In this document: piece by piece, positions 1 through 64,000 of the stretch
Layout of the letters: each line of letters starts with the position of its first letter
How positions within the stretch are numbered: the first letter of the stretch is position 1
Assembly: GCF_023115355.1 (NCBI RefSeq)
Contig: NZ_CP096019.1
Span: 2,046,001-2,110,000 of the forward strand
Length of the DNA stretch: 64,000 nt
Direction of reading: 5' to 3'
Source of the DNA: Halocatena salina
GTDB taxonomy: Archaea; Halobacteriota; Halobacteria; Halobacteriales; Haloarculaceae
Position numbers and translations under genes: made by a program
The notes under the pieces: generated by a model
What the model saw: the letters and a program-made list of their open reading frames with translations, nothing else
The model's database searches: none
Told to the model about the DNA's origin: nothing

Positions 1-671
1 CCATCAAACAGGATTCGATCACGGACCACATCACGAGAATCGGCGCATTGACCGGGATCAGCGTCCCGATCTTCTGGAGTGGACCGATCGTTATCATCCT
101 GTTTTCAGTGACGCTCGGAATCTTCCCGACGAATGGCCGGATCTCTCAGGAGTTCTTCCTTAGTGATACGTGGCTTTTCTTCGGGCACGAACTTCCACGT
201 ACGGGATTAATTACCATCGACACGCTGTTGCTCGCTCGGTACGACGCGTTCATGTCTGCTGTAAAACACCTCGTACTTCCAGCGTCAGTCATCGGATTTT
301 ATTCGATGGCGCTGATCTCGCGGATGATGCGGTCGTCCATGCTCGAAATCATCCGGCAGGATTACATCCGGACGGCTCGCGCGAAAGGGCAGGGCGAACG
401 GATAACGATCCTGAAACACGGGCTGAAAAACGCGTTCATCCCGGTTATCACGGTGATCGGAATCCAGTTCGGAACGTTGCTCGGTGGCGCGGTGTTGACC
501 GAAACGGTGTTTGGCATCGAGGGGATCGGTATGGTACTCGTCGACGCGATCGACGTCGGCGATTATCCTGTTGTGCAGGGTACTGTGTTAGTGTTTGCCC
601 TGCTGTTCACGCTCGTTAACCTCGGTGTCGACATCACGTACTCCTATCTCGATCCACGCATCCAACAGTAA
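1..671 (+). CDS. ABC transporter permease, DppB/OppB type (5' truncated)
   Basis: Inner-membrane permease of a peptide/nickel-type ABC importer. The reading frame is open from base 3 of the window, so the true N-terminus lies to the left. The visible part has several hydrophobic segments and the cytoplasmic EAA loop (DYIRTARAKGQGE, then LKHGLKNAFIPV), which contacts the ATPase. It ends with the family-typical LDPRIQ tail. Two bases separate it from the second permease, so the two form one transcription unit with upstream binding-protein and probably ATPase genes outside the window. The substrate cannot be read from permeases alone; oligopeptide is the default for the family. Confidence 0.93.
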   Translation, partial: IKQDSITDHITRIGALTGISVPIFWSGPIVIILFSVTLGIFPTNGRISQEFFLSDTWLFFGHELPRTGLITIDTLLLARYDAFMSAVKHLVLPASVIGFYSMALISRMMRSSMLEIIRQDYIRTARAKGQGERITILKHGLKNAFIPVITVIGIQFGTLLGGAVLTETVFGIEGIGMVLVDAIDVGDYPVVQGTVLVFALLFTLVNLGVDITYSYLDPRIQQ

Positions 672-673
672 CA

Positions 674-1624
674 ATGAGCACACACACACACACGAACAGA
701 CGACAACGAGGGATTCGCGGTCTATTGGCCCGGCTTCGGGATTCACAGTTTCTCTCGGAGCTCGCATCGAATCGGCTGGCCATCGTGGGTCTGCTCATCA
801 TCGCCACGATCACTGGCCTCGCAATCTACGCCCGGGTGTTTATCGGCGGCCTTCCGCCGTTGACCGATGGCCAGTACCAAGCGATCACTCTCTCGAACCT
901 CAGTGGCAACTCGGGCATGGCTAAAGCACCGCCCAGCCTACGGTATCCGTTCGGGCTAGACGGACAGGCACGGAGCATCTTCCCGCGCGTGATGTATGGC
1001 GCGTGGCTCGCCCTGAAATGGGGAACCATCACGGTCGGCGCGTCGACGATCCTGGGTGTTGGTTTGGGGATTCTTGCCGCTTACTACGGCAACATCGTTG
1101 ACAACGTCATCATGCGGACGATGGACATACTGCTCGCATTCCCATCGTTGTTGCTGGCGCTCGCGTTGGTCGCTATCTTCGGTACCGGTCTCGAAAACGC
1201 CGTGATCGCACTGGTGCTCGTGTACACGCCACGGTTTTCCCGTGTCGTCCGCGGTGCTGCGCTCAAAGTGATGGAAGACGAGTACATCGACGCTACGGTC
1301 GCGCTCGGAGCGAAGGATTTCCGGGTACTCGTGCGCCACGTCGTGCCGAACTGTCTCGCACCGGTCACCGTCCAGAGCACGCTCAACTTCGGGTTGGCGA
1401 TCATCGATCTCGCGGCGCTGTCGTTTTTGGGCTTCGGAGCCGAGGCTGGCACGCCATCGTGGGGCTGGATGCTCTCGAACGGCGTCGACCACGGACTCCA
1501 CAGCGCGTGGTGGTGGGCATTTTTCCCCGGTCTGTTCCTCGCGCTGACCGTTCTCGGGTTCAACCTCTTGGGTGACGGCATGCGTGACGCGCTCGATCCC
1601 CGGATGCGCGACGCCATCGACTGA
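674..1624 (+). CDS. ABC transporter permease, DppC/OppC type
   Basis: Second permease of the same importer, 316 aa, normal for DppC. A cytoplasmic N-terminus of about 30 residues precedes the first membrane segment. The EAA loop is visible as EYIDATVALGAKDFRVLVRH followed by PNCLAPV, and the C-terminus has the typical LGDGMRDALDPRMR. The start follows the preceding stop by two bases, indicating translational coupling. No ATPase gene follows, so the ATPases must be encoded upstream of the window or elsewhere. Confidence 0.95.
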   Translation: MSTHTHTNRRQRGIRGLLARLRDSQFLSELASNRLAIVGLLIIATITGLAIYARVFIGGLPPLTDGQYQAITLSNLSGNSGMAKAPPSLRYPFGLDGQARSIFPRVMYGAWLALKWGTITVGASTILGVGLGILAAYYGNIVDNVIMRTMDILLAFPSLLLALALVAIFGTGLENAVIALVLVYTPRFSRVVRGAALKVMEDEYIDATVALGAKDFRVLVRHVVPNCLAPVTVQSTLNFGLAIIDLAALSFLGFGAEAGTPSWGWMLSNGVDHGLHSAWWWAFFPGLFLALTVLGFNLLGDGMRDALDPRMRDAID

Positions 1625-1630
1625 GTATCG

Positions 1631-2011
1631 ATGGGTCGAATCCCTTGGTTACGCGCGAACCAGATGTTGTGGCCGTGGATACGCGCCCGCGTCCGTCTGA
1701 TCGGCTCGGCCGCCCTCGGGGGCGGTGTGCTCGCTGTTCTCGGAGTCATAGGCCTCTTGCTCGCCACCCCGTACGATCTGGCCTTCGTGAGTACGCAGGC
1801 GTTCTCGCTCGGAGCGCTCTGTTTCGGATTCGGACTACTGGGCTGGTCAGGTTCGGTACTCGCAGGCTCGAGCGTCGAAAACGCCCAACGGTATCTCGAC
1901 ACCGGAATGAACTGGTCTGAAGCCGATTCCCGACGAGCGATGGCCCGAATCGGTGGCTTCGGCTTCGGTGGAATGGTCGGCGTGATCGTAGTGTCCTCAC
2001 TGTGGGCGTAA
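1631..2011 (+). CDS. Small two-to-three-helix membrane protein, unknown function
   Basis: A 126-aa protein starting 6 bp after the permease gene. It has a basic N-terminus (WIRARVRLIG), a hydrophobic pair at about residues 23-60, a polar loop (ENAQRYLDTGMNWSEADSRRAMARIGG) and a final hydrophobic segment. It looks like one of the small haloarchaeal DUF membrane proteins (possibly DUF7268; recalled, not verified). The spacing suggests co-transcription with the transporter, but nothing in the sequence shows a transport role. Confidence 0.75.
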   Translation: MGRIPWLRANQMLWPWIRARVRLIGSAALGGGVLAVLGVIGLLLATPYDLAFVSTQAFSLGALCFGFGLLGWSGSVLAGSSVENAQRYLDTGMNWSEADSRRAMARIGGFGFGGMVGVIVVSSLWA

Positions 2012-2122
2012 GCCCGGTCGATGGTTCCCGACACCGTTCCTGTTGTGCCCGCTGGCATCGCTACCGTATCGAACCTGTTACTATCGTTTAACAATAAATG
2101 CTAAAATCATATCTAAGATAAC

Positions 2123-2130
2123 TTTTATTA
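2123..2130 (+). promoter_or_regulatory. TATA box for the PQQ dehydrogenase gene
   Basis: TTTTATTA lies in an AT-rich patch about 27 bp before ATG 2154. This is the spacing for a leaderless archaeal transcript and supports 2154 over the upstream in-frame starts. Confidence 0.5.
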
Positions 2131-2153
2131 TACTATATTGGTTAGTAATATTC

Positions 2154-3863
2154 ATGGACGAGATAGGTGATAACCAATATGAGAGGATGTCGTTGCCGGT
2201 CGAGACCCGACGAGCGTTTCTCAAGGCTGTTGGGGCGACTGGAGCACTCATCGGGGGTGGCGGGATCGCGGTTGCACAGGACACTCCGTCTTTCGAATTC
2301 GGCGGCGTAACTCCCGGCTGGGAGGGGCGTACGCCGTCGTCCATCGACGGGGAGACGAATCCGACATTGGAGCTATCGGTTGGACAAACGTACACGATCG
2401 TCTGGGAGAACGTCGACGGACTGCCCCACGATTTCGTCATCCTCGATGCGAACGAGGAGGAAATCGTCGGAACGGAAATCGTCGACGAACAAGGGGCGAC
2501 GCTGACGCTCGAATTCGAGGCGACCGAGGAGATGGCCGAATACTACTGTTCGGTGCATCCCGCATCGATGCGGGGTGCGATACAGATCGGCGATGGGGAT
2601 CCAGACGACGGTGACGAACCGTTCATTCCGGAGGGTCCCTCCGTGGAGTTGGAGACGGTCGCCGAGGGGTTGGTCTCGCCGACGAACTTCGTTGTTGCTG
2701 AGGAACAACGAGACAGGCGGTTCATCACGGATCAGACCGGTCAGATCTACGTACATGGTCCTGATGGCGTAGAAAACGAGCCGTTCATGGACATCAGTGA
2801 TCGGCTCGTGAACGTCGGTGTGAACGGTTACGATGAACGCGGCCTGCTCGGACTCGCATTCCACCCCGAATTCGAGTCCAATCGCCGGTTCTACGTGCGC
2901 TACAGCGCCCCTCTACGGGACGGAGCTCCTGAGAACTACGATCACACGTTCGTCCTCTCGGAGTTTCGAGCGACCACAGACCTCCGTCGGGCCGATTCCG
3001 AGACCGAGCGTGTGCTGCTCGAAATACCGCAGCCCCAGTTCAATCATAACGCCGGTGACATCGCGTTCGGCCCGGACGGCTATCTCTACGTTCCGGTCGG
3101 CGATGGGGGTGACGGCGATGATACGGGTCTGGGCCACGTCGACGATTGGTATGCGGGCAACGACGGTGGCAACGGTCAGGACGTTACCGAAAATCTGCTC
3201 GGGAGTATCCTTCGTCTCGACGTCGATGACACACAGTGTGGCAAGCCGTACTCGATCCCCGATGATAACCCACTCGTCGGACGGGAGGGTTTCGACGAAC
3301 AGTACGCGTGGGGATTTCGCAATCCGTGGCGGTTGTCGTTTACCGACGGCGAGCTGTTCGTTGCGGATGTCGGGCAAGAACGCTTTGAGGAGATCAATAT
3401 CGTCGAGAGCGGTGGGAACTACGGCTGGAACGTCAAAGAGGGTTCGCGCTGTTTCAGTACTGACAGTCCCGAAACGCCGCCCGAGAACTGTCCGACTGAG
3501 ACATCCTCGGACGTTCGTGGTGGGGAATCGCTGATCGATCCCGTGATCGAGTATCCACACCGCCACGACGGGGAGTCGATCGGGATCTCCGTCATCGGCG
3601 GGTACGTCTACTCGAACGACACCATCCCCGAACTCACGGACACGTACGTCTTCGGCGACGCGAACGGCGGGCTGTTCGCCGCCTCGCGCCCAGCAGACGA
3701 TACCGAACAGTGGTCGATGGAGCGACTCGTCGTAGAGTCGTTCGATCGGTACGTCCTCGCGTTCGGGCGCGACCACGACGGCGAGCTGTACGTCCTGACG
3801 AACGAGCAAGGGACCGTCGACGGTGAGACCGGTACGGTACAGAAGATCGTTCCGACCGAGTAG
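2154..3863 (+). CDS. Tat-exported cupredoxin - PQQ-dependent sugar dehydrogenase fusion
   Basis: A secreted 569-aa soluble aldose/glucose-sorbosone dehydrogenase-type enzyme. Residues 1-42 hold a Tat signal (TRRAFLK, RR at 19-20, hydrophobic stretch, then AVAQ). Residues about 45-148 form a blue-copper domain with ligands His92, Cys132, His135 and Met139. After an acidic linker, residues about 160-569 are a beta-propeller with RGLLGLAFHPEF, FNHNAGDIAFGPDGYLYV and FRNPWRLSF motifs. Substrate electrons could pass from PQQ to the fused copper site (inference). Start 2154 is chosen because a TATA box sits 27 bp upstream; ATG 2187 also keeps the Tat motif. It is convergent with the next gene, with 3 bp between stops. 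Confidence 0.93.
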   Translation: MDEIGDNQYERMSLPVETRRAFLKAVGATGALIGGGGIAVAQDTPSFEFGGVTPGWEGRTPSSIDGETNPTLELSVGQTYTIVWENVDGLPHDFVILDANEEEIVGTEIVDEQGATLTLEFEATEEMAEYYCSVHPASMRGAIQIGDGDPDDGDEPFIPEGPSVELETVAEGLVSPTNFVVAEEQRDRRFITDQTGQIYVHGPDGVENEPFMDISDRLVNVGVNGYDERGLLGLAFHPEFESNRRFYVRYSAPLRDGAPENYDHTFVLSEFRATTDLRRADSETERVLLEIPQPQFNHNAGDIAFGPDGYLYVPVGDGGDGDDTGLGHVDDWYAGNDGGNGQDVTENLLGSILRLDVDDTQCGKPYSIPDDNPLVGREGFDEQYAWGFRNPWRLSFTDGELFVADVGQERFEEINIVESGGNYGWNVKEGSRCFSTDSPETPPENCPTETSSDVRGGESLIDPVIEYPHRHDGESIGISVIGGYVYSNDTIPELTDTYVFGDANGGLFAASRPADDTEQWSMERLVVESFDRYVLAFGRDHDGELYVLTNEQGTVDGETGTVQKIVPTE

Positions 3864-3866
3864 CGC

Positions 3867-5210
3867 CTACGGGGCGGTTCGATCGCGTACGTTCCGTCCA
3901 ACGCGCGCTCCGAAGTCGCCGTTTTCGTAGACGATCCGTCCCCTGACCATCGTCCACTCGGGGAAGACTCCTCGCCGTCCTTCGAAGGGAGTCCATTCGC
4001 AGTTCGAATGGAGGCGGTCGGCGGTGATCTCCTGCGTTTCGTCCGGATCGACGAGTACGAGATCGGCGTCTCGCCCCGCTTCGATCCGTCCTTTTCGTGG
4101 CAACTCGAACAGCCGGGCCGGGTTCGTGGCGGTGAGATCACGAACCCGTTCGTAGCCGAGTCGGCCCGCTCGGGCTTCTTCGAGAAGGAGCGGCAGTGCG
4201 GTTTCCACGCCGGGAACCCCGCTCGGGGCGTCCCAGATGCTGGTCTCCTTCTCGGCGCGCGTGTGGGGTGCGTGGTCAGTGGCGATCAGGTCGACAGTGC
4301 CATCGGCCACCCGATCGTACACCGCCTGTCGGCGGTCCTCGCTCCGGAGTGGGGGGTTCATCCGTCCAAACGTGCCCAGTTCGTCGAGATCGTTTCTGCT
4401 GAGAAACAGGTGATGGGGCGTCACTTCACACGTCATCCCCGCGGCGGTGGCCCGATCGATGCCCGCCGGGGTGCTGGTGTGGGCGATGTGGACCTGCGTG
4501 TCGAGGGCGGTCCCGATGTCACACGCATGCTCGACGGCAGCGATCTCGGCGTCGGGTGTTCGGTAGGCGCTCCATGCGTCGGCGTCGGATCGCTCTCTGG
4601 CGGACGCCTCGAACTGAGTCGCGTCCTCGGCGTGGACGGTGACGGTGATGTCGTGCTCGGTGGCCGCTTGGAGAGCGGTTTCGAAGAGATCGGTGTCGAT
4701 TCCCATATTCCCCGTCGAATCCGCCAGAAACACCTCGCCCAGCGCGAACAACGGCTCTTCGAGGAGAGCCGGGGACCAGTCCGGTGTCACCCCGCCGTTG
4801 AGTCCGAAATCGACGTACGACGCCTGCGCGAGTTCTCGTTTCTCTTCGAACGCTTGGGGGGTTGTCGTCGGTGGATCGGTGTTCGGTTGATCGACCACAG
4901 TCGTCACGCCGCCCGCTGCCGCGCTTTTACTCCCGGTCGTCCACGTCTCCTTGTGGGATGCGCCCGGCTCTCGGAAATGGACGTGGGTGTCGATCATGCC
5001 CGGTAAGAGAAGCTTCCCCTCCCCGTTCCGAACGGTCTCGTCGGCCTGCGGGGACAGTGACGAATCGATCGTCTCGATCCGTCCGTCCGTGACACGAACG
5101 TCTCGGACGCGACCATCGGCGAGCGTGGCAGTTTCGATGAGCATACGCTCGATACCCTCATGAGTGACTTCACTGCGGCGATCGACGCCGACCGTCTCGC
5201 TGTCTCTCAT
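3867..5210 (-). CDS. pyrC: Dihydroorotase
   Basis: Cytosolic amidohydrolase-superfamily enzyme interconverting carbamoyl-aspartate and dihydroorotate in pyrimidine synthesis. Visible motifs are the metal site DTHVHFREPG, the GSKSAAAGGVTTV region with the likely carboxylated lysine, TPHHLFLS, and ATDHAPHT near the C-terminus. Length (447 aa) fits class I. ATG 5210 overlaps the upstream stop by 4 bp (ATGA), implying coupling. However, homology begins at MLIETATL (ATG 5144), which has GAGGG just upstream and may be the true start. An allantoinase is the main alternative, but the FREPG motif and the lack of other purine-catabolism genes favour dihydroorotase. Confidence 0.92.
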   Translation of the reverse strand: MRDSETVGVDRRSEVTHEGIERMLIETATLADGRVRDVRVTDGRIETIDSSLSPQADETVRNGEGKLLLPGMIDTHVHFREPGASHKETWTTGSKSAAAGGVTTVVDQPNTDPPTTTPQAFEEKRELAQASYVDFGLNGGVTPDWSPALLEEPLFALGEVFLADSTGNMGIDTDLFETALQAATEHDITVTVHAEDATQFEASARERSDADAWSAYRTPDAEIAAVEHACDIGTALDTQVHIAHTSTPAGIDRATAAGMTCEVTPHHLFLSRNDLDELGTFGRMNPPLRSEDRRQAVYDRVADGTVDLIATDHAPHTRAEKETSIWDAPSGVPGVETALPLLLEEARAGRLGYERVRDLTATNPARLFELPRKGRIEAGRDADLVLVDPDETQEITADRLHSNCEWTPFEGRRGVFPEWTMVRGRIVYENGDFGARVGRNVRDRTAP

Positions 5211-5884
5211 AGCCGTAGCCGTTCGATCGTGGGATCGTCATCGACGAGCGACTGTTCGATCTCGTGGATGACAGCCTGAGGATCACTCGGACCGTCAGCA
5301 CGGTCGACGCTGCCGACGCTGTCGGGATCGAACGGCAATCCGAGCGCGTCGTAGACGTCTTCGAGCACCGCCGCGATCGCGGCGTGGTCACGGACGATAA
5401 CGATCCCGGCGACCAACGCGACCCCTTTTTGAACGCGTTGGGCGATCCCGACGATCTTTCCCGTCGCTTGGAGCGAGTGGCTGCCCGGACAGAACGAGTC
5501 GTCCGGTTCACCGGGTGCTGCATCGACACCCAGCCGGGACAGCGCCACCTGGATGTCGGTCGTCGCGGCCGAATACCGAGATTGCAGCCCGGTTCGGATG
5601 TCGTCGATCCGTTTGGACTGCGCGAACGCGACCGTCGATCCCGTGTAGGCGACTGCCCGTCCCCCGACCGGGCGTTCGGTTGGTGGATAGTCGTGGTCGC
5701 TCGCGGCCGCTCGGGCGGTTTCGTACCCGCTTTCACGAGTGTCACGCCGGCCAAAGGCGATCTGTCGTGGGGGTCGCCACACCCGAACTCCTGACTCGCC
5801 AGTTTCACGCGTGGTTTCGAGTAGTTCACGAGTGTACGAGCGATCGTCCTCGATCGTATCGCCTCGACCGCGGAGCACGCGCAT
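5207..5884 (-). CDS. Lipoate-protein ligase A family protein
   Basis: A 226-aa BPL/LPL-catalytic-fold protein. It has the lipoate-binding segment RPVGGRAVAYTGSTVAFA (the RRxxGG-type motif with the first Arg replaced) and the lysine segment GKIVGIAQRVQKGVAL. The family transfers lipoyl or octanoyl groups to E2/GcvH lysines, but some members act on other substrates, and no lipoylated protein is encoded nearby. Start ATG 5884 is chosen because upstream in-frame codons have no family character and run into the divergent gene's promoter. It is coupled by ATGA to the dihydroorotase, an unusual pairing. Confidence 0.85.
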   Translation of the reverse strand: MRVLRGRGDTIEDDRSYTRELLETTRETGESGVRVWRPPRQIAFGRRDTRESGYETARAAASDHDYPPTERPVGGRAVAYTGSTVAFAQSKRIDDIRTGLQSRYSAATTDIQVALSRLGVDAAPGEPDDSFCPGSHSLQATGKIVGIAQRVQKGVALVAGIVIVRDHAAIAAVLEDVYDALGLPFDPDSVGSVDRADGPSDPQAVIHEIEQSLVDDDPTIERLRL

Positions 5885-5936
5885 ACGGGTTCTTCGAGCG
5901 ACGGGGCTAAAGGTTCGCGCTCGAAGCCTCGGACGT

Positions 5937-6791
5937 ATGCCGACCCTCGGTAGTGATGTGCTGATGGAGTACCAGCGCTTCTCGTTGTACAATTCGCCGT
6001 ACACGGCTCATGACAGCGGGTGCGCGATCGATCTCTACCCCCAGCCCGGCGAAACGACTGCGCACAGCCCCGTGGCGGGAACGGTGCTCGATACACAGCG
6101 CGTACGTGCTCCAGAAACGCCGTACACCTCGGCCCATGATCACCTGCTACTCCTCGATACGGGTGCGTCGATCGCCCGGTTGCTTCACGTCGATCCGGCG
6201 ATCGAACCGGGCAATTTCGTCGCTGTCGGCGATCCGATCGGCACGTTCGTTCGCGCCGGATTTTTCGATCCGTGGGTCGACGACCACATCCATCTAGGCT
6301 TTCGTCCGCCTGACGCCGATCCCTACCGGGCGTCGGGATCGCTTCCGATCGACGTCGATGTCCCCCTCCGTGCGCTCGCGTGGGATGGCACCGGTCGCGT
6401 CGTTGAGCGCGGGGAGACGTACGTCGTTCTCGACCGACCCGAACATCCCGATCCGGGTGCGTGCTTTGTTGGTGTGGACGCGGGATCGGACACCGGTTCC
6501 AGCGTGCTTGATGGCGGCTGTCCCCACTACGCCGGCGGTGGACGCCTCGGCGTGGATGTGACTGTCTCGGACGGGACCACCGAGGACGTCTCGGTGGCTA
6601 GCGCACACGTCGGCAGTGCTGACGGCCGGAGCGTGCAGTGGGACGATATCGAGCTCCGGGCCAACGGAACCCCGATTACGGGACTGTCGTTCTTTTTGTC
6701 CCGCGATTCGTTCGGCGTCAAGCTGATCTGTCCCGACGCTCGGTTCGAAGTGGGCGAGCACATCACCATCGGAATTCGACACGCTGACTGA
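5937..6791 (+). CDS. M23/LytM-like peptidase-domain protein, cytosolic
   Basis: A 284-aa protein divergent from the lipoate-ligase gene, with 52 bp between starts. It shows the LytM layout: His and Asp in AHDSGCAIDLYP, a V-A-G-T-V turn, GDPIGTFV, and HxH in DDHIHLGF at about residues 115-120. The C-terminal 130 residues are beta-rich and unrecognised. There is no signal peptide, so it probably does not act on an extracellular wall polymer, which haloarchaea lack in any case. The real substrate is unknown; the fold may serve a non-peptidase role. Confidence 0.8.
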   Translation: MPTLGSDVLMEYQRFSLYNSPYTAHDSGCAIDLYPQPGETTAHSPVAGTVLDTQRVRAPETPYTSAHDHLLLLDTGASIARLLHVDPAIEPGNFVAVGDPIGTFVRAGFFDPWVDDHIHLGFRPPDADPYRASGSLPIDVDVPLRALAWDGTGRVVERGETYVVLDRPEHPDPGACFVGVDAGSDTGSSVLDGGCPHYAGGGRLGVDVTVSDGTTEDVSVASAHVGSADGRSVQWDDIELRANGTPITGLSFFLSRDSFGVKLICPDARFEVGEHITIGIRHAD

Positions 6792-6800
6792 AACTGGGAA

Positions 6801-7814
6801 TCATTCGACCGAAACGACGACCTTGCCGTGGTGTTCGCCGCGGTCGACGTACCGGTACGCCTCCCGGATATCTTCGAAGTCGAACACGCGGTCGACGATC
6901 GGCTCCATGCCCGTCGCGGCAATGGCGTCGTTCATCCGGTCGAACATCGCTCGGCTTCCGACGCTCACTCCAGTGACTGTGAGCGATTTGTGGATCATAG
7001 GAGTGGGATCGACGCCGCTCCCGGGATCACTGAGCACGCCGATGAGATGGATGTGGCCGTTGGCGCTGGCCGCTTGCAACGACTGCGCCAAGGTTCCTGC
7101 TCCACCGACCTCGATGACGTGATCGACGCCATCAGTGCGCTGGTGGACGGTCTCGCCCCATTCGGGCGTCGATTCGTAGTTGATGGTTTCCTCAGCACCG
7201 AGTTCGCTGGCTCGTTCGAGCTTCTCGTCGCTCGAAGAGGTGACGACCGCAGTAGCACCGTGCATTGTGGCGAACTGCAACGCGAACGTCGACACGCCGC
7301 CCGTCCCGAGCGCGAGAACGGACTCTCCAGCACTGAGATCGCCGTCCTCGACGAGTGCCCGCCACGCTGTCAGCCCCGCACACGAGAGCGTTGCGCCCTG
7401 CTCGTAGGAGAGATGATCTGGGAGGAGAGCAACGCTTTCGGCAGGAAACGTCACGTATTCGGCCAGCGCCCCATCGATGGATCCACCTGTCGATCGGGAT
7501 AGCTGTTCGGGCGTGCCCTCCCCATCGATCCAGTCGGGCGCGAACGGCGTTGCGACGCGGTCTCCCACAGAGAGCCGGGACACGTCCTCACCGACCGCGA
7601 CGACCTCGCCAGCGCCATCGGACAGCGGGATTACCGGGAGATTCGCGCCGGGATAGACGAGATCGGCGTTTGCGATGGCGAGATCGCGGTAGTTGAGCGA
7701 ACAGGCATGAATACGGACAAGCGCCCCATCAGCGGCTGGTGTCGGCTGTTCGCGCTCGATCTGGACGACTCCCTCGTAGTCGGGATCGGTCTCTTGCACT
7801 TCGTAGGCTTTCAT
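6801..7814 (-). CDS. Medium-chain dehydrogenase/reductase (zinc-type alcohol dehydrogenase/quinone reductase family)
   Basis: A 337-aa NAD(P)-dependent MDR enzyme. The N-terminal GroES-like domain has SLNYRDLAIA and PLSDGAGEVVAVGEDV. The Rossmann domain has LGTGGVSTFALQFA. The MDR cysteine cluster for structural zinc is absent, which points to the quinone-oxidoreductase or enoyl-reductase side of the family rather than a classical zinc alcohol dehydrogenase. Start ATG 7814 (MKAYEV) is the family-typical N-terminus; in-frame codons upstream encode a basic stretch without similarity. The gene stands alone between convergent and divergent neighbours. Confidence 0.93.
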   Translation of the reverse strand: MKAYEVQETDPDYEGVVQIEREQPTPAADGALVRIHACSLNYRDLAIANADLVYPGANLPVIPLSDGAGEVVAVGEDVSRLSVGDRVATPFAPDWIDGEGTPEQLSRSTGGSIDGALAEYVTFPAESVALLPDHLSYEQGATLSCAGLTAWRALVEDGDLSAGESVLALGTGGVSTFALQFATMHGATAVVTSSSDEKLERASELGAEETINYESTPEWGETVHQRTDGVDHVIEVGGAGTLAQSLQAASANGHIHLIGVLSDPGSGVDPTPMIHKSLTVTGVSVGSRAMFDRMNDAIAATGMEPIVDRVFDFEDIREAYRYVDRGEHHGKVVVSVE

Positions 7815-7992
7815 CGTTCTGTTCTGTTTTTCGATACATCGATACATCCTTCTTCGGTTCACCGACGTGTCCCACCGGAGTCGACAGATACAGGTGTCCC
7901 ATTACGGTCGGTGTGGCAGGATTTCGTCCGAATCCGCCGTCAATTTCGACGGTGATCGGTGAGTACAAGCCTACTCATCCGTGAGCAGGGGC

Positions 7993-8439
7993 ATGTCCGA
8001 GGAATTTCCGGACGATGTCGTTGCGATGGTGCAGCAGTTCATCGAGCAGAACCACGGCTATCTCTCGTGGCTCGGCGTGACGGTCGATGAGTTTACACAC
8101 GACAGCATGACGCTCACCATTCCCTTCGACGAGAAGCTCACCAATCCGACCGAACCCCCGACGATGCACGGCGGCATCGCGGCCACGCTCGTCGACACCG
8201 CCGGCGGAGTGGCGCTTCGACCCCATCTCGACAACCCACTCGGTGGTGGCGTGGCCACGATCAACCTCAACGTCAACTACCTCCGGCGGGCGGCCGGTGA
8301 TCTCACCGCCCGCGCCGAGGTCATCCGAGCCGGCAACTCCGTCGGAATCAGCCGGGTGACCGTCGAAAGCCAGACCCCCGACGACGAAACCCACCCTGTT
8401 GCTGTCGGCCAAGGAGCCTATCGTCTGTTTCAGGGGTAG
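7993..8439 (+). CDS. PaaI-family hotdog-fold thioesterase
   Basis: A 148-aa hotdog protein hydrolysing an acyl- or aryl-CoA thioester (family knowledge). It has the signature MHGGIAATLVDTAGG (catalytic region, residues about 52-66), then INLNVNYLRRA and a closing AVGQGAYRLF strand. Length is normal for the family. ATG 7993 (MSEEF) is preferred to the in-frame GTG at 7981. It lies divergent from the MDR reductase, and the two could act in one fatty or aromatic acyl pathway, but no further pathway genes are present. Confidence 0.92.
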   Translation: MSEEFPDDVVAMVQQFIEQNHGYLSWLGVTVDEFTHDSMTLTIPFDEKLTNPTEPPTMHGGIAATLVDTAGGVALRPHLDNPLGGGVATINLNVNYLRRAAGDLTARAEVIRAGNSVGISRVTVESQTPDDETHPVAVGQGAYRLFQG

Positions 8440-8460
8440 CTGACCGACCCGACAGCGCCA

Positions 8461-9033
8461 TTACGCGAATTCGATCGCGTCGATCGGTTTGACCTCTCCA
8501 AACAACCAATCAGCGTGTTCGAGCGCGTACTCGCGGTGATGGTCCTCGATGGAACCGACTGCATCCTCGACGACGACGGGGCGGAAATCCCGAAGACCGG
8601 CACTACCGGCGGTATGCAGCACACAAACGTTGGCGAGCGTCCCACAGATGAGCAGATCCCGAATGCCGTGGGTATCCAGAAACCCTTCGAGATCGGTGCG
8701 ATAGAACGCGTCGTAAGTGTGTTTTGTGACGACGTGATCGTCGGGTTCCACGGGAAGTCCCTCGACGATCTCGGTCTCCCACGTTCCTTCGAGCAGGTGC
8801 TCGCCCCACCGGTCGAACTCGTCGTAGTAGTGGGTGTCCTCGAACTGTTCGTCTGTGTGGACATCACGGGTGTAAATCACCTGTGCACCCACGGCGCGCG
8901 CCAGTTCGACGACCTCACGAACGGGATCGATGGCCGCTTCGCTGTCGGGGGCGTACAGGCTCCCATCCGGGTGACAAAATCCATTTTGCATGTCGACGAC
9001 CACCGCTGCGGTCGTCTCGGGATCAAACTGCAT
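8461..9033 (-). CDS. Isochorismatase-family cysteine hydrolase (nicotinamidase-like)
   Basis: A 190-aa hydrolase with the full catalytic triad of the family: Asp14 (VVVDMQNGF), Lys104 (VVTKHTYDAF) and Cys137 (CGTLANVCVL). The cis-peptide region before the cysteine is also recognisable. Nicotinamidase is a reasonable guess because nicotinate phosphoribosyltransferase is encoded 5 kb away and NadM 24 kb away, but related amidases share the same residues. Start ATG 9033 matches the family N-terminus; the longer frame adds 22 residues without similarity. It is convergent with the thioesterase gene. Confidence 0.9.
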   Translation of the reverse strand: MQFDPETTAAVVVDMQNGFCHPDGSLYAPDSEAAIDPVREVVELARAVGAQVIYTRDVHTDEQFEDTHYYDEFDRWGEHLLEGTWETEIVEGLPVEPDDHVVTKHTYDAFYRTDLEGFLDTHGIRDLLICGTLANVCVLHTAGSAGLRDFRPVVVEDAVGSIEDHHREYALEHADWLFGEVKPIDAIEFA

Positions 9034-9107
9034 GGCTGAAGATTGATGAGCAGGAGGCAAAACGTTTCTTCCGTGGTGTTTTTCCCGGTTGCCACTCACG
9101 GTTAGAT

Positions 9108-10565
9108 ATGCGATTCCGTCCGGTGATGCTTCTCGTTATGGTCGTTCTCGCTGGGTGTGGCTCCATGCCGACCCTCGGAACAGATTCGTCCCCGACCGAA
9201 ACGGCTCCCTCTGCGCCGAACAGTCAGGGCACTCTGACCGCGCCGGGTGGGACTGACGATCCCGACATCGGTCGCCACAACGGCTACACCCACAATCAAA
9301 CGCTCTCGATCGAAGCTACCGACGGTCTCAACGAAAGCGAACGGGAGGCCGTCGTTTCGAGAGCCATGGCCCGCGTGGAACTCGTTCGTGGAACGGATTT
9401 CAAACAGGACGTTTCGGTCGATATCCGGTCTCGATCCGAGTTCAAACAGGGACAAGAAACGGCGAACGTATCGGAGTCGTTCCAGCAGTTCGATAACGCG
9501 AAATTCGAAGCGATGTTTCTTGTCGGTGAAGGGACTAATTCACTCAGCACCCAAAGCACCAGCCGCGGGGAAAACGTTCTGGGCTACTACAGCAACGACG
9601 AGGAGTCGATCGTGATCGTGAGCGACAGCGAAACGCCGACGCTCGACGGTGAAAAGACACTCGCTCATGAACTTACGCACGCCCTTCAAGACCAGCATTT
9701 CAATCTCTCATCGTACAACAAAACGACACGAGACGAGTACAATGCGGTCAACGGACTGATCGAAGGCGAGGCGAACCTCGTTCAACAACGATACATGTCG
9801 CTCTGTTCCGGTGAGTGGAACTGTCTCCCGAACGCCGAGTCGGGTGGCAGCACGTCGCCACCGGACAACTGGGGCGTCTATCTACTCGATTACTTCCCGT
9901 ACGCCGAGGGGCTGGAGTTCGTCACCGCCAATCAGCGTCAAGGCGGATGGGATCGGGTCGACGAACTGTTTTCGGAGCCACCTGAAACGACCGAGCAGGT
10001 GATCCATCCCGAAACGTACGACACTGACCGTCCGGCGTCGGTTTCTCTTACGGACCGGAACCGAAACGGCTGGGATCGGGTCCATCTAGATCCCGAGAAA
10101 CGAGGCGCGACACGCCCGGATCACGCCGTTCTCGGTCAGTCGGCGATGACCGTGATGTTCGCCCAAACGGCGTTCGATTCGTACAACCGATCCGAAGTCG
10201 TCTCTCGAAAGGCGATTTTGAACCCCAGTGGGGATGGAAGTTCGAACTCCCTCAACTACAGCCTCTCAGCCACGACGGGATGGAACGGGGATCGGCTCCA
10301 CGTGTACGAGAAAAACGACAAGACGGGGTACGTCTGGAAATCGAACTGGGACTCCTCACAGAACGCCTCGGAATTTGCAGATGCATACCGAGCGCTTCTC
10401 AGCCATTGGGGTGGAACGAAAACCGGTGACGGAACGTGGGTCATTGAGGACGGTCCCTTTGCGGATGCGTTCTCGCTAACGGTGACCGATTCGACGGTCG
10501 TCATCGTGAACGCACCCACGACTGAGGATCTCGGCGACGTTCGATCGGAGGCGTCCAATGGATGA
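9108..10565 (+). CDS. Surface lipoprotein with HELTH zinc-protease motif (Hvo_1808-like), copy 1
   Basis: A 485-aa predicted lipoprotein. The N-terminus is a hydrophobic signal with lipobox VVLAGCGS, followed by a Ser/Thr/Pro-rich linker to about residue 60. The body has LAHELTHALQDQHFN with HELTH at residues 187-191 and a following NGLIEGEANLVQQRY helix, the layout of a gluzincin-like metalloprotease. It resembles the haloarchaeal Hvo_1808 family of surface proteins (recalled). Its stop overlaps the start of a paralogue by 8 bp, so the two were made by tandem duplication and are co-translated. Substrate unknown. Confidence 0.88.
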   Translation: MRFRPVMLLVMVVLAGCGSMPTLGTDSSPTETAPSAPNSQGTLTAPGGTDDPDIGRHNGYTHNQTLSIEATDGLNESEREAVVSRAMARVELVRGTDFKQDVSVDIRSRSEFKQGQETANVSESFQQFDNAKFEAMFLVGEGTNSLSTQSTSRGENVLGYYSNDEESIVIVSDSETPTLDGEKTLAHELTHALQDQHFNLSSYNKTTRDEYNAVNGLIEGEANLVQQRYMSLCSGEWNCLPNAESGGSTSPPDNWGVYLLDYFPYAEGLEFVTANQRQGGWDRVDELFSEPPETTEQVIHPETYDTDRPASVSLTDRNRNGWDRVHLDPEKRGATRPDHAVLGQSAMTVMFAQTAFDSYNRSEVVSRKAILNPSGDGSSNSLNYSLSATTGWNGDRLHVYEKNDKTGYVWKSNWDSSQNASEFADAYRALLSHWGGTKTGDGTWVIEDGPFADAFSLTVTDSTVVIVNAPTTEDLGDVRSEASNG

Positions 10566-11841
10566 CCGGCAAATAGCTCTCCTCGTCCTCACGCTGTCCA
10601 CAGTGATCGCTGGCTGTTCCACCCCCTTCGGGACGGGAGACGATCTCGGACAGGAGGGCGGATACAGCGCGACCGACGAACTGGACGTGACCACCGATGA
10701 CGGTCTCAACGAGTCCGAACGCGAGAGCGTTGTCCATCGAACGATGGCTCGTATCGAGGTGATTCGAGGGTTGGAGTTCGACCGTGATGTTTCTGTCCGC
10801 GTCATTTCCCGTGCCGAGTACCGCGAGCAACGCAACCAGTTCGGGCTTTCATCGACGAACGAGACCGAGTGGACCGAACAGGTGTGGGAAGCGCTGTTTC
10901 TCGTCGACGAATCCACGAACGCGACGGAAGCCATCTCGGACGTGTACCGTGGCTCTGTGCTTGGGTACTACTCCGAGGAGGATATCGTCATCGTGAGCGA
11001 CAGCGATACCCCTCGTATCGATCCCTACACCCTTGCACACGAACTCACACACGCCCTTCAGGACCAACAGCTCACCCTCAACGTCCGCGACGAGACGCAG
11101 GATGCACAGCTTGCGACTAACGGATTGATCGAAGGTGATGCAAACGCAGTGGAATACGAGTATCGACGCCGGTGTGAAGGATCGTGGTCGTGTCTTCCAC
11201 GACCGGTACAGCCCTCCGACCGCTCCGACCGAAATCAGGGTGTGTACACGACGATCAGCATGCCCTACGTCAAAGGGCCGGCGTTCATTGAGGCGCTCTC
11301 CGAGCGCGGAGGATGGGAAACGGTCAACGACGCCTACGAATCGCTTCCCGAAAGTACCGAGCAAATCATCCACCCGACGCGATACCCGGACGAAAGTCCC
11401 GAATCCGTCCGGATAGCTGATCGTTCAGCCGAGCAGTGGCAGCGATTTACTGCTTCGCCCGGGACCGAAACGGTCGGCGAAGCGTCGATATACACGATGT
11501 TTCGGACCAACGGCGTCATCCCGGCTCCGCAGAACGGTCGAGAAAACTACTCCCATCCGATGTCTACGGGGTGGGCTGGTGACCGGCTCGTTCCCTACAA
11601 CAACACGGACGGGCAGAACGGCTACGTCTGGAAAACGAAATGGGACACGGAACGGGACGCAAAACAGTTCGTAGACGGATACGAACGGCTCCTTGAGCAA
11701 CACAACGCCAGCGCCGTCGACGGAACGCACCGTCTTCCCGAATCCGATCCCTACGCCGACGCGTTCCGGGTGACCCGCGAGGGCCGAACCGTAACCATCG
11801 TGAATGCTCCCACAGCCGACGAACTCGATCGAATTCACTGA
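10558..11841 (+). CDS. Surface lipoprotein with HELTH zinc-protease motif (Hvo_1808-like), copy 2
   Basis: A 427-aa paralogue of the preceding gene, starting inside its last codons. It has a lipobox (STVIAGCST), a shorter linker and LAHELTHALQDQQLT with HELTH at residues 161-165, then NGLIEGDANAVEYEY. Shared landmarks with copy 1 include VLGYYS, IVIVSDS, STEQIIHP near the middle and GYVWK, ADAF, VTIVNAPT near the end. Both copies keep the catalytic residues, so neither is a decayed duplicate. The role in surface-protein turnover is inference. Confidence 0.88.
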   Translation: MDDRQIALLVLTLSTVIAGCSTPFGTGDDLGQEGGYSATDELDVTTDDGLNESERESVVHRTMARIEVIRGLEFDRDVSVRVISRAEYREQRNQFGLSSTNETEWTEQVWEALFLVDESTNATEAISDVYRGSVLGYYSEEDIVIVSDSDTPRIDPYTLAHELTHALQDQQLTLNVRDETQDAQLATNGLIEGDANAVEYEYRRRCEGSWSCLPRPVQPSDRSDRNQGVYTTISMPYVKGPAFIEALSERGGWETVNDAYESLPESTEQIIHPTRYPDESPESVRIADRSAEQWQRFTASPGTETVGEASIYTMFRTNGVIPAPQNGRENYSHPMSTGWAGDRLVPYNNTDGQNGYVWKTKWDTERDAKQFVDGYERLLEQHNASAVDGTHRLPESDPYADAFRVTREGRTVTIVNAPTADELDRIH

Positions 11842-11916
11842 CTATCTTTAAACAGCGAGAGAATCCTGTCGTTCACGGCGGGCGTGAATAGGCCTGTGCT
11901 GCGATCGCTTTCCGTT

Positions 11917-11939
11917 CGTACCATGCCAGCAGTGGTACG
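11917..11939 (+). terminator. Inverted repeat after the lipoprotein pair
   Basis: CGTACCA and TGGTACG are separated by 9 nt. The element lies 75 bp after the stop of the second lipoprotein and 84 bp before the NhaC start. It could be a transcript-end hairpin or an operator; there is no T-tract directly after it. Confidence 0.25.
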
Positions 11940-12022
11940 TCCCTCGTCCGCGCGACGACCCGCCAGATACTTGGTAGTAATGAATATACAGATTCAAATT
12001 CCTCCAAGTGATATCAGGGGCA

Positions 12023-13495
12023 ATGGCATCCCTTTCGTTCGAACCGTTGAGTTACGACGATTTACCGCCGGAACGGCGGCCATCCTTGCTTCAGGCGTCG
12101 ATTCCGGTGATCGGTATGCTCGTCTTCTTGAGCATCGGGGCGGTTCTGTTGGATCTCGACCCACATCTCCCGTTGTTGTGGGCGATCGTTCTGACCGGAT
12201 TGGTCGGTCGATACTGGATCGGTGTGCCATGGGATACACAGTATGAGGGACTCGTCGACGCCCTCCAGATGGGGATGCAGGCGATACTGATCCTGTTCGT
12301 GATCTACACCCTGATCGCCACGTGGATGTCGGCGGGAACGATCCCAGCACTGATCTACTACGGGTTGGAGCTGCTATCACCGTCGGTGTTCCTCCCCGCA
12401 ACCGCCGTGTTAGGGCTGGTGGTGGCGTTCGCCGTCGGTTCCTCGTGGACGACAGCCGGAACGATCGGCGTCGCGTTCATGGGGATCGCCCAAGGGTTGG
12501 GGGTTCCGCTTCCAATGGCTGCTGGAGCGCTGCTTACGGGGGCGTACACCGGTGATAAGCTCTCACCGTTGTCGGACACGACGAACCTCGCGGCCGCGGT
12601 GACGAACACCGATCTGATGACGCACGTCCGCACCATGCGCGTCGGGACCACGCTGGCGTTTGGGATTTCGCTACTCGCCTACGCGTCTCTTGGACTCGCT
12701 GCGCAGGGATCTATTCCCGCCGGACGGATCGAGACGATCCAAACCGCGATCGCTGGTTCGTACTCCTTGCATCCAGTCGTGTTTCTGCCGTTGCTCGTGG
12801 CGTTCGGGCTTGCGCTTTTCGGCATCCCGGCGCTTCCCTCACTCGTCTCAGGCGTGTTCTTCGGCGTCGGGACGACGATCCTCGTTCAAGGCGTGTCGTT
12901 CACGGCGGCGTGGGAGATCGCACAGTCCGGAACCGACCCCCAGACAGGTGCTGAACTGGTCAACGAACTGCTCGCCAGCGGCGGTCTCATGGGATCGACG
13001 TGGACGATCACGATCGTCGTCGCGGCGCTCGCGCTCGGTGGGCTGTTGGAACGGACGGGCGTGCTCGCGGTGCTCGCCCACCACATCGGTCGGCTCATCG
13101 AAAGCGTTGCTGGCTTGACCGCCGGCACCGCCGTCTCGGCTGTGGCGATGAACGCGCTCGCTGCCGAGCAGTACATGAGCATCGTCGTTCCCGGTATGAC
13201 GCTGCGAGGGCTGTATGAGGACTTCGATCTCGAGTCACGGAACCTCTCGCGTGCCGTCGAGTCGAGTGGCACCGTCACCAGCGCGTTGATCCCGTGGAAC
13301 GCTGGTGGTGTCTACATGGCTGGCGTGCTCGGCGTTCCGACGCTCGCGTACGCACCGTACTACTTCCTCGGATTTCTCTCGCCAGCGATACTACTCGTGA
13401 TGGGTGTCACCGGATGGCGGATGCATAGCACGCAGTCACCGGCGGAAGCGGACCCCGGACAAGCCACCGGAGCCACGACGACCGACGACGACTAA
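12023..13495 (+). CDS. nhaC: NhaC-family Na+/H+ antiporter
   Basis: A 490-aa integral membrane antiporter with about 11-12 hydrophobic segments. Family markers are SSWTTAGTIGVAFMGI (residues about 138-153), GAYTGDKLSPLSDTTNLA (the conserved ion-path loop), and NAGGVYMAGVLGVPTLAYAPYYFL near the C-terminus. It exports Na+ for H+ at the cytoplasmic membrane, consistent with a halophile. Start ATG 12023 follows an in-frame GTG at 12008; the shorter form is preferred because the N-terminus MASLSFEPL needs no extension. The 3' end overlaps the convergent next gene by 4 bp. Confidence 0.93.
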   Translation: MASLSFEPLSYDDLPPERRPSLLQASIPVIGMLVFLSIGAVLLDLDPHLPLLWAIVLTGLVGRYWIGVPWDTQYEGLVDALQMGMQAILILFVIYTLIATWMSAGTIPALIYYGLELLSPSVFLPATAVLGLVVAFAVGSSWTTAGTIGVAFMGIAQGLGVPLPMAAGALLTGAYTGDKLSPLSDTTNLAAAVTNTDLMTHVRTMRVGTTLAFGISLLAYASLGLAAQGSIPAGRIETIQTAIAGSYSLHPVVFLPLLVAFGLALFGIPALPSLVSGVFFGVGTTILVQGVSFTAAWEIAQSGTDPQTGAELVNELLASGGLMGSTWTITIVVAALALGGLLERTGVLAVLAHHIGRLIESVAGLTAGTAVSAVAMNALAAEQYMSIVVPGMTLRGLYEDFDLESRNLSRAVESSGTVTSALIPWNAGGVYMAGVLGVPTLAYAPYYFLGFLSPAILLVMGVTGWRMHSTQSPAEADPGQATGATTTDDD

Positions 13496-14358
13496 CGGAA
13501 CTGCAGCGTGCCAATGTGGCGGTATCTGTCAGCGAGATAGACAGCGGCGACTATCCAGAGCGCGACAATAAACCCGTACCACGCATCGCCGGACGGTTCC
13601 ATCCGTCCCTGACTGGCGGACGCCAAATACACAAGCGCGTACAAGGCGATCGGAATCCCGACGTAGATTCCTACGGAGGGGATCCAGTCCGTTCTGGGTT
13701 CGGTCGCGTCGATGAACAACGCCACAAGCGCGACGATCGACAACGGCACGAGGATCAGTAGCCCGAGGAACGTGACGACCCCAACACCGCTGTCGAGGCT
13801 TTCCAACCACACGGAGAGCAATACGATCGGTGCGAGGAGCGCGTAGACGGGAACTGCTCGCCACCAGTTTGAGGACGCAGCGGGCTCGGGGGTTTCACCC
13901 GTGTCCGATCTGTTACGGTTCCGGAGCCGCGTCGTCACCCGATCAGTGATCACCGCGACGATCATCGTTATCAACGCAGAGAGACCGGCGCCGATGGCGA
14001 TGGCGATCGGTATCAAGACGACAGCGACGGCAGTCATCTCCAGCGACGCGTCCGCGATCGAGGGGAGCATGGTAACTACGAAAACGAGCACCGTTGCGAT
14101 CGATCCGACGAGACCGGTCCACAGTCCGGCGCGGCGGCTCTCGGTCGATCGGTTGCTGTAGTAGTATCCAACGAGCAGTCCGGCCAGAAGCAACGGCTCC
14201 CCCGAGATAGAGCTACCGATCACGACGCCGCCACTTGATATCGACACCGATCCCGACGAGAGGAGGAGGGTGAACGGGATCGTCGCTAGACCAAGGAGGA
14301 TCGCAAACCGCAACGAGTCGTCTGTCTGTGCTTTACGGAGGGGCGCAAGCAGGGCCAT
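13492..14358 (-). CDS. Six-to-eight-helix membrane protein, unknown function
   Basis: A 288-aa polytopic membrane protein. It has a hydrophobic N-terminal half with a glycine- and serine-rich loop (SSGSVSISSGGVVIGSSISG), a central charged loop (RVTTRLRNRNRSDTGETPEPA), and four further hydrophobic segments. The first half resembles haloarchaeal DUF5518-type proteins (weak, recalled). It ends within the NhaC stop region, so the transcripts overlap tail to tail. No catalytic motif is visible. Confidence 0.75.
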   Translation of the reverse strand: MALLAPLRKAQTDDSLRFAILLGLATIPFTLLLSSGSVSISSGGVVIGSSISGEPLLLAGLLVGYYYSNRSTESRRAGLWTGLVGSIATVLVFVVTMLPSIADASLEMTAVAVVLIPIAIAIGAGLSALITMIVAVITDRVTTRLRNRNRSDTGETPEPAASSNWWRAVPVYALLAPIVLLSVWLESLDSGVGVVTFLGLLILVPLSIVALVALFIDATEPRTDWIPSVGIYVGIPIALYALVYLASASQGRMEPSGDAWYGFIVALWIVAAVYLADRYRHIGTLQFR

Positions 14359-14453
14359 AAATATGTATTTTTATATCTAAAACCAAATAACAATAAACAT
14401 TTCCATCGTGGTGAACCCGTCTGCTTTTTCGCGTTGCCACGAGAAGGGCGAGT

Positions 14454-15590
14454 ATGTTCGACATCGTCCCCCCGTCTGCGATCCGCGAGGGTCGGGCGAC
14501 GGACGCCTACTTCGACCGGACGCTCACGACGCTGGCCGACGCCGACGTGGATCCACACGTCGTTGCCGAGGTTACCGCTGATCAGTTCCCGACCGGGGAG
14601 TTCGAGCTGTTCGCCGGCGTCGAGGACGCGGCGGAACTTCTCGCCGAACGCTCCATCGACGTGGATGCGCTCCGGGAAGGGCAGCTGTTCGATGGCGGGC
14701 CAGTCATGCGGATCGAGGGGCGATACACCGAGTTCGCGCGGCTCGAAACCACGTTGCTCGGGTTTATCTCTCATGCGAGTGGAATCGCCACGAACGCGCT
14801 CCATGCCCGGCGTGTAGCCCCTGACTCCCAACTGTTGAGTTTCGGGGCGCGTCACGTCCATCCATCGATGGCCGCGGTCGTCGAACGGGCTGCGCTCGTC
14901 GCAGGGTTCGATGGCTTCTCACACGTCGCTGCTGGCGAGTTGTTGGGCCGGGAAGCCAGCGGAACGATGCCTCACGCGCTCGTGCTCTGTTTCGGGACGG
15001 GCGAACAGGAGACGGCGTGGAACGCGTTCGACGCGGCCGTCAGTGAGGACGTGCCACGGATCGCGCTGTGTGACACCTTCTCTGATGAGACCGACGAGGT
15101 GCTCAGGGCGGCCGAGACGATCGATCTCGATGGCGTCCGGATCGATACACCCAGCTCTCGACGCGGGGACTTCCGTCACATTGCTCGAGAGGTTCGGTGG
15201 CGACTCGATGCCGAAGGGTTCGAGGATATCGATGTGTTTCTCAGCGGCGGACTCGGACCCGCAGATCTCCGGGAGCTACGGGATGTCGCCGACGGCTTCG
15301 GCGTGGGTGGCTACGTCAGCAACGCCGATCCGGTGGACTTCGCGCTGGACATCATCGAGATCGATGGCGAACCGATAGCGAAACGCGGGAAGCTATCCGG
15401 ACGCAAGGACGTGTACCGAACCGAAGAGGGCGCTCACCGCGTCCGACCCGCGTCCGAGTCATCGTCGGACGAGTCGTTGTTGAAACCACTGGTTCGAGAC
15501 GGTGAGATCGTCCGTGAGTTCGACATCGACGCCGCCGCCGAGCGGGCGCTGGCCGACGCCGAACGCGTTGGATTCGGTACCGACGACTGA
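14454..15590 (+). CDS. Nicotinate phosphoribosyltransferase
   Basis: A 378-aa cytosolic enzyme of the archaeal short NAPRTase family, converting nicotinate and PRPP to nicotinate mononucleotide in NAD salvage. Visible are TGEFELFAG, the FGARHVHPSMA motif (active-site His-Pro), SGTMPHAL, and the phosphate-binding DVFLSGGLGPADLREL with GVGGYVSNADPVDF. The C-terminus carries KRGKLSGRKDVYR as in other nicotinate enzymes. It stands alone, divergent from the membrane protein. Quinolinate phosphoribosyltransferase is excluded by the motif set. Confidence 0.93.
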   Translation: MFDIVPPSAIREGRATDAYFDRTLTTLADADVDPHVVAEVTADQFPTGEFELFAGVEDAAELLAERSIDVDALREGQLFDGGPVMRIEGRYTEFARLETTLLGFISHASGIATNALHARRVAPDSQLLSFGARHVHPSMAAVVERAALVAGFDGFSHVAAGELLGREASGTMPHALVLCFGTGEQETAWNAFDAAVSEDVPRIALCDTFSDETDEVLRAAETIDLDGVRIDTPSSRRGDFRHIAREVRWRLDAEGFEDIDVFLSGGLGPADLRELRDVADGFGVGGYVSNADPVDFALDIIEIDGEPIAKRGKLSGRKDVYRTEEGAHRVRPASESSSDESLLKPLVRDGEIVREFDIDAAAERALADAERVGFGTDD

Positions 15591-15679
15591 CCTAAACCGG
15601 CGAGATTTGATGGGATGGAAACGAGAACCGTCCAATGGATACAACACAAACTATAGATTAGTATGATATAACGTCAGGA

Positions 15680-16477
15680 ATGATGGCGAGCCTGATCGGT
15701 CCAGTGACCGTACTGGTGATTGGACTCCTCGGACTGCTCTGGCTTCCCGTTCGGATTCGGGCCGTCTGGAACGGGGAGAAGTCCGCCCCGCCGATTCCCA
15801 TCGTCAAGCGTTCATACCACCTTGCTGATTTCGCTGTGACCGATCGAACGTTCCCGATATTCGGGGCATCGTTGTTCTGTCTCGCCGTGTGGGGATTTTT
15901 GACAAGCTCTGAAGTCGTGTTACACTCGATGGGTGTTTCCGGGCTGCGGCCCACCCTTTCGACTATTGGTGCTTTTATGCTGGCTCCGATGCTCCTGTTT
16001 TCACTCGTAGCACAGGCTGTTTACTCGTTTGGACGGCCAAAATTCCTGACCCCACCACACCTCCGTGACGAGTACGAAGTGACCGGGCGATCGGAGGGTG
16101 CCGGTGCTACTGGATTAGCGTTCGACTTCACGAACGAGGAGGTTCAGCAGTTGCTCCAGACCGATGAAAAACTGTTGGAGAATCTCGAGAGGATGGTTGA
16201 GAACGACGAGGCGCACCTCGTGTACGAGGGAGAGTCCGAATCGCGCTACGCGGTGCCTGACAGTTGGTGGAGCCAGATCGCCGGACATCTCGGGTACGAC
16301 GTTCCTGAGGAAGGCTTTCATGTCGTGACGGTAACGTCCACAGCGGCGTATCGAGAGCACGTCAATCGCGTGGGAATGCTTCCGAAGGTCGAAAGCGACG
16401 GCTGTGGTACGTCCCCGTTCGTCGTCGAACATCGATCCGAGCGGACCGAAACCGATCCGATCGCCGCCGGGCAGTGA
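15680..16477 (+). CDS. Membrane-anchored protein with cytosolic C-terminal domain, unknown function
   Basis: A 265-aa protein not recognised. Three hydrophobic segments lie at about residues 5-25, 55-80 and 90-115, followed by a soluble acidic domain (LAFDFTNEEVQQLLQTDEKLLENLERMVEN, broken by no motif). A TATA-like ACTATAGATTA about 28 bp before ATG 15680 fits leaderless transcription. The RNase P RNA begins 35 bp after the stop. No family can be named with confidence. Confidence 0.75.
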   Translation: MMASLIGPVTVLVIGLLGLLWLPVRIRAVWNGEKSAPPIPIVKRSYHLADFAVTDRTFPIFGASLFCLAVWGFLTSSEVVLHSMGVSGLRPTLSTIGAFMLAPMLLFSLVAQAVYSFGRPKFLTPPHLRDEYEVTGRSEGAGATGLAFDFTNEEVQQLLQTDEKLLENLERMVENDEAHLVYEGESESRYAVPDSWWSQIAGHLGYDVPEEGFHVVTVTSTAAYREHVNRVGMLPKVESDGCGTSPFVVEHRSERTETDPIAAGQ

Positions 16478-16511
16478 CCGAACGACTTACCCCGTATCGT
16501 CGTCTACCCTC

Positions 16512-16833
16512 TCTGTGGCAGTGGGTGCCCGGCTTCCGCACGATGTGAGGAAAGTCCCCCCACCGTCCGGGCAGGTGACCGGGTGCAAACCCGGGACGGG
16601 AGACCGTCGGCTCTGGAACAGAAACGAGACCCCTCCACCGGACCGATGAGGTGTGCGACGCTTGAGGTAACGAGAGCACGTTAACCCACCGAGGACCGAT
16701 GGTGGAGAACGGATGGAACGGCGAACCCTCACCGGTGCAAGCCCGCGACAGAATGGTAGCCCGGACACACACCGCGGGCGCTCAGCCGAATGCTGGATAG
16801 AACAGAAGGGGGCTTACGGCTCACAGCCACAGA
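16512..16833 (+). ncRNA. rnpB: RNase P RNA (archaeal type A)
   Basis: Catalytic RNA of RNase P, which matures tRNA 5' ends. The universally conserved P4 strands are present: GAGGAAAGTCC at about 16553 and ACAGAAGGGGGCTTAC at 16802-16817. The CR region motifs (GGTGCAAACCCGGGACGGGA and a further GGTGCAAGCCCG) are also readable. P1 is a perfect 8-bp helix, TCTGTGGC (16512-16519) with GCCACAGA (16826-16833), which sets the boundaries to within a few bases. It is about 320 nt, which is normal. Confidence 0.95.
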
Positions 16834-16956
16834 CTCGAATATTTTATTCCACCAATTCATCCTAGTGCATAAAATAAACATGAATACATATCGGATATGA
16901 CCTGGTTACCAGTTGTGTAATCATAACCAAAAATGTCTTTTTCTTGGTGTCCGATC

Positions 16957-18150
16957 ATGATACAGATGACTCGACGCCTCGTCATTTTTGTGCTCGCTAT
17001 GGTCGTACTCGCCGGCTGTGCGAGTGGACCGTTCGGAACGAACACGCCGGATCCACAGAATGTGTCAACTGATGAAAATGAAACGGTGCAGACGAGCACG
17101 CAGGTCGAGACGCCGTCCGGGCAGTCGAACGACAGCCCCGGCTCCGGATCTGCGGCAGCGAACAACGAAACACCCTCGAACGGTACCACCACAAACGCCA
17201 CGGGCAGTGATACCGCGTCAGGCAACGATGAGAACGCTGTTCCATCGAGTGACAATCCGTGGCAGAAGCAGACCCTGACGGTCGCGGTCGACAGCGAACT
17301 GAACACCGACCGCGAACTCATACCGCTCGTCGAGGATGCCCTGGCGTACTGGGAACAGAACAGCCAGCAGTATGCGGGATACAAAATAGATTACGAATTG
17401 AAGAAGAACGCACAGAATCCAGATATCGCTGTGTCGTTCGTTTCCTCCATCGAGGAATGCGGCGTCAAACAGCGTGTCGAGGGCTGTGCTCCCTACATCA
17501 CCTCACCGGGTGACGTCAACCGCCCTGTGAACGTGCAGATCAAGGGTGGATACACCGACGATTCGACGAGGCAGCTCCTCATTCACGAACTCGGGCACAC
17601 CCTCGGATTGGACCACGGTGACCGGCCCAAAAAGATCATGGCAGCGAAGTCCGACTTGACTACGCTTCCTCAGCCCAACGTGACCGAGCGCGCGCTTCCG
17701 TGGGACCACTCCACGCTCACCGTCGCTGTCGACGAGTCTGGGATTCCTCCTCAGGAGCGAAACGCCGTCAACGAACAGATCGATGCTGCCCTTGATTACT
17801 ACGAGCGAGGTGCTGACGGAACTGTACCCAACCGAGTTTCGTTCAAACGGGTGTCCGACCCGAACGCCGCTGACATCCGGATCCAATTTTCGGATGAATC
17901 GCCGTGTTCGGATCTGAACACCGGATCGTGTAGCATTCCATCGGGGTACGATCCGGATAACGACGATGCCTTAGAACAGTACCACCACGTCAGGATCGTA
18001 CTCACCGGTCTCGACACCGAGACCATCGCGTGGCACGTCGGCAACCGACTCGGTGAAAACGCGTTTGGATTCGACCACGTGAGCGACTTCCCGTATCCCC
18101 TTCAAAGCACCACACCCCAACAAGAGCGCAGTTCTCGCTGGTGGACGTAG
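16957..18150 (+). CDS. Matrixin-like lipoprotein with duplicated catalytic domain
   Basis: A 397-aa predicted lipoprotein: signal with lipobox VVLAGCAS, a Ser/Thr/Asn-rich spacer to about residue 95, then a metzincin domain. HELGHTLGLDH places zinc ligands at His210, His214 and His220 with Glu211, and KKIMAAKS supplies a Met-turn. A second copy of the domain follows from LTVAVDESG (compare LTVAVDSEL at the start of the first copy), but its helix reads RLGENAFGFDH and has lost two His and the Glu. ATG 16957 is chosen because it directly precedes the basic signal-peptide start; 16933 and 16966 are alternatives. Predicted surface protease with a non-catalytic second domain. Confidence 0.85.
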   Translation: MIQMTRRLVIFVLAMVVLAGCASGPFGTNTPDPQNVSTDENETVQTSTQVETPSGQSNDSPGSGSAAANNETPSNGTTTNATGSDTASGNDENAVPSSDNPWQKQTLTVAVDSELNTDRELIPLVEDALAYWEQNSQQYAGYKIDYELKKNAQNPDIAVSFVSSIEECGVKQRVEGCAPYITSPGDVNRPVNVQIKGGYTDDSTRQLLIHELGHTLGLDHGDRPKKIMAAKSDLTTLPQPNVTERALPWDHSTLTVAVDESGIPPQERNAVNEQIDAALDYYERGADGTVPNRVSFKRVSDPNAADIRIQFSDESPCSDLNTGSCSIPSGYDPDNDDALEQYHHVRIVLTGLDTETIAWHVGNRLGENAFGFDHVSDFPYPLQSTTPQQERSSRWWT

Positions 18151-18193
18151 CTCACTCGGAACACTTAGGGTCAACTGTTCTGAAGTCGTTCTC

Positions 18194-18763
18194 GTGATCG
18201 CGGAGTTGTTGGATCCGTCATTCCCCCTGTTTCCCTTGGTAGTGGAAAGCGGATCCTGGGAACTGAAACGCGCCGTCAAGCACGCGGTCGGTCCGTTCGG
18301 ACTGGTACTCATCTTCGTCTATTCGTTTCTCATCGCGGTCGTGCTCCCGTTTCCTAGCGAGATCGTGCTCGCTGCACCACTCAACTTGGGTGTTCCCGAG
18401 TGGATAACGATGGCTCTCATCGTCGTTGTGAGTGGGACCGGTAAAGCACTCGGAAGCGTCTTCGCGCTCAACATCGGTGACAGAGCGATCCACTCGGGAC
18501 CGGTGATACGAGCAGTAGAGCGCACCGGTATCGACATCGTCGGTATCTCTCAGCGAAAAACGGTTCAGATCGTTCGACGGTACGGCTATATCGGGCTGGC
18601 TGGCGTGCTCTGTATCCCCGGCTTTCCCGACACCATTTCGATTTACGCGTTCACCGTAATCGAACAAGATTATATCAAGTTCGCCGTGGCGACGTTCGTT
18701 GGAAGCGTCGGCAGACTGGTCATCTGGCTTGCTGGGATCGAAATCGTCTTTTTGGTTTTCTGA
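18194..18763 (+). CDS. DedA/VTT-domain membrane protein (YqaA-like)
   Basis: A 189-aa membrane protein with a GTG start. It has the VTT/SNARE-associated layout: VVLPFPSEIVLAAPLNLGVP (the conserved acidic residue and prolines of the first re-entrant segment), GTGKALGSVFALNIG, and RYGYIGLAGVLCIPGFPDTISIYA in the second half. The family is linked to undecaprenyl-phosphate or lipid translocation in bacteria; the archaeal substrate is not known. It follows the lipoprotein gene by 43 bp on the same strand. Confidence 0.83.
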   Translation: MIAELLDPSFPLFPLVVESGSWELKRAVKHAVGPFGLVLIFVYSFLIAVVLPFPSEIVLAAPLNLGVPEWITMALIVVVSGTGKALGSVFALNIGDRAIHSGPVIRAVERTGIDIVGISQRKTVQIVRRYGYIGLAGVLCIPGFPDTISIYAFTVIEQDYIKFAVATFVGSVGRLVIWLAGIEIVFLVF

Positions 18764-18908
18764 GTGGCGTGCTGGCGACCGTGCCGCGGTGTGGCCGACG
18801 CTGTTTCGGTAAGGATGGCTGTGAGGTGTCACAGCCACTGATCGGAAACTGGGGTGATCCGGGCGAGATGATCGGCGGATTTACACCGCTCGGAAGGCTG
18901 CACACGGT

Positions 18909-20975
18909 ATGAACCGATCCCACGATCCGTTTCCGACGGATCGACCAGCAGTCGTGACGTGTGGGTTGCCGTATGCGAACGGTGATCTCCATATCGGCCA
19001 TCTGCGCGGCAACCTCAGCGCCGACGTGTTCGCTCGTGCACTCGAAACGCTCGGACAGCAGACGGCGTATGTGTGTGGTTCGGACATGCACGGAACGCCG
19101 ATCGCCGTCGAAGCCGAACAGGAGGGTGTCCCACCCGAGGAGTTCGCGCTCCGATACCATGAGCAGTACGAGGAGACGTTTGAGCGATTCAACGTCGATT
19201 TCGACAACTACGGCCACACACATCAGCCGACGAACGTCAAACTCACCCAAGAGATCGTCCACACCCTAGACAAGAAGGGATACGTCACCGAGAAAGCCAT
19301 CGAGGTCGCGTGGGATCCGACCGAAGAACAACCGCTTCCCGACCGGTACGTCGAAGGGACGTGTCCGTACTGTGGTTCGACCGCTCGCGGTGACGAGTGT
19401 GATGAGGGGTGTGGCCGTCACCTTGAACCGGGTGAGATCGAAGAGCCGACCAGCGTCATCACTGGAAATCCGGCGGAATATCGCACCCGGGAACACAAGT
19501 TCTTCCGGCTTTCGGAGCTACAGGAGTATCTTCAGGCGTTCATCGACCGCCTCGAAGGCACCGATAACGCACGAAACCAGCCCCGAGAGTGGATCGAGGG
19601 CGAACTCAAAGACTGGTGTATCACCCGCGATCTCGACTGGGGAATCGACTATCCCGACGAGGAAACCGATCTCGTGTTGTACGTCTGGGTGGACGCTCCG
19701 ATCGAGTACATCGCCTCCACGAAGCAGTACACCGATCGCGTTGGAGCGGACGTTTACGACTGGGAGACCACCTGGAGGGACGACGGTGAGATCGTCCACG
19801 TCATCGGACCGGATATCATCCAACACCACACCGTTTTCTGGCCCGCGATGCTCCATGCTGTCGGATATACGGAACCGCGTGCGGTGATGGCGTCCGGGTT
19901 CGTCACGCTGAACGGTGAGGGCTTTTCTACGAGCCGCAACCGAGCGGTGTGGGCGCGTGAGTATCTCGATGAAGGGTTCGATCCGGATCTCCTCCGGTAT
20001 TACATCACGACCCACAGCGGCTTCCAGCAGGATCTCGATTTCTCGTGGGACCGGTTCCAAGAGCGCGTGAACAGCGAACTACTCGGCACGCTCGGCAACT
20101 TCATCTATCGGTCGTTGTTGTTCGCCTACCGCAACTACGGAGGGACGCCTGACGTTCCATGCCCCCAGCCGGTCGCCGACCGAATCGAAACGGCGCTTGG
20201 ATCGTTCCAAGAGGGGGTCAACGACTACTCCATCCGAGAGATCGGAACCGTCCCGGTCGAACTGGCACGCTTCGGGAACGAGTACATCCAGCGTAACGAG
20301 CCGTGGAAGCTCACCGACGAGGATCCCGAGCGGGCTGCGACGGTCATCCGTGGCTGTGTCCAACTCGCCAAAGCGATCGCCGTGCTTCTCGAACCGACTG
20401 CTCCCCAAACTGCAACTCGGATCTGGAAACAGCTCGATGAGGCGGGAAGCGTTCACGACGCCACGCTCGACACGGCGCTTGTGGCACCGTCAGAGCAGTT
20501 CGACGAACCGACCGAACTGTTCGAGCCGATCGAGGACGAGCGGGTCGACACCCTCACTCAACGGCTTGAGGACCGACAGGCACAGCCCGAGGTGGACGAC
20601 CCCACGGATGAGGACGAGGCCACCGACGCCGAAACGGCGCTCGAACCGCTTTCCGAAGACCGAATCAGCTTCGAGCAGTTCCAAGCACTCGATCTCCGCG
20701 TCGGTCGTATCACGGACGCAGAACCGATCGAAGGAGCGGACAAGCTCGTGAAGCTCGCGGTCGACATCGGTCACGAGACCCGTCAGGTAGTCGCTGGTCT
20801 CCGCCAGCTCCATGACGTTGAGGAACTTCCCGGAACCCGCGTCGTGCTCCTTGCCAACTTGGAGAAAGCAGAGCTGTTCGGCGTCGAGAGCGACGGGATG
20901 GTGCTGGCTGCTGGCGAAGAGGCGGACCTTCTCACCACTCACGGTGAGACGCCCCCCGGAACGTCGATCAAGTGA
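18909..20975 (+). CDS. metG: Methionyl-tRNA synthetase
   Basis: A 688-aa class I tRNA synthetase charging tRNA-Met. It shows the HIGH motif (residues 28-31), a four-cysteine zinc knuckle (CPYCGSTARGDECDEGCG), and GEGFSTSRNRAVWARE at the KMSKS position. The anticodon-binding helical domain follows. An acidic linker at about residues 540-580 leads to a C-terminal Trbp111/EMAP-type tRNA-binding domain beginning FEQFQALDLRVGRI. Length and domain order are normal for archaeal MetRS with an appended tRNA-binding domain. Start ATG 18909 matches the conserved N-terminus. Confidence 0.97.
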   Translation: MNRSHDPFPTDRPAVVTCGLPYANGDLHIGHLRGNLSADVFARALETLGQQTAYVCGSDMHGTPIAVEAEQEGVPPEEFALRYHEQYEETFERFNVDFDNYGHTHQPTNVKLTQEIVHTLDKKGYVTEKAIEVAWDPTEEQPLPDRYVEGTCPYCGSTARGDECDEGCGRHLEPGEIEEPTSVITGNPAEYRTREHKFFRLSELQEYLQAFIDRLEGTDNARNQPREWIEGELKDWCITRDLDWGIDYPDEETDLVLYVWVDAPIEYIASTKQYTDRVGADVYDWETTWRDDGEIVHVIGPDIIQHHTVFWPAMLHAVGYTEPRAVMASGFVTLNGEGFSTSRNRAVWAREYLDEGFDPDLLRYYITTHSGFQQDLDFSWDRFQERVNSELLGTLGNFIYRSLLFAYRNYGGTPDVPCPQPVADRIETALGSFQEGVNDYSIREIGTVPVELARFGNEYIQRNEPWKLTDEDPERAATVIRGCVQLAKAIAVLLEPTAPQTATRIWKQLDEAGSVHDATLDTALVAPSEQFDEPTELFEPIEDERVDTLTQRLEDRQAQPEVDDPTDEDEATDAETALEPLSEDRISFEQFQALDLRVGRITDAEPIEGADKLVKLAVDIGHETRQVVAGLRQLHDVEELPGTRVVLLANLEKAELFGVESDGMVLAAGEEADLLTTHGETPPGTSIK

Positions 20976-21033
20976 GCTACTCGATCAAGAGCCGTTCGGT
21001 ACCGACTTATGAGACCGGAAAGTACCCCCTGGT

Positions 21034-21234
21034 ATGGATGACGAACGGGAGTATCGATTCGCTGTCGACGATGTCGGCGAGGACGAGACGCCCAATTCGA
21101 TCGACGAGGAGATCGAAGCCCTCCGATCTGCGGACCCCGAACCCGGCTCCCCATCGATCGAAGGCGCAGTATTCGTCACGTTAGGAGCACTCGTGACGGC
21201 CGTTTTGTTGTTGATGCTGGCTGGTTTCATCTGA
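21034..21234 (+). CDS. Small tail-anchored acidic protein, unknown function
   Basis: A 66-aa protein: an acidic soluble N-terminus of about 42 residues, then one hydrophobic helix (FVTLGALVTAVLLLMLAGF) ending two residues before the C-terminus. This is tail-anchor topology. It resembles short haloarchaeal DUF proteins (possibly DUF7312; recalled). It lies between metG and the NfeD gene on the same strand, 43 bp before the NfeD start, and may be co-transcribed with it. Confidence 0.7.
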   Translation: MDDEREYRFAVDDVGEDETPNSIDEEIEALRSADPEPGSPSIEGAVFVTLGALVTAVLLLMLAGFI

Positions 21235-21277
21235 GTTCCCCCGAAGGGTTAACATATCGATAGACCAAACACCACGC

Positions 21278-21859
21278 ATGGAGGCGATCGTCTTACAGCC
21301 CATTGTCGAGGGGGTTTCACTTACGTTGCCGGTGTTGCTGTTGCTCGCCGGTGCTGGACTCCTGATAGCCGAAGCACTCGCGCCCGGTGCACACTTCATC
21401 GTCGTCGGTATCGCCCTCTTGGTCGCTGGACTCGTCGGAATCGCACTGAGTGGATTCGTCGGCATGATCCCGATGCTGATCGGGATGGCGCTCACCGTCC
21501 TCGTTGCCGGCGGTGTCTCCCTGTATTTCTACAAGGAGATGGATATCTACGGTGGAAAAGGAAGCGGGCGTACAAGTGATTCAGACGCCCTCAAAGGAAA
21601 AACAGGGTACGTCACCAAACACGTCTCCGGGACTAGCGGTGAAGTAAAACTCGAAAGCGGCGGCTTCAATCCCTACTACCAGGCCCGAACGCTCGGCGGT
21701 GAGATCCCTGCCGGTGAGGAAGTCATCGTCATTGATCCCGGCGGCGGGAACGTTATCACCGTCGAAGCCCTCTCGGTCATCGAAGACGAGATCGACCGGG
21801 AACTCAATCTGGATTCCGAACCCCGAAACGACGAGCGTGAACCCGACACTGCGTCGTAG
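21278..21859 (+). CDS. NfeD-family membrane protein
   Basis: A 193-aa protein with three to four hydrophobic helices (LLLLAGAGLLIAEALAPG is the family-typical first block) and a C-terminal OB-fold domain (LKGKTGYVTKHVSG ... GEEVIVIDPGGGNVITVEAL). NfeD proteins partner SPFH/stomatin proteins in membrane microdomains, and the next gene is such a protein, 180 bp downstream. It lacks the N-terminal ClpP-like protease domain of long NfeD forms, so it is the short type. Confidence 0.92.
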   Translation: MEAIVLQPIVEGVSLTLPVLLLLAGAGLLIAEALAPGAHFIVVGIALLVAGLVGIALSGFVGMIPMLIGMALTVLVAGGVSLYFYKEMDIYGGKGSGRTSDSDALKGKTGYVTKHVSGTSGEVKLESGGFNPYYQARTLGGEIPAGEEVIVIDPGGGNVITVEALSVIEDEIDRELNLDSEPRNDEREPDTAS

Positions 21860-21868
21860 TGATCTCAC

Positions 21869-21883
21869 TCCACTAGTAGTGGA
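21869..21883 (+). terminator. Short perfect inverted repeat after NfeD gene
   Basis: TCCACTA and TAGTGGA are separated by one base, 10 bp after the NfeD stop, followed by CTCGTTTTAG. It may end the NfeD transcript. If so, NfeD and the SPFH gene are separate transcripts despite the functional pairing. Confidence 0.35.
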
Positions 21884-22039
21884 CTCGTTTTAGCAGCTGT
21901 CTGTCGTGTTGCAATGGATTACGCTGAAGCTGAACAAAAAGTAGCGTTTGCCGGTGATATTGTTTCTCTGGTTGAAATTATGTAAGTAATTCATCTTGTA
22001 ACGGAAACATTTTTAGTGGTACTATCCCAAGTTCTTTGC

Positions 22040-23170
22040 ATGTTTGCCCTCCCGCTACAGGGAAGCGTCGTACCGATCGTAGTTTTAGCGCTGCTGTTGA
22101 TTCTGATCTTTGCCGTTGCCCAGTCGGTCGAGATCGTAAAACCCTACGAGAAACGCGCACTGACCGTGCTCGGTGAGTACCGGAAGCTGCTCGATCCGGG
22201 ACTCACCTTCGTACCGCCGTTCGTCTCAGCGACGTATCCATTCGATATGCGGACCCAAACACTGGACGTTCCTCGGCAAGAGGCGATCACACGGGACAAC
22301 TCACCCGTTACGGCCGACGCCGTCGTTTATATCAAGGTAATGGATGCGAAGAAGGCGTTTCTCGAAGTCGATGATTACAAGCGCGCAGTGTCGAACCTCG
22401 CTCAAACGACACTGCGGGCGGTGATCGGGGACATGGATCTCGACGACACCCTGAACAAACGCCAGGAGATCAACGGGCGCATCCGTGCAGAACTCGACGA
22501 ACCGACCGACGAGTGGGGTGTGCGTGTTGAGAGTGTCGAGGTCCGTGAAGTGAACCCTACCCCCGAGGTTCAACAAGCGATGGAACAACAGACCTCAGCA
22601 GAGCGTCGTCGCCGCGCGATGATCCTCGAAGCACAGGGTGAACGGCGTAGCGCAGTCGAGACGGCACAAGGTGACAAGCAGTCGAACATCATTCGAGCAC
22701 AAGGTGAGAAGGAAGCCCAGATCTTGGAAGCACAGGGTGATGCGCTGTCGACAGTGCTTCGCGCTAAATCCGCCGAGTCGATGGGCGAACGGGCAGTCAT
22801 CGACAAAGGAATGGAGACGCTTGCGGACATCGGTCAGAGCGAATCCACCACTTACCTCCTGCCCCAAGAGCTGACCTCGCTGGTGGGTCGGTACGGCAAG
22901 CATCTTTCGGGGAGTGACGTGGCCGAGGATGCTGCCGAACTCGATAGCCTCGACTTCGACGCCGAAACCCGTGAGCTACTCGGGCTCGACGATATCGACG
23001 AGATGATCGGCCAGATCGACGAAACTGCTGAGATGGATATCGAAGGGATCGATGAAGAAGCAGAGGCCATCAGAGAGGGTGAGGATACCCCCGACATCAA
23101 GGATTCCAACGAAGTGATCGAAGAGATGGATACCGAGGCCGACACGGAACTAGAAACCGAAAAGAGCTGA
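22040..23170 (+). CDS. SPFH/stomatin-prohibitin family membrane protein
   Basis: A 376-aa protein with one N-terminal membrane helix (VVPIVVLALLLILIFAVAQS), then an SPFH domain (VEIVKPYEKRALTVLGEYRKLLDPG, ending in a YIKV-type strand and AVSNLAQTTLRAVIGDMDLDD). A long alanine/glutamate/glutamine helical stretch follows (RRRAMILEAQGERRSAVETAQG and similar), expected to form the oligomer wall. The last 90 residues are very acidic. It pairs with the upstream NfeD. Start ATG 22040 is preferred to an in-frame GTG at 22016. Confidence 0.93.
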   Translation: MFALPLQGSVVPIVVLALLLILIFAVAQSVEIVKPYEKRALTVLGEYRKLLDPGLTFVPPFVSATYPFDMRTQTLDVPRQEAITRDNSPVTADAVVYIKVMDAKKAFLEVDDYKRAVSNLAQTTLRAVIGDMDLDDTLNKRQEINGRIRAELDEPTDEWGVRVESVEVREVNPTPEVQQAMEQQTSAERRRRAMILEAQGERRSAVETAQGDKQSNIIRAQGEKEAQILEAQGDALSTVLRAKSAESMGERAVIDKGMETLADIGQSESTTYLLPQELTSLVGRYGKHLSGSDVAEDAAELDSLDFDAETRELLGLDDIDEMIGQIDETAEMDIEGIDEEAEAIREGEDTPDIKDSNEVIEEMDTEADTELETEKS

Positions 23171-23270
23171 TGATCCATTCCAAGCGGCGATAGTGGTCGG
23201 CAGTTCGATCTCTTTATTGACCGCCACGAACCGACAAGTTATTTTACATAGCAACTCCAATAGGTACGTA

Positions 23271-23894
23271 ATGGTTGATGAGTCGAGTGAGTCGGTCGAT
23301 ACGGAGAAACGTGCGACCCTCCGGCGATTTGCGGCGCTGGGGGCTGCTGGTCCGCTCTCCCGACTCGTCGATAGCAGTTCGTCGAGCGATGTCCGTGATG
23401 CTATCGTCGGCTATCTCTCGACTACACCGGGTGCACACTTCTCGAAGATCCGTGATGATCTCTCGTTGGGTACTGGTGAAACCCAACACCATCTTCGACG
23501 CCTCGTCGATTCTCACGCCATCGAGAGCTTCCGTGACGGGGAGTATCGTCGATACGTCGAGGCCAACAGGTTCAGCGAGTATGAAAAAGTGGCGTTGGGC
23601 TATCTCCGGCGCGAGACGGCTCGCGGGATGTTCATCGTCCTCCTTCGTGATCCCAATGCGACCGCGAGCGACATCGCCCACACGCTCGACGTCTCGCGGC
23701 CGACAGTGAGCAAGTACGCAAAAGAACTCGAAGCGGCAGCCTTGTTATCGCGCGAGAACGGTTACGCCGTCGAACGTCCAGAAACCATGCTCACTCTTCT
23801 CGTTCAGTACGCCGATTCGTTCGGTGAGGATGCGGTCGCTCTCGCTGTGGATGCGGATTCACTGATCCAGTACGATCCGCCCAGTTCGCCGTAA
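23271..23894 (+). CDS. Double winged-helix transcriptional regulator
   Basis: A 207-aa haloarchaeal regulator. The first wHTH is at about residues 45-100 (VRDAIVGYLSTTPGAHFSKI, then LGTGETQHHLRRLV). The second is at about 125-175 (LRDPNATASDIAHTLDVSRPTVSKYAKELEAAALL). There is no sensor domain or cysteine cluster, so the signal is unknown. Start ATG 23271 follows an AT-rich TTATTTTACATAG about 30 bp upstream, consistent with leaderless transcription. It is convergent with a second small DNA-binding-like gene, 9 bp between stops. Confidence 0.88.
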   Translation: MVDESSESVDTEKRATLRRFAALGAAGPLSRLVDSSSSSDVRDAIVGYLSTTPGAHFSKIRDDLSLGTGETQHHLRRLVDSHAIESFRDGEYRRYVEANRFSEYEKVALGYLRRETARGMFIVLLRDPNATASDIAHTLDVSRPTVSKYAKELEAAALLSRENGYAVERPETMLTLLVQYADSFGEDAVALAVDADSLIQYDPPSSP

Positions 23895-23903
23895 CGTCGC
23901 TGC

Positions 23904-24173
23904 TCACCCCCGAGCGACGGACGGATTTGTCGTCGACATCGTCACCTTCCACGTGGTTCCCGACGAATATCCCCACTTTTCGATCGTGAGATCGAGTGTT
24001 GCTTCTTGTACCGACTGCATGTTTGCTCCGACCTCCTTGGCACTCAAACCGAGCTCGCTGCCAATGAGTCGGGACTTGAAATACGTTTTTGTCGTTGCGT
24101 TCTCTCGGAGATAGCGTAAGATTCGTTGTTGTTTCTCCGTCAGATCTATCGCTGATGGAGTGCTGGCACTCAT
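23904..24173 (-). CDS. Small helical DNA-binding-like protein (DUF7123-like)
   Basis: An 89-aa protein with KQQRILRYLRENATTKTYFKSR followed by LIGSELGLSAKEVGANM, which reads as a helix-turn-helix, and an IEKWGYSSGTTWKVT wing. It matches a widespread small haloarchaeal family (DUF7123; recalled). ATG 24173 (MSAST) is preferred to an upstream TTG. It is likely a transcription regulator, but no target can be inferred. Confidence 0.82.
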   Translation of the reverse strand: MSASTPSAIDLTEKQQRILRYLRENATTKTYFKSRLIGSELGLSAKEVGANMQSVQEATLDLTIEKWGYSSGTTWKVTMSTTNPSVARG

Positions 24174-24209
24174 GCATTGACCCAAGAGAGAACGACATAT
24201 AGTGAGTTT

Positions 24210-24640
24210 GGTACAGTGGGGTAACGCCGTTCAGTACCGCGGTTTTCTTCGAACAATACTCCGATAGTGGGGGCTATGAATGGGGGGCTGGTACGGCCGG
24301 GAAACACCCTCGTAAACCACCCCACCCTGCTCGCTTGCGGGATACTCCGCTCGCTTCTGAGGGTGTCGTCAGGCAAAGCCTGGTTGCTAACCGAGCTTCG
24401 CTCGGTGATGTCATCAGAACTGCATTGGAGTTCTGATTGCTAACCAGAAACTTTCGAAATCTTCCATTTCTAGCGATGGGGCTTTGATGTGGACTCTTTG
24501 CAATCAGTCTTCGGCAATAGGCTGGTGACTCTCGCCGTTCAGCTTCTCACCATTCACCACACGTCTACTGGTGCGCTCACTAAACTCGTTCACATGCCAC
24601 AAACCTTCGATTTGTGAGCGCGTTTCCGTCCCCCGACGCG
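24210..24640 (-). other. Hairpin-rich non-coding stretch, possible insertion-sequence remnant
   Basis: No gene is visible from 24174 to 24756. On the minus strand, bases 24663 to about 24514 give a coherent haloarchaeal-looking tail ending VNGEKLNGESHQPIAED and a stop, with no start codon. Beyond it lie stacked perfect hairpins: 24598-24616 (CACAAA/TTTGTG), 24456-24470 (GAAAT/ATTTC), 24413-24437 (ATCAGAACT/AGTTCTGAT), 24390-24406 (ACCGAGC/GCTCGGT) and 24370-24382 (CAGGC/GCCTG). TTGCTAACC is repeated at 24384 and 24437. A protein tail followed by structured RNA-like DNA is what the end of an IS200/IS605-type tnpB element looks like, but the coding part is too short to confirm. Confidence 0.35.
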
Positions 24641-24756
24641 GGCGAAGAACTGAAATTCACTCTCGAACCACGACGGAGCCGAAACGGAACGCAGCAGGAT
24701 TGACCAGCGGCTCGGATTGCTCTCGGGCCCGGTGCGGACCGACGGCGTACCAGCGA

Positions 24757-25143
24757 TCACTCGATTATCTCTCCGACAGCGAAGTTCGGCTTGACCTCCG
24801 TGATCTCGACCTTTACCCGTTCACCGACCTCCGAGTCGGGAACGATGATCACATATCCCCGTTCGACGCGCGCGATACCGTCGCCTTGTTTGCCCAGATC
24901 CTCGATTTCGACGTACCGGATCTCACCAGTCTCGACGGGTGGTTGAGGCTGGTCCGACACTGTAGAAGTCGTCGCCGATGATTGACGTTCCTCATCCGCC
25001 GAAATAAGCGCGACACGATAGGTTTCCCCCGGCTCAACCGAACCGGTCTCGATCTCACGCCGGGGAATCTCGACGGTGTACGTCTCGCCGTTGGTAGACA
25101 CTTCGGCGCTAAACAGACACAGGAGCTTTTCTGAGATTTCCAT
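24757..25143 (-). CDS. TRAM-domain protein
   Basis: A 128-aa protein. The N-terminal half (EVSTNGETYTVEIPRREIETGSVEPGE is beta-rich, split here by description) is followed by a Ser/Thr linker. A C-terminal TRAM domain (residues about 72-127) carries EIEDLGKQGDGIARVERGYVIIVPD, GERVKVEITEV and FAVGEIIE. TRAM is an RNA-binding OB-fold; stand-alone archaeal TRAM proteins are thought to act as RNA chaperones (family knowledge). The ATG at 25143 begins MEISEKL and is the only plausible start. Confidence 0.9.
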   Translation of the reverse strand: MEISEKLLCLFSAEVSTNGETYTVEIPRREIETGSVEPGETYRVALISADEERQSSATTSTVSDQPQPPVETGEIRYVEIEDLGKQGDGIARVERGYVIIVPDSEVGERVKVEITEVKPNFAVGEIIE

Positions 25144-25290
25144 GATAAACCTCTGAACGCGATGTCACGGGCACTGAGTAAAGAAGGTATCGCCTCAGAA
25201 CGACATCTCCCACTGCAAAGACGAACTGATACATAATATCACAACAAAATAGTATCGTCATTGTATTATCTCCATGTATGATTGCGGAAA

Positions 25291-25299
25291 GTATATTAT
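25291..25299 (+). promoter_or_regulatory. TATA box for the CDP-alcohol phosphatidyltransferase gene
   Basis: GTATATTAT is centred 26 bp before GTG 25321. This is the spacing for a leaderless transcript and decides the start of that gene. Confidence 0.5.
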
Positions 25300-25320
25300 G
25301 CGGTAGCGGTCATCGATAGT

Positions 25321-26079
25321 GTGCGACTCCACCCGCTCTGTCGGTTAGGGACCGCTGATAGAGTGACGGTACTGAACATCGTGGCCGGGTTCGGGGCGAT
25401 CCTTACGGTTCCGCTCTCGATGGTGGCTGAGAATCCTCTCGCGCGAGCGTTTGGGTATCCTCTCGGGTTGGAACTCACGGCTCGATTGATCCTTCTCGGA
25501 GCGATCGCCGATGGACTTGACGGCGTGCTCGCCCGTCGAGGATCCGGATCCGGGTCGGCAGTGGGTGCGTTGATGGATTCGATCGCGGATGTCATCTCCT
25601 TTGGCGTCGCACCGGCGTTGTTCGTCTTCGGCGTCACGTGGGTGGAGTGGATCGAGACCGGGTCGGGTACGGAGCCGACGCTCCACTTCGTCGGTGCAGT
25701 CCTCATTACGTCGGTGTTCGTGGTGTCATCGGTTCTCCGAACGGCGGTGTATACGGTGACGGATGCTGCCGAGTCGTTTCGCGGTGGGGTCCCCAACACG
25801 CTCGCGGCGACGATCCTCGCCGTCGCGTATCTCGCGGGTTTTGACAGCGCCGTCCTGTTGCTGGCCGTGATGGGTGTGTTGGCGTATCTGATGGTAATTC
25901 AAACACCGTATCCGGGACTGCGCGCACGCGATGCGTTCGGTGCCGGAACCGTTCAAGCGATCGTCGTCATTGCTCCCGAAGGACTTCAGCTGTGGTTCGC
26001 TCGCCTGTTGCTTCTCGCGGCGCTCGCGTATCTCGTGTTGGGTCCAGTCTCGTATCGAAGTCGGGGGATCACGAAGTGA
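25321..26079 (+). CDS. CDP-alcohol phosphatidyltransferase, archaetidylserine-synthase type
   Basis: A 252-aa membrane enzyme with the CDP-OH-P motif DGLDGVLARRGSGSGSAVGALMDSIAD (read as DG-x2-AR-x8-G-x3-D-x3-D), plus SFGVAPA and six or more hydrophobic segments. It exchanges CMP on CDP-archaeol for an alcohol. Haloarchaeal members are archaetidylserine synthases (PssA), in some species needed for archaeosortase-linked lipid anchoring (recalled literature). GTG 25321 is chosen from its TATA box and family N-terminus; a TTG at 25282 would place the start upstream of the promoter. Confidence 0.87.
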   Translation: MRLHPLCRLGTADRVTVLNIVAGFGAILTVPLSMVAENPLARAFGYPLGLELTARLILLGAIADGLDGVLARRGSGSGSAVGALMDSIADVISFGVAPALFVFGVTWVEWIETGSGTEPTLHFVGAVLITSVFVVSSVLRTAVYTVTDAAESFRGGVPNTLAATILAVAYLAGFDSAVLLLAVMGVLAYLMVIQTPYPGLRARDAFGAGTVQAIVVIAPEGLQLWFARLLLLAALAYLVLGPVSYRSRGITK

Positions 26080-26094
26080 GTCGATACACAGGAT

Positions 26095-26793
26095 TCACAA
26101 CCGTGTTCCGTCGGGGTGTTTGGCACCCTCAGAATCGTGAACGACGATCTCACCCCTGCCGGGGGCGGTCGGTTCGTAGGATTCACTGACGGCGATGGTT
26201 TCTTCGATCTCTCGGATAGCACGGCGTTTCAGCGTGGCAGCGAGCGCTTTGGCGTCTTCGCGGCTGATTTCACGGCCGAGACCCTCACAGTCGTGGGCAC
26301 GAACGAGTTCTTCCTGTTCTACCGGCTCGCCCATCGGTTGGTTCGTTCCGCCGAGTGCGAGGCTGAACGGATACGTCTGACAGATGAGCGGTCGGTCGGC
26401 GTGGACGGTACACGCACCGGTTCCGTTCTCATCTTCAGCATAAAACGCACAGTCACCACAGCCGTCGGTTTGGAGCGCCCACTCGAACGTCTCGCCTTCA
26501 GGTCCATCGGGACCGTCTGTCAGACCGTAGGGAATCGGGCGGGCAACATCACGCCATCCACCGTCAGTCGCGTTCTGTAGCTCACGGACCTCGTCGGGGA
26601 AGACGGTAGCAGTGTGTTCTTCGTGGTCGTCGCCTGCGCCGTGGGCGGTACAGCACTCCCCACACCGCGTACACGCAAAGCCGATGGATTCGATGGCGTC
26701 GGCCAACGCTTCGGTGTCGAGCGTGCGTGCCCGCTCCAGCTCACGTTCGAGATCGGGAGGGCCATCGGCGTCTGTACTGTCCGAATCGGCCAT
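26095..26793 (-). CDS. YkgJ-family cysteine-cluster protein
   Basis: A 232-aa protein with the cluster FACTRCGECCTAHG (CxxCxxCC) at about residues 40-50, then DGCGDCAFYAEDENGTGACTVHADRPLICQTYPF, in which further cysteines complete a probable Fe-S or zinc site. Family members are putative metal-cluster proteins of unproven reaction. Start ATG 26793 (MADSD) is typical; the longer frame would run into the end of the upstream gene. It follows the MBL-fold gene by 47 bp on the same strand. Confidence 0.87.
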   Translation of the reverse strand: MADSDSTDADGPPDLERELERARTLDTEALADAIESIGFACTRCGECCTAHGAGDDHEEHTATVFPDEVRELQNATDGGWRDVARPIPYGLTDGPDGPEGETFEWALQTDGCGDCAFYAEDENGTGACTVHADRPLICQTYPFSLALGGTNQPMGEPVEQEELVRAHDCEGLGREISREDAKALAATLKRRAIREIEETIAVSESYEPTAPGRGEIVVHDSEGAKHPDGTRL

Positions 26794-26840
26794 ACAAACC
26801 GTTTCTTCGCCGCGGAGAAACGTCCGTTCTTCGGTGTCGG

Positions 26841-27623
26841 TCACGCCGGAAGTGATGCGCGTGTGCCGTCCCATACGACCTTCTTCTCGACGGCGAGCTT
26901 TTCGAGATGGGCTTCGACCGTCGCCTCTGCCAGCTCACGAACGTCGGACACGTCTTTCTCGTATGCGGCGTCCGTGATTTCCGGAATCGACGCCGCACCG
27001 GCTTCAATAGCCCCGAGAACGCGGTGCTCGCGCTCGCGTCGGTGATCGATGAGCCGTCGTACTGTCGCCTGTGGCGCGTCGATCACTGAACCGTGGCCGG
27101 GATACAACACCGAGGGATCCCGAGCATAGACGCGCCGCAACGATCCGAGATAAGCGCGCATATCTCCCTCGGGTGCACCGACGACGACGCTACCCGACGC
27201 CAGCACCAGATCCCCAACAAGATACTGCTCGCCGACCACAAACGACACGTGTTCGGACGCGTGACCGGGGGTTTCGAGCACACGAACGCAGCCCGCACCG
27301 ATTTCGATGGTCGTGTCGCCACGAAACGTTCGATCGGGCGCTACCCCAGTCGCAGACTCAAACGACCGCTCCCGTCCTCGGCGTGCCCACACCGTCGCTC
27401 CTGTTTCCGCGGCGTACCGACTGACGCCAGCAATGTGGTCCGGGTGATGGTGTGTGACTGCGATGTGATCGACGGAACGATCGGCGACGGCCGCGTCGAG
27501 TTCGTCGCTTTCTCCCCCCGGGTCGACCAGCAGTGCACCGTCTACACCCACCAAGTAGGCGTTCGTCGACCCGCTCGGCGTCTTGGCCACCTCGTCCGAC
27601 ACCGGAACTCTCGAAACGTTCAT
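26841..27623 (-). CDS. MBL-fold metallo-hydrolase
   Basis: A 260-aa metallo-beta-lactamase-fold hydrolase. The metal motif is THHHPDH (residues about 57-63), with downstream ligands in TPGHASEH, the Asp of VGDLVLASG, and YPGHGSVI. The C-terminal 60 residues are a helical domain typical of the LACTB2/glyoxalase-II-like branch. Substrate is not predictable: thioester or nucleic acid are both possible in this branch. The gene leads a pair with the YkgJ gene. Confidence 0.92.
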   Translation of the reverse strand: MNVSRVPVSDEVAKTPSGSTNAYLVGVDGALLVDPGGESDELDAAVADRSVDHIAVTHHHPDHIAGVSRYAAETGATVWARRGRERSFESATGVAPDRTFRGDTTIEIGAGCVRVLETPGHASEHVSFVVGEQYLVGDLVLASGSVVVGAPEGDMRAYLGSLRRVYARDPSVLYPGHGSVIDAPQATVRRLIDHRREREHRVLGAIEAGAASIPEITDAAYEKDVSDVRELAEATVEAHLEKLAVEKKVVWDGTRASLPA

Positions 27624-27768
27624 ACCGGGCCGTACGTCACCACCGAAAAAATTCTCACGGACACCAAACCATCTCTACGGGTCGAAACTACGACCGACGA
27701 AAAGATACAGGTAAACCTCAGAGATGTTAACACCGTTCAGTCCCCGGAATCCTACGAGAACGAATCCT

Positions 27769-28041
27769 TCAATCGATGAGGAAATACACTTGTTTGCGTG
27801 CGTCGTGGAAGCTGTATCGAGATTCCACGAGGTCGGCATCTTCCAGCCGGTTCAGCGCGTATCGAACGGTCCGGTCCGGAAGCAGCGACTCCTTGGCGAG
27901 CTGGCCTTGTGAGAGGGGTGATTCATCGTCTAGCACTTTCGCAACGAGCTTGGCGCTCGGCGGGAGGTCGCGCAACCGGTCCCGAAAGTCCGGATCGGTG
28001 AGAAAGGTTTCCGCCGGTTGATTCTCCGCATTCGTACTCAT
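27769..28041 (-). CDS. MarR-like winged-helix regulator, single domain
   Basis: A 90-aa wHTH protein: LPPSAKLVAKVLDDESPLSQ, then QLAKESLLPDRTVRYALNRLEDADLV as recognition helix and wing, ending VYFLID. The family is abundant in haloarchaea and regulates varied targets. There is no ligand domain. It stands alone, with about 550 bp of DNA without a clear gene in front of it. Confidence 0.88.
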   Translation of the reverse strand: MSTNAENQPAETFLTDPDFRDRLRDLPPSAKLVAKVLDDESPLSQGQLAKESLLPDRTVRYALNRLEDADLVESRYSFHDARKQVYFLID

Positions 28042-28593
28042 ATCCGGCTCTCGGAGGAACGAGATTGTAAATCTTCGCTATAACCTCCACAAAACAATAC
28101 GAATACTCCAATGTGTGATTGTCACCCTTATACATAGATTTCAGACAGGTATTGCCGCAACCTACAGGAGCAAGTGAATCGGGATTCGACACCACCCCCG
28201 GCGTGACAATCCGTTTTTGATCGTCTCACGCGGCATTTTGTGCTCGCCGTATCTTTTCTCGACCGATCTCGTATTCGTCCTGTGGTGTTCTCCGAACAGT
28301 TCCGTGCTATCTTTGACAGGAAAACGTTCGTCCGCCCGCCAACGAACTCGCTCATCGGTGTACGAACCAAACGGGAGTTTTCAACGCGCCGAAGACGTGT
28401 CGGGTGGGGTAGTTGACCGCAGCGCGGAAACGGCGAATGGGTGTGTCTCCGAATCGACCCCGAAATCGTGTGGATATCCTGAACGCCGAGATCTCGTTCG
28501 TGTCCTGCTAGAGCAGTCATAAACGTGGTGTGCTGACACCATGCGCTCTAATCCAGTATCGTTTTATTTCCAGAATGAATTGTTGGGGGTAGT
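28042..28593 (+). other. Long intergenic stretch without a clear gene
   Basis: The first 100 bp are AT-rich and hold the promoter of the MarR-like gene. From 28217 to 28522 a plus-strand frame of 101 aa is open. Its second half (QRAEDVSGGVVDRSAETANG, ending ERRDLVRVLLEQS) has haloarchaeal-like codons, but its first half is cysteine- and hydrophobic-rich and unlike a normal haloarchaeal N-terminus. It could be the end of a decayed gene. Nothing else is evident. Confidence 0.3.
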
Positions 28594-29301
28594 GTGAAGG
28601 GCCAGGAGTGGTATCAGGCGAAAGATATCGCCGAGGATTACGACACAAAGCGGTTTTCCCGCGGTGGACGCCTCATCGATGAGCGAGAAAAGCAGGCCGT
28701 TCTCGATGCCGTATCCCCCGTCGAGGACAAGCGAATTCTCGAAATCGCTTGTGGAACCGGTCGATTCACGACGATGCTCGCAGACCGCAGCGGGGAGATC
28801 ATCGGGTTGGACATCTCCAATGCCATGCTTCAACAGGGCCGGCAGAAAGTCAGAAACAACGGTGTCGGTGACTCCATCGAGTTCCTCCGAGGAGACGCTG
28901 CTCGGCTTCCGTTTCCCGACAACCATTTCGATGCGGTGTTTGCGATCCGATTTTTCCATCTCGCAGAGACACCGGCGTCGTTCCTGCGAGAGATGAGTCG
29001 CGTTTCCCGCGATCAAGTCTTTTTCGACACGTTCAACCGCTACAGTACGCGTACAGTTTACAACTGGTTGCTGCCGATGGGGTCACGGCTCTATTCGGAA
29101 TCCGAGGTCGATCGCCTTCTCAGGGGAGCGGATCTCACTCTCATCGATGAGGCGCACGATTTCGTCCTTCCGTACGGCTTTTATCGCCAGATCCCTGATG
29201 AGATCGCATCGAGCTTTCGGGATGCCGACACGACCGTCGGAGAAACGTCGATCGGAGACCTTTTCGCGTCGGTGTCCTACTGGAACGCAACGGTCCAGTG
29301 A
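28594..29301 (+). CDS. Class I SAM-dependent methyltransferase
   Basis: A 235-aa methyltransferase with a GTG start. The SAM-binding motif I is ILEIACGTGRFTTMLA (residues about 49-64), the acidic motif II is IIGLDISNAML, and LRGDAARLPFPDNHFDAV follows, as in UbiE/Coq5-like enzymes. The C-terminal part (YNWLLPMGSRLYSESEVDRLL) probably forms the substrate pocket. The glycosyltransferase gene 146 bp downstream suggests a sugar or lipid-linked acceptor, but this is only context. Confidence 0.92.
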   Translation: MKGQEWYQAKDIAEDYDTKRFSRGGRLIDEREKQAVLDAVSPVEDKRILEIACGTGRFTTMLADRSGEIIGLDISNAMLQQGRQKVRNNGVGDSIEFLRGDAARLPFPDNHFDAVFAIRFFHLAETPASFLREMSRVSRDQVFFDTFNRYSTRTVYNWLLPMGSRLYSESEVDRLLRGADLTLIDEAHDFVLPYGFYRQIPDEIASSFRDADTTVGETSIGDLFASVSYWNATVQ

Positions 29302-29447
29302 CGCTCCGATCGATCCCGGCGGTCGTTGCGCGCTCGGTGTGAACGTCTTCCCGTATGATCTTCCTCTGGGAACGACGACGAGCCACGCGAACTCACCCCC
29401 CTGTGTCCACCCAATCGTTTTATCGCCCGGCGGTTAGTAGCCCCGGT

Positions 29448-30449
29448 ATGGAACTTTCGGTGGTCGTGCCCACACTCAACGGCCGCGAACACCTCGTGCG
29501 GTGTCTCGATGCGCTTTCGGAACACGTATCGTCGGCGGAGATCATCGTCGCCAACGGTCCGAGCGTGGATGGGACGACCGGGATGGTCCGTCGTCGTGAC
29601 GACGTCGACGTGCTCGTGGAGATCGGTGAGCGGAACATCAATGTGGCTCGAAACGCGGGTATCGACCGTGCTACTGGCACTGTTATCGCTTTTCTCGATT
29701 ACTGGTTGATCGTCGAAGAACGCTGGATCGATGCGATCCGAACCGCGTTCGATCACGTCGCCACGGCCCACCGCGCCAGCGGTCACGGGCCGCTGTTGCC
29801 TGCCGTCATCACGGGACCGGTGCATCGGTCCCAGTGTGGTGGTGTGCGTTCGGACACTGTCGATCGTCGAACGATCAATGGTACACGAGTGACGTATTTC
29901 GACGGCGGTAACGTCGCGTTTCGGCGGGACGCCCTCGAAGCGATCGACGGCTTCGACGAGTCGCTCGCCATGGGTAGCGCCCGAGACAGTGCTCATCGCC
30001 TCGCACACCTCGGTTACAACGTGGTTTGGGAACCGACTTTCAGCGTTCGACAAGACGCCCATCCTCGACACACCACCGAGAACCACAAAGCCGACACCCC
30101 CGGGTTCCGGCCTCGCTGTCACGCCACTGATGTGGCCGCACGGGAGTGGGACTGGCGGTATCGGTCGCTCACGTATCGGCTGGTGAAGAACTACGGTTTC
30201 CGGTCGCTCTGGCGTGTCGCCCGCCATACGGCTGCCGACGTCAAAACTGCGCTCACCTCCATCGCACGCGGTAACACACGCCCGTCTGACTGGCTTACTA
30301 ACGGTCGGAACATCGTAACTGGCGCAGCTGGCGGCCTAAAAGACGGTTTTATCGCCCGGCTCCGAGATCGCTCGCCACAGCGCAACCCCAACGGCGTCTC
30401 GACGCGTGCCGACCGGGCTGTCGCCGTGTACGACCGACGGGACCAGTGA
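29448..30449 (+). CDS. GT2-family glycosyltransferase
   Basis: A 333-aa GT-A-fold enzyme: LSVVVPTLNGREHLVRCLDAL start, INVARNAGIDRATGTVIAFLDYWLIVEERW, then YFDGGNVAFRRDALEAIDGFDE. The metal-binding DxD motif normally seen after AFLD is replaced by DYW, so metal binding or activity may differ. Start ATG 29448 is the family N-terminus. There is no transmembrane segment in the body; a helix at about 280-300 (SLWRVARHTAADVKTAL) is amphipathic. Likely adds a sugar to a surface glycan or lipid carrier. Confidence 0.9.
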   Translation: MELSVVVPTLNGREHLVRCLDALSEHVSSAEIIVANGPSVDGTTGMVRRRDDVDVLVEIGERNINVARNAGIDRATGTVIAFLDYWLIVEERWIDAIRTAFDHVATAHRASGHGPLLPAVITGPVHRSQCGGVRSDTVDRRTINGTRVTYFDGGNVAFRRDALEAIDGFDESLAMGSARDSAHRLAHLGYNVVWEPTFSVRQDAHPRHTTENHKADTPGFRPRCHATDVAAREWDWRYRSLTYRLVKNYGFRSLWRVARHTAADVKTALTSIARGNTRPSDWLTNGRNIVTGAAGGLKDGFIARLRDRSPQRNPNGVSTRADRAVAVYDRRDQ

Positions 30450-30559
30450 CTCAGCGCAGTGGCGTTCGATCAACACGTCGAATAAAACGATATCACAACC
30501 TGTGATAACATTCGTCATGACGTTCCTGTACCCGATTCCCTCGATCGAGACAGAAACAA

Positions 30560-30567
30560 TTATATAG
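30560..30567 (+). promoter_or_regulatory. TATA box for the thermosome gene
   Basis: TTATATAG (in AATTATATAGAA) lies about 24 bp before ATG 30587 and 30 bp before ATG 30593, giving a leaderless or nearly leaderless transcript. Confidence 0.5.
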
Positions 30568-30592
30568 AATCGCAATCCATGTCTCTATGATT

Positions 30593-32164
30593 ATGTCACA
30601 ACCCGCCCAACGAGGCCAACCGATGTTCATTCTGGCAGAGGACACCGAACGCACCCAGGGCGAGGACGCACAGTCCTCGAACATCACTGCTGGCAAGGCA
30701 GTGAGTAACTCGGTTCAGTCGACGCTCGGACCGCGTGGGATGGACAAGATGCTCGTATCCGACTCGGGCGACGTCGTCATCACGAACGACGGCGCGACCA
30801 TCTTAGAGGAGATGGACATCGAACATCCTGCTGCGCAGATGATCGTCGAGGTCTCGACCACACAGGAAGAGGAAGTCGGCGACGGAACCACGACTGCCGC
30901 CGTGCTCGCCGGAGAACTGCTCTCCCGGGCCGAGGACCTCCTCGACGACGATGTTCACCCCACGTCGATCGTCGAGGGCTACCACGAGGCCGCGCGCATC
31001 GCCCAGGAGACGATCGACGAGCAAGTACTCGAGGGATCCGTCGACGACGATCTCCTTGAGAACGTTGCCGTGACGAGTATGACCGGTAAAGGAACTGGCG
31101 ACATCGGTGCCCGTCCGCTCGCAGAAACCGTCGTTGAAGCCATCCGTCGGGTCGAATCCGATGGCGTCGACCGGGACAGCGTTCGGGTTCGAACTCAAAC
31201 CGGGGCTTCCTCTTCAGCGACGGCGCTTGTCGAGGGTATTATCTCCGAAGAGGAACCGCTCCACGAGAACATGCCTCGCCGCGTCGAGTCGGCCAACATC
31301 GCGGTGCTCGATCTCGATCTCGAAGTGAGCGAGAGCAACATCGACGCCGAATACAACGTTACCAGCGTCGATCAACTCAACGCCGCACTCGACGCAGAAG
31401 AGAGCGAACTCCAAGAGTACGCCGACACGCTCGCCGAAAGCGACATCGACGTGGCGTTCGTTACCGGCGACGTCGACGATCGTGTCGCCTCCGCACTCGC
31501 CAACGAGGGCATACTCGCGTTCGACGGTGTCGACGACGACGAAGCCGAATCGATCTCCCGTGCGACGGACGCTCGGTTCGTCGGAACGCTCGACGATCTC
31601 GAAACCGACGACTTCGGCCACGCCGAACTCGTTCGCGTCGAAAAGTTCGGGGACGAGGAACTCGCGTTCATCGAGGGTGGCAGCAAAGCGGAATCGGTCA
31701 CCGTCTTCGTCCGCGGTGGCACCGAACACGTCGCTGACGAACTCGAACGCGCGCTTTCTGACGGGCTTGATGTCGTCACTGCTGCGATCGAACAGGGCGG
31801 TGTCGTTCCCGGTGCGGGCGCGATCGAAATCGCCATCGCAGACGGCATCCGCGAAGAGGCAGCCTCGATCACGGGTCGCAAACAGCTGGCCGTCGAGGCG
31901 TTCGCTGACGCGCTCGATGTGCTCCCACGCACGCTCGCGACCAACGCCGGAATGGATCCGATCGACGCGCTCGTCGAACTCCGGTCGACCTACGACAGCG
32001 AGGGCACCGCTGGCATCATCGCCGAAGGCCAGACTGGTCGTGTCGCCGATCCCCTCGAAGCTGGCACCCTCGACCCCGTCGCGGTCAAACGCGAAGCCAT
32101 CGAGAGCGCCACCGAAGCCGCGACGATGATCACTCGTATTGACGACGTGATCTCCTCGAGCTAA
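30593..32164 (+). CDS. Thermosome subunit (group II chaperonin)
   Basis: A 523-aa ATP-dependent cytosolic folding chaperonin subunit. It has [16 protein letters not shown], the P-loop-like [17 protein letters not shown], and the catalytic [16 protein letters not shown]. The C-terminal part has [15 protein letters not shown]. The C-terminus stops at [11 protein letters not shown], without the glycine/methionine-rich tail common in haloarchaeal alpha and beta subunits, so this may be the third (Cct3-like) subunit type. ATG 30593 gives the conserved MSQP start; ATG 30587 is two codons earlier and possible. Confidence 0.96.
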
Positions 32165-32202
32165 CGGCGCTATCCGGCCTTTTCTGACGTTTTCTCACCG
32201 AT

Positions 32203-32964
32203 TTACCATTCGAATCTGACGCCCGTACCGGTAGTGACACCGAAGGCGTCTTCGCCACGGCCTTGATTCACCGCGAGTTCGAGGTTGCCGTGGCTCCCAA
32301 CGGTGACCAGTCGGTCACCCGGATCGAGCGCAGCGTATGATCGTTCGAAGGGGATGCGTTCGCCGTTCACGGCGATCGGTCCTCCTACCGACGAGGCACA
32401 GACGGTCCCGGGTACGTTCGTGATCGCGTTCCCAAAGCCGTCCACGACGAGCACCTCTCCGACCGCGTGTCCGTTCGGCTTGTCGATCGTCGGCTCGGGA
32501 AACGAGAGATCGACGTATTCCGGTGTTGGCGTGGCGCGATCGAGGGATTCGATCGCAGCGACGCCGACATCGTGAACCGCCGCCGCTGCCGGTGCGAACA
32601 CGTCCCGTCCGTGAAACGTCGCACTGCCGGGGTCGTCGTAGCTCCACTCGAATAGCTCTACGGCGTCGGCCAGCCGACGGGCGGCTGGAACCAACAGGCC
32701 GTTGTCCGGACCGACGAGCGCGTGTTCGCCTGCACGGACGAGGAGCGCCGAACGATCGGTGCCGACGCCGGGATCGACGACTGCACAGTGGACAGCTGGC
32801 GGGTAGTAGGGAAGCACCTCCCGGAGCCAAAACGCCGCTGTTCGTACGTCTTGGCGAGGGAACTGGTGAGTGATATCGACCATCCGAGCATCACAATCGC
32901 TGGCGATGACGCCCCGCATCGCAGCGGGGTACGGTGCACCGAAATCCGACGCAAGCGTGATCAT
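32203..32964 (-). CDS. SAM hydroxide adenosyltransferase (S-adenosylmethionine hydrolase, DUF62)
   Basis: A 253-aa enzyme hydrolysing SAM to adenosine and methionine. The family signature is present: MITLASDFGAPYPAAMRGVI start, DITHQFPRQDVRTAAFWL, VHCAVVDPGVGTDR, LVGPDNGLL, FHGRDVFAPAAA and DGFGNAITN. Length is normal. It lies 65 bp downstream of nadM on the same strand, probably one transcript; the link may be disposal of side products around the NAD and SAM pools (inference). Confidence 0.94.
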   Translation of the reverse strand: MITLASDFGAPYPAAMRGVIASDCDARMVDITHQFPRQDVRTAAFWLREVLPYYPPAVHCAVVDPGVGTDRSALLVRAGEHALVGPDNGLLVPAARRLADAVELFEWSYDDPGSATFHGRDVFAPAAAAVHDVGVAAIESLDRATPTPEYVDLSFPEPTIDKPNGHAVGEVLVVDGFGNAITNVPGTVCASSVGGPIAVNGERIPFERSYAALDPGDRLVTVGSHGNLELAVNQGRGEDAFGVTTGTGVRFEW

Positions 32965-33029
32965 ACGTTACGTTGACCGTCCGACGACAAATGCCACCCG
33001 TTCGAACGACCTGCTGGAACGTGGCCGGG

Positions 33030-33545
33030 TTAGGATCCGTTCGCGTCGGAGTCGCTGACCTGCTGGATCCGGCTGACGCCGTCGATCTCTTCGATGATTT
33101 CGACCGCTGGATCGGGAACGAGATGTTTCCACTCCTCGCCACGACGCATTCGATCCCGGACCCGGGACCCTTCGAGTTCCTCGCGCCTGATCATCGGTGT
33201 CGAACGGACCTCCATACCAGCCTCTTCGAACAATCGGACGACGAGCGGGTTGTTCGAATACGCGACATCGAAGTGGGGAGACATACTTTGGACGTGACTC
33301 ACCCACACCGCATTACGATTCAAATCCTCGATCGGAACGGCGTAGGTAGTGAGATCGAGCGATTCGAGCGTCTTGGTGATCATCATGATGCGCTCACCGG
33401 GGGTGAACGGATCGTTCATCGTGTGTGATTGATCCGCACTCCCGATACCGAGCACGAGTTCGTCCACATCGTGGGCGATCTGCTCGACCATCGTCTGGTG
33501 CCCCTCATGGAAGGGCTGAAACCGCCCAATGAAGAACCCACGCAT
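33030..33545 (-). CDS. nadM: Nicotinamide-nucleotide adenylyltransferase, archaeal type
   Basis: A 171-aa enzyme joining NMN or NaMN with ATP to form NAD or deamido-NAD. The nucleotidyltransferase motif GRFQPFHEGH is at residues 7-16, and the downstream SRVRDRM (ISSTxIR equivalent) is near residue 130. Start ATG 33545 (MRGFFIG) is the conserved N-terminus; 22 upstream in-frame codons have no family match. It is divergent from lonB, with 164 bp between starts, and heads a pair with the SAM hydrolase. Confidence 0.96.
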   Translation of the reverse strand: MRGFFIGRFQPFHEGHQTMVEQIAHDVDELVLGIGSADQSHTMNDPFTPGERIMMITKTLESLDLTTYAVPIEDLNRNAVWVSHVQSMSPHFDVAYSNNPLVVRLFEEAGMEVRSTPMIRREELEGSRVRDRMRRGEEWKHLVPDPAVEIIEEIDGVSRIQQVSDSDANGS

Positions 33546-33663
33546 ACGTAGATCTTTACCGGTTTTGTAATAAGGCCAGTGGTCTGTGGATTGCCGTCTA
33601 TCTATTGTCATGTTAGCTCCCTGCTGGCGGTTTCAGCCGCTGGTTTCGGTCTCAAGGGGAGAA

Positions 33664-33671
33664 AGTATATC
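33664..33671 (+). promoter_or_regulatory. TATA box for lonB
   Basis: AGTATATC is centred about 42 bp before ATG 33710. The predicted start site is near 33693, inside the palindrome that follows. Confidence 0.5.
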
Positions 33672-33680
33672 AGTAAACAT

Positions 33681-33698
33681 CTCATCGTATACGATGAG
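33681..33698. promoter_or_regulatory. Perfect 18-bp palindrome over the predicted lonB start site
   Basis: CTCATCGTA is followed directly by its reverse complement TACGATGAG, with no mismatch. It ends 11 bp before the lonB ATG and lies just downstream of the TATA box, where a bound repressor dimer would block initiation. An RNA hairpin at the 5' end of the mRNA is the other reading. Confidence 0.55.
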
Positions 33699-33709
33699 AG
33701 CACGGTTCT

Positions 33710-35737
33710 ATGAGCGACAACAACCCAGACGAGGCTCTCCCGGGACAGGAGGGGGCAGACGATTCGCTGTCCACGTCGGGAGAACGCTCCGCCGAGACCG
33801 TTACAGAACTCGGTCAGGAGCAGATCGATGACGACAAGATCGACGACGGAGCGACGGGTGGTCTCCTCGGCGGACTGACGATCGACACCACCGCCGACAT
33901 TGAGGTGCCCGACCGACTCGTCGATCAGGTGATCGGGCAGGATCGCGCCCGAGACATCGTCTTGAAAGCGGCCAAACAGCGCCGTCACGTGATGATGATC
34001 GGGTCACCCGGGACGGGCAAGTCGATGTTAGCCAAGGCGATGAGCCAGCTCCTCCCACGGGAAGAGCTTCAGGACATCTTGGTGTATCACAACCCTGACG
34101 ACGGGAACGAGCCAAAGATCCGCACGGTTCCAGCAGGAAAGGGCGAACAGATCATTGACGCTCACAAGGAGGAGGCTAGGAAACACAATCAGATGCGGTC
34201 GTTCCTCATGTGGATCCTCATTGTGGTCGTCTTCGGCTACGCGCTCATACGGGGCCAATTCCTACTCGGCATTCTCGCTGCAGGGGTCATTTATTTCCTC
34301 TTCCGGTACAGCAGTCGGGGAAGCGATGCGATGATCCCCAATCTGCTCGTGAACAACGCCGACAAACAGACCGCCCCGTTCGAGGACGCAACGGGCGCTC
34401 ACGCCGGTGCACTGCTCGGGGACGTTCGACACGACCCGTTCCAGTCCGGTGGCATGGAGACGCCCAGCCACGACCGCGTCGAACCCGGTGCGATCCACAA
34501 GTCTAACAAGGGCGTGTTATTCGTCGACGAGATCAACACCCTCGACATCCGGTCTCAGCAGAAGCTGATGACCGCGATTCAGGAAGGCGAGTTCTCGATC
34601 ACTGGCCAGTCGGACCGGTCCTCGGGGGCGATGGTCCAGACCGAGCCAGTGCCAACGAACTTCATCATGGTCGCCGCCGGGAACCTCGATGCGATGGAGA
34701 ACATGCACCCCGCACTCAGAAACCGTATCAAAGGATACGGATACGAGGTGTACATGGACGACACCATCGAGGACACGCCCGAGATGCGGCGCAAGTACAC
34801 CCGCTTTATCGCCCAGGAAGTCCAAAAGGACGGGCGACTGCCCCACTTCACCCGTGACGCAGCCAAAGAAGTCATCCTCGAAGCACAGCGTCGTGCCGGA
34901 CGGAAAGGCCACCTGACGCTCGAACTCCGGACGCTCGGCGGACTCATCCGAGTCGCCGGTGATATCGCCCGCGCTTCCGACGTGGATCTAACGACGAGAG
35001 ATCACGTCCTCGAAGCGAAAGGACGTTCGCGCTCGATCGAGCAACAGCTCGCCGATGACTACATTGAGAAGCGCAAGGATTACGATATGACCGTCGCCCG
35101 CGGCGACGTCGGCGGCCGAGTCAACGGCCTTGCAGTGATGGGCGAGGATTCGGGTATCGTGATGCCCGTGATGGCCGAAATCGCACCGTCCCAAGGACCA
35201 GGCGAGGTGATTGCCACGGGCAATCTCCAAGATATCGCCAAAGAAGCCGTCCAAAACGTTTCGGCGATCATCAAGAAGTTCTCGGATGAGGACATCACCA
35301 AGAAGGATATCCACATCCAGTACGTCCAGTCCTACGAGGGCGTCGAAGGCGATTCAGCAAGCGTTACCATGGCTGCAGCCGTCATCAGCGCTCTTGAGGA
35401 CATTCCAGTCGATCAGAGCGTTGCAATGACCGGATCACTGTCGGTTCGGGGTGATGTGCTCCCCGTCGGTGGCGTCACCCACAAGATCGAAGCCGCAGCC
35501 AAATCCGGTCTCGATACGGTGATCATTCCTGCTGCGAACGAACAGGACGTGATGATCGAAGACGAATATGAGGAGATGGTCGATATCGTTCCCGTCTCCC
35601 ACATCAGCGAGGTACTCGACATCGCACTCGTCGGAGAACCGGAGAAAGATTCGCTCGTCGATCGTCTCAAGAGCATCACAGGACAGGCCCTCGACTCCGG
35701 ATCGACAGCCGGTCCGGGCAGCCCAAGCCCACAGTAG
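33710..35737 (+). CDS. lonB: Membrane-bound ATP-dependent protease LonB
   Basis: A 675-aa archaeal LonB. After an acidic N-terminus come the AAA+ Walker A GSPGTGKS (residues 98-105), a two-helix membrane insertion within the AAA+ module (about 165-198, [16 protein letters not shown] and following), and Walker [12 protein letters not shown]. The protease domain has the Ser-Lys dyad Ser549 (EGDSASVTM) and Lys592 (GVTHKIEAA). It degrades regulatory and damaged proteins at the cytoplasmic face; haloarchaeal LonB is known to control carotenoid enzymes and lipid composition (recalled literature). Its promoter carries a palindrome. A CPBP protease gene starts 1 bp after the stop. Confidence 0.97.
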
Positions 35738-35738
35738 C

Positions 35739-36545
35739 GTGACCGACTGGACGGCGTTCGCCGGAATCGTTGGCGTCGTCCTCGCACTATTGTTAGTACT
35801 TGCTCGTCTTTCACAGGATGCTGTTAGCGGATTTGTCGACGACCGATCGCCCCATAGTGACTACAACGCCGAACCGACCAATCATTCCACAGAGCAGGAT
35901 CAGGACACTACTCCGACGCCCGAACGGCGACCATCCCCAACGGAACGGCTCTCCCCTGTGACCGTGTTGCTCAACGTCGGACTGTCACAAGGGTTGTTTG
36001 GGGTTCTTCTTCTCGCTGGCGTGTGGTTTACGTCGGTTCCGATGGCAGCTCTCGGCGTCGACACCGCCGACCCCAAAAGCTTCGGTGGCGTCGCGTTCGG
36101 TGTCGGGATCATCACGGGAATCGGTCTGTACGCTATCAACGCTCTCGGTGCTGCGTGTGCGACGGCACTCGACCACGAGTACGACCACCGTCTCCGGGAG
36201 CATCTCACCCCCGAAACGACCACGGGATGGCTCATCCTGTTGGGTGGCGTCCTTCCCATCATCGCCGGATTCGAAGAACTCCTGTTCCGGGGCGCGCTGA
36301 TCGGCGCTCTCAGTACGGGGTTTTCCATTTCGCCGTGGCTCCTTGCCGTGGGATCCTCGATCGCGTTCGCGGTCGGTCACGGCGCACAAGGCCGGATCGG
36401 TGTTCTCGTCACGGGCGTGCTCGGCTTCGGGTTAGCCGGCATTTTTGTTCTCACGAACAGCCTTCTCGTCGTTATTATCGCACATTACCTCATCAACGCG
36501 CTCGAATTCCTCATCAGTGGGATGCTGGACATCGAGTGGGGATAA
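35739..36545 (+). CDS. CPBP-family intramembrane metalloprotease
   Basis: A 268-aa membrane protease (Rce1/CAAX-like) with a GTG start one base after the lonB stop. After one N-terminal helix and a Thr/Pro/Gln-rich linker, the core shows IIAGFEELLFRGALIG (the EExxxR motif), VGHGAQGRIG and AHYLINALEFL, which carry the glutamates and histidines of the family site. Tight coupling with lonB suggests joint handling of membrane-protein turnover, an inference from spacing. Confidence 0.93.
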   Translation: MTDWTAFAGIVGVVLALLLVLARLSQDAVSGFVDDRSPHSDYNAEPTNHSTEQDQDTTPTPERRPSPTERLSPVTVLLNVGLSQGLFGVLLLAGVWFTSVPMAALGVDTADPKSFGGVAFGVGIITGIGLYAINALGAACATALDHEYDHRLREHLTPETTTGWLILLGGVLPIIAGFEELLFRGALIGALSTGFSISPWLLAVGSSIAFAVGHGAQGRIGVLVTGVLGFGLAGIFVLTNSLLVVIIAHYLINALEFLISGMLDIEWG

Positions 36546-36555
36546 CCCACGATCA

Positions 36556-37701
36556 TCAAAAATTATACCCGAAGTCGGCGAGCCGGTAAATGCCGATCCC
36601 GAACACATCATTCGTTTTCCCATCTTCATAATTTATAAAACTAACTAACCAACATTTATTTGAATTATTTGGAGATTCATAAAAACTAATAGAACCGCTG
36701 TCGCCGCGTTTTAGATCGTTACCGGAGCTGTTGTCCTTGTGAAACACCGAATACGGTTTCGGAAGACAGCCGGGGGCGGTGTAGATCGTTTCAGCGGTGG
36801 TTTGTATCTTCGAAAAACTTGTCCGGCACGTCGTTCGGCCCACTTTTTGTGTATTCACTCCGCGACTCTTGAGATGACCCAGACCATCGTAGGAGAAATG
36901 CCCACTGATGCCGTTGTACCCCGAATACCGAATGGCGCGTTCGATTCGGTACCTCCCGTGGAGTTTGACCATAGCATAATCTTCTTTACATTTTGTGTGT
37001 TTCACCGTGCCAAGAGAGGTTCCATCGGGGTGTTTGAGCGTCGACCCTGTCGCGTCGTTTCCCGAGAAGATGTGCTGGCACGTAGCGAGATACCGCTTAC
37101 CGTTTTTGAATGCAGGAGCACCCACGGATCCGATCGGCGCGTTTGAGTTTCCCCGTACCTCGTATCCGCCCCGAATCGCGGCGGTGGATGAACTCCAGTT
37201 TCGAAGGGTATCGGTACAGCTGATCGATTCAAAACCCGATACAGATTCGACATCGATCTTGACGCCTTCGACGTGGGTCGGAATCTCTCCCATCATCGTC
37301 CGTACGTCGCTGTCCTGTAATCGAACGATCAATCGGGAGTTGTCCCCCCCTCGTTCTCCCGGACTAACACCGATACTGACGACGCCTGGCATCGCTCCGA
37401 GCGATTGCTCAACCCGGTGTTTCATTCGTGTGGCGTGAAGGAAATCGTTGTACCAGTCGGCGGGGACGTACCGTTTGTGAGCCGTCGGCTCGTCAAACGG
37501 ATTATCACTGTGAAACCCGATGACGATAGGTACCTCATCCGAAGCTGCCCCATCGATGTCCTCCTGAGTGATGTATTTGGCTGACATCTGTGTGAATCCG
37601 ACACCAAGAAGAGAAGATAACAAACGACGACGGCTCATTCCCGGCTGGGTTTCAGTATGGATCTTATCGGTCGATGGGCGGCTATAGTCATCTAACATCA
37701 T
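36556..37701 (-). CDS. Tat-exported trypsin-fold (S1-like) serine protease
   Basis: A 381-aa secreted protease. The N-terminus has a Tat-like SRRRLLSSLLGVG. Residues about 55-180 form a propeptide-like region. The S1 triad is readable as His210 (LATCQHIFSG), Asp241 (KEDYAMVKL) and Ser335 (RGDSGSISF), with several cysteines that could pair. The protein is unusually basic and Asn/Ser/Lys-rich for a haloarchaeon, and the gene and flanks are AT-rich, suggesting acquisition. ATG 37701 is 29 bp from a TATA-like box, supporting leaderless expression. It is convergent with the CPBP gene and alone on its strand. Confidence 0.85.
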   Translation of the reverse strand: MMLDDYSRPSTDKIHTETQPGMSRRRLLSSLLGVGFTQMSAKYITQEDIDGAASDEVPIVIGFHSDNPFDEPTAHKRYVPADWYNDFLHATRMKHRVEQSLGAMPGVVSIGVSPGERGGDNSRLIVRLQDSDVRTMMGEIPTHVEGVKIDVESVSGFESISCTDTLRNWSSSTAAIRGGYEVRGNSNAPIGSVGAPAFKNGKRYLATCQHIFSGNDATGSTLKHPDGTSLGTVKHTKCKEDYAMVKLHGRYRIERAIRYSGYNGISGHFSYDGLGHLKSRGVNTQKVGRTTCRTSFSKIQTTAETIYTAPGCLPKPYSVFHKDNSSGNDLKRGDSGSISFYESPNNSNKCWLVSFINYEDGKTNDVFGIGIYRLADFGYNF

Positions 37702-37725
37702 CCAAATCGGTATACTTTCACATTC

Positions 37726-37734
37726 GTAAAATAG
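37726..37734 (-). promoter_or_regulatory. TATA box for the serine protease gene
   Basis: On the minus strand CTATTTTAC is centred 29 bp before ATG 37701, in a 260-bp AT-rich spacer (37702-37960) that otherwise holds no credible gene. Confidence 0.45.
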
Positions 37735-37960
37735 ATTGTCGAAGTTTCATTATAGGTTCAAAGTATGATATAATAGTATCTACGTCGGTTTCGATGCCGT
37801 ACCCAATGAGGGCGCACTGGTAATACAGTAATATAGTTGAGGATGAGGATAGTCGATACATGTCGGTATCGTGTTGTATATTAGTCCGTGTGAGATAGGA
37901 TAAATATTTTGATATAGTGTGTTGATAATACACATCTAACGGCGCGATCTAACGATCGGT

Positions 37961-38392
37961 TCAGCCCGTGCGATCGGTCCATCGAACGTTCCGCAGCATC
38001 CAACCGATCGTGTAGCCGATGGAACCGGAGACAAGAGCGAATACAGCCGAAAACCAAAGCAAAAGCTGGAGATATTCACCAGTGTTTGCCCCGGGAAACG
38101 TTGCTACTCCACCGCTGGTAAACAGCCCTATCAGCAAGAGGAGTTGAATCACAACCACTACTACGTAGCCTGCGTTGGTGTAGGCGATCCCACCAGCCGT
38201 TCCGAGGAGGACGAGGATAGCAACCCAACCAGCAATATCCGACCGGACGAAGACGAGTACCCCTAATGGGACGACCGTTCCGACCACCCCGAGAATAATC
38301 GAGGCGATGATCCCTGCTAGAAGCATGCGCCGAGAGCGATCCCACGACCTCCCGAACAAAAATCCTACGAGGGAGATCCTCCAAATGGGCAT
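37961..38392 (-). CDS. Small four-helix membrane protein, unknown function
   Basis: A 143-aa protein with four hydrophobic segments (MLLAGIIASIILGVVGTVVPLGVLVFV is the first pair) and a basic cytoplasmic start (FGRSWDRSRR). Not recognised beyond a generic DUF-type haloarchaeal membrane protein. ATG 38392 lies 29 bp from a TATA box and replaces the frame's GTG one codon earlier. It sits in the AT-rich island beside the serine protease gene, same strand, but its own promoter and a 260-bp gap argue against an operon. Confidence 0.7.
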   Translation of the reverse strand: MPIWRISLVGFLFGRSWDRSRRMLLAGIIASIILGVVGTVVPLGVLVFVRSDIAGWVAILVLLGTAGGIAYTNAGYVVVVVIQLLLLIGLFTSGGVATFPGANTGEYLQLLLWFSAVFALVSGSIGYTIGWMLRNVRWTDRTG

Positions 38393-38417
38393 CACTTAAG
38401 ACTGATAGGTGAGTGAG

Positions 38418-38425
38418 TATATACC
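38418..38425 (-). promoter_or_regulatory. TATA box for the small membrane protein gene
   Basis: GTATATAC (itself palindromic) is centred 29 bp before ATG 38392. The surrounding 38393-38605 is AT-rich with no further feature. Confidence 0.5.
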
Positions 38426-38605
38426 TTATCTACAGTCAAGTATCCATTTGATCCAGACCTATCATATTAGAGAGTGATGTGGGTTGAGATATGTTCATTG
38501 GTTGTTCGACTACATCGAGACGTCGTTACCTACTAAGTGCCATTGTAGGCTAGGATTTGATAATATCTCACTACGCAACTTTAATTAATAAATAACTATT
38601 TTGTA

Positions 38606-39043
38606 TCATATAGATTGGAGAGTTGTTCGGACGCGATTCCAATGACTTCCTTTCCAGAACCACTGTCCGCAGTTTTCACACCTCCAGACGCGTCGCTCCT
38701 CAGGAACGTCGTCTGGTCGTGAATCGGAAGTAGGTTCGAGACGACCGTTACATCGACTACAGCGCGTCGGTTCGATGAGTGTGAGTCTGATACCCGCGTT
38801 TTGCAGCGTTCGGAGTTGTTCTTCCGTGTCTGTGCTTTCGAGCAGGATCGCGGTGTCGGTTCGCGTGGCGAGCTGTCGATCACGGGTGATGAGCGTGCGA
38901 TCTTCGGTTCGGGCGATAGCGATCAGTCGGTCGTCGGCTTCAACGTCATAATCGAGTGCGTAGCTAGTGTCGTGACCACACATCCGAAGGTAGCTTCGCA
39001 GTCCACCACACATCACGTCGAGCAGCAGCCGTCGTTGATTCAT
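38606..39043 (-). CDS. Mut7-C PIN-like RNase domain protein
   Basis: A 145-aa protein with the Mut7-C layout. LLLDVMCGGLRSYLRMCGHDT carries the first acidic residue, VEADDRLIAIARTEDRTLITRD the next, and a C-terminal zinc ribbon follows (CSRCNGRL ... CENCGQWFWKGSHW). Predicted ribonuclease (family knowledge). ATG 39043 overlaps the stop of polX by 4 bp (ATGA), so it is the third gene of a coupled operon with DUF5788 and PolX. Confidence 0.92.
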   Translation of the reverse strand: MNQRRLLLDVMCGGLRSYLRMCGHDTSYALDYDVEADDRLIAIARTEDRTLITRDRQLATRTDTAILLESTDTEEQLRTLQNAGIRLTLIEPTRCSRCNGRLEPTSDSRPDDVPEERRVWRCENCGQWFWKGSHWNRVRTTLQSI

Positions 39044-40788
39044 CCGTCGAGAAACGCTCGAACGTCCTCTGCGGGCCACATGGTGAGCACGTCGCTCGGT
39101 TCGGCCCAGCCGCGTCGAGCGGTATGAACCCCATACTGGATGTAGTCGTAACTTTCCGGTCTGTGGGCGTCGGTGTCGATCGTGATAGTCGCTCCCTGTT
39201 CGAGCGCGGCTTGCACCGCACTTCCTTGGAGATCGAGCCGACGGGGGTTAGCGTTGATTTCTAATGCTGTTCCGGCTTTCGCGGCCGCGTCGGCCAGTGC
39301 TGGCACGTCGATGTCGAGTCCGGATCTCCGATTGAGTTGGCGACCAGTCGGATGGCCAACGATGTCGACTGCAGGATGTTCGGCAGCCGCGATGAGTCGG
39401 TCGGTGCCGTCGCCATCGAGTGCGGCGTGTGGTGAGGCGACGACACAGTCCAGCTGTTCAAGTAGCCCCTCATCCACGGACAGACGGCCATCGGAATCGA
39501 TGTTCGCCTCGACGCCAGCGAACACATCGATCTCTGCGTCGTCTCCCACCGCACGGAGCTCTGAGAGTTGTGTTTCGAGCTGTCGGTCGGAGAGACCGAC
39601 TCCGCCGACCATTCCGGGGCCCTCGGCGTGGTCGGTGATGCAGATGTACTCGTATCCTCGGTCGGTTGCCGCCGCAACCATCTCCTCGATGCTGTTTCGT
39701 CCATCTGACCAGTCGGTGTGGAGGTGGAAATCACCACGGATCGCATCGAGGGTTACGAGATCCGGCAGTTCGTTCGCTGCTGCTGCATCGATCTCTCCCC
39801 GTCCTTCCCGCAGTTCTGGGGGGATCGGAGGGAGATCGAGTGCGTCGTACACGTCCGTTTCGGTCTTGCCGCCGATCCGGTCGCCGACGCGTTGGCCCGC
39901 ATCCGGATCGTCCGTCTCGGAGATGTCGAAGACGCCGTACTCGTTCACCTTCAAACCGCGCTCGATCGCGCGGTTGCGAAGCTCGACGTTGTGGTCCTTG
40001 CTTCCGGTGAAATACTGGAGGGCAGCCCCGAACTCCGACGGATCGACGACGCGGAGATCGACGCGGACACCGTTTGTTCTGACGCTGGCTTTGCCCGTTC
40101 CGGCTTCGATCACCCGCCCTGTGTCGGGCCAGTCGGTGAACGCGTCGACCACCGCTTGTGGATCCGTGCTCGCCACGAGCGTGTCGACATCACCGATAGT
40201 GGGCCGCCACCGCCGCAACGATCCCGCCACTTCACAGCGTTCGACCGCAGCCGTCTGGGTGAGATGATCGACGATCGCCTCCCCGATCGGCACGGCGTCG
40301 CTGAGGAGCTGTCGGTCCTGTGACTGGCGGGCGAAGTCGATGTTGTCGAGGATGTTCGCCTCCGTTTTGGGCCCGAAACCCGACACTGTTCGAATTTCCT
40401 CGTTTTTCGCTGCCGTTTCGAGATCGTCGAGCGTTCGTACGTCGAGTGCTTCGTACAGGCTGCCCACCGTTTTGGGTCCGATGCCTTCGACGCTCGTCAA
40501 CGTCTTCATGTTCACCGGCAGCTCTGCCCGCTTTTCTTCCAATTCGTCTATCTCGCCGCTCTTGGCATATTCTACGACTTTCGAGGCAATGGCCTCGCCG
40601 ACACGATCGATCCGTTCAACGGCGGCTGCACCCTCTTGTTTGGCGAGTGCGGTGACGTTCTCGGGATACTCCCGGATGTTATCCGCTGCACGACGGTAGG
40701 CGATCGGTTTGTACTCCACGTCTTGGGCTTCGAGGAGATCGGCGAGTTCTTCGAACTGCGTTGCGAGTTCCTCGTTGCGGATCGTCAT
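39040..40788 (-). CDS. polX: DNA polymerase X with PHP domain
   Basis: A 582-aa gap-filling repair polymerase. It starts with a helical 8-kDa-like domain and helix-hairpin-helix repeats (LTSVEGIGPKTVGSLYE, then TVSGFGPKTEANIL). The nucleotidyltransferase site is VAGSLRRWRPTIGDVDTLV (G-S and DxD). A C-terminal PHP domain has GDFHLHTDWSDGRNS and SPHAALDGDG, giving 3'-5' exonuclease or phosphoesterase activity. Start ATG 40788 (MTIRNEEL) overlaps the upstream DUF5788 stop by 4 bp. Confidence 0.96.
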   Translation of the reverse strand: MTIRNEELATQFEELADLLEAQDVEYKPIAYRRAADNIREYPENVTALAKQEGAAAVERIDRVGEAIASKVVEYAKSGEIDELEEKRAELPVNMKTLTSVEGIGPKTVGSLYEALDVRTLDDLETAAKNEEIRTVSGFGPKTEANILDNIDFARQSQDRQLLSDAVPIGEAIVDHLTQTAAVERCEVAGSLRRWRPTIGDVDTLVASTDPQAVVDAFTDWPDTGRVIEAGTGKASVRTNGVRVDLRVVDPSEFGAALQYFTGSKDHNVELRNRAIERGLKVNEYGVFDISETDDPDAGQRVGDRIGGKTETDVYDALDLPPIPPELREGRGEIDAAAANELPDLVTLDAIRGDFHLHTDWSDGRNSIEEMVAAATDRGYEYICITDHAEGPGMVGGVGLSDRQLETQLSELRAVGDDAEIDVFAGVEANIDSDGRLSVDEGLLEQLDCVVASPHAALDGDGTDRLIAAAEHPAVDIVGHPTGRQLNRRSGLDIDVPALADAAAKAGTALEINANPRRLDLQGSAVQAALEQGATITIDTDAHRPESYDYIQYGVHTARRGWAEPSDVLTMWPAEDVRAFLDG

Positions 40789-41222
40789 CGTCGCCCCCGT
40801 GAGCTGCTGTCTTCTCTCCCGAGTGCTCGCTTCAGGAAGTTCGACCACCGCTTTCTGTCGGCAGTCTTTTTCGTTGCGATCTCCTGTTCGATGTCGACCG
40901 GTTCGAGACGTTCGAGCGCCGACAACGCCCGGTCGATACCGATGACGCTCTCAACCAACCGCTCGCCGGTCTCGAAACTGATGTCGTCGTCTTCGATGCG
41001 TTGGACGCGTTGGCGACGCTCGCGCCGGAGGTTCTTCTTCAACCGTTCGACTCGCTCCCGGTCGTCGGGTGGGATGGTGTTCCGTCGCTTGGTTTCGAAG
41101 ATGAACTCCTGCAGTGCGATCTCTTTGCCTTGTACGTCGATCGTCTCCGGAATCGACGCACCGACCGTCGCGCCCTCGCGCTCGACCCGCTCGAGTAACT
41201 GCTTTCGCTCGTACGGTTTCAT
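40785..41222 (-). CDS. DUF5788-family protein
   Basis: A 145-aa charged, helical protein: MKPYERKQLLERVEREGATVGASIPETI, then LQEFIFETKRR, a basic arginine-rich helix (LKKNLRRERRQRVQRIED) and a basic C-terminus. It belongs to a haloarchaeal family of unknown function (DUF5788; recalled). The ATGA overlap with polX implies a role alongside that polymerase, perhaps nucleic-acid binding through the basic helix (inference). ATG 41222 is chosen because the longer frame runs antisense-like through the next gene's spacer. Confidence 0.88.
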   Translation of the reverse strand: MKPYERKQLLERVEREGATVGASIPETIDVQGKEIALQEFIFETKRRNTIPPDDRERVERLKKNLRRERRQRVQRIEDDDISFETGERLVESVIGIDRALSALERLEPVDIEQEIATKKTADRKRWSNFLKRALGREDSSSRGRR

Positions 41223-41280
41223 ATCGGACGTTCGTCCCTGGGATACAAAAGAATCGTGTGGAGTCAGTGCGTGACCAGTG

Positions 41281-42867
41281 TCAGAACAGCCCTCGATCCG
41301 GTTCGTTTCGCTTGCTGTCTCGTCGATTAGTCCGCTCGTGGCCGTTGGTTCTGTTCTGCTCTGTGGCTCTGTTCGTTGTACGGTCGTTCGTTGCTGATCG
41401 CTCCTGTTGCTCGTCACGTGTCTGGGTGGACGACGTGTTTGTGTCAGCTGCCGTGGTATGGATGTTCGTGGCGTGCTGTGCCGGATAGGGCTTGTCAGGG
41501 GTTCTTGACAGCCGTCCCCGCAGCTTTGCCCCCACTTTTCGTACTGCGCCAGTCGACTTTGCCAGTCCCCCACGCAGCTTGGCCGTCGCCGTCGCTACTG
41601 GGGAGTTAGTGGACCGGTCGCTGGAGTCGTTCTGGGGATCCGTAGTGTTCGTCTCGATCCCTTGTTGCTGGTGCTCCTCTGAAGACGTCTGGATCTTCTC
41701 CTGTAACGTGGTGTGTTCGTCTCTTACTGCCTGAAGGTCGTCTTGTAGGTCTTGATTCTTGTCTCTCAGCTCTTCATTTTCGCCTCTCAGCCTCTGTTTT
41801 TCGTCTCGTTCTTGTTGGAGGGACTTCTCCAGACTCTGTTTTTCTTGTTTCACTTGCTGCAGCTCATCGGATTGTTCCTGCTCGTTCTCATCTCCTTCAT
41901 TCTCGGTGGTTGCGCTTTCCTCGGGAAGATCCTCGGCGATGCCGTCGTTTTTCTCGACGTCGAATGGTATTCGCTCTTCAATCAACGGTTCTCGGTACCC
42001 GTATTGTTCGTCGTACCATTCCTCATCTACATGAGGTTGTCTCTGCTCTTCGATCTCTTTGAGCTGCTGCAACTGCTTGTACTCCGTTATCAACTCTGCT
42101 TTCTGTGCTTGCCAGCTTTTATTCTCATTTTCGCTCAGGTCTTCAAGGGGATCAAATTCCGCATCGTTCCTGTACGTTCCGAGTCTTTCCCGAATCTCGT
42201 TGAGTTCCCTGACGTTTCCTTTGGTCTGTTCGAGACCAGCCGTAATCTCCTTGTTATACGATTCTCCTTTAATCTCCTCCAACTCTTCATACGTTGCTAT
42301 CCCATCTATCTGCTCTTGGATCTGTTCACGTTTTATTTCAATTCGTGTTTCATGAAGATTGCTAAGCGCCTCCGCAATACGGGGAATCTTCTTGATTCCC
42401 GGACTCGGAGCGTTTTCTACCCCCCACAGGGCGATATCCTCAGGAGCTTGTTCGGTGAACGACTCGTCTAACTCATCGATCTTGTCTTCGATTCCTGCCC
42501 ACTCTGATCTCCTCTGGCCATCTTCCCACTCGATTCCATTCTCATCGACGAGATCTAGCGCACCTTCACTGAACTGCTCTAACAGATCGATATCATCTTC
42601 GTCAATCTGATTCCATCCACTTTCACTCCCTTCACTAATCTCATTAAGCTTATCTTGAAGCAATCCCTGCCCTTCACTGCAACCTGGATTCGCACAGATC
42701 TCTTCGATGAATTTCGATGAGTGAATTTTATCAGATAATTCTCCTGTCTTTACAAATGGAGTTTTGATAACACCTAGAATCGAATTCAGACGAGATACGT
42801 TCGCTGACGATTCGAACTGATGCTTGAGTTTCGAGCAGCTCTGACAGGGATCAGGATCGTCGCTCAT
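41281..42867 (-). CDS. Coiled-coil protein with N-terminal cysteine pairs, unknown function
   Basis: A 528-aa protein not recognised. Cysteines at 8, 11, 58 and 63 (CQSC and CANPGC) could bind zinc. Residues 70-300 are acidic and helical with several conserved-looking Trp. Residues about 333-400 form a heptad-rich coiled coil (LQQVKQEKQSLEKSLQQERD and onward). Residues 400-528 are a low-complexity, Thr/Asn/Arg-rich, basic tail. Codon use is more AT-rich than in the flanking repair genes. It overlaps the upstream HEAT-like gene by 4 bp (ATGA), so the two products are probably made together and may interact. Confidence 0.8.
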   Translation of the reverse strand: MSDDPDPCQSCSKLKHQFESSANVSRLNSILGVIKTPFVKTGELSDKIHSSKFIEEICANPGCSEGQGLLQDKLNEISEGSESGWNQIDEDDIDLLEQFSEGALDLVDENGIEWEDGQRRSEWAGIEDKIDELDESFTEQAPEDIALWGVENAPSPGIKKIPRIAEALSNLHETRIEIKREQIQEQIDGIATYEELEEIKGESYNKEITAGLEQTKGNVRELNEIRERLGTYRNDAEFDPLEDLSENENKSWQAQKAELITEYKQLQQLKEIEEQRQPHVDEEWYDEQYGYREPLIEERIPFDVEKNDGIAEDLPEESATTENEGDENEQEQSDELQQVKQEKQSLEKSLQQERDEKQRLRGENEELRDKNQDLQDDLQAVRDEHTTLQEKIQTSSEEHQQQGIETNTTDPQNDSSDRSTNSPVATATAKLRGGLAKSTGAVRKVGAKLRGRLSRTPDKPYPAQHATNIHTTAADTNTSSTQTRDEQQERSATNDRTTNRATEQNRTNGHERTNRRDSKRNEPDRGLF

Positions 42868-43673
42868 GCTGTGAGTTTTTCGTGTGCTTGTTCCACGAGC
42901 TGCTGATTTTCGCGTGCTTCAACGGCTCTCGGATGATCGTCAGGGATTTCTTCGATGATTGGATATTCTTCTCGAACGACAGCAGCGTTGTCGGTGATGA
43001 CCGTACGAGCAGTATCCTTATCGGGCACATCCCCGCTCAGAACGAGATTCGCAATCGCAAGAGTCGTATCTGCGATGATCGTTTGCTCGTCAGCCGTGGT
43101 GATATCCACGAGTCCCTCAAACGCCATCTCCGTTTCCGGACTCCCTGATTCGATAGCTGCCTGCAACAGGTCAATCGTTCTGTAAAGGGTGCTGCGATGT
43201 CCGAAATCAGCAGCAGTAAGTGCCCGTTTGACGACGATCCCCGGAACTGTCTCACCTACTGCCGCTAGCTCCACCCATCCGATCACACCTTTCCGAACGA
43301 CCGCGAGTTCGTTTTTGGGACGGTCATCCCAGTGTTCTTCATCCCGGATGCGGGTCGCTTCGGTCAACGCCGGGCCAGCGTCTTCGAGTGGAATGGCCTG
43401 CTGTTCAACTAACTTGGTGACTGCCCCTGCCAAGTCACGCCGGACGCGACTTTCCTCAGCTGCTTCGAGGCCGGTCAGGAATCTGTCTGTCTCACCCTCA
43501 AACGCCTTCGGGGAATACTTCACAACCGACTCTAGCGATGATGCAGCAAATCTAGCGTCTATTCCTGTCTCTACGTAATCAAACAATGCTTGGATGGCAT
43601 TGCTAGCTCTATCGGAGTTTTCTTTTGCTCTATCATACGCCGTACTCGGGGACATTGACGGCTCGTCGTCCAT
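42864..43673 (-). CDS. HEAT-like helical repeat protein, unknown function
   Basis: A 269-aa all-helical protein. Repeated helix pairs are suggested by FAASSLESVVKYSPKAFEG, RVRRDLAGAVTKLVEQQ, GIVVKRALTAADFG and LAIANLVLSGDVPD, typical of HEAT/ARM-type scaffolds. There is no catalytic motif. ATG 43673 (MDDEPS) is preferred over a TTG at 43688. It precedes the coiled-coil gene with an ATGA overlap. The pair has no partner genes of known function and lies between the repair operon and DUF5789, suggesting an inserted accessory module. Confidence 0.78.
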   Translation of the reverse strand: MDDEPSMSPSTAYDRAKENSDRASNAIQALFDYVETGIDARFAASSLESVVKYSPKAFEGETDRFLTGLEAAEESRVRRDLAGAVTKLVEQQAIPLEDAGPALTEATRIRDEEHWDDRPKNELAVVRKGVIGWVELAAVGETVPGIVVKRALTAADFGHRSTLYRTIDLLQAAIESGSPETEMAFEGLVDITTADEQTIIADTTLAIANLVLSGDVPDKDTARTVITDNAAVVREEYPIIEEIPDDHPRAVEARENQQLVEQAHEKLTA

Positions 43674-43838
43674 ATGTGATTGCAACAAACCAGTGGTTAA
43701 TAATTCTTACTGATATCTGATGAAAATACGACGACGGAGGTCTGTCGATCGGACTGCCATAGCACACCGAGACAGTGATCATCCGATCGACCGAGAGCAA
43801 CCGACAGGGTTAATCCGAAACCGGCCGGATGATCGTCC

Positions 43839-44123
43839 ATGGCTGAAGAGGACGAGGAGTCCGGGCCGGTCGTAGAACTCGGCGAGAGCGAACCGGTCGA
43901 GGGGGCACCGCTGGCGCGTATCACCTCGCGGTTGCATTATGGCATCCCGAAGAGTGACGCCATCCGCCGTGAAGGAGATTCCGTCATCCGCACGCCCGAC
44001 GGTCCACGCGAGCTTGCGGACGTACTCGAAGCGTCCGAAGAAACGTACTTCCCACGGGAGCAAGATCTCACGAACGCCGTCCGTGCGGTGATCGGTACCG
44101 GTCCGGTGCCGACCGAGGAGTAA
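43839..44123 (+). CDS. DUF5789-family small acidic protein
   Basis: A 94-aa protein with VVELGESEPVEGAPLARITSRL, YGIPKSDAIRREGDSVIRTPDGPRELADVL and a C-terminal FPREQDLTNAVRAVIG. It matches a common haloarchaeal family of unknown function (DUF5789; recalled). The gene sits convergent with nreA, 12 bp between stops. No membrane segment or metal motif is present. Confidence 0.87.
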   Translation: MAEEDEESGPVVELGESEPVEGAPLARITSRLHYGIPKSDAIRREGDSVIRTPDGPRELADVLEASEETYFPREQDLTNAVRAVIGTGPVPTEE

Positions 44124-44135
44124 GTGCCTGCGTGC

Positions 44136-45404
44136 TCACCGCCCGTTTCGCTCGAGAAACGCAGAGAGATCACTCTGAACGCCCGCAACCAGCTCGGAGT
44201 TGCGCCGTAGCTCCGAGCTCTCGATCGGTAGCTGTTCTTGTAGTTGGGCGATGGCGCCATGGAACGATTGAGCTGTAGCTGACTCCGAGGAGACGGCGTC
44301 CCGGACAGTCTCTCGGATCAACCAGACGCCCACAGGACCCCAGTATTCGTCCGTGACATCCCGGAGGACGAGCGCCTTTGCTTGGCGGTCGCGTTCTGTG
44401 AGGTGTTCGAGCACCGCGAGGCGGGCGGCGTAGTACGCGCCGGAAGTCTCCTCGACATATTGGGTTCGTCCCCCAAAGCCCTCATAATCGCTTGCGACCC
44501 AGTAGCCCTCACGGCCGGGACTCCAGACGCTTCCGGGGGATTTCATCTCTACGAGTTCGAACTCCCAGTTACCGGGTGCGAGGATTACCCAAAACTGGTT
44601 GCCGAGATACTCGGCCCGCCGTACTTCCACCGCGTCGATGGTCGCGGCGTTCCGAAGCGATCCGCGCAGGAACTGGGAGACAGTATCGTCGACGGCGGTG
44701 ATCGACCACCGCGTCGGAACCAGTGTACGGTTTCGTCGCTGTCCGAGTGCGCCCGCCGACAGGATGGTGTTGATGTCGTACACGTCGAATCCACGGTTGT
44801 ACAGATACGTCATCGCTCCCTCTGCACGCCAGTCGTCGTCTGAAAGCGTCTTCTCGACTGCACGCGGGACATGGGGGTTCTCCGTGAGTTGGGCGTCACT
44901 CGCGTGTGCTCGCGGCCCGCGTGGCGTCGCTACGCGATCGACCGCCATGTCGAGTGTGGGCGTGGTTTCGAGATCGACCTCCACGTCGACCGGACGGTCT
45001 GCGATGGCTACCTCCCGGCGAACGCCCGTAAATCCGTCCCATTCATCGGCCACGTGGATGTCAGTCGGTTGTGTGGAGTTGAGCAGTCCGGCTCGGGCCT
45101 GAAACACATCGTCGATGGTGACTCCCTGTCGGTACCACTCTCCGCTAGTGACGTAGTCGGTGGCAGAGACATCCGGCGCAACCGGAGCTAGCACTCCCGC
45201 AGAGACGCGTGGATAGCCCGACCGGCCGACGAAAATCGACGGAGCAGTGCTTCCGAACAGCGAATCACCCTGCAGCGTCTCATCGATCTGTCGTTCGACG
45301 TCCGTGAGGTACTCCGTGATGGCGTAGGACTTTTCCTGTGCCAGCTGGCGTTTGTGGTGCTCCTCGTCGTGTTCGAGGCCCTCGATGAACTCCTCAAGCC
45401 GCAT
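44136..45404 (-). CDS. nreA: DNA repair protein NreA
   Basis: A 422-aa archaeal Nre-family protein, implicated in DNA-damage resistance through PCNA. Family motifs are SIFVGRSGYPRVSAGVLAPV near the N-terminus, then GPRAHASDAQLTENPHVPRAVEK and LGNQFWVILAPGNWEFELVEM. The C-terminus QSDLSAFLERNGR carries a PCNA-interacting peptide pattern (Q-x-x-L-x-x-F-L). The NreB-type N-terminal zinc finger is absent, so it is NreA. Start ATG 45404 has no competitor nearby. Confidence 0.94.
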   Translation of the reverse strand: MRLEEFIEGLEHDEEHHKRQLAQEKSYAITEYLTDVERQIDETLQGDSLFGSTAPSIFVGRSGYPRVSAGVLAPVAPDVSATDYVTSGEWYRQGVTIDDVFQARAGLLNSTQPTDIHVADEWDGFTGVRREVAIADRPVDVEVDLETTPTLDMAVDRVATPRGPRAHASDAQLTENPHVPRAVEKTLSDDDWRAEGAMTYLYNRGFDVYDINTILSAGALGQRRNRTLVPTRWSITAVDDTVSQFLRGSLRNAATIDAVEVRRAEYLGNQFWVILAPGNWEFELVEMKSPGSVWSPGREGYWVASDYEGFGGRTQYVEETSGAYYAARLAVLEHLTERDRQAKALVLRDVTDEYWGPVGVWLIRETVRDAVSSESATAQSFHGAIAQLQEQLPIESSELRRNSELVAGVQSDLSAFLERNGR

Positions 45405-45556
45405 CGCTCGTTCTTGGTGCTGGGACGGCTTGAACCTTCAGCAAAACGGGATGCGTGGCATCACAGCCCAGTGCGAACCACTGGATGCCCTACGATGAGT
45501 ACGGGAGCGCAGTGATCGCGGGCGTTTCGTGGTCACGGTGTAACCGTCGTCGATAG

Positions 45557-46513
45557 TTAGCTGTGAATACCCATCGCTTCGATCTGCTCTTGATACCGAT
45601 TGCGAATCGTAACCTCCGTCACCTGTGCGACATCGGCAACTTCACGCTGGGTTTTCTTCTCGTTACAGAGCAGAGAGGCAGCATAAATCGCTGCGGCGGC
45701 GTATCCCGTCGGGGACTTTCCCGACAGTAACCCTTCCTCTGCGGTGGTAGTGATGATCTCGTTTGCTTTTGCTTTGACTTCTTCGGAGAGATCGAGTTCC
45801 GAGCAAAATCGGGGGACGTACTTCTTCGGATCGACCGGCTCCATCTCCAACGCGAGTTCTTGGGAAATGTACCGATACGTGCGTCCGATCTCCTTGCGTT
45901 CGACACGAGACACCTCCGATATCTCCTCGAGACTCCGAGGAATCCCTTCTTTGCGACAAGCCGCATACAGCGCGGAGGTAGCGACGCCCTCGATCGATCG
46001 CCCACGGATGAGATCGTCTTTCAACGCGCGCCGATAGATGACAGACGCGACCTCTCGAACTGACCGCGGAACGCCGAGTGCGCTCGCCATGCGGTCGATC
46101 TCCGAGAGCGCGAACTGAAGGTTTCGCTCCCCTGCATCCTTGGTTCGGATGCGCTCTTGCCACTTGCGCAAGCGATGCATTTGGCTACGCTTTTTCGAGG
46201 AAATCGATCGCCCGTAGGCGTCTTTGTCTTTCCAGTCGATGGTGGTCGTCAACCCCTTGTCGTGCATCGTCTGGGTCGTTGGCGCACCGACACGGGACTT
46301 CTTCTGACGCTCTTGGTGGTTGAACGCGCGCCACTCCGGCCCGGGATCGATCTTCTCCTCTTCGATGACGAGTCCACAATCATCACAAATGAGCTCACCA
46401 CGATCCGAACTCTTGACCAGGTGGTCGGACCCGCATTCGGGACATTCTCGCGTGCGTTCTGTTTCGTGTTCCGTTTCCTGCTCGCGCTCCCGCGTACGGG
46501 TGGACCGTGTCAT
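45557..46513 (-). CDS. tfb: Transcription initiation factor IIB
   Basis: A 318-aa TFB. The zinc ribbon has cysteines 24, 27, 43 and 46 ([17 protein letters not shown]). The B-reader region is EWRAFNHQE with RVGAPTT. Two cyclin repeats follow ([17 protein letters not shown] marks the first; [17 protein letters not shown] the second), ending with the DNA-contacting [12 protein letters not shown] that reads the BRE. The N-terminal 23 residues are charged and unconserved. Haloarchaea encode several TFBs; the full-length canonical features suggest a general rather than a specialised one. Confidence 0.97.
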
Positions 46514-46679
46514 CGCATTTTTATACTACCTCGGTCAGCGCACTTAGATCTTCCGTAACACGGAGTTATCTGCCGCATCTCTCTGGTCCGAAAATGACGC
46601 ACGCAAGGAGGGTGCAGTCGGCCGTCACCCGATCCGACCGATCGGAAGCCACTTATCAGTTCCAGGGTGATCCGAACGT

Positions 46680-47276
46680 ATGCCGGTCATCGAATGTGAC
46701 CCCAGCGTTGCCCGTGAGCGTCTTCAGGCGGCGGAGATCGCTGTCGAACCGGGCAACACCGACCACGAGCGCTGGCGAGCCGAACACCACGGCGCGACTG
46801 CGGTCGCCTACGAGGAGAAGGTTCTCGTACAGGGATCGTCTCCGGAACGGTTAGTCGCGGTGTTGCGTGAAGCGGGGGGACGGGCGCACGTGTACTTCGA
46901 TGGGGGATCGCGCGGCAATCCCGGTCCGGCGGCGATCGGATGGGTTGTCCTCACGGACGAGGGCATCGTTTCGGAGGACGGTGAATGCATTGGGGAGACC
47001 ACGAACAACCGTGCTGAGTACGACGCACTCATCCGTGCGGTGTCCGTTGCCGCCGACTATGGGTTCGATACGGTCGAGATCCGCGGAGATTCGGAACTGG
47101 TGGTGAAACAAGTGACCGGTCAGTGGTCGGTGAACGATCCGGGTCTACGGGAACGACGGGTTCGCGTGCGGGAGCTACTCGAAGCGTTCGATGACTGGTC
47201 TCTTTCTCACGTTCCTCGAGAGGTTAACGAACGTGCCGACGCGCTCGTCAACGAGGCACTCGACGATGCTTCCTGA
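46680..47276 (+). CDS. rnhA: Ribonuclease HI
   Basis: A 198-aa enzyme removing RNA from RNA-DNA hybrids. Catalytic residues are Asp74 (VYFDGGSRGNPG), Glu113 (NNRAEYDAL), Asp137 (IRGDSELVV) and Asp187 (NERADALVN). An extra N-terminal region of about 65 residues (IECDPSVARERLQ and on) is the haloarchaeal type and may aid substrate binding. It is divergent from tfb; its last codons overlap the next gene by 11 bp. Confidence 0.96.
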   Translation: MPVIECDPSVARERLQAAEIAVEPGNTDHERWRAEHHGATAVAYEEKVLVQGSSPERLVAVLREAGGRAHVYFDGGSRGNPGPAAIGWVVLTDEGIVSEDGECIGETTNNRAEYDALIRAVSVAADYGFDTVEIRGDSELVVKQVTGQWSVNDPGLRERRVRVRELLEAFDDWSLSHVPREVNERADALVNEALDDAS

Positions 47277-47787
47277 CGACGTCGCCGACGAGGCAGAGCG
47301 GCTGACCCGCCTGGCGCGCGCAGCTATCGATACGGACGAAGCCAGCGCCGCGCGGACAAAGCGTGACGACCTCTTGGCGCGCCACGGCTACGTTGCTCGC
47401 GAACGCAACACGGACGCGACACTGGTCTGTTTTCCCGATGACTGGGTTGCAGACGGAACGGTCCAGACTGAACGGATCGACGACACCGATCGCGCGGTCG
47501 AACGACCACTCGAAGCCCCGGCCGACGAGTGGGAGGATGTCCACCGGCACAACCGCGACATCGCAGCGCACGTCACCGAGCGCTACGGCGATGTCCACGG
47601 TGCTAACGCCGCGGCGTTTGCCGAGTTCATGAGTAACCACTACGCGATGGCGCTCGAACACACCACGGAAGCCATGCGCGAGGAGTTCCTCACGGAGTAC
47701 TATCCACGTAACGTCTGGCCCACAAAAAAACAGCGTACGGTTATTGAAGAGTCAGTGGATTTGGCGCTCGATCTTGCCCGAGAGTGA
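47266..47787 (+). CDS. Small acidic protein overlapping rnhA (DUF7108-like)
   Basis: A 173-aa protein: MLPDDVADEAERLTRLARAAI, DDLLARHGYVARERNTDATLVCFPDDW, and C-terminal FMSNHYAMALEHTTEAMREEFLTEYYPRNVWP. It resembles a haloarchaeal family found next to rnhA (DUF7108; recalled). ATG 47266 lies inside the rnhA end, so translation is probably coupled. Likely linked to RNase H function by context only. It is convergent with the PadR gene, 13 bp between stops. Confidence 0.85.
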   Translation: MLPDDVADEAERLTRLARAAIDTDEASAARTKRDDLLARHGYVARERNTDATLVCFPDDWVADGTVQTERIDDTDRAVERPLEAPADEWEDVHRHNRDIAAHVTERYGDVHGANAAAFAEFMSNHYAMALEHTTEAMREEFLTEYYPRNVWPTKKQRTVIEESVDLALDLARE

Positions 47788-47800
47788 GCGCCATTCCGAT

Positions 47801-48166
47801 CTACTCCTGTTGTGCTTCGTCGACGAGTGCCCGAATCTCGTCGGCTCGGCTCTTGGTCGTGGCGAACCGCGAGAACACCCACGACAGCTGATCGATGACG
47901 GCGTCGTGACCAGCCTGTGTCAACGCGTACTGGTTCGTGCGTTTGTCGAGTTCGCTTTTTTCCACTAGGCCCATCTCCACCAGATCGTCCAGGTTCGGAT
48001 ACAGACGCCCGTGGTTGACTTCCGAACCGTAGTACTGCTCTAGTTCGCGCTTGATCGCAAGCCCGTACCGTGCCTCCTCCGAAAGGATCACGAGGATGTT
48101 CTGCTGAAATGCGGTCAGGTCGCGTTCGATGCGCGATACGCCGGAGACTGACTGTGCCTCTGACAT
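47801..48166 (-). CDS. PadR-family transcriptional regulator
   Basis: A 121-aa wHTH regulator with ILVILSEEARYGLAIKRELEQYYGSEV, then NHGRLYPNLDDLVEMGLVEKSELD (the PadR recognition helix), a wing (YALTQAGHDAV) and a short C-terminal dimerisation helix. PadR proteins repress detoxification or efflux genes in response to ligands, or act on their own promoter. No efflux gene is adjacent; its 5' region (48167-48387) is AT-rich and shared with the divergent pyrophosphatase gene. Confidence 0.92.
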   Translation of the reverse strand: MSEAQSVSGVSRIERDLTAFQQNILVILSEEARYGLAIKRELEQYYGSEVNHGRLYPNLDDLVEMGLVEKSELDKRTNQYALTQAGHDAVIDQLSWVFSRFATTKSRADEIRALVDEAQQE

Positions 48167-48387
48167 GACCTATACAAATGTCACCACTCTATTTAAAACT
48201 TTTCAACCATCAATCGAGTATTTGTGCAGGAACGCCACTGCACGGATGTTGTTTGTATAAACTACCGGTCATACCCGATACTATTAAGTGATAATGGATT
48301 TTTTCTGTCTAAAACAATATTGCATATTATTCCACAAACGAGACGTATGTCGAAAGAAATTTTGTGTCACCCTTCCCAGTGTGGGCG

Positions 48388-48921
48388 ATGACGAACCTGT
48401 GGGAGGATCTCGAAACCGGACCGAACCCGCCAGAAACGATTTACGCTGTGATCGAGTGTCTGAAAGGCGAACGGAACAAATACGAGTACGACAAAGACGT
48501 TCCGGGCGTCGTACTCGACCGGGTGCTCCACAGTAACGTACATTATCCATCCGATTATGGGTTTATTCCCCGTTCGTACTACGACGACGAGGATCCGTTC
48601 GACGTGCTCGTGCTCGTCGAAGACGCGACGTTCCCGGGCTGTGTGATCGAAGCCCGTCCGGTCGCCCTCATGAAGATGGACGACGACGGCGAACAGGACG
48701 ATAAGGTCATCGCCGTGCCGACGGAGGACCCCCGGTACGATCACATTCAATCGCTTACGGACATCCCCCAACAAACCCGAGACGAGATAGACGAGTTCTT
48801 CGCAACGTATAAGAATCTCGAGGAAGGGAAGGAGGTCGAAACACTCGGTTGGGAGGACAAACAGGCTGCACTCGACGCGATCGAACACGCACAGGAACTG
48901 TATCAAGAACGGTTCGCGTAA
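48388..48921 (+). CDS. ppa: Inorganic pyrophosphatase, family I
   Basis: A 177-aa cytosolic PPase driving biosynthesis by hydrolysing PPi. Signature residues are in KYEYDKD, YPSDYGFIPRSYYDDEDPFDVLVL (the D-x-DPxD metal site) and KMDDDGEQDDKVIAVP. Length is normal. ATG 48388 (MTNLWEDLETG) is the conserved haloarchaeal N-terminus; the upstream ATG at 48364 is not. Confidence 0.97.
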   Translation: MTNLWEDLETGPNPPETIYAVIECLKGERNKYEYDKDVPGVVLDRVLHSNVHYPSDYGFIPRSYYDDEDPFDVLVLVEDATFPGCVIEARPVALMKMDDDGEQDDKVIAVPTEDPRYDHIQSLTDIPQQTRDEIDEFFATYKNLEEGKEVETLGWEDKQAALDAIEHAQELYQERFA

Positions 48922-49076
48922 ACGGCCTGGGGACGGTGTTCCCTTCTCGTGGTCCATTCTGCCCGCAGCAGTTCGCCCGAAGAGCGACGGATGTCCACCG
49001 GGCATACGGCTGTTCGGCACCATGCGTTATGATCATGGGTAATTATTTGTCCCTCGCGCCCGTACGAACGAACGAA

Positions 49077-49199
49077 ATGAAACGGCGTGTACCCATCGGT
49101 ATCGACCATTTGACCGTCGTCCCGGAGAACGTCGATACCGATTCCGAGCGTGAGGTGAGTGAGGAATCGACAGCTGTCGGCCGGTCGTTGGGGGCGTAA
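49077..49199 (+). CDS. Possible 40-aa small protein
   Basis: Beginning MKRRVPIGIDHLTVVPENV, with an acidic centre and a small tail, this frame has GC-ending codons and an AT-rich TAATTATTT 34 bp before its ATG. It lies in a 326-bp gap (48922-49247) otherwise without a gene. No family is known to me; it could be a random frame. Confidence 0.35.
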   Translation: MKRRVPIGIDHLTVVPENVDTDSEREVSEESTAVGRSLGA

Positions 49200-49247
49200 T
49201 CGGCGGGGAAAAGAAGGTTCTTGTGTGTTCCTCACGCAATCGCCGGT

Positions 49248-50591
49248 ATGGGACTGTTCGATCGACTTCGTGGTGATGACGGACCGCGAGTTGCGTTCAT
49301 CGGTATCGACGGCGTGCCGTACAGCCTCATCGCCGACAATCCGGATGATTTTCCGAATTTGACAGCGATGGCGGACGACGGCGCAGCGGGACCGATCGAC
49401 AGCATCGTTCCCCCTGAGTCAAGCGCCTGTTGGCCGTCGCTGACGACGGGTGTCAACCCCGGTGAGACAGGCGTGTACGGTTTTCAGGACCGAGAGGTCG
49501 GATCATACGAGACGTACGTGCCGATGGGCCGAGACGTCCAAGCGACCCGGTTGTGGGATCGCGTCACGTCCGCCGACCGGGACGCGACTGTGATGAACGT
49601 CCCGGTCACGTTCCCACCCCAGCGGAACGTCCAACGGATGGTGTCCGGCTTTCTGTCTCCCGGCGTCGAGAAAGCCGCTTACCCCGACGATCTCGGTCAG
49701 TCATTAGCGGAAAACGACTACCGCATCGACGTCAATGCGAAGCTCGGTCACCAGGACGATAAATCGGAGTTCATGGCCGACGCTCACGAGACCATCGATG
49801 CACGCTTCGAGGCGTTCAAACAGTACATTGAGGAAGACGACTGGGATCTCTTCTTTGGGGTCTTCATGACCACCGATCGGGTCAACCACTTCCTGTTCAA
49901 AGATTACGAGCAGGATGGGGAGAACCGCGAGGCGTTCATGGAATTCTACCGGAAAGTTGATGAGTATATCGGCCGTCTCCGTGCTCTTCTCGACGACGAC
50001 ACGACGTTGGTCGTCGCAAGCGACCACGGATTCACGAGCGAGGATTATGAGGTCCATCTCAACACGTGGCTGCGCGAGCAGGGATGGCTCGATTACCGCA
50101 CTGACGATCACAGCGACCTGTCCGACATCACTGATGATACGCGGGCCTACTCGCTTATTCCGGGTCGAATGTACATCAATCTCGACGGACGCGAACCCCG
50201 CGGAAGCGTGCCCGAATCGGAGTATGAGGAGACTCGTGAGGAGCTTATCGACATGATCGAGGATCTCGAAGGCCCGGACGGAACACCAGTCGCAGACCGT
50301 ATCGTCACGAACGACGACGCGTTCCGTGGCGACCATGACGACATCGCGCCGGATCTCGTCGTGATCCCCAACCACGGGTTCGATCTCAAAGCCGGGTTCA
50401 AAGACGGCAGCGATGTCTTCGATGTGGGACCCAGAAACGGGATGCACAGCTTCGAAAACGCGTGTCTGTTCGTCGACGATCCAACCGCGCGCATCAACGA
50501 TGTCGACCTGTTTGACATCGCGCCGACGGTGCTCGATCTGATGGAGATCGAGTACGACCGAACCACCTTCGACGGAGCGAGCCTCGTCTGA
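49248..50591 (+). CDS. Alkaline-phosphatase-superfamily phosphodiesterase/nucleotide-pyrophosphatase-like
   Basis: A 447-aa enzyme of the type I phosphodiesterase branch. Metal ligands and nucleophile are readable: Asp in FIGIDGVPYSLI, the nucleophile region PPESSACWPSLTTGVNPG, the TTDRVNHFLF helix, VVASDHGFTSED, and His in RNGMHSFENACLFVDDP. No signal peptide is seen, so it acts in the cytosol or at the inner membrane face. Relatives hydrolyse nucleotide-sugars or glycan phosphates, which fits the glycan-type genes that follow. Start ATG 49248 is the typical MGLFDRL. Confidence 0.9.
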   Translation: MGLFDRLRGDDGPRVAFIGIDGVPYSLIADNPDDFPNLTAMADDGAAGPIDSIVPPESSACWPSLTTGVNPGETGVYGFQDREVGSYETYVPMGRDVQATRLWDRVTSADRDATVMNVPVTFPPQRNVQRMVSGFLSPGVEKAAYPDDLGQSLAENDYRIDVNAKLGHQDDKSEFMADAHETIDARFEAFKQYIEEDDWDLFFGVFMTTDRVNHFLFKDYEQDGENREAFMEFYRKVDEYIGRLRALLDDDTTLVVASDHGFTSEDYEVHLNTWLREQGWLDYRTDDHSDLSDITDDTRAYSLIPGRMYINLDGREPRGSVPESEYEETREELIDMIEDLEGPDGTPVADRIVTNDDAFRGDHDDIAPDLVVIPNHGFDLKAGFKDGSDVFDVGPRNGMHSFENACLFVDDPTARINDVDLFDIAPTVLDLMEIEYDRTTFDGASLV

Positions 50592-50682
50592 ACGCTGCTT
50601 TGTAGCCACTGCTTGCCGTTCCAACTTCGTATTCGAAAGTCATCATACGGATTTAACAGTGGTAGCGATGAACACGTGGTAG

Positions 50683-52494
50683 ATGAATCACTCGCGCCGG
50701 ATCGGGATCTTTTTAATAGCGATCAGTACGCATCTCGGATCGCTCGGATACTGGTTCGTGGCGGTCGACGCTCCGAAGCTGATCCTTTCCAGTCGGATCC
50801 GGAGCTGGAACGACCTGTACGAGATATTCACACAGCCGTTGATGCACGAAACGGCGTTTCCGGAACTCGGACTGTTCTATCGACCGCTTGCTAGCCTCAC
50901 GTACTCGTTCGATTACTGGGTATGGGGAGTCGATCCGTTCGGGTATCATCTCACGAATCTCCTCCTCCAAGGGATCGCAGTAGTGTTGGTCGCACTCGTG
51001 GTTGGAGACCTGACAGACGATAGGGTTGTCGGGGAGCTGACGGCCGTGTTGTTCGCGCTCCATCCGCTCGCTGCCGAGATCGTACCGGCGACTCCTCGTC
51101 GCCACGACATCCTCATGTTGATCTTCCTTCTCGGCTCGCTATCGCTGTTCGTCAAAAGTCAACGCCGTGAGACGACACGGCGGTCGTCGTTTCTGTACGT
51201 CGGTGGGGCGCTCGTATCGTATGTGCTCGCACTCGGGTCCAAGGAGCCTGCACTCGTCGTTCCCGCGTTAGTATTCGTCTGGACGGCGCTTCAAGGCGTC
51301 GACAGCGATCCGTACGACACGCTATGGCGCTCGGTTCGGGCCACCGTTCCGTTCGGAGTCGTGACGGTCGCGTATATCGCGGTTCGGGTCACCGTGTTGG
51401 GGGGAATCGGTGGATACCACGGCATCGATGGTAAGCTCTCGGACGTAAGCAGCGTCGTGGTGGCGTATCTCGTTTCGATCGCGTATCCGATCGATGTTTT
51501 CGGCAGCGACCTCGCGGTCGGGTGGCTGTGGACCGGTGTGGTGCTCCTCATGGGCTGTCTCCTTGCGTTCGTCCTCATCGGCGTTGTCGCGTCAGTCATT
51601 GATGGTCATGTCGGAGCGAACTGGTTTCCACTCGTCGTTCCCTTCGTGGGGGGTTGTGTCCTGATCGGGATGTCGCTCGGTCTGGCCGAACTCGATCCGC
51701 TCGTTGCGCTGCTACCTGAGTTTACGCCAACACCGTATTCCCGTCTCCACACCATTACCGGCTTGCTTCTCGTAGTGACGTGTCTCCTCGGTGGGCTATG
51801 GATAATCGGTGCACACCCCGCAACGAGAGACCGGATCGATCTCCGGACGGTCTCGTTTTTCATCGCATGGTTTGCCGTTCCGCTGGTGGTGTACGCCCAA
51901 GACGGTCGATATCTGCTCCGAACGGGCTACGCTTCGATCGTTCCTGCGATGGCGATCCTCGCGGTGATATCGATCAGCGCGCTCCGAGCGCTCCGGACTA
52001 GCGATCGAATGCTCGATGAAAACGCTGTGCTCGTCGGCATCGTTCTGTTGCTTCTCGTTCCCCAGATCTCCGCCTCGCCCCTGTTTCATTCCTACGATGG
52101 GTGGGAAACAACAGGGGACGTAAACCGAATGGTGCTCGACGGACTCGCGGCGGACGTCGGAGATCGAAACGGGACCACCAGCCTCCACATCCACGGGCTG
52201 CCAAACGGGATCGCAGAACAGGACGAGTCGTTTCCCCAAGTAAAATCGATCGTATATCCCGGGGCACAGGCTACTCGGGCGTGGCTCAAACTGGTCCATC
52301 CTGGTCGGGAGCTGATCGTACACAGCGAGCACCCCGTCCGGCTCGACAGCGTACCCAAAGCGGTTTCCATCACCACCACCAGCAACTCCGAGACTGTGAT
52401 CGTACGGATTCACTACGAACACGATTCCGAGCGTGGTGCCCTGTCTTCGATCGAACGCCGGGCGAACGCCCGCAGCCGAAGCGACGGTATCTGA
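50683..52494 (+). CDS. TMTC-like GT-C membrane glycosyltransferase
   Basis: A 603-aa protein with about 11-12 membrane helices and a final soluble region of about 120 residues. The first luminal loop region carries LFYRPLASLTYSFDYWVWGVDPFGYHLTN and then LFALHPLAAEIV, as in TMTC/PMT-type enzymes that use lipid-linked sugars. The acidic catalytic residue expected in the first loop could be the Asp of VDAPKL. The C-terminal domain (about 480-600) is unrecognised. Likely transfers a sugar from a dolichyl or polyprenyl carrier at the extracellular face (inference). Confidence 0.8.
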   Translation: MNHSRRIGIFLIAISTHLGSLGYWFVAVDAPKLILSSRIRSWNDLYEIFTQPLMHETAFPELGLFYRPLASLTYSFDYWVWGVDPFGYHLTNLLLQGIAVVLVALVVGDLTDDRVVGELTAVLFALHPLAAEIVPATPRRHDILMLIFLLGSLSLFVKSQRRETTRRSSFLYVGGALVSYVLALGSKEPALVVPALVFVWTALQGVDSDPYDTLWRSVRATVPFGVVTVAYIAVRVTVLGGIGGYHGIDGKLSDVSSVVVAYLVSIAYPIDVFGSDLAVGWLWTGVVLLMGCLLAFVLIGVVASVIDGHVGANWFPLVVPFVGGCVLIGMSLGLAELDPLVALLPEFTPTPYSRLHTITGLLLVVTCLLGGLWIIGAHPATRDRIDLRTVSFFIAWFAVPLVVYAQDGRYLLRTGYASIVPAMAILAVISISALRALRTSDRMLDENAVLVGIVLLLLVPQISASPLFHSYDGWETTGDVNRMVLDGLAADVGDRNGTTSLHIHGLPNGIAEQDESFPQVKSIVYPGAQATRAWLKLVHPGRELIVHSEHPVRLDSVPKAVSITTTSNSETVIVRIHYEHDSERGALSSIERRANARSRSDGI

Positions 52495-52511
52495 GGCGTT
52501 CCCGGTACGGC

Positions 52512-53546
52512 TTACTCGTTTCGGTCGGAGGGATCGTCCGGGTGGGTGGTGTTCGGATTCGGACTCGGTTTGGGATCGGTGTCTGTGCGTCGCTCGGTCC
52601 ACAGTCGATACGTGGTGAAGACGATCCCCCCGACGAACGCACCAAACCACAGTGTTCCGACGCGTACGAGGACCGTCGATCCGACGGCGACCGGTCGATC
52701 GTAACCGACGGCGATGAGGGTTCCAACCATACTGGTTTCGGTGGCTCCGACCCCACCGGGGAGGAAACTCACCGCTCCCACGATCGACCCGAGACCGAAA
52801 ACAGACAGTCCGAGTATCGGATCGGCGCTGACACCGAACCCCTCGAGAAGGACCCAGAATGCCAGCCCTTCGAGTCCCCACGCCAGCAGACTCAGCCCCA
52901 TCGCAATCCCCAGTGGCCGCGGACGGAACAACGCGTACGTCCGCTCGTACAGCGTCGTCAGCTCCGTCACGTACGAGCCGACTACCGGTAGTCGTTGACA
53001 CCACGAGAGCGCTTTCAGACAGAGCCACCGCCATTGGAGGAGTAACAGTCCCCCGAGAACGACGACGACGATTCCGACCAGTACGACGACCGACCGCTGG
53101 TACAACAGGACGGCCAGTGCAGCAAAGCTACTCAGAGCGAGGAGATCCGTGATCCGTTCTGCCCCGACCGCTGGCACAGTCCGCCCTACGGATACTCCTT
53201 TGAGGTCTCTGAGGAACCACGCTTTCCACAGTTCGCCTACCTTTCCGGGCGTGACGACGAGCATCAATCCGCTGAAGAACACGAGTGCGCTGTCACGGAT
53301 CGAGATTTCGATCCCGAGGGTGCGGAGGTAGTACTCCCATTTCAGAAACCGAACGCCGTAGCCCACGACCACGAGACCGAGCATCCCACTCACGGCACTC
53401 AGATCTACGTCGAGAAGCGCCATCACGACTGCGTTCGCATCCCCGAACAGGAACAACACGAAAAACACCACGAGTGACCCGAGTGCCGTCAGCCACACCC
53501 CATGATCGGAGACGATGTCTGCCCAGAAGCGAACGATCCGGTTCAT
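52512..53546 (-). CDS. LPG-synthase TM-region (UPF0104) membrane protein, flippase-like
   Basis: A 344-aa protein with eight or so hydrophobic segments of the lysylphosphatidylglycerol_TM family: RFLKWEYYLRTLGIEISIRDSALVFFSGLM, then TPGKVGELWKAWFLRD and SFLPGGVGATETSMVGTLIAVG are the diagnostic blocks. The family includes lipid flippases and glycosyltransferase partners. It overlaps the PHP gene by 4 bp (ATGA), forming a three-gene unit with PHP and the UbiA-type transferase. Confidence 0.92.
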   Translation of the reverse strand: MNRIVRFWADIVSDHGVWLTALGSLVVFFVLFLFGDANAVVMALLDVDLSAVSGMLGLVVVGYGVRFLKWEYYLRTLGIEISIRDSALVFFSGLMLVVTPGKVGELWKAWFLRDLKGVSVGRTVPAVGAERITDLLALSSFAALAVLLYQRSVVVLVGIVVVVLGGLLLLQWRWLCLKALSWCQRLPVVGSYVTELTTLYERTYALFRPRPLGIAMGLSLLAWGLEGLAFWVLLEGFGVSADPILGLSVFGLGSIVGAVSFLPGGVGATETSMVGTLIAVGYDRPVAVGSTVLVRVGTLWFGAFVGGIVFTTYRLWTERRTDTDPKPSPNPNTTHPDDPSDRNE

Positions 53547-54235
53547 CGTTCGTGCTCGCGGTGAGCTGCGAATCCGATCGTTCGATCCACCGAGACCCGC
53601 AGCTGATGTAGCTTCGTTGCGATATGTCCCGAAACGTATCCGCCGTGGCCACGGGATGAAAGGGCCGTCGTGGAACCGTCTCTGAGCACGTCGAGGAGCG
53701 GTCGGTTGCCGTCGATTACGGTGTGTGCCCGACCGATCTCCATTGGAAAGTGGGCGTCGCTTCCGCCGGTCGCCGGCAGTCCGTGGGTCTGGGCGAACGT
53801 CTGTGCCCGATCGTTATCCCGCGAGAGGAGACAGCGGGAGTTACTGACTTCGACCGCATCGACGGCGTCAGCGATGGCGTCGAGATCGGTGGTGTACTCT
53901 TCTCGCAGTCGATCGAAGGGGTGTGAGAGGATCGCCACGCCGCCCTGTTCGTGAACGTGCTCGATGACGGAGAGTGGATCGTCTGGGGCTGGCGGGGTCT
54001 CCACCCCTAACGCGAGGAGATGGCCTTGGCTTGTCGTCACCTCGACACCGGGGATCACCGTCAGTTCCAGGGGTGCTGCTGTACGAACGGCGTCGACACC
54101 TGCGAGCGTGTCGTGGTTCGTCACGGCGATCCCATCGAGTCCGCGGTCGACAGCCGCCTCGACCACGGCTTGGGGTGTCGCGTTCGAACAGGGAGAGGCA
54201 TCCGTGTGTACCTGCAGATCGTATTTGCGCATCAT
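53543..54235 (-). CDS. PHP-domain phosphoesterase
   Basis: A 230-aa PHP-fold hydrolase: KYDLQVHTDASPC (the HxH metal pair), DGIAVTNHDTLAG, TVIPGVEVTTSQGHLL, AILSHPFDR and GGSDAHFPMEIGRAH. All four PHP motifs are intact. Relatives dephosphorylate nucleotides or sugar phosphates. The stop of the upstream UbiA gene shares a base with this ATG (TAATG), so it may dephosphorylate the product of that transferase (hypothesis). Confidence 0.93.
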   Translation of the reverse strand: MMRKYDLQVHTDASPCSNATPQAVVEAAVDRGLDGIAVTNHDTLAGVDAVRTAAPLELTVIPGVEVTTSQGHLLALGVETPPAPDDPLSVIEHVHEQGGVAILSHPFDRLREEYTTDLDAIADAVDAVEVSNSRCLLSRDNDRAQTFAQTHGLPATGGSDAHFPMEIGRAHTVIDGNRPLLDVLRDGSTTALSSRGHGGYVSGHIATKLHQLRVSVDRTIGFAAHREHER

Positions 54236-55143
54236 TAGAGCAGCTCCATGATGTGAACCGGCACCTGATACAGCACGCCAACCGTGATGAGTAACCACAC
54301 CAGCAACGTGAGAAACATCGGGCGATCGGTCAGTAGATACTCCGGACGACCGGCGACCGCCGTCGTGTGGGTGAGATGATGGTACCGAAACACGCCATAA
54401 AAGACGAACGGCAGCGCGAACATCATCGGCGTTTCGGCGTGGAAGAACGTGTATAACGCGTACGTCATCAACAACACCGCCATCGTCACGACCAGCAACT
54501 GATCGAGTTCCTCGTTCGTGTACACTCCCAGTGACTCCCGGGTCGAATCAGGATTCGAAACGGTTTCGAGTTCGTGACGACGTTTCCCGACCGAGAGGAC
54601 GAGCGCCAACAGAAACGTACAGAGGATCAGCCACGGACTGAGATACACGCCGATGGCGACGACGCCCGCTGCTGCTCGGAGAACGAATCCGATCCCGACC
54701 GTAAGCACGTCCACTAACACCACCTCTTTGAGGAACATCGAATAGATCACGTTTTGACCGAGATACCCCACGAGCACGAGCAACACCCACCCATCGATGA
54801 TGTATCCTACGAGAAGCCCCCCGAACAGCAGTCCGACCGCAAACGTCCCTGCGACCGGTACCGAGAGCTGCCCGCTCGCGATCGGACGGTGTCGCTTTTC
54901 GGGATGGTTGCGGTCCTCTTCTCGGTCACAGATGTCGTTGATCACATATACCGCTCCTGCTACCGCGGTGAATGCCACGATCGCACCCGCGACACTCCGC
55001 CACGCTGGGATCGAAAACAGGTTTCGCGAGAACAGTAATCCCAACAACAGAACGCTCTGCTTGTACCATTGATGGGGTCGAAGCTCGCGGAGTAACCCCC
55101 GTATCGTGTTTGCCGATTGGGAGGTAATCGATCGATTGGACAT
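54235..55143 (-). CDS. UbiA-superfamily transferase, decaprenyl-phosphate phosphoribosyltransferase type
   Basis: A 302-aa membrane prenyltransferase with nine hydrophobic segments. RELRPHQWYKQSVLL near the N-terminus and the first Asp-rich motif NDICDREEDRNHP followed by EKRHRPIASGQ match the DPPR-synthase branch rather than ubiquinone or menaquinone enzymes. That branch moves phosphoribose from PRPP to a polyprenyl phosphate. A second acidic motif is weak (VDVLTVGIGFVLRAAAG). Start ATG 55143 (MSNRS) is preferred to upstream codons. Confidence 0.88.
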   Translation of the reverse strand: MSNRSITSQSANTIRGLLRELRPHQWYKQSVLLLGLLFSRNLFSIPAWRSVAGAIVAFTAVAGAVYVINDICDREEDRNHPEKRHRPIASGQLSVPVAGTFAVGLLFGGLLVGYIIDGWVLLVLVGYLGQNVIYSMFLKEVVLVDVLTVGIGFVLRAAAGVVAIGVYLSPWLILCTFLLALVLSVGKRRHELETVSNPDSTRESLGVYTNEELDQLLVVTMAVLLMTYALYTFFHAETPMMFALPFVFYGVFRYHHLTHTTAVAGRPEYLLTDRPMFLTLLVWLLITVGVLYQVPVHIMELL

Positions 55144-55204
55144 TGATGACAGCGAATTACGCAGGCCACAATCAAAAAGGGCCACGGCGCAAATTCCATA
55201 TTCT

Positions 55205-56290
55205 ATGGAAACGAACTCTGAAACGGATCAATCACACGACCCAGTGTTGGTCACTGGCGGAACTGGTTTCCTCGGACTCCACATGTGCCAATACTTTGAT
55301 GATAATGGGTGGGATGTTGTGGCGTTCGATCGTGTTCCGTTTACCGAGTCGGACGACGTGTCTGATATTGAGTACGTCGAGGGTGACGTTCGAGAGGAGG
55401 ATGCGGTTCGTGCGGTGATCGACAGGGTTGAACCGGATGTCGTCGTTCACGCGGCGGCGGCCTTGCCGTTGTGGGACGATGAGACGATCCGTTCGGTTAC
55501 CATCGATGGAACGCGATCGGTGCTGTGGGCGGCCCAAGAGGCGGGAGTCGATCGGGTCGTGTACATCTCCTCGACGGCCGTGTACGGCGTCCACGAGGAA
55601 CATCCGATCACCGAATCTTCGCCGCTTGACGGCGTCGGTCCGTATGGGAACGCGAAAGTAGAGGCTGAAAAGCTGTGTGATGATTTCCGTCGTCGCGGGC
55701 TGTGTGTCCCGATTCTCCGGCCCAAGACGTTCATTGGTCCCCAGCGTCTCGGTGTGTTTCAAGTACTGTTCGATTGGGTTGAGGACGAAGCGAACATCCC
55801 GCTGGTGGGGTGGGGGCACAACGAGTATCAGCTGTTGCACGTTCATGACCTCGTTCGAGCCATCGAACTCGTGGCGACCGCCGATGCCGAGCGCGCCGAT
55901 GGGACGTTCAACGTCGGCGCGACGGAGTACGGCACGATGAAATCGGACTTTCAGGCGCTCATCGACCACGCCGGGACTGGCAAACGCGTGGTTGGGACGC
56001 CTGCGTTGCTGACGGTGGCCACACTCAGACTGTTGAACGAACTGAACCTGTCACCGTTGTACCCGTGGATCTACGAGACGGCCCACCACGATTCGTACGT
56101 GTCTGTCGAGAAACTCCAAAATCTCGGCTGGGAACCGGCGTATTCGAACACCGAGGCGTTGATTGACACGTACGATTGGTATCTCGACCAGTACGAACCC
56201 GATGGCACGACCGACACCGGGGTCGATCACCGCGTCGCGTGGGATCAGGGCGCGCTCGCGCTGGTCAAACGCGCGTTTCAAGCGTTCTGA
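55205..56290 (+). CDS. NAD-dependent epimerase/dehydratase (extended SDR)
   Basis: A 361-aa extended SDR. The nucleotide-binding motif is VTGGTGFLGLHM (residues about 17-27), with the Ser of STAVYG and the active-site Tyr-Lys in VGPYGNAKVEAEKL. The C-terminal domain is long, with LSPLYPWIYETAHHD. It is divergent from the UbiA gene, 61 bp between starts, so the two share a promoter region. Likely an epimerase of a nucleotide- or lipid-linked sugar; a ribosyl-to-arabinosyl role would fit the context but is a guess. Confidence 0.93.
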   Translation: METNSETDQSHDPVLVTGGTGFLGLHMCQYFDDNGWDVVAFDRVPFTESDDVSDIEYVEGDVREEDAVRAVIDRVEPDVVVHAAAALPLWDDETIRSVTIDGTRSVLWAAQEAGVDRVVYISSTAVYGVHEEHPITESSPLDGVGPYGNAKVEAEKLCDDFRRRGLCVPILRPKTFIGPQRLGVFQVLFDWVEDEANIPLVGWGHNEYQLLHVHDLVRAIELVATADAERADGTFNVGATEYGTMKSDFQALIDHAGTGKRVVGTPALLTVATLRLLNELNLSPLYPWIYETAHHDSYVSVEKLQNLGWEPAYSNTEALIDTYDWYLDQYEPDGTTDTGVDHRVAWDQGALALVKRAFQAF

Positions 56291-56367
56291 TCCTCAGATC
56301 CCACCACGACCACCACGAACCGCTTCCAAACAACAAACACACTTGTAGGGAGTGTGTACGCCCGAGC

Positions 56368-56793
56368 ATGATTCAGGACGTCGTGCAAGATCCCGGATCG
56401 CTATCCCCGACAGCGCTCAAACAGCAGTACGAATCGGAGCTTCGGGGGATCATCGAATCGATCGGACCGGACACGGCAACCCAACGCACGGAGATCGATC
56501 GCGAGCGGATCGATGCGATCGCTGCTGGCGGCGATGAGATCCCCTTGACGGAGGCAGCGGCCGTCTTCTCGTTGCGCGATGACGCGCCCGACGCCGAAAC
56601 CATCGAAATCGAGGCTCGGGATGCGCTCCTCATGGGAATGACGACGGCGGTGTTGGACGTCGAGACGCTCGAAAGCCAGATCGACGGGCAGATTGAGGCA
56701 CGGGCGATTCAACAGAAGGTCGAGGGCCGAACCGCCATGACGCTCGGAGAGTTCGCGCTTCTTTATGGGACGATTGAGGCGCGTAAGGCATGA
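56368..56793 (+). CDS. DUF5791-family protein
   Basis: A 141-aa acidic helical protein: MIQDVVQDPGSLSPTALKQQYE, a middle LTEAAAVFSLRDD and DALLMGMTTAVLDVETL, ending RTAMTLGEFALLYGTIEARK. It looks like a haloarchaeal DUF5791 member (recalled). ATG 56368 matches the conserved N-terminus. It overlaps the next gene by 4 bp (ATGA). Function unknown. Confidence 0.88.
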   Translation: MIQDVVQDPGSLSPTALKQQYESELRGIIESIGPDTATQRTEIDRERIDAIAAGGDEIPLTEAAAVFSLRDDAPDAETIEIEARDALLMGMTTAVLDVETLESQIDGQIEARAIQQKVEGRTAMTLGEFALLYGTIEARKA

Positions 56794-57716
56794 GAGTCGC
56801 TGTTCTCGGCTGTGGCTACGTCGGTCTCGAACTGTGCCGCCAGCTGCAAGCTGGCTACCAGAGGGACGTGATCTCTCTTCCTCGTCAGCCGACCGATCAC
56901 GACGTGATCGGAGTTCGTCGGAGCCAGCAGGGCATCGAAGCGATCGAAGCGACGGGCGCACAGGCAGTTCAGGCCGACGTCACCGATGCTGACGCGCTCA
57001 CCGCCGTCCCCGACGTGGATGCACTCGTGTTCAGCGCCAGCTCGGGCGGGCGAGACGCGGACGCTGCCCGGTCGGTGTACGTCGAGGGATTGAAAACAGT
57101 CATCGAGCACTTCAGCGCGCGCGAGCATCCGCCCGAACAGTTGGTGTACACGTCGAGCACCGGCGTGTACGGCGACCACGACGGCGGGTGGGTGGACGAA
57201 GCTACACCGACCGAACCGACGACCGAAAAAACTCGTGTGCTTGCAAATGCCGAACGGGTCGCCCGCGAGTACGCCGCAGAGCACGGGATCGATGGCACTG
57301 TCGTCAGGTTCGCCGGGCTGTACGGTCCCGATCGGTACCGCCTCAACCGGTATCTCGACGGTCCGGTCACGGAGGGGTATCTGAACATGATTCATCGAGC
57401 GGATGCGGCCGGGATCGTTCGGTTCGCGCTCACCGAGGGGACGCCTGAAACGTTGCTCGCGGTCGACGACGAACCGGTTGACAAATGGGCGTCTTCGGCG
57501 TGGCTTGCAGACCAGTGTGGCGTCGAACAGCCCCCCACGCAGACCAAAGCCGAGCGCTTGGCTGATGAGGATCTTTCGACGCCCGCGAAGCGTCGTATCG
57601 AAACGAGCAAACGCTGCTCGAACGATCTGGTTCGGGAGCTGGGGTATGAGTTTGCGTATCCAACGTATCAGGAAGGCTATCAGAACGCGATCGAACGGTA
57701 TCGGGACGAGAACTGA
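56790..57716 (+). CDS. Atypical SDR-family protein
   Basis: A 308-aa NAD(P)-binding protein. The N-terminus has VAVLGCGYVGLELCRQL (GxGxxG type), and TSSTGVYGDHDGGWVDEATP follows mid-chain. The catalytic Tyr of the YxxxK pair is absent at the expected position (EKTRVLANAERVARE), so it may be a nucleotide sensor or an altered reductase, as in other atypical SDRs. It is coupled by ATGA to the DUF5791 gene. Confidence 0.87.
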   Translation: MRVAVLGCGYVGLELCRQLQAGYQRDVISLPRQPTDHDVIGVRRSQQGIEAIEATGAQAVQADVTDADALTAVPDVDALVFSASSGGRDADAARSVYVEGLKTVIEHFSAREHPPEQLVYTSSTGVYGDHDGGWVDEATPTEPTTEKTRVLANAERVAREYAAEHGIDGTVVRFAGLYGPDRYRLNRYLDGPVTEGYLNMIHRADAAGIVRFALTEGTPETLLAVDDEPVDKWASSAWLADQCGVEQPPTQTKAERLADEDLSTPAKRRIETSKRCSNDLVRELGYEFAYPTYQEGYQNAIERYRDEN

Positions 57717-57743
57717 ACCGTTACTGATGGTTCATTGGGTTGA

Positions 57744-58109
57744 ACGAGAGATGATTCTCTCTGCCTACGCAGTAGTGCCGAGAATAGCCACGACGAGGCG
57801 TTCGCGTATTGTAATCCAGTTCCAGATGCGGTGTTTGCTCGGTTCGCCAAGATCGAGTGACTGCTTGGATACTCCCATGACCACGTTCGTTACCCTGACC
57901 CAGCGTTACGCCGCCTCAAGCGCGTCAACGACGCTGGTGAGCGTGAACAGCCGGGGATCATCGCGCTCACCGAGATCACGTCGCTCACGACCAGGATGAG
58001 CGTGCTCGGCGGTCTGCTGTTCGTGAGTTCGATGGTAGCCATCGCGGTCTGGTCCCGGTCGGGCTGGCGATCCGATCCTTCCGTAGATGGTTCTGACAAT
58101 GAATTGTAA
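57744..58109 (+). pseudogene. Remnant of a small membrane-protein gene with in-frame stop
   Basis: Frame 0 reads through a protein-like sequence, interrupted by TGA at 57858-57860. Before it: AENSHDEAFAYCNPVPDAVF and RFAKIE. After it: HDHVRYPDPALRRLKRVNDA, then GIIALTEITSLTTRMSVLGG, a hydrophobic LLFVSSMVAIAVWSRSG and stop TAA at 58107. Codons on both sides look haloarchaeal, and there is no usable start codon just after the TGA, so the most likely reading is a decayed gene. A sequencing error at the TGA is the main alternative. Family not recognised. Confidence 0.5.
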
Positions 58110-58534
58110 CGATATTCATTTCATCAGCCCTTTCTGTATGATGAGGATGGCAACGACAAACGGGGGTGCCAGTCCGATCTCGATACTCACTACAATCCAT
58201 CACGCAACTGCTGATGGGATTAATTGTTAGTATGACATAACATTTTCATTCCATCAGTACCTTTATGTGTGAAGGGGTAACGAAGAGTAAATGAGAACGC
58301 TTGCGTGCGCCGTGGGGCGTGTGCGTTCATGTTGAACGCGCCGGGTGGACCTAGCACCCGACGCTAGGGTTCTCACCAGAAGCGACAACCCATGATTGGG
58401 AACGAAGCAGAGACATGTAACGGTGTCGAATCGTATCAAGAATATGAACAGCGACAGCGGTGTCGGAACTGTGGGCGTCCGATTCGGTCGCGGTACGCGC
58501 ATCGGGTGGGGTGTCCACTGCTGGAGGGTCGTCG
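58110..58534 (+). other. Intergenic stretch with imperfect repeat and TATA-like site
   Basis: ATTCATTTCATCAG (58114-58127) recurs as TTTCATTCCATCAG (58244-58257), each followed by a CCTTT-like run; the second is followed by CTTTATG about 27 bp before an ATG at 58291 that opens only 14 codons. A hairpin CTAGC/GCTAG lies near 58358-58374. No gene is convincing here. Confidence 0.3.
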
Positions 58535-59086
58535 ATGACGTTACCAGTGTTTCAGTTCTGGGATCGGCTTGGCGAGTCGATGAACATCTCGACCCTCGAC
58601 GATCGAGCGACGATCTCGAAAGCTGAGTTGTACTACGTGATGGACGTGGGAAACGGTATCTGGTGCAAGCCCTGTCGCAGTACGGGCTGTGCGCACGCCA
58701 CCCAGATCGAGGAGATTCTAGCGACGGCCGGACTCGGTCGGTCACAAATGGAGTACGATGATTTACCCGGGATTGCGAACATCACGCGCTACAACGCGGC
58801 AAAAGAGCTGGTCGTCACCGGGTGGTTCGAGAACGGCGGTCGGGTGCGCTACCACGAACAGCGCGACGGCACCGTCGTGCAGTCGGTGTACACGCCCGAG
58901 GACGACCAGGACCCGACTGCGATAACCGAGCAACCCGCCGCAACGAGTGCCCCAGCCGCGTTAGTCACAACGCTGGCGGAGTACTGCCATTATCGTCACC
59001 GTGGTGATCTCGATGGATTACGGGCTTGCTACCCCGACGTGGCTCGTGTCGTGGATGCGCCGCCAGCCGTCCACGCCGACGACTGA
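58535..59086 (+). CDS. Orphan hypothetical protein with CxxC cluster
   Basis: A 183-aa protein from ATG 58535 (a GTG at 58460 would give 208 aa). It contains LYYVMDVGNGIWCKPCRSTGC, giving CxxCxxxxC, then NITRYNAAKELVVTGWFENGGRVRYHE and a DxGLRACYPDVARV-like end (GDLDGLRACYP). Not recognised. The flanks (a pseudogene before, hairpins after) suggest an unstable or acquired patch. The mid-part could be a small wHTH; certainty is low. Confidence 0.6.
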   Translation: MTLPVFQFWDRLGESMNISTLDDRATISKAELYYVMDVGNGIWCKPCRSTGCAHATQIEEILATAGLGRSQMEYDDLPGIANITRYNAAKELVVTGWFENGGRVRYHEQRDGTVVQSVYTPEDDQDPTAITEQPAATSAPAALVTTLAEYCHYRHRGDLDGLRACYPDVARVVDAPPAVHADD

Positions 59087-59172
59087 GAACACAAAGGCGG
59101 CGAAGGCGGAGCGGTCGCGGAGGCGGGCAAGGTCACCCCCCGCGAGCGGTAGCGAGCGGCTTTTTTTGGTCT

Positions 59173-59270
59173 TCCCGCGAGCGAAGCGAGTGGGAGCCTG
59201 CAAGAGCTTCGCTCTTGCAATGCAGATTTTTTGCGTGAGGGTGGCCTCCGGCCACCCGAGCGGAAAAAAG
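59173..59270. repeat. Cluster of extragenic hairpins
   Basis: Two perfect stems of 8 bp with 3-nt loops: GCAAGAGC-TTC-GCTCTTGC (59200-59218) and GGGTGGCC-TCC-GGCCACCC (59239-59257). An imperfect one lies at 59173-59195. A 7-T run precedes and T6 and A6 runs follow. Such hairpin clusters recur between genes in many haloarchaea; their role is unsettled. The core GAGCTTCGCTC also occurs at 24393-24403. Confidence 0.6.
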
Positions 59271-59338
59271 GTGGTGGACGGCGCTCGCGGAGTGTCGGGT
59301 CGCGGTAACAGTAAGACGCAGCATCACGAACGAGGAGT

Positions 59339-60430
59339 ATGGCGACGAACACGGCGACGTGGGCCTACCGGGATCGCTTTCCCGACTTCGCCCGCACGTA
59401 CTTCCGACGGTTGTCAGACTGCGTAGTGTCGAGTATCGGTGTAGGAACGTATCTGGGCGACCCGACCGATGCGGCCGATCGGGCTTACCACGACGCCGTC
59501 GGTCGGTCGATCGAGAACGGCGTCAACGTCGTGGACACGGCGATAAACTATCGCCACCAGCGCAGCGAACGGGTGGTCGGCCGGGCGATTCAAAACGCCG
59601 AAACCGACCGTGACAGCGTGTTCGTGGCGACGAAAGGCGGGTTCATCCCGTTCGACAGATCCCGGCCCGACGATCCCCGGGCGTACATCCGACGGGAGTA
59701 TCTCGACCCCGACATCATCGACTCCGAGGAGCTGGCTCGCGGCATCCACTGCATTCACCCCTCGTTCATCGACGACCAGCTCGACCGGTCGCTCGACAAT
59801 CTCGGCGTCGACACCATCGACTTGTACTACGTCCACAACCCCGAGACACAGCTCGAAACGACGCCCAGAGAACAGGTGTACGACCAACTGGAGGAAACGT
59901 TCACTCGGCTCGAAGAGCGTGCACTGGCAGGGCACATCCGCCACTATGGAGTCGCAACGTGGGAGTGCTTTCGCGTTCCACAGGGGCACGACAGCTACCT
60001 CTCGCTGCCCGAAATCGTCGAACGCGCCCGGAACGCCTCCGACCGAGCGGGGACCGACGCCACACACTTCCGAGCGGTTCAGCTTCCGTTCAACGTCCAC
60101 ATGGCCGATGCGTTCACCGTCGAATCACACGAATCGAGTGAGGGAGCGAAAAGTGCGCTTCGGTTCGCCCACGACGCCGGGTTGAACGTGTTCACGAGCG
60201 CCTCCATCGGACAAGGCAATCTAACCCGACCGGGAGCGATTCCGGACGCCGTGGCCGCCACGCTGAACGGCGACAGCGCTGTACAGCGAGCCATCAACTT
60301 CGCGCGGAGCGCCCCCGGCGTGACAAGCGCACTCGTCGGCATGCGCACGACCGACCACGTGGATGAAAACGTCGCTGCCGGGACGTTCGAACCGATGGGT
60401 GCACAGGCGTTCGACGCTACGTTCGAATAA
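59339..60430 (+). CDS. Aldo/keto reductase
   Basis: A 363-aa AKR-fold oxidoreductase. The catalytic tetrad is visible: Asp and Tyr in VVDTAINYRHQRSE, Lys in FVATKGGFIPF and His in YYVHNPE. The end carries FARSAPGVTSALVGMRTTDHVDEN, the NADP-binding segment. The N-terminus is about 25 residues longer than in minimal AKRs. It lies after the hairpin cluster and 68 bp before an MFS gene on the same strand; substrate unknown. Confidence 0.94.
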   Translation: MATNTATWAYRDRFPDFARTYFRRLSDCVVSSIGVGTYLGDPTDAADRAYHDAVGRSIENGVNVVDTAINYRHQRSERVVGRAIQNAETDRDSVFVATKGGFIPFDRSRPDDPRAYIRREYLDPDIIDSEELARGIHCIHPSFIDDQLDRSLDNLGVDTIDLYYVHNPETQLETTPREQVYDQLEETFTRLEERALAGHIRHYGVATWECFRVPQGHDSYLSLPEIVERARNASDRAGTDATHFRAVQLPFNVHMADAFTVESHESSEGAKSALRFAHDAGLNVFTSASIGQGNLTRPGAIPDAVAATLNGDSAVQRAINFARSAPGVTSALVGMRTTDHVDENVAAGTFEPMGAQAFDATFE

Positions 60431-60498
60431 TACGCTACAGAGTCCCACTCGAGAACTGATTCACGAGGGTTGATACCCATCGACTCGAATCCACGTTC

Positions 60499-61695
60499 GT
60501 GACACGCCGTCATTTGTTCGGTACGTTGTGTTCGATGGTATTTCTAGTCAATCTGGCACGGGTACTGTTCTCGCCGCTACTTGAGCCGTTGAAAGCGACG
60601 TTCGGCGCGACGGACGCGACCGTCGGACTGCTCGCAACGCTCGTGTGGATCGGCAGCGCGAGCCCTCGTCTCCCCGTTGGCTATCTCCTCACGCGCGTTC
60701 CTCGCCACTACGTGGTGCTTGCAGCCGGGACCGTCCTCACGGCGGCAGGCGGACTCTCCGCAGTTGCGAGTAGTATCGAGTGGCTGATGGTGGGGGCGTT
60801 CTGTTTGGGCGTTTCGAGTGGTACGTATTTCATCGCCGCGAACCCGCTGGTAACTGAACTCTTCCCGGATCGCGTCGGGGATATGATCGGCATCCATGGG
60901 ATGTCGAGCCAAGTCGCAGCAGTCGTCGCGGCACCCTTTGTTGGCGGCGTAATACTTTTCGGATCGTGGCGACTCGCGTTCTCATTGCTCGCCGTCGTGG
61001 GCGGACTCACGACGGTCGTCCTCCTCGTGATCATCTCGATGACTGACCTCCCCGCGGCAGGCGCGGCAGATCGCCATTTCGTCCGTGCAGCGCGCCGCCA
61101 ATGGCGGCTCATCCTCGTCGGCGTCGTGTTCGTCGGTGTGACTGGATTCGTTTGGCAGGGCGTGTTCAACTTCTACGTCACGTATCTGATCACAGCGAAG
61201 TCGCTCTCACAGCCGGCGGCACAAGGGCTGTTGACGGTGCTGTTCGGTGCTGGCATCCCCGCGTTTCTGATTACCGGCTATCTCGCCCAACGTCTTCCCA
61301 ACGCACCGCTCATGTTCGCCGTCTGTGGTGCGTTCGTGTGCTGTCTCCTCGTGCTCACTGTCGTGTCGGGCTACCTCGCGCTGTTCGTCGTGAGTGCGGT
61401 GCTCGGCTACGTTATTCACTGCTTGTTCCCAACTATTGACACGCTCTTGCTCTCGTCGCTCCCCGATGAGAGCCGGGCCAGCGCGTATGCGGTTTACAGT
61501 GGTGGGATGATGCTGGTTCAGGCCCCTGGGAGCTCCGTGCTCGGCGCGCTCGTCGACGCTGGCTACGGATTCGATCCCGTCTTTCGGGGGTTTGCTGGTG
61601 TCGTCGGACTCGTCTTATCAGTGTTCGTAGTGGTGTATCTGGTTGGTGGGTTCCCTACTGATCGTCGAACGGAGTCGTTCCCAGTCGATCGATGA
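60499..61695 (+). CDS. MFS transporter
   Basis: A 398-aa major facilitator with 12 predicted helices and a GTG start. The loop between helices 2 and 3 has LPVGYLLTRVPRHYVVLAAG (a degenerate motif A), and CLFPTIDTLLLSSLPDESRASAYAVYSGGMML is in the second half. Likely a sugar or drug/organic solute porter; specificity is not readable. It follows the aldo/keto reductase and precedes a GT81-type enzyme by 31 bp, so the three could be one transcript. Confidence 0.93.
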   Translation: MTRRHLFGTLCSMVFLVNLARVLFSPLLEPLKATFGATDATVGLLATLVWIGSASPRLPVGYLLTRVPRHYVVLAAGTVLTAAGGLSAVASSIEWLMVGAFCLGVSSGTYFIAANPLVTELFPDRVGDMIGIHGMSSQVAAVVAAPFVGGVILFGSWRLAFSLLAVVGGLTTVVLLVIISMTDLPAAGAADRHFVRAARRQWRLILVGVVFVGVTGFVWQGVFNFYVTYLITAKSLSQPAAQGLLTVLFGAGIPAFLITGYLAQRLPNAPLMFAVCGAFVCCLLVLTVVSGYLALFVVSAVLGYVIHCLFPTIDTLLLSSLPDESRASAYAVYSGGMMLVQAPGSSVLGALVDAGYGFDPVFRGFAGVVGLVLSVFVVVYLVGGFPTDRRTESFPVDR

Positions 61696-61726
61696 GTCTT
61701 TTCCCCTCGTCTCATTAGTTTCGCTG

Positions 61727-62899
61727 ATGGAGTACGTTCAGGAGCGGATAACGACATTACACGATTTTACCGACACCGTTCCCGACGCGCCGACTGATCG
61801 GGCGAGCGTCGTCATCCCGATGACCGGTCACGCTCACACGAGTCACGCTACAGACCGCATCTTACGGACGCTCGAAGACGTGGCTCCTGCTCGTGTCGTG
61901 ATCGCGTTGCGCGCTGATGCGCCCGCTGTCGCGTCGATTCACGACTGGCTAGCTGGCTATGACGTTTCCACTGAGACGATCTGGTGCAACGGTCCGCGCG
62001 TGAACGAACTGCTCACCGAGGCTGGTTTCAGTGACACTGGCGGCAAGGGTCGGGACGTATGGCTCGCGCTCGGGGTCGCAAGCGATACGGAGTACACCGT
62101 CGTCCACGACGCGGACGTCGAAACGTACTCACACGGCCACGTCAACCGGCTGTTGTTCCCGCTCGAACGAGACTATTCGTTCGTCAAGGGGTATTACGCG
62201 CGTATCGAGCGAAACCGGTTGTACGGACGGCTGTTTCGACTCTTCTATGCGCCGCTCATTCGTGCGCTGTCTCAGCTGTCTGGAGCTCCGATCGTTTCGT
62301 ATCTCGATGCGTTCCGGTACGCGCTGGCCGGAGAGATGGCGATGACGGCTCGACTTGCGCGTCGGTTGCGGGTGCCTCCCGGTTGGGGATTGGAAGTCGG
62401 GGCACTGGGCACCGCGTTCGAGCACGCCGGATTCGAGGGCACTGCCCAGATCGATCTCGGTGTTCACAAACACGACCACCGATCGGTCGATGGTCCACAC
62501 GGACTGGGCGACATGAGCGTCGATGTCGGTGCGTCGCTGTTTTCGGTGCTGGAAGCCGACGGGGTCACTTTCGACTACGAATCGCTACGGGAGCAGTACC
62601 AGGAAGCAGCAGACAGGCTCATCGATCAGTATGCCACAGATGCAGCGTTCAATGGATTGGACTACGACAGTGAGTCAGAACGCGACCAGATCGATGCGTA
62701 TCTACCAGCAGTGACCTCCCCGACAGCCGACGCTCGTCTACCCGCGTGGACGGACACTCCGATCGACTCAGCGGCGGTCCGAACCGCCTCACAGGACGAT
62801 ATCGCTGATCTCGTCGACGCTGGCGCGAGCATGTCGGCGCATCGTTATAGCAACGGTGATGTTGATGCCGACCGCATCGATCTCGACACCGACAGATGA
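61727..62899 (+). CDS. GT81-family glycosyltransferase, glucosyl-3-phosphoglycerate-synthase-like
   Basis: A 390-aa enzyme with the GpgS pattern: SVVIPMTGHAHTSHATDRIL, GGKGRDVWLALGVASD, then VVHDADVETYSHGHV (the DxD-type metal site) and PPGWGLEVGALGTAFEH. GpgS moves glucose to 3-phosphoglycerate as first step to glucosylglycerate, a compatible solute and polysaccharide primer. No phosphatase (GpgP) gene is nearby. Start ATG 61727 (MEYVQE) is the family N-terminus. Overlaps the next gene by 4 bp (ATGA). Confidence 0.88.
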   Translation: MEYVQERITTLHDFTDTVPDAPTDRASVVIPMTGHAHTSHATDRILRTLEDVAPARVVIALRADAPAVASIHDWLAGYDVSTETIWCNGPRVNELLTEAGFSDTGGKGRDVWLALGVASDTEYTVVHDADVETYSHGHVNRLLFPLERDYSFVKGYYARIERNRLYGRLFRLFYAPLIRALSQLSGAPIVSYLDAFRYALAGEMAMTARLARRLRVPPGWGLEVGALGTAFEHAGFEGTAQIDLGVHKHDHRSVDGPHGLGDMSVDVGASLFSVLEADGVTFDYESLREQYQEAADRLIDQYATDAAFNGLDYDSESERDQIDAYLPAVTSPTADARLPAWTDTPIDSAAVRTASQDDIADLVDAGASMSAHRYSNGDVDADRIDLDTDR

Positions 62900-63339
62900 C
62901 GCTCGAACTCTCTGCCGATGAACTCGCTGGAATCGTCGACCTGTTTGGCGTCCTCACACGGAACGAGCTCAACGACGCCCTCGTAGAACTCGCGTTCAAA
63001 CGCGGCGAGGATCCACCTAATGGGGCGCTCATCGACAGCGCCGTCACGTCCTACCACCTCGTGGAGTGCGAGGGCGGGCTAGCAGTCGGCCCGACGGCCT
63101 TTCCGGTGATTCCACCCGGGGCGACCGACCTCCCTCACATCATGTCGATCGAGCCCCGGTCGATCGATCGGGAACAACTGGCTCAATCGGTCGAGAAACG
63201 GTTTCGCGGGGAGACGGCGCGCGCCGTTGCTGGCGGTGACGACCGTCGAATCGCCCATTTTCGGGACGTGAGCTACGATCTCGAAGCGTGGGGGGCGGTC
63301 GATCTGGGACAGGTCCGGAACCGGCTACCCGAGCAGTGA
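62896..63339 (+). CDS. Small haloarchaeal protein coupled to the GT81 gene (DUF7109-like)
   Basis: A 147-aa protein: LSADELAGIVDLFGVLTRNELNDALVELAFKRG reads as a helical or wHTH-like start, followed by SYHLVECEGGLAVGPTAFPVIP and LPHIMSIEPRSIDREQL. It resembles the haloarchaeal DUF7109 family (recalled). The ATGA overlap suggests a partner or regulator of the glycosyltransferase, by context only. Confidence 0.83.
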   Translation: MTLELSADELAGIVDLFGVLTRNELNDALVELAFKRGEDPPNGALIDSAVTSYHLVECEGGLAVGPTAFPVIPPGATDLPHIMSIEPRSIDREQLAQSVEKRFRGETARAVAGGDDRRIAHFRDVSYDLEAWGAVDLGQVRNRLPEQ

Positions 63340-63430
63340 TCCGTTCGAGAGCCGGGTGTGACACATCCGGAATGCGAGCAGATTCAGCACTCACCGCGAA
63401 AGATAAATCCATTGGATGAGTGATGTATGC

Positions 63431-64000
63431 ATGGACTTGGCACGAGTCGGTGACCACGATCCGATCGTGGTGTGTACCGAGGAGCGCGAAGCGGCGGTGC
63501 TCGTCCCGGTCATCGCGCTGGATGGGAGTCCGGAGCTGTTGTTCACCGAACGCGCTGCCTATCTCAGCGAGCATCCCGGACAGATGAGTTTTCCCGGCGG
63601 TGGGCGGGAATCCTACGACTCATCACTCCGAGAAACGGCCCTCAGAGAGGCCCACGAAGAGATCGGTCTCCGACAGACGGAAGCGGACGTGATCGGTCAG
63701 CTCGATTGTATACGAACGGTCACCCGGTACTCGGTGTGCCCTCACGTGGCTCGAATTCCGGATCGGACGTATCTCCCCGACGAGCGCGAAGTGGCCGAGA
63801 TCGTTCGACTCTCGATCGACGCGCTCACTGACTACTCCAACTACGACTCCGAACGGCGTGATCATCCCTACTATGGAGACATCCGGCTCCATTACTTCCG
63901 CGTGAACGGATACACCGTCTGGGGCGCGACTGCCCGAATTCTCGTGCAGTTCCTTGAACTCGTTACCGACTGGGAACGTCCACCCGAACCCGACCGCCGC
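63431..64000 (+). CDS. Nudix hydrolase, CoA-pyrophosphatase-like (3' truncated)
   Basis: The visible 190 residues hold an intact Nudix box, GGGRESYDSSLRETALREAHEEIGL (G-x5-E-x7-REUxEExGU), preceded by LSEHPGQMSFPGGG, which is typical of the CoA-pyrophosphatase (NudL/CoAse) subgroup. Start ATG 63431 (MDLARV) follows a GC-poor stretch. The gene continues beyond base 64000. It probably hydrolyses CoA or a nucleotide-diphosphate compound. Confidence 0.92.
   Translation, partial: MDLARVGDHDPIVVCTEEREAAVLVPVIALDGSPELLFTERAAYLSEHPGQMSFPGGGRESYDSSLRETALREAHEEIGLRQTEADVIGQLDCIRTVTRYSVCPHVARIPDRTYLPDEREVAEIVRLSIDALTDYSNYDSERRDHPYYGDIRLHYFRVNGYTVWGATARILVQFLELVTDWERPPEPDRR

Follow-up and report, generated by a model that had tools for sequence, protein, structure and literature searches.

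A candidate lipid-linked pentose module with a DPPRS-like UbiA protein in Halocatena salina and other archaea

Described lipid-linked sugar systems

In the mycobacterial DPPRS/DPA pathway (Rv3806c, Rv3807c, DprE1/DprE2, Rv3789, Emb/Aft), GT-C enzymes outside the membrane use a lipid-phosphate pentose. The surface glycans of archaea vary greatly, and their known donors are mostly nucleotide sugars or DolP-hexoses. A small set of lipid-sugar synthase, flippase, and acceptor-specific transferase makes up the phage GtrABC seroconversion cassettes. A bacterial system of particular relevance here is that of Citrobacter youngae O1/O2, which comprises ORF15 (PPPRS-PRP), ORF14 (MATE), ORF12 (GT136), and ORF13 (an SDR epimerase); GtrA/GtrB/Gtr are described in the same work (PMC11127046). 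In Haloferax volcanii, the AglD-AglR-AglS branch involves DolP-mannose that is flipped and then transferred by AglS (PMC3871713).

A DPPRS-like gene block and its inheritance

The window, meaning the entire 64,000-nucleotide stretch of Halocatena salina DNA analyzed here, contains five ORFs at positions 50683–56290, confirming the original observation. The features are as follows.

50683..52494, plus strand: TMTC/PMT-like membrane protein, 603 aa (Pfam PF02366, weak)
52512..53546, minus strand: UPF0104 / LPG_synthase_TM membrane protein, 344 aa (PF03706, TIGR00374)
53543..54235, minus strand: PHP-fold phosphoesterase, 230 aa (PF02811 and PF13263, i.e., PHP and PHP_C)
54235..55143, minus strand: DPPRS-like protein of the UbiA superfamily, 302 aa from ATG (UbiA Pfam, NF008977)
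55144..55204, no strand: UbiA/SDR divergent intergenic region, 61 bp, the gap between two ATGs
55205..56290, plus strand: GalE-type SDR, 361 aa from ATG (Epimerase Pfam, TGGTGFLG and YGNAK)

The couplings claimed for these genes were all verified in the sequence: the UbiA stop overlaps the PHP start (TAATG), the PHP stop overlaps the UPF0104 start (ATGA), and exactly 61 bp separate the divergent ATGs of UbiA and SDR, a divergent order that is maintained in most loci. A search against Rfam found no RNA in 48000–58000. The upstream genes for an inorganic pyrophosphatase (48364) and a type I phosphodiesterase (49221) were considered as module members and rejected, because both are still present in genomes without the module.

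The UbiA ORF matches the UbiA Pfam model with 91 bits. Its best NCBIfam model is NF008977, decaprenyl-phosphate phosphoribosyltransferase (217.7 bits against a curated cut-off of 234), and its score against NF008978 is also under the cut-off (193.6 vs. 207 bits). As these scores lie below the equivalog cut-offs, we refer to the protein as DPPRS-like and not as a strict equivalog. Its only sequence relatives in the PDB were the Mycobacterium tuberculosis DPPRS 8j8j (E 1.5e-32) and the variant 8j8k. Phylogeny had been put forward as a check on this gene, and we ran it on 42 sequences (34 DPPRS-like rows including 8j8j, six other UbiA proteins from the same genome, and Escherichia coli UbiA and CyoE). 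The DPPRS-like side was split from the other UbiA enzymes with a branch support of 100/98, and the H. salina protein clustered with bacterial DPPRS, apart from its six paralogues and from the E. coli UbiA and heme-O enzymes. Residues N69, D70, D73, D77, H80, K83, R86, R188, and E191 are all kept (roles of the DPPRS/PPPRS catalytic residues are given in PMC11127046), and N69/D70/D73/D77 (loop II) and R188/E191 (loop IV) are invariant in 11 haloarchaeal and four other archaeal sequences. Together, the tree, the 8j8j match, and the catalytic residues bear out the DPPRS-type assignment, and the protein is predicted to be a polyprenyl-phosphate phosphoribosyltransferase. Relatives were absent from viral contigs, scanned both with the single UbiA sequence and with the family alignment; the INPHARED phage collection held a single, distant match.

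Co-inheritance of the block was assessed in a survey of 145 haloarchaeal genomes. SDR orthologues (>560 bits) were confined to the 10 genomes bearing the UbiA gene, and PHP and UPF0104 orthologues were found in those 10 and in one decayed copy. Gene order is conserved across the haloarchaeal loci, and the same arrangement appears in 10 of 10 other loci of the class sample, so the layout is not due to chance. Beyond the haloarchaea, UbiA-PHP-UPF0104 occurs in seven loci from further archaeal families within the phylum, with UbiA-PHP in two more; in some non-haloarchaeal copies (L136, L142–L144), PHP or UPF0104 is not nearby. The neighborhood survey that had been suggested as a check thus found the neighbors conserved together, in the haloarchaeal sample and in these further loci. 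Of the two outcomes named beforehand as refuting the idea, a UbiA grouping with other UbiA enzymes and neighbors that do not stay together, neither was observed in these analyses. Two genomes of the same genus lack the entire block, including the TMTC-like gene, between the same flanks, and a helix-turn-helix regulator gene (identified by eye) lies there instead, which points to an exchange rather than a simple empty site. One archaeal copy is located within a Halanaeroarchaeum prophage (PMC4866403). Bacterial DPPRS genes adjoin other phosphatases and flippases (PAP2; HAD and GtrA). Sulfotransferase genes recur at several module loci.

Partner proteins and alternative readings

The TMTC-like protein has about 10 hydrophobic segments and a weak match to the PMT model PF02366 (23.4 against a cut-off of 22.7). 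AlphaFold, given five sequences, did not model its fold (pLDDT 36), and its profile had zero matches among PDB sequences; the GT-C class accordingly rests on Pfam and context. Its place beside the core genes, as originally described, is constant across Halocatena, where it is gained and lost together with the four core genes (loci L090 and L091), but the claim does not extend to other lineages, which have other transferase-type membrane genes there. The family of this neighbor changes between lineages, being AglS-like in Natrialbaceae, where a PF15971 gene (DolP-mannose mannosyltransferase, AglS type) adjoins the module, and GT39-like in Halalkalicoccus. A transferase-type membrane gene lies at most about 3.4 kb away in 22 of the 29 haloarchaeal loci; for the copies of H. 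amylolytica and the QS/QH MAGs, none was seen nearby. The TMTC-like protein is a candidate outside transferase that would use a lipid-linked pentose.

The same donor-making module could instead have lipid-linked ribose as its end product, or as a modified membrane lipid precursor, with the GT-C neighbor being incidental. Such a role would fit the changing family of the neighbor and the copies near which no transferase was seen. It fits poorly with a TMTC-like gene that belongs to the same presence/absence block, with the frequency of transferase-type genes (22/29 loci), and with the recurrent sulfotransferase genes, and we consider it unlikely.

The SDR matches the Epimerase Pfam model with 147 bits and carries TGGTGFLG (GxxGxxG) and YGNAK (YxxxK) motifs, in agreement with the Tyr-Lys epimerase that had been placed divergently from UbiA across the 61-bp gap. 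Relatives of this SDR adjoin or lie near DPPRS-like UbiA genes in Streptomyces, Nonomuraea, rhizobia, and one non-haloarchaeal archaeon (L144). This GalE-type SDR may be the epimerase of lipid-linked ribofuranose. Arabinose, the sugar of the original prediction, was not upheld: the module contains no DprE1 orthologue, a DprE1 partner was sought in the genome and not found, and one GalE-like SDR suits a ribose-to-xylose conversion better. With DprE1 lacking and an SDR of GalE-like type, the sugar is more likely to be ribose or xylose than arabinose. For arabinose proper, the SDR and an unlinked FAD oxidase would have to carry out the DprE1/DprE2 two-step conversion to lipid-linked arabinofuranose. 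FAD oxidases do lie near DPPRS in Actinobacteria and on a Flammeovirgaceae plasmid (L105, which also has an SDR), and the H. salina genome has one ALO-family oxidase. However, this sole oxidase is 2 Mb away from the module and far closer to L-galactono-lactone dehydrogenase (182 bits) and xylitol oxidase (152 bits) than to DprE1 (50 bits). In the annotated module loci, we noticed no FAD oxidase as a partner, and the module SDR is of GalE type. Together, these points make this route very improbable.

The AlphaFold model of the PHP protein (pLDDT 87.6) had the PHP enzymes 7ug9, 2anu, 7rty, and 2yb1 as its top Foldseek matches. Within the metal motif HxH...H...E...H...DxH, the second His, H41, E65, H105, D160, and H162 are invariant. 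The first metal His is replaced by Gln in 23/23 aligned haloarchaeal copies and is His in non-halophile homologues; the aligned haloarchaeal copies thus have an altered metal site at a canonical ligand. Among the best sequence matches are families of RNase AM and of nucleoside bisphosphate phosphatase. The idea that a PHP protein takes the place of the PAP2 phosphatase is strengthened by its linkage to DPPRS-like UbiA outside the haloarchaea too, and this protein may be the 5'-phosphatase of polyprenyl-phospho-ribose-5-phosphate. UPF0104 was correctly assigned to its family, as the LPG_synthase_TM domain is present (PF03706, 140.5 bits; TIGR00374, 87 bits). A flippase role has been predicted for this family (PMC5898192), and its member here would be the flippase for the lipid-linked pentose. 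The diversity of UbiA enzymes, the PHP matches to nucleotide-directed families, and the metal-ligand substitution would also allow UbiA to make another phosphoglycosyl or prenyl product (from another pentose-phosphate donor or on a soluble acceptor) and PHP to be a nucleotide phosphoesterase on another substrate, but the tree and catalytic residues place UbiA with DPPRS and PHP is coupled and linked to it across archaeal families, leaving this the least probable of the alternatives.

A proposed archaeal pentosylation cassette

Gene identities, conserved residues, the UbiA phylogeny, co-inheritance, and the gain or loss of the block as a whole are observed here; from these we infer the reactions, the sugar, and the acceptor, and on this basis the block is probably a self-contained cassette for extracytoplasmic pentosylation. 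UbiA would transfer ribose-5-phosphate from PRPP to a polyprenyl phosphate. The PHP protein would strip the 5'-phosphate, and the SDR would epimerize the ribofuranose on its lipid, in the simplest case at C3 to give xylofuranose, as held for C. youngae ORF13; copies without an SDR would deliver ribose. UPF0104 would then flip the lipid-linked pentose, and the GT-C-type membrane transferase would pass it to an outside acceptor, e.g., an exopolysaccharide or a glycan of the S-layer or of archaellins. We found no record linking these genes to an archaeal pentofuranose glycan.

Our preferred reading makes the block the archaeal equivalent of the three-component pentofuranose system known from bacteria (Kelly 2024). 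In Halocatena, PPPRS, phosphatase, flippase, and GT-C kinds (the last called from a weak Pfam match) all lie in one block that is gained and lost as a unit. By predicted function, the features shared with C. youngae are a UbiA-type PRPP:polyprenyl-phosphate phosphoribosyltransferase, a single, optional GalE-type SDR, a dedicated flippase, and a GT-C enzyme. In contrast to C. youngae, the predicted phosphatase is a separate PHP protein and not a fused HAD domain, the predicted flippase is UPF0104 instead of MATE, the transferase is PMT/TMTC-like and swapped between lineages instead of GT136, and the host is archaeal, with a lipid that is presumably dolichol phosphate. Given UPF0104 and a PMT/TMTC-like protein in place of MATE/SMR/GtrA and GT136, we regard it as a variant and not a strict member of the Kelly 2024 system. 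The mycobacterial pathway is alike in the linkage of a phosphatase gene to an Rv3806c-type UbiA and, if the predicted roles hold, in the use of a lipid-phosphate pentose by GT-C enzymes outside the membrane; it differs in its PAP2 phosphatase and SMR flippase, both replaced here, and in DprE1, which the module lacks, with only distant sequence identity and a product that is probably not arabinose. The Hfx. volcanii branch likewise adds a sugar outside after flipping it on a separate dolichol phosphate, steps that the module would share, but its donor synthase is the AglD glycosyltransferase, its sugar is mannose, and its flippase, AglR, comes from a different family. Phage GtrABC is alike as a small synthase/flippase/transferase set, and differs in its hexose, its nucleotide-sugar-dependent synthase, and its GtrA flippase.

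On the best reading, this is an archaeal version of a route hitherto reported from bacteria alone, with PHP for PAP2/HAD and UPF0104 for SMR/GtrA/MATE. Its patchy distribution, the presence of copies on plasmids and in a prophage, and the exchange of the transferase suggest a mobile device for altering the cell surface. A broader proposal, which we hold to be evenly balanced between right and wrong, is a widespread archaeal lipid-linked pentofuranose donor system. Its core would be UbiA-PHP-UPF0104, in which PHP serves as dedicated 5'-phosphatase. To this would be added an epimerase that is optional (the SDR in haloarchaea and, in other archaea of the phylum, perhaps a DUF362 protein) and a GT-C transferase that can be exchanged. 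Plasmids and a prophage would have spread the system among haloarchaea as a cassette for switching surface glycans.

A lipid-linked pentose donor made straight from PRPP would represent a class of donor new to Archaea, and it would provide a testable substrate for two families, the PHP phosphatases and the UPF0104 flippases. It would also mean that a single reaction logic (DPPRS, phosphatase, epimerase, flippase, GT-C) has repeatedly been built with phosphatases and flippases that are unrelated. A mobile means of changing the cell surface would also bear on virus resistance and mating in haloarchaea.

Gene layout and protein families

The original prediction described five open reading frames at 50683-56290, and all are present in the sequence in that layout:

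50683-52494, + strand, TMTC/PMT-like membrane protein
52512-53546, - strand, UPF0104 protein
53543-54235, - strand, PHP protein
54235-55143, - strand, UbiA protein
55205-56290, + strand, SDR, divergent from UbiA

The TAATG junction of UbiA with PHP and the ATGA junction of PHP with UPF0104 are both exact, as is the 61 bp gap between UbiA and SDR.

The proposed kinship of the UbiA protein to decaprenyl-phosphate phosphoribosyltransferase (DPPRS) was borne out by phylogeny. In a maximum-likelihood tree, haloarchaeal UbiA and bacterial DPPRS, including the Mycobacterium tuberculosis structure 8j8j, were split (support 100/98) from E. coli UbiA, CyoE and the genome's six other UbiA proteins; the haloarchaeal proteins formed a clade of their own (96/94). 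The top NCBIfam model was DPPRS, at 217.7 bits slightly under the curated 234, and 8j8j and 8j8k (M. tuberculosis DPPRS and its variant) were the only sequence relatives in the PDB. The C. youngae ORF15 residues that have been tested (N247, D248, D251, D255, R366 and E369; PMC11127046) have counterparts, paired by motif, in N69, D70, D73, D77, R188 and E191, positions that are invariant across the aligned haloarchaea and four other archaea.

The PHP protein is predicted to adopt a PHP fold (pLDDT 87.6), with 7ug9, 2anu, 7rty and 2yb1 among the best structural matches. In archaea other than haloarchaea, PHP proteins have the canonical DLHTH/DLHVH motif, whereas the 23 haloarchaeal sequences aligned all carry DLQVH, with Gln (Q8 of the PHP protein studied here) in place of the first metal-binding His. 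Of the cytoplasmic steps, the one assigned to PHP is the least certain, since one of its metal ligands is altered.

Distribution and gene neighbourhood

UbiA, PHP, UPF0104 and SDR, which the original prediction tentatively joined in one pathway, are kept together in Halobacteria that carry the module. Close UbiA relatives (at least 340 bits; next matches below 37) occurred in 10 of 145 haloarchaeal genomes, and SDR orthologues (at least 560 bits) in exactly those 10, with none elsewhere at E<=1e-60. PHP (at least 245 bits; next best 128) and UPF0104 (at least 315 bits) were found in the same genomes and in one more, G066, whose decayed copy (L120:7457-9194) retains both genes, the last ~41 residues of UbiA and no SDR. 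The module-bearing genomes span five families of the order, so the patchiness likely reflects transfer or loss. The order SDR / UbiA-PHP-UPF0104 recurred in each of the ten loci sampled beyond the window, with two copies in one genome. It was also seen in named genomes of Haloarcula amylolytica, Halalkalicoccus, Natrinema, Natrialba, Natronorubrum, Halococcus, Natronococcus, Haloterrigena and Halostagnicola, where a number of the copies are on plasmids; one plasmid copy (L068) has SDR at the opposite side. Four Halobacteriales MAGs carry UbiA-PHP-UPF0104 without a nearby SDR. The H. pleomorpha UbiA is 94% identical to that of the window.

In two congeneric genomes (L090 and L091) the entire five-gene block is missing, the TMTC-like gene with it, and a stretch of ~1 kb bearing a helix-turn-helix regulator gene takes its place (9650-10680 and 9720-10740, respectively). 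The flanks (pyrophosphatase, phosphodiesterase, DUF5791 and second SDR) are in unchanged order; thus, the TMTC-like gene is part of the unit in Halocatena. The upstream pyrophosphatase and phosphodiesterase, both retained in these block-free loci, were excluded as members.

A transferase-type polytopic membrane gene lies within ~3.4 kb of UbiA in 22 of 29 haloarchaeal loci. Its family varies. It is TMTC-like in Halocatena (4 loci); in Natrialbaceae (11 loci) it belongs to PF15971 (DolP-mannose mannosyltransferase, AglS type) or is a homologue of that type; in Halalkalicoccus, G060 and one of the two G088 copies it is PMT_2/GT39-like. Halococcus and its relatives, like the second G088 copy, have unannotated polytopic proteins instead. 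Such change fits an acceptor-specific component, a role that we infer for the unannotated proteins. Separately, UPF0104 is directly adjoined by a gene for a DedA-type membrane protein with a VTT domain in three copies (L041:15433-16188, L038:5395-6090 and L040:5361-6011); DedA proteins have been linked to polyprenyl-phosphate recycling. An ASST-like (arylsulfotransferase) gene, or a sulfotransferase with CysC, repeatedly adjoins the module in Natrialbaceae and Halalkalicoccus (L067:17816-19120; L068:21312-23633; L039, L055 and L057-L060), and sulfation of the pentose or of its glycan is possible.

A search across the phylum covered 393 genomes, of which 22 had DPPRS-like UbiA (E<=1e-40). UbiA, PHP and UPF0104 occur together at seven non-haloarchaeal loci (L133, L134, L135, L137, L139, L141 and L145), UbiA and PHP at two more (L138 and L140), and UbiA and UPF0104 on a short contig (L132). 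All seven full loci lack SDR and encode a DUF362 protein, possibly an alternative pathway step outside haloarchaea. In non-haloarchaeal G337 (L144:8096-10991), DPPRS-like UbiA has as its neighbour an SDR with 53% identity to that of haloarchaea, and neither PHP nor UPF0104 is near.

Bacterial neighbours of DPPRS include PAP2 phosphatases (Rhodococcus, Tsukamurella, Marivivens), a HAD phosphatase with GtrA (Lactococcus), and an FAD oxidase with SDR (Flammeovirgaceae). Relatives of the module SDR (35-40% identity) adjoin or lie near DPPRS-like UbiA in Nonomuraea, rhizobia and Streptomyces SAT1, where UPF0104 and EEP phosphatase genes are part of the run. The association of the SDR with this chemistry therefore spans domains and does not depend on the haloarchaeal cluster. 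Rhizobial plasmids (L111:7434-15499; L114:8953-16895) carry what resembles a related pentose pathway: a long UbiA, which we read as a HAD-type fusion, two SDRs, an SMR transporter, a GMC oxidoreductase and one large hypothetical protein.

Proposed pathway and mobility

The archaeal gene set maps onto the components of a Citrobacter system: a polyprenyl-phosphate phosphoribosyltransferase that also has a phosphatase domain, a protein proposed to be the flippase, a GT-C enzyme as transferase, and an SDR that, when present, goes along with xylofuranose in place of ribofuranose (Kelly et al., 2024; PMC11127046). By analogy, UbiA would use PRPP to charge dolichol or polyprenyl phosphate, PHP would dephosphorylate the product, SDR would epimerise it, UPF0104 would flip it, and the GT-C enzyme would transfer the sugar on the outside. 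A flippase role in archaeal glycosylation has been predicted for the UPF0104 family (PMC5898192), and the proposed topology is that of terminal mannose addition by AglD, AglR and AglS in Haloferax (PMC3871713). Arabinose, the sugar originally envisaged, is disfavoured: DprE1 was not found in the genome, whose sole ALO-family oxidase is aldonolactone/alditol oxidase-like, and ribose or xylose is therefore likelier. Searches of the open-access full-text literature turned up no comparable archaeal pathway for lipid-linked pentose, which is weak evidence of absence.

A matching gene run, HLASA_2008-2012 in prophage 2 of Halanaeroarchaeum sulfurireducens M27-SA2, has been listed uninterpreted as hypothetical, PHP, DPPRS, hypothetical and epimerase (PMC4866403), and an integrase gene (L041:8134-9165) lies ~1.7 kb from the Haloarcula amylolytica copy. 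A mobile cassette that modifies the cell surface would be a reasonable reading of the module and, given the prophage copy and the nearby integrase gene, it might conceivably act in a seroconversion-like way.
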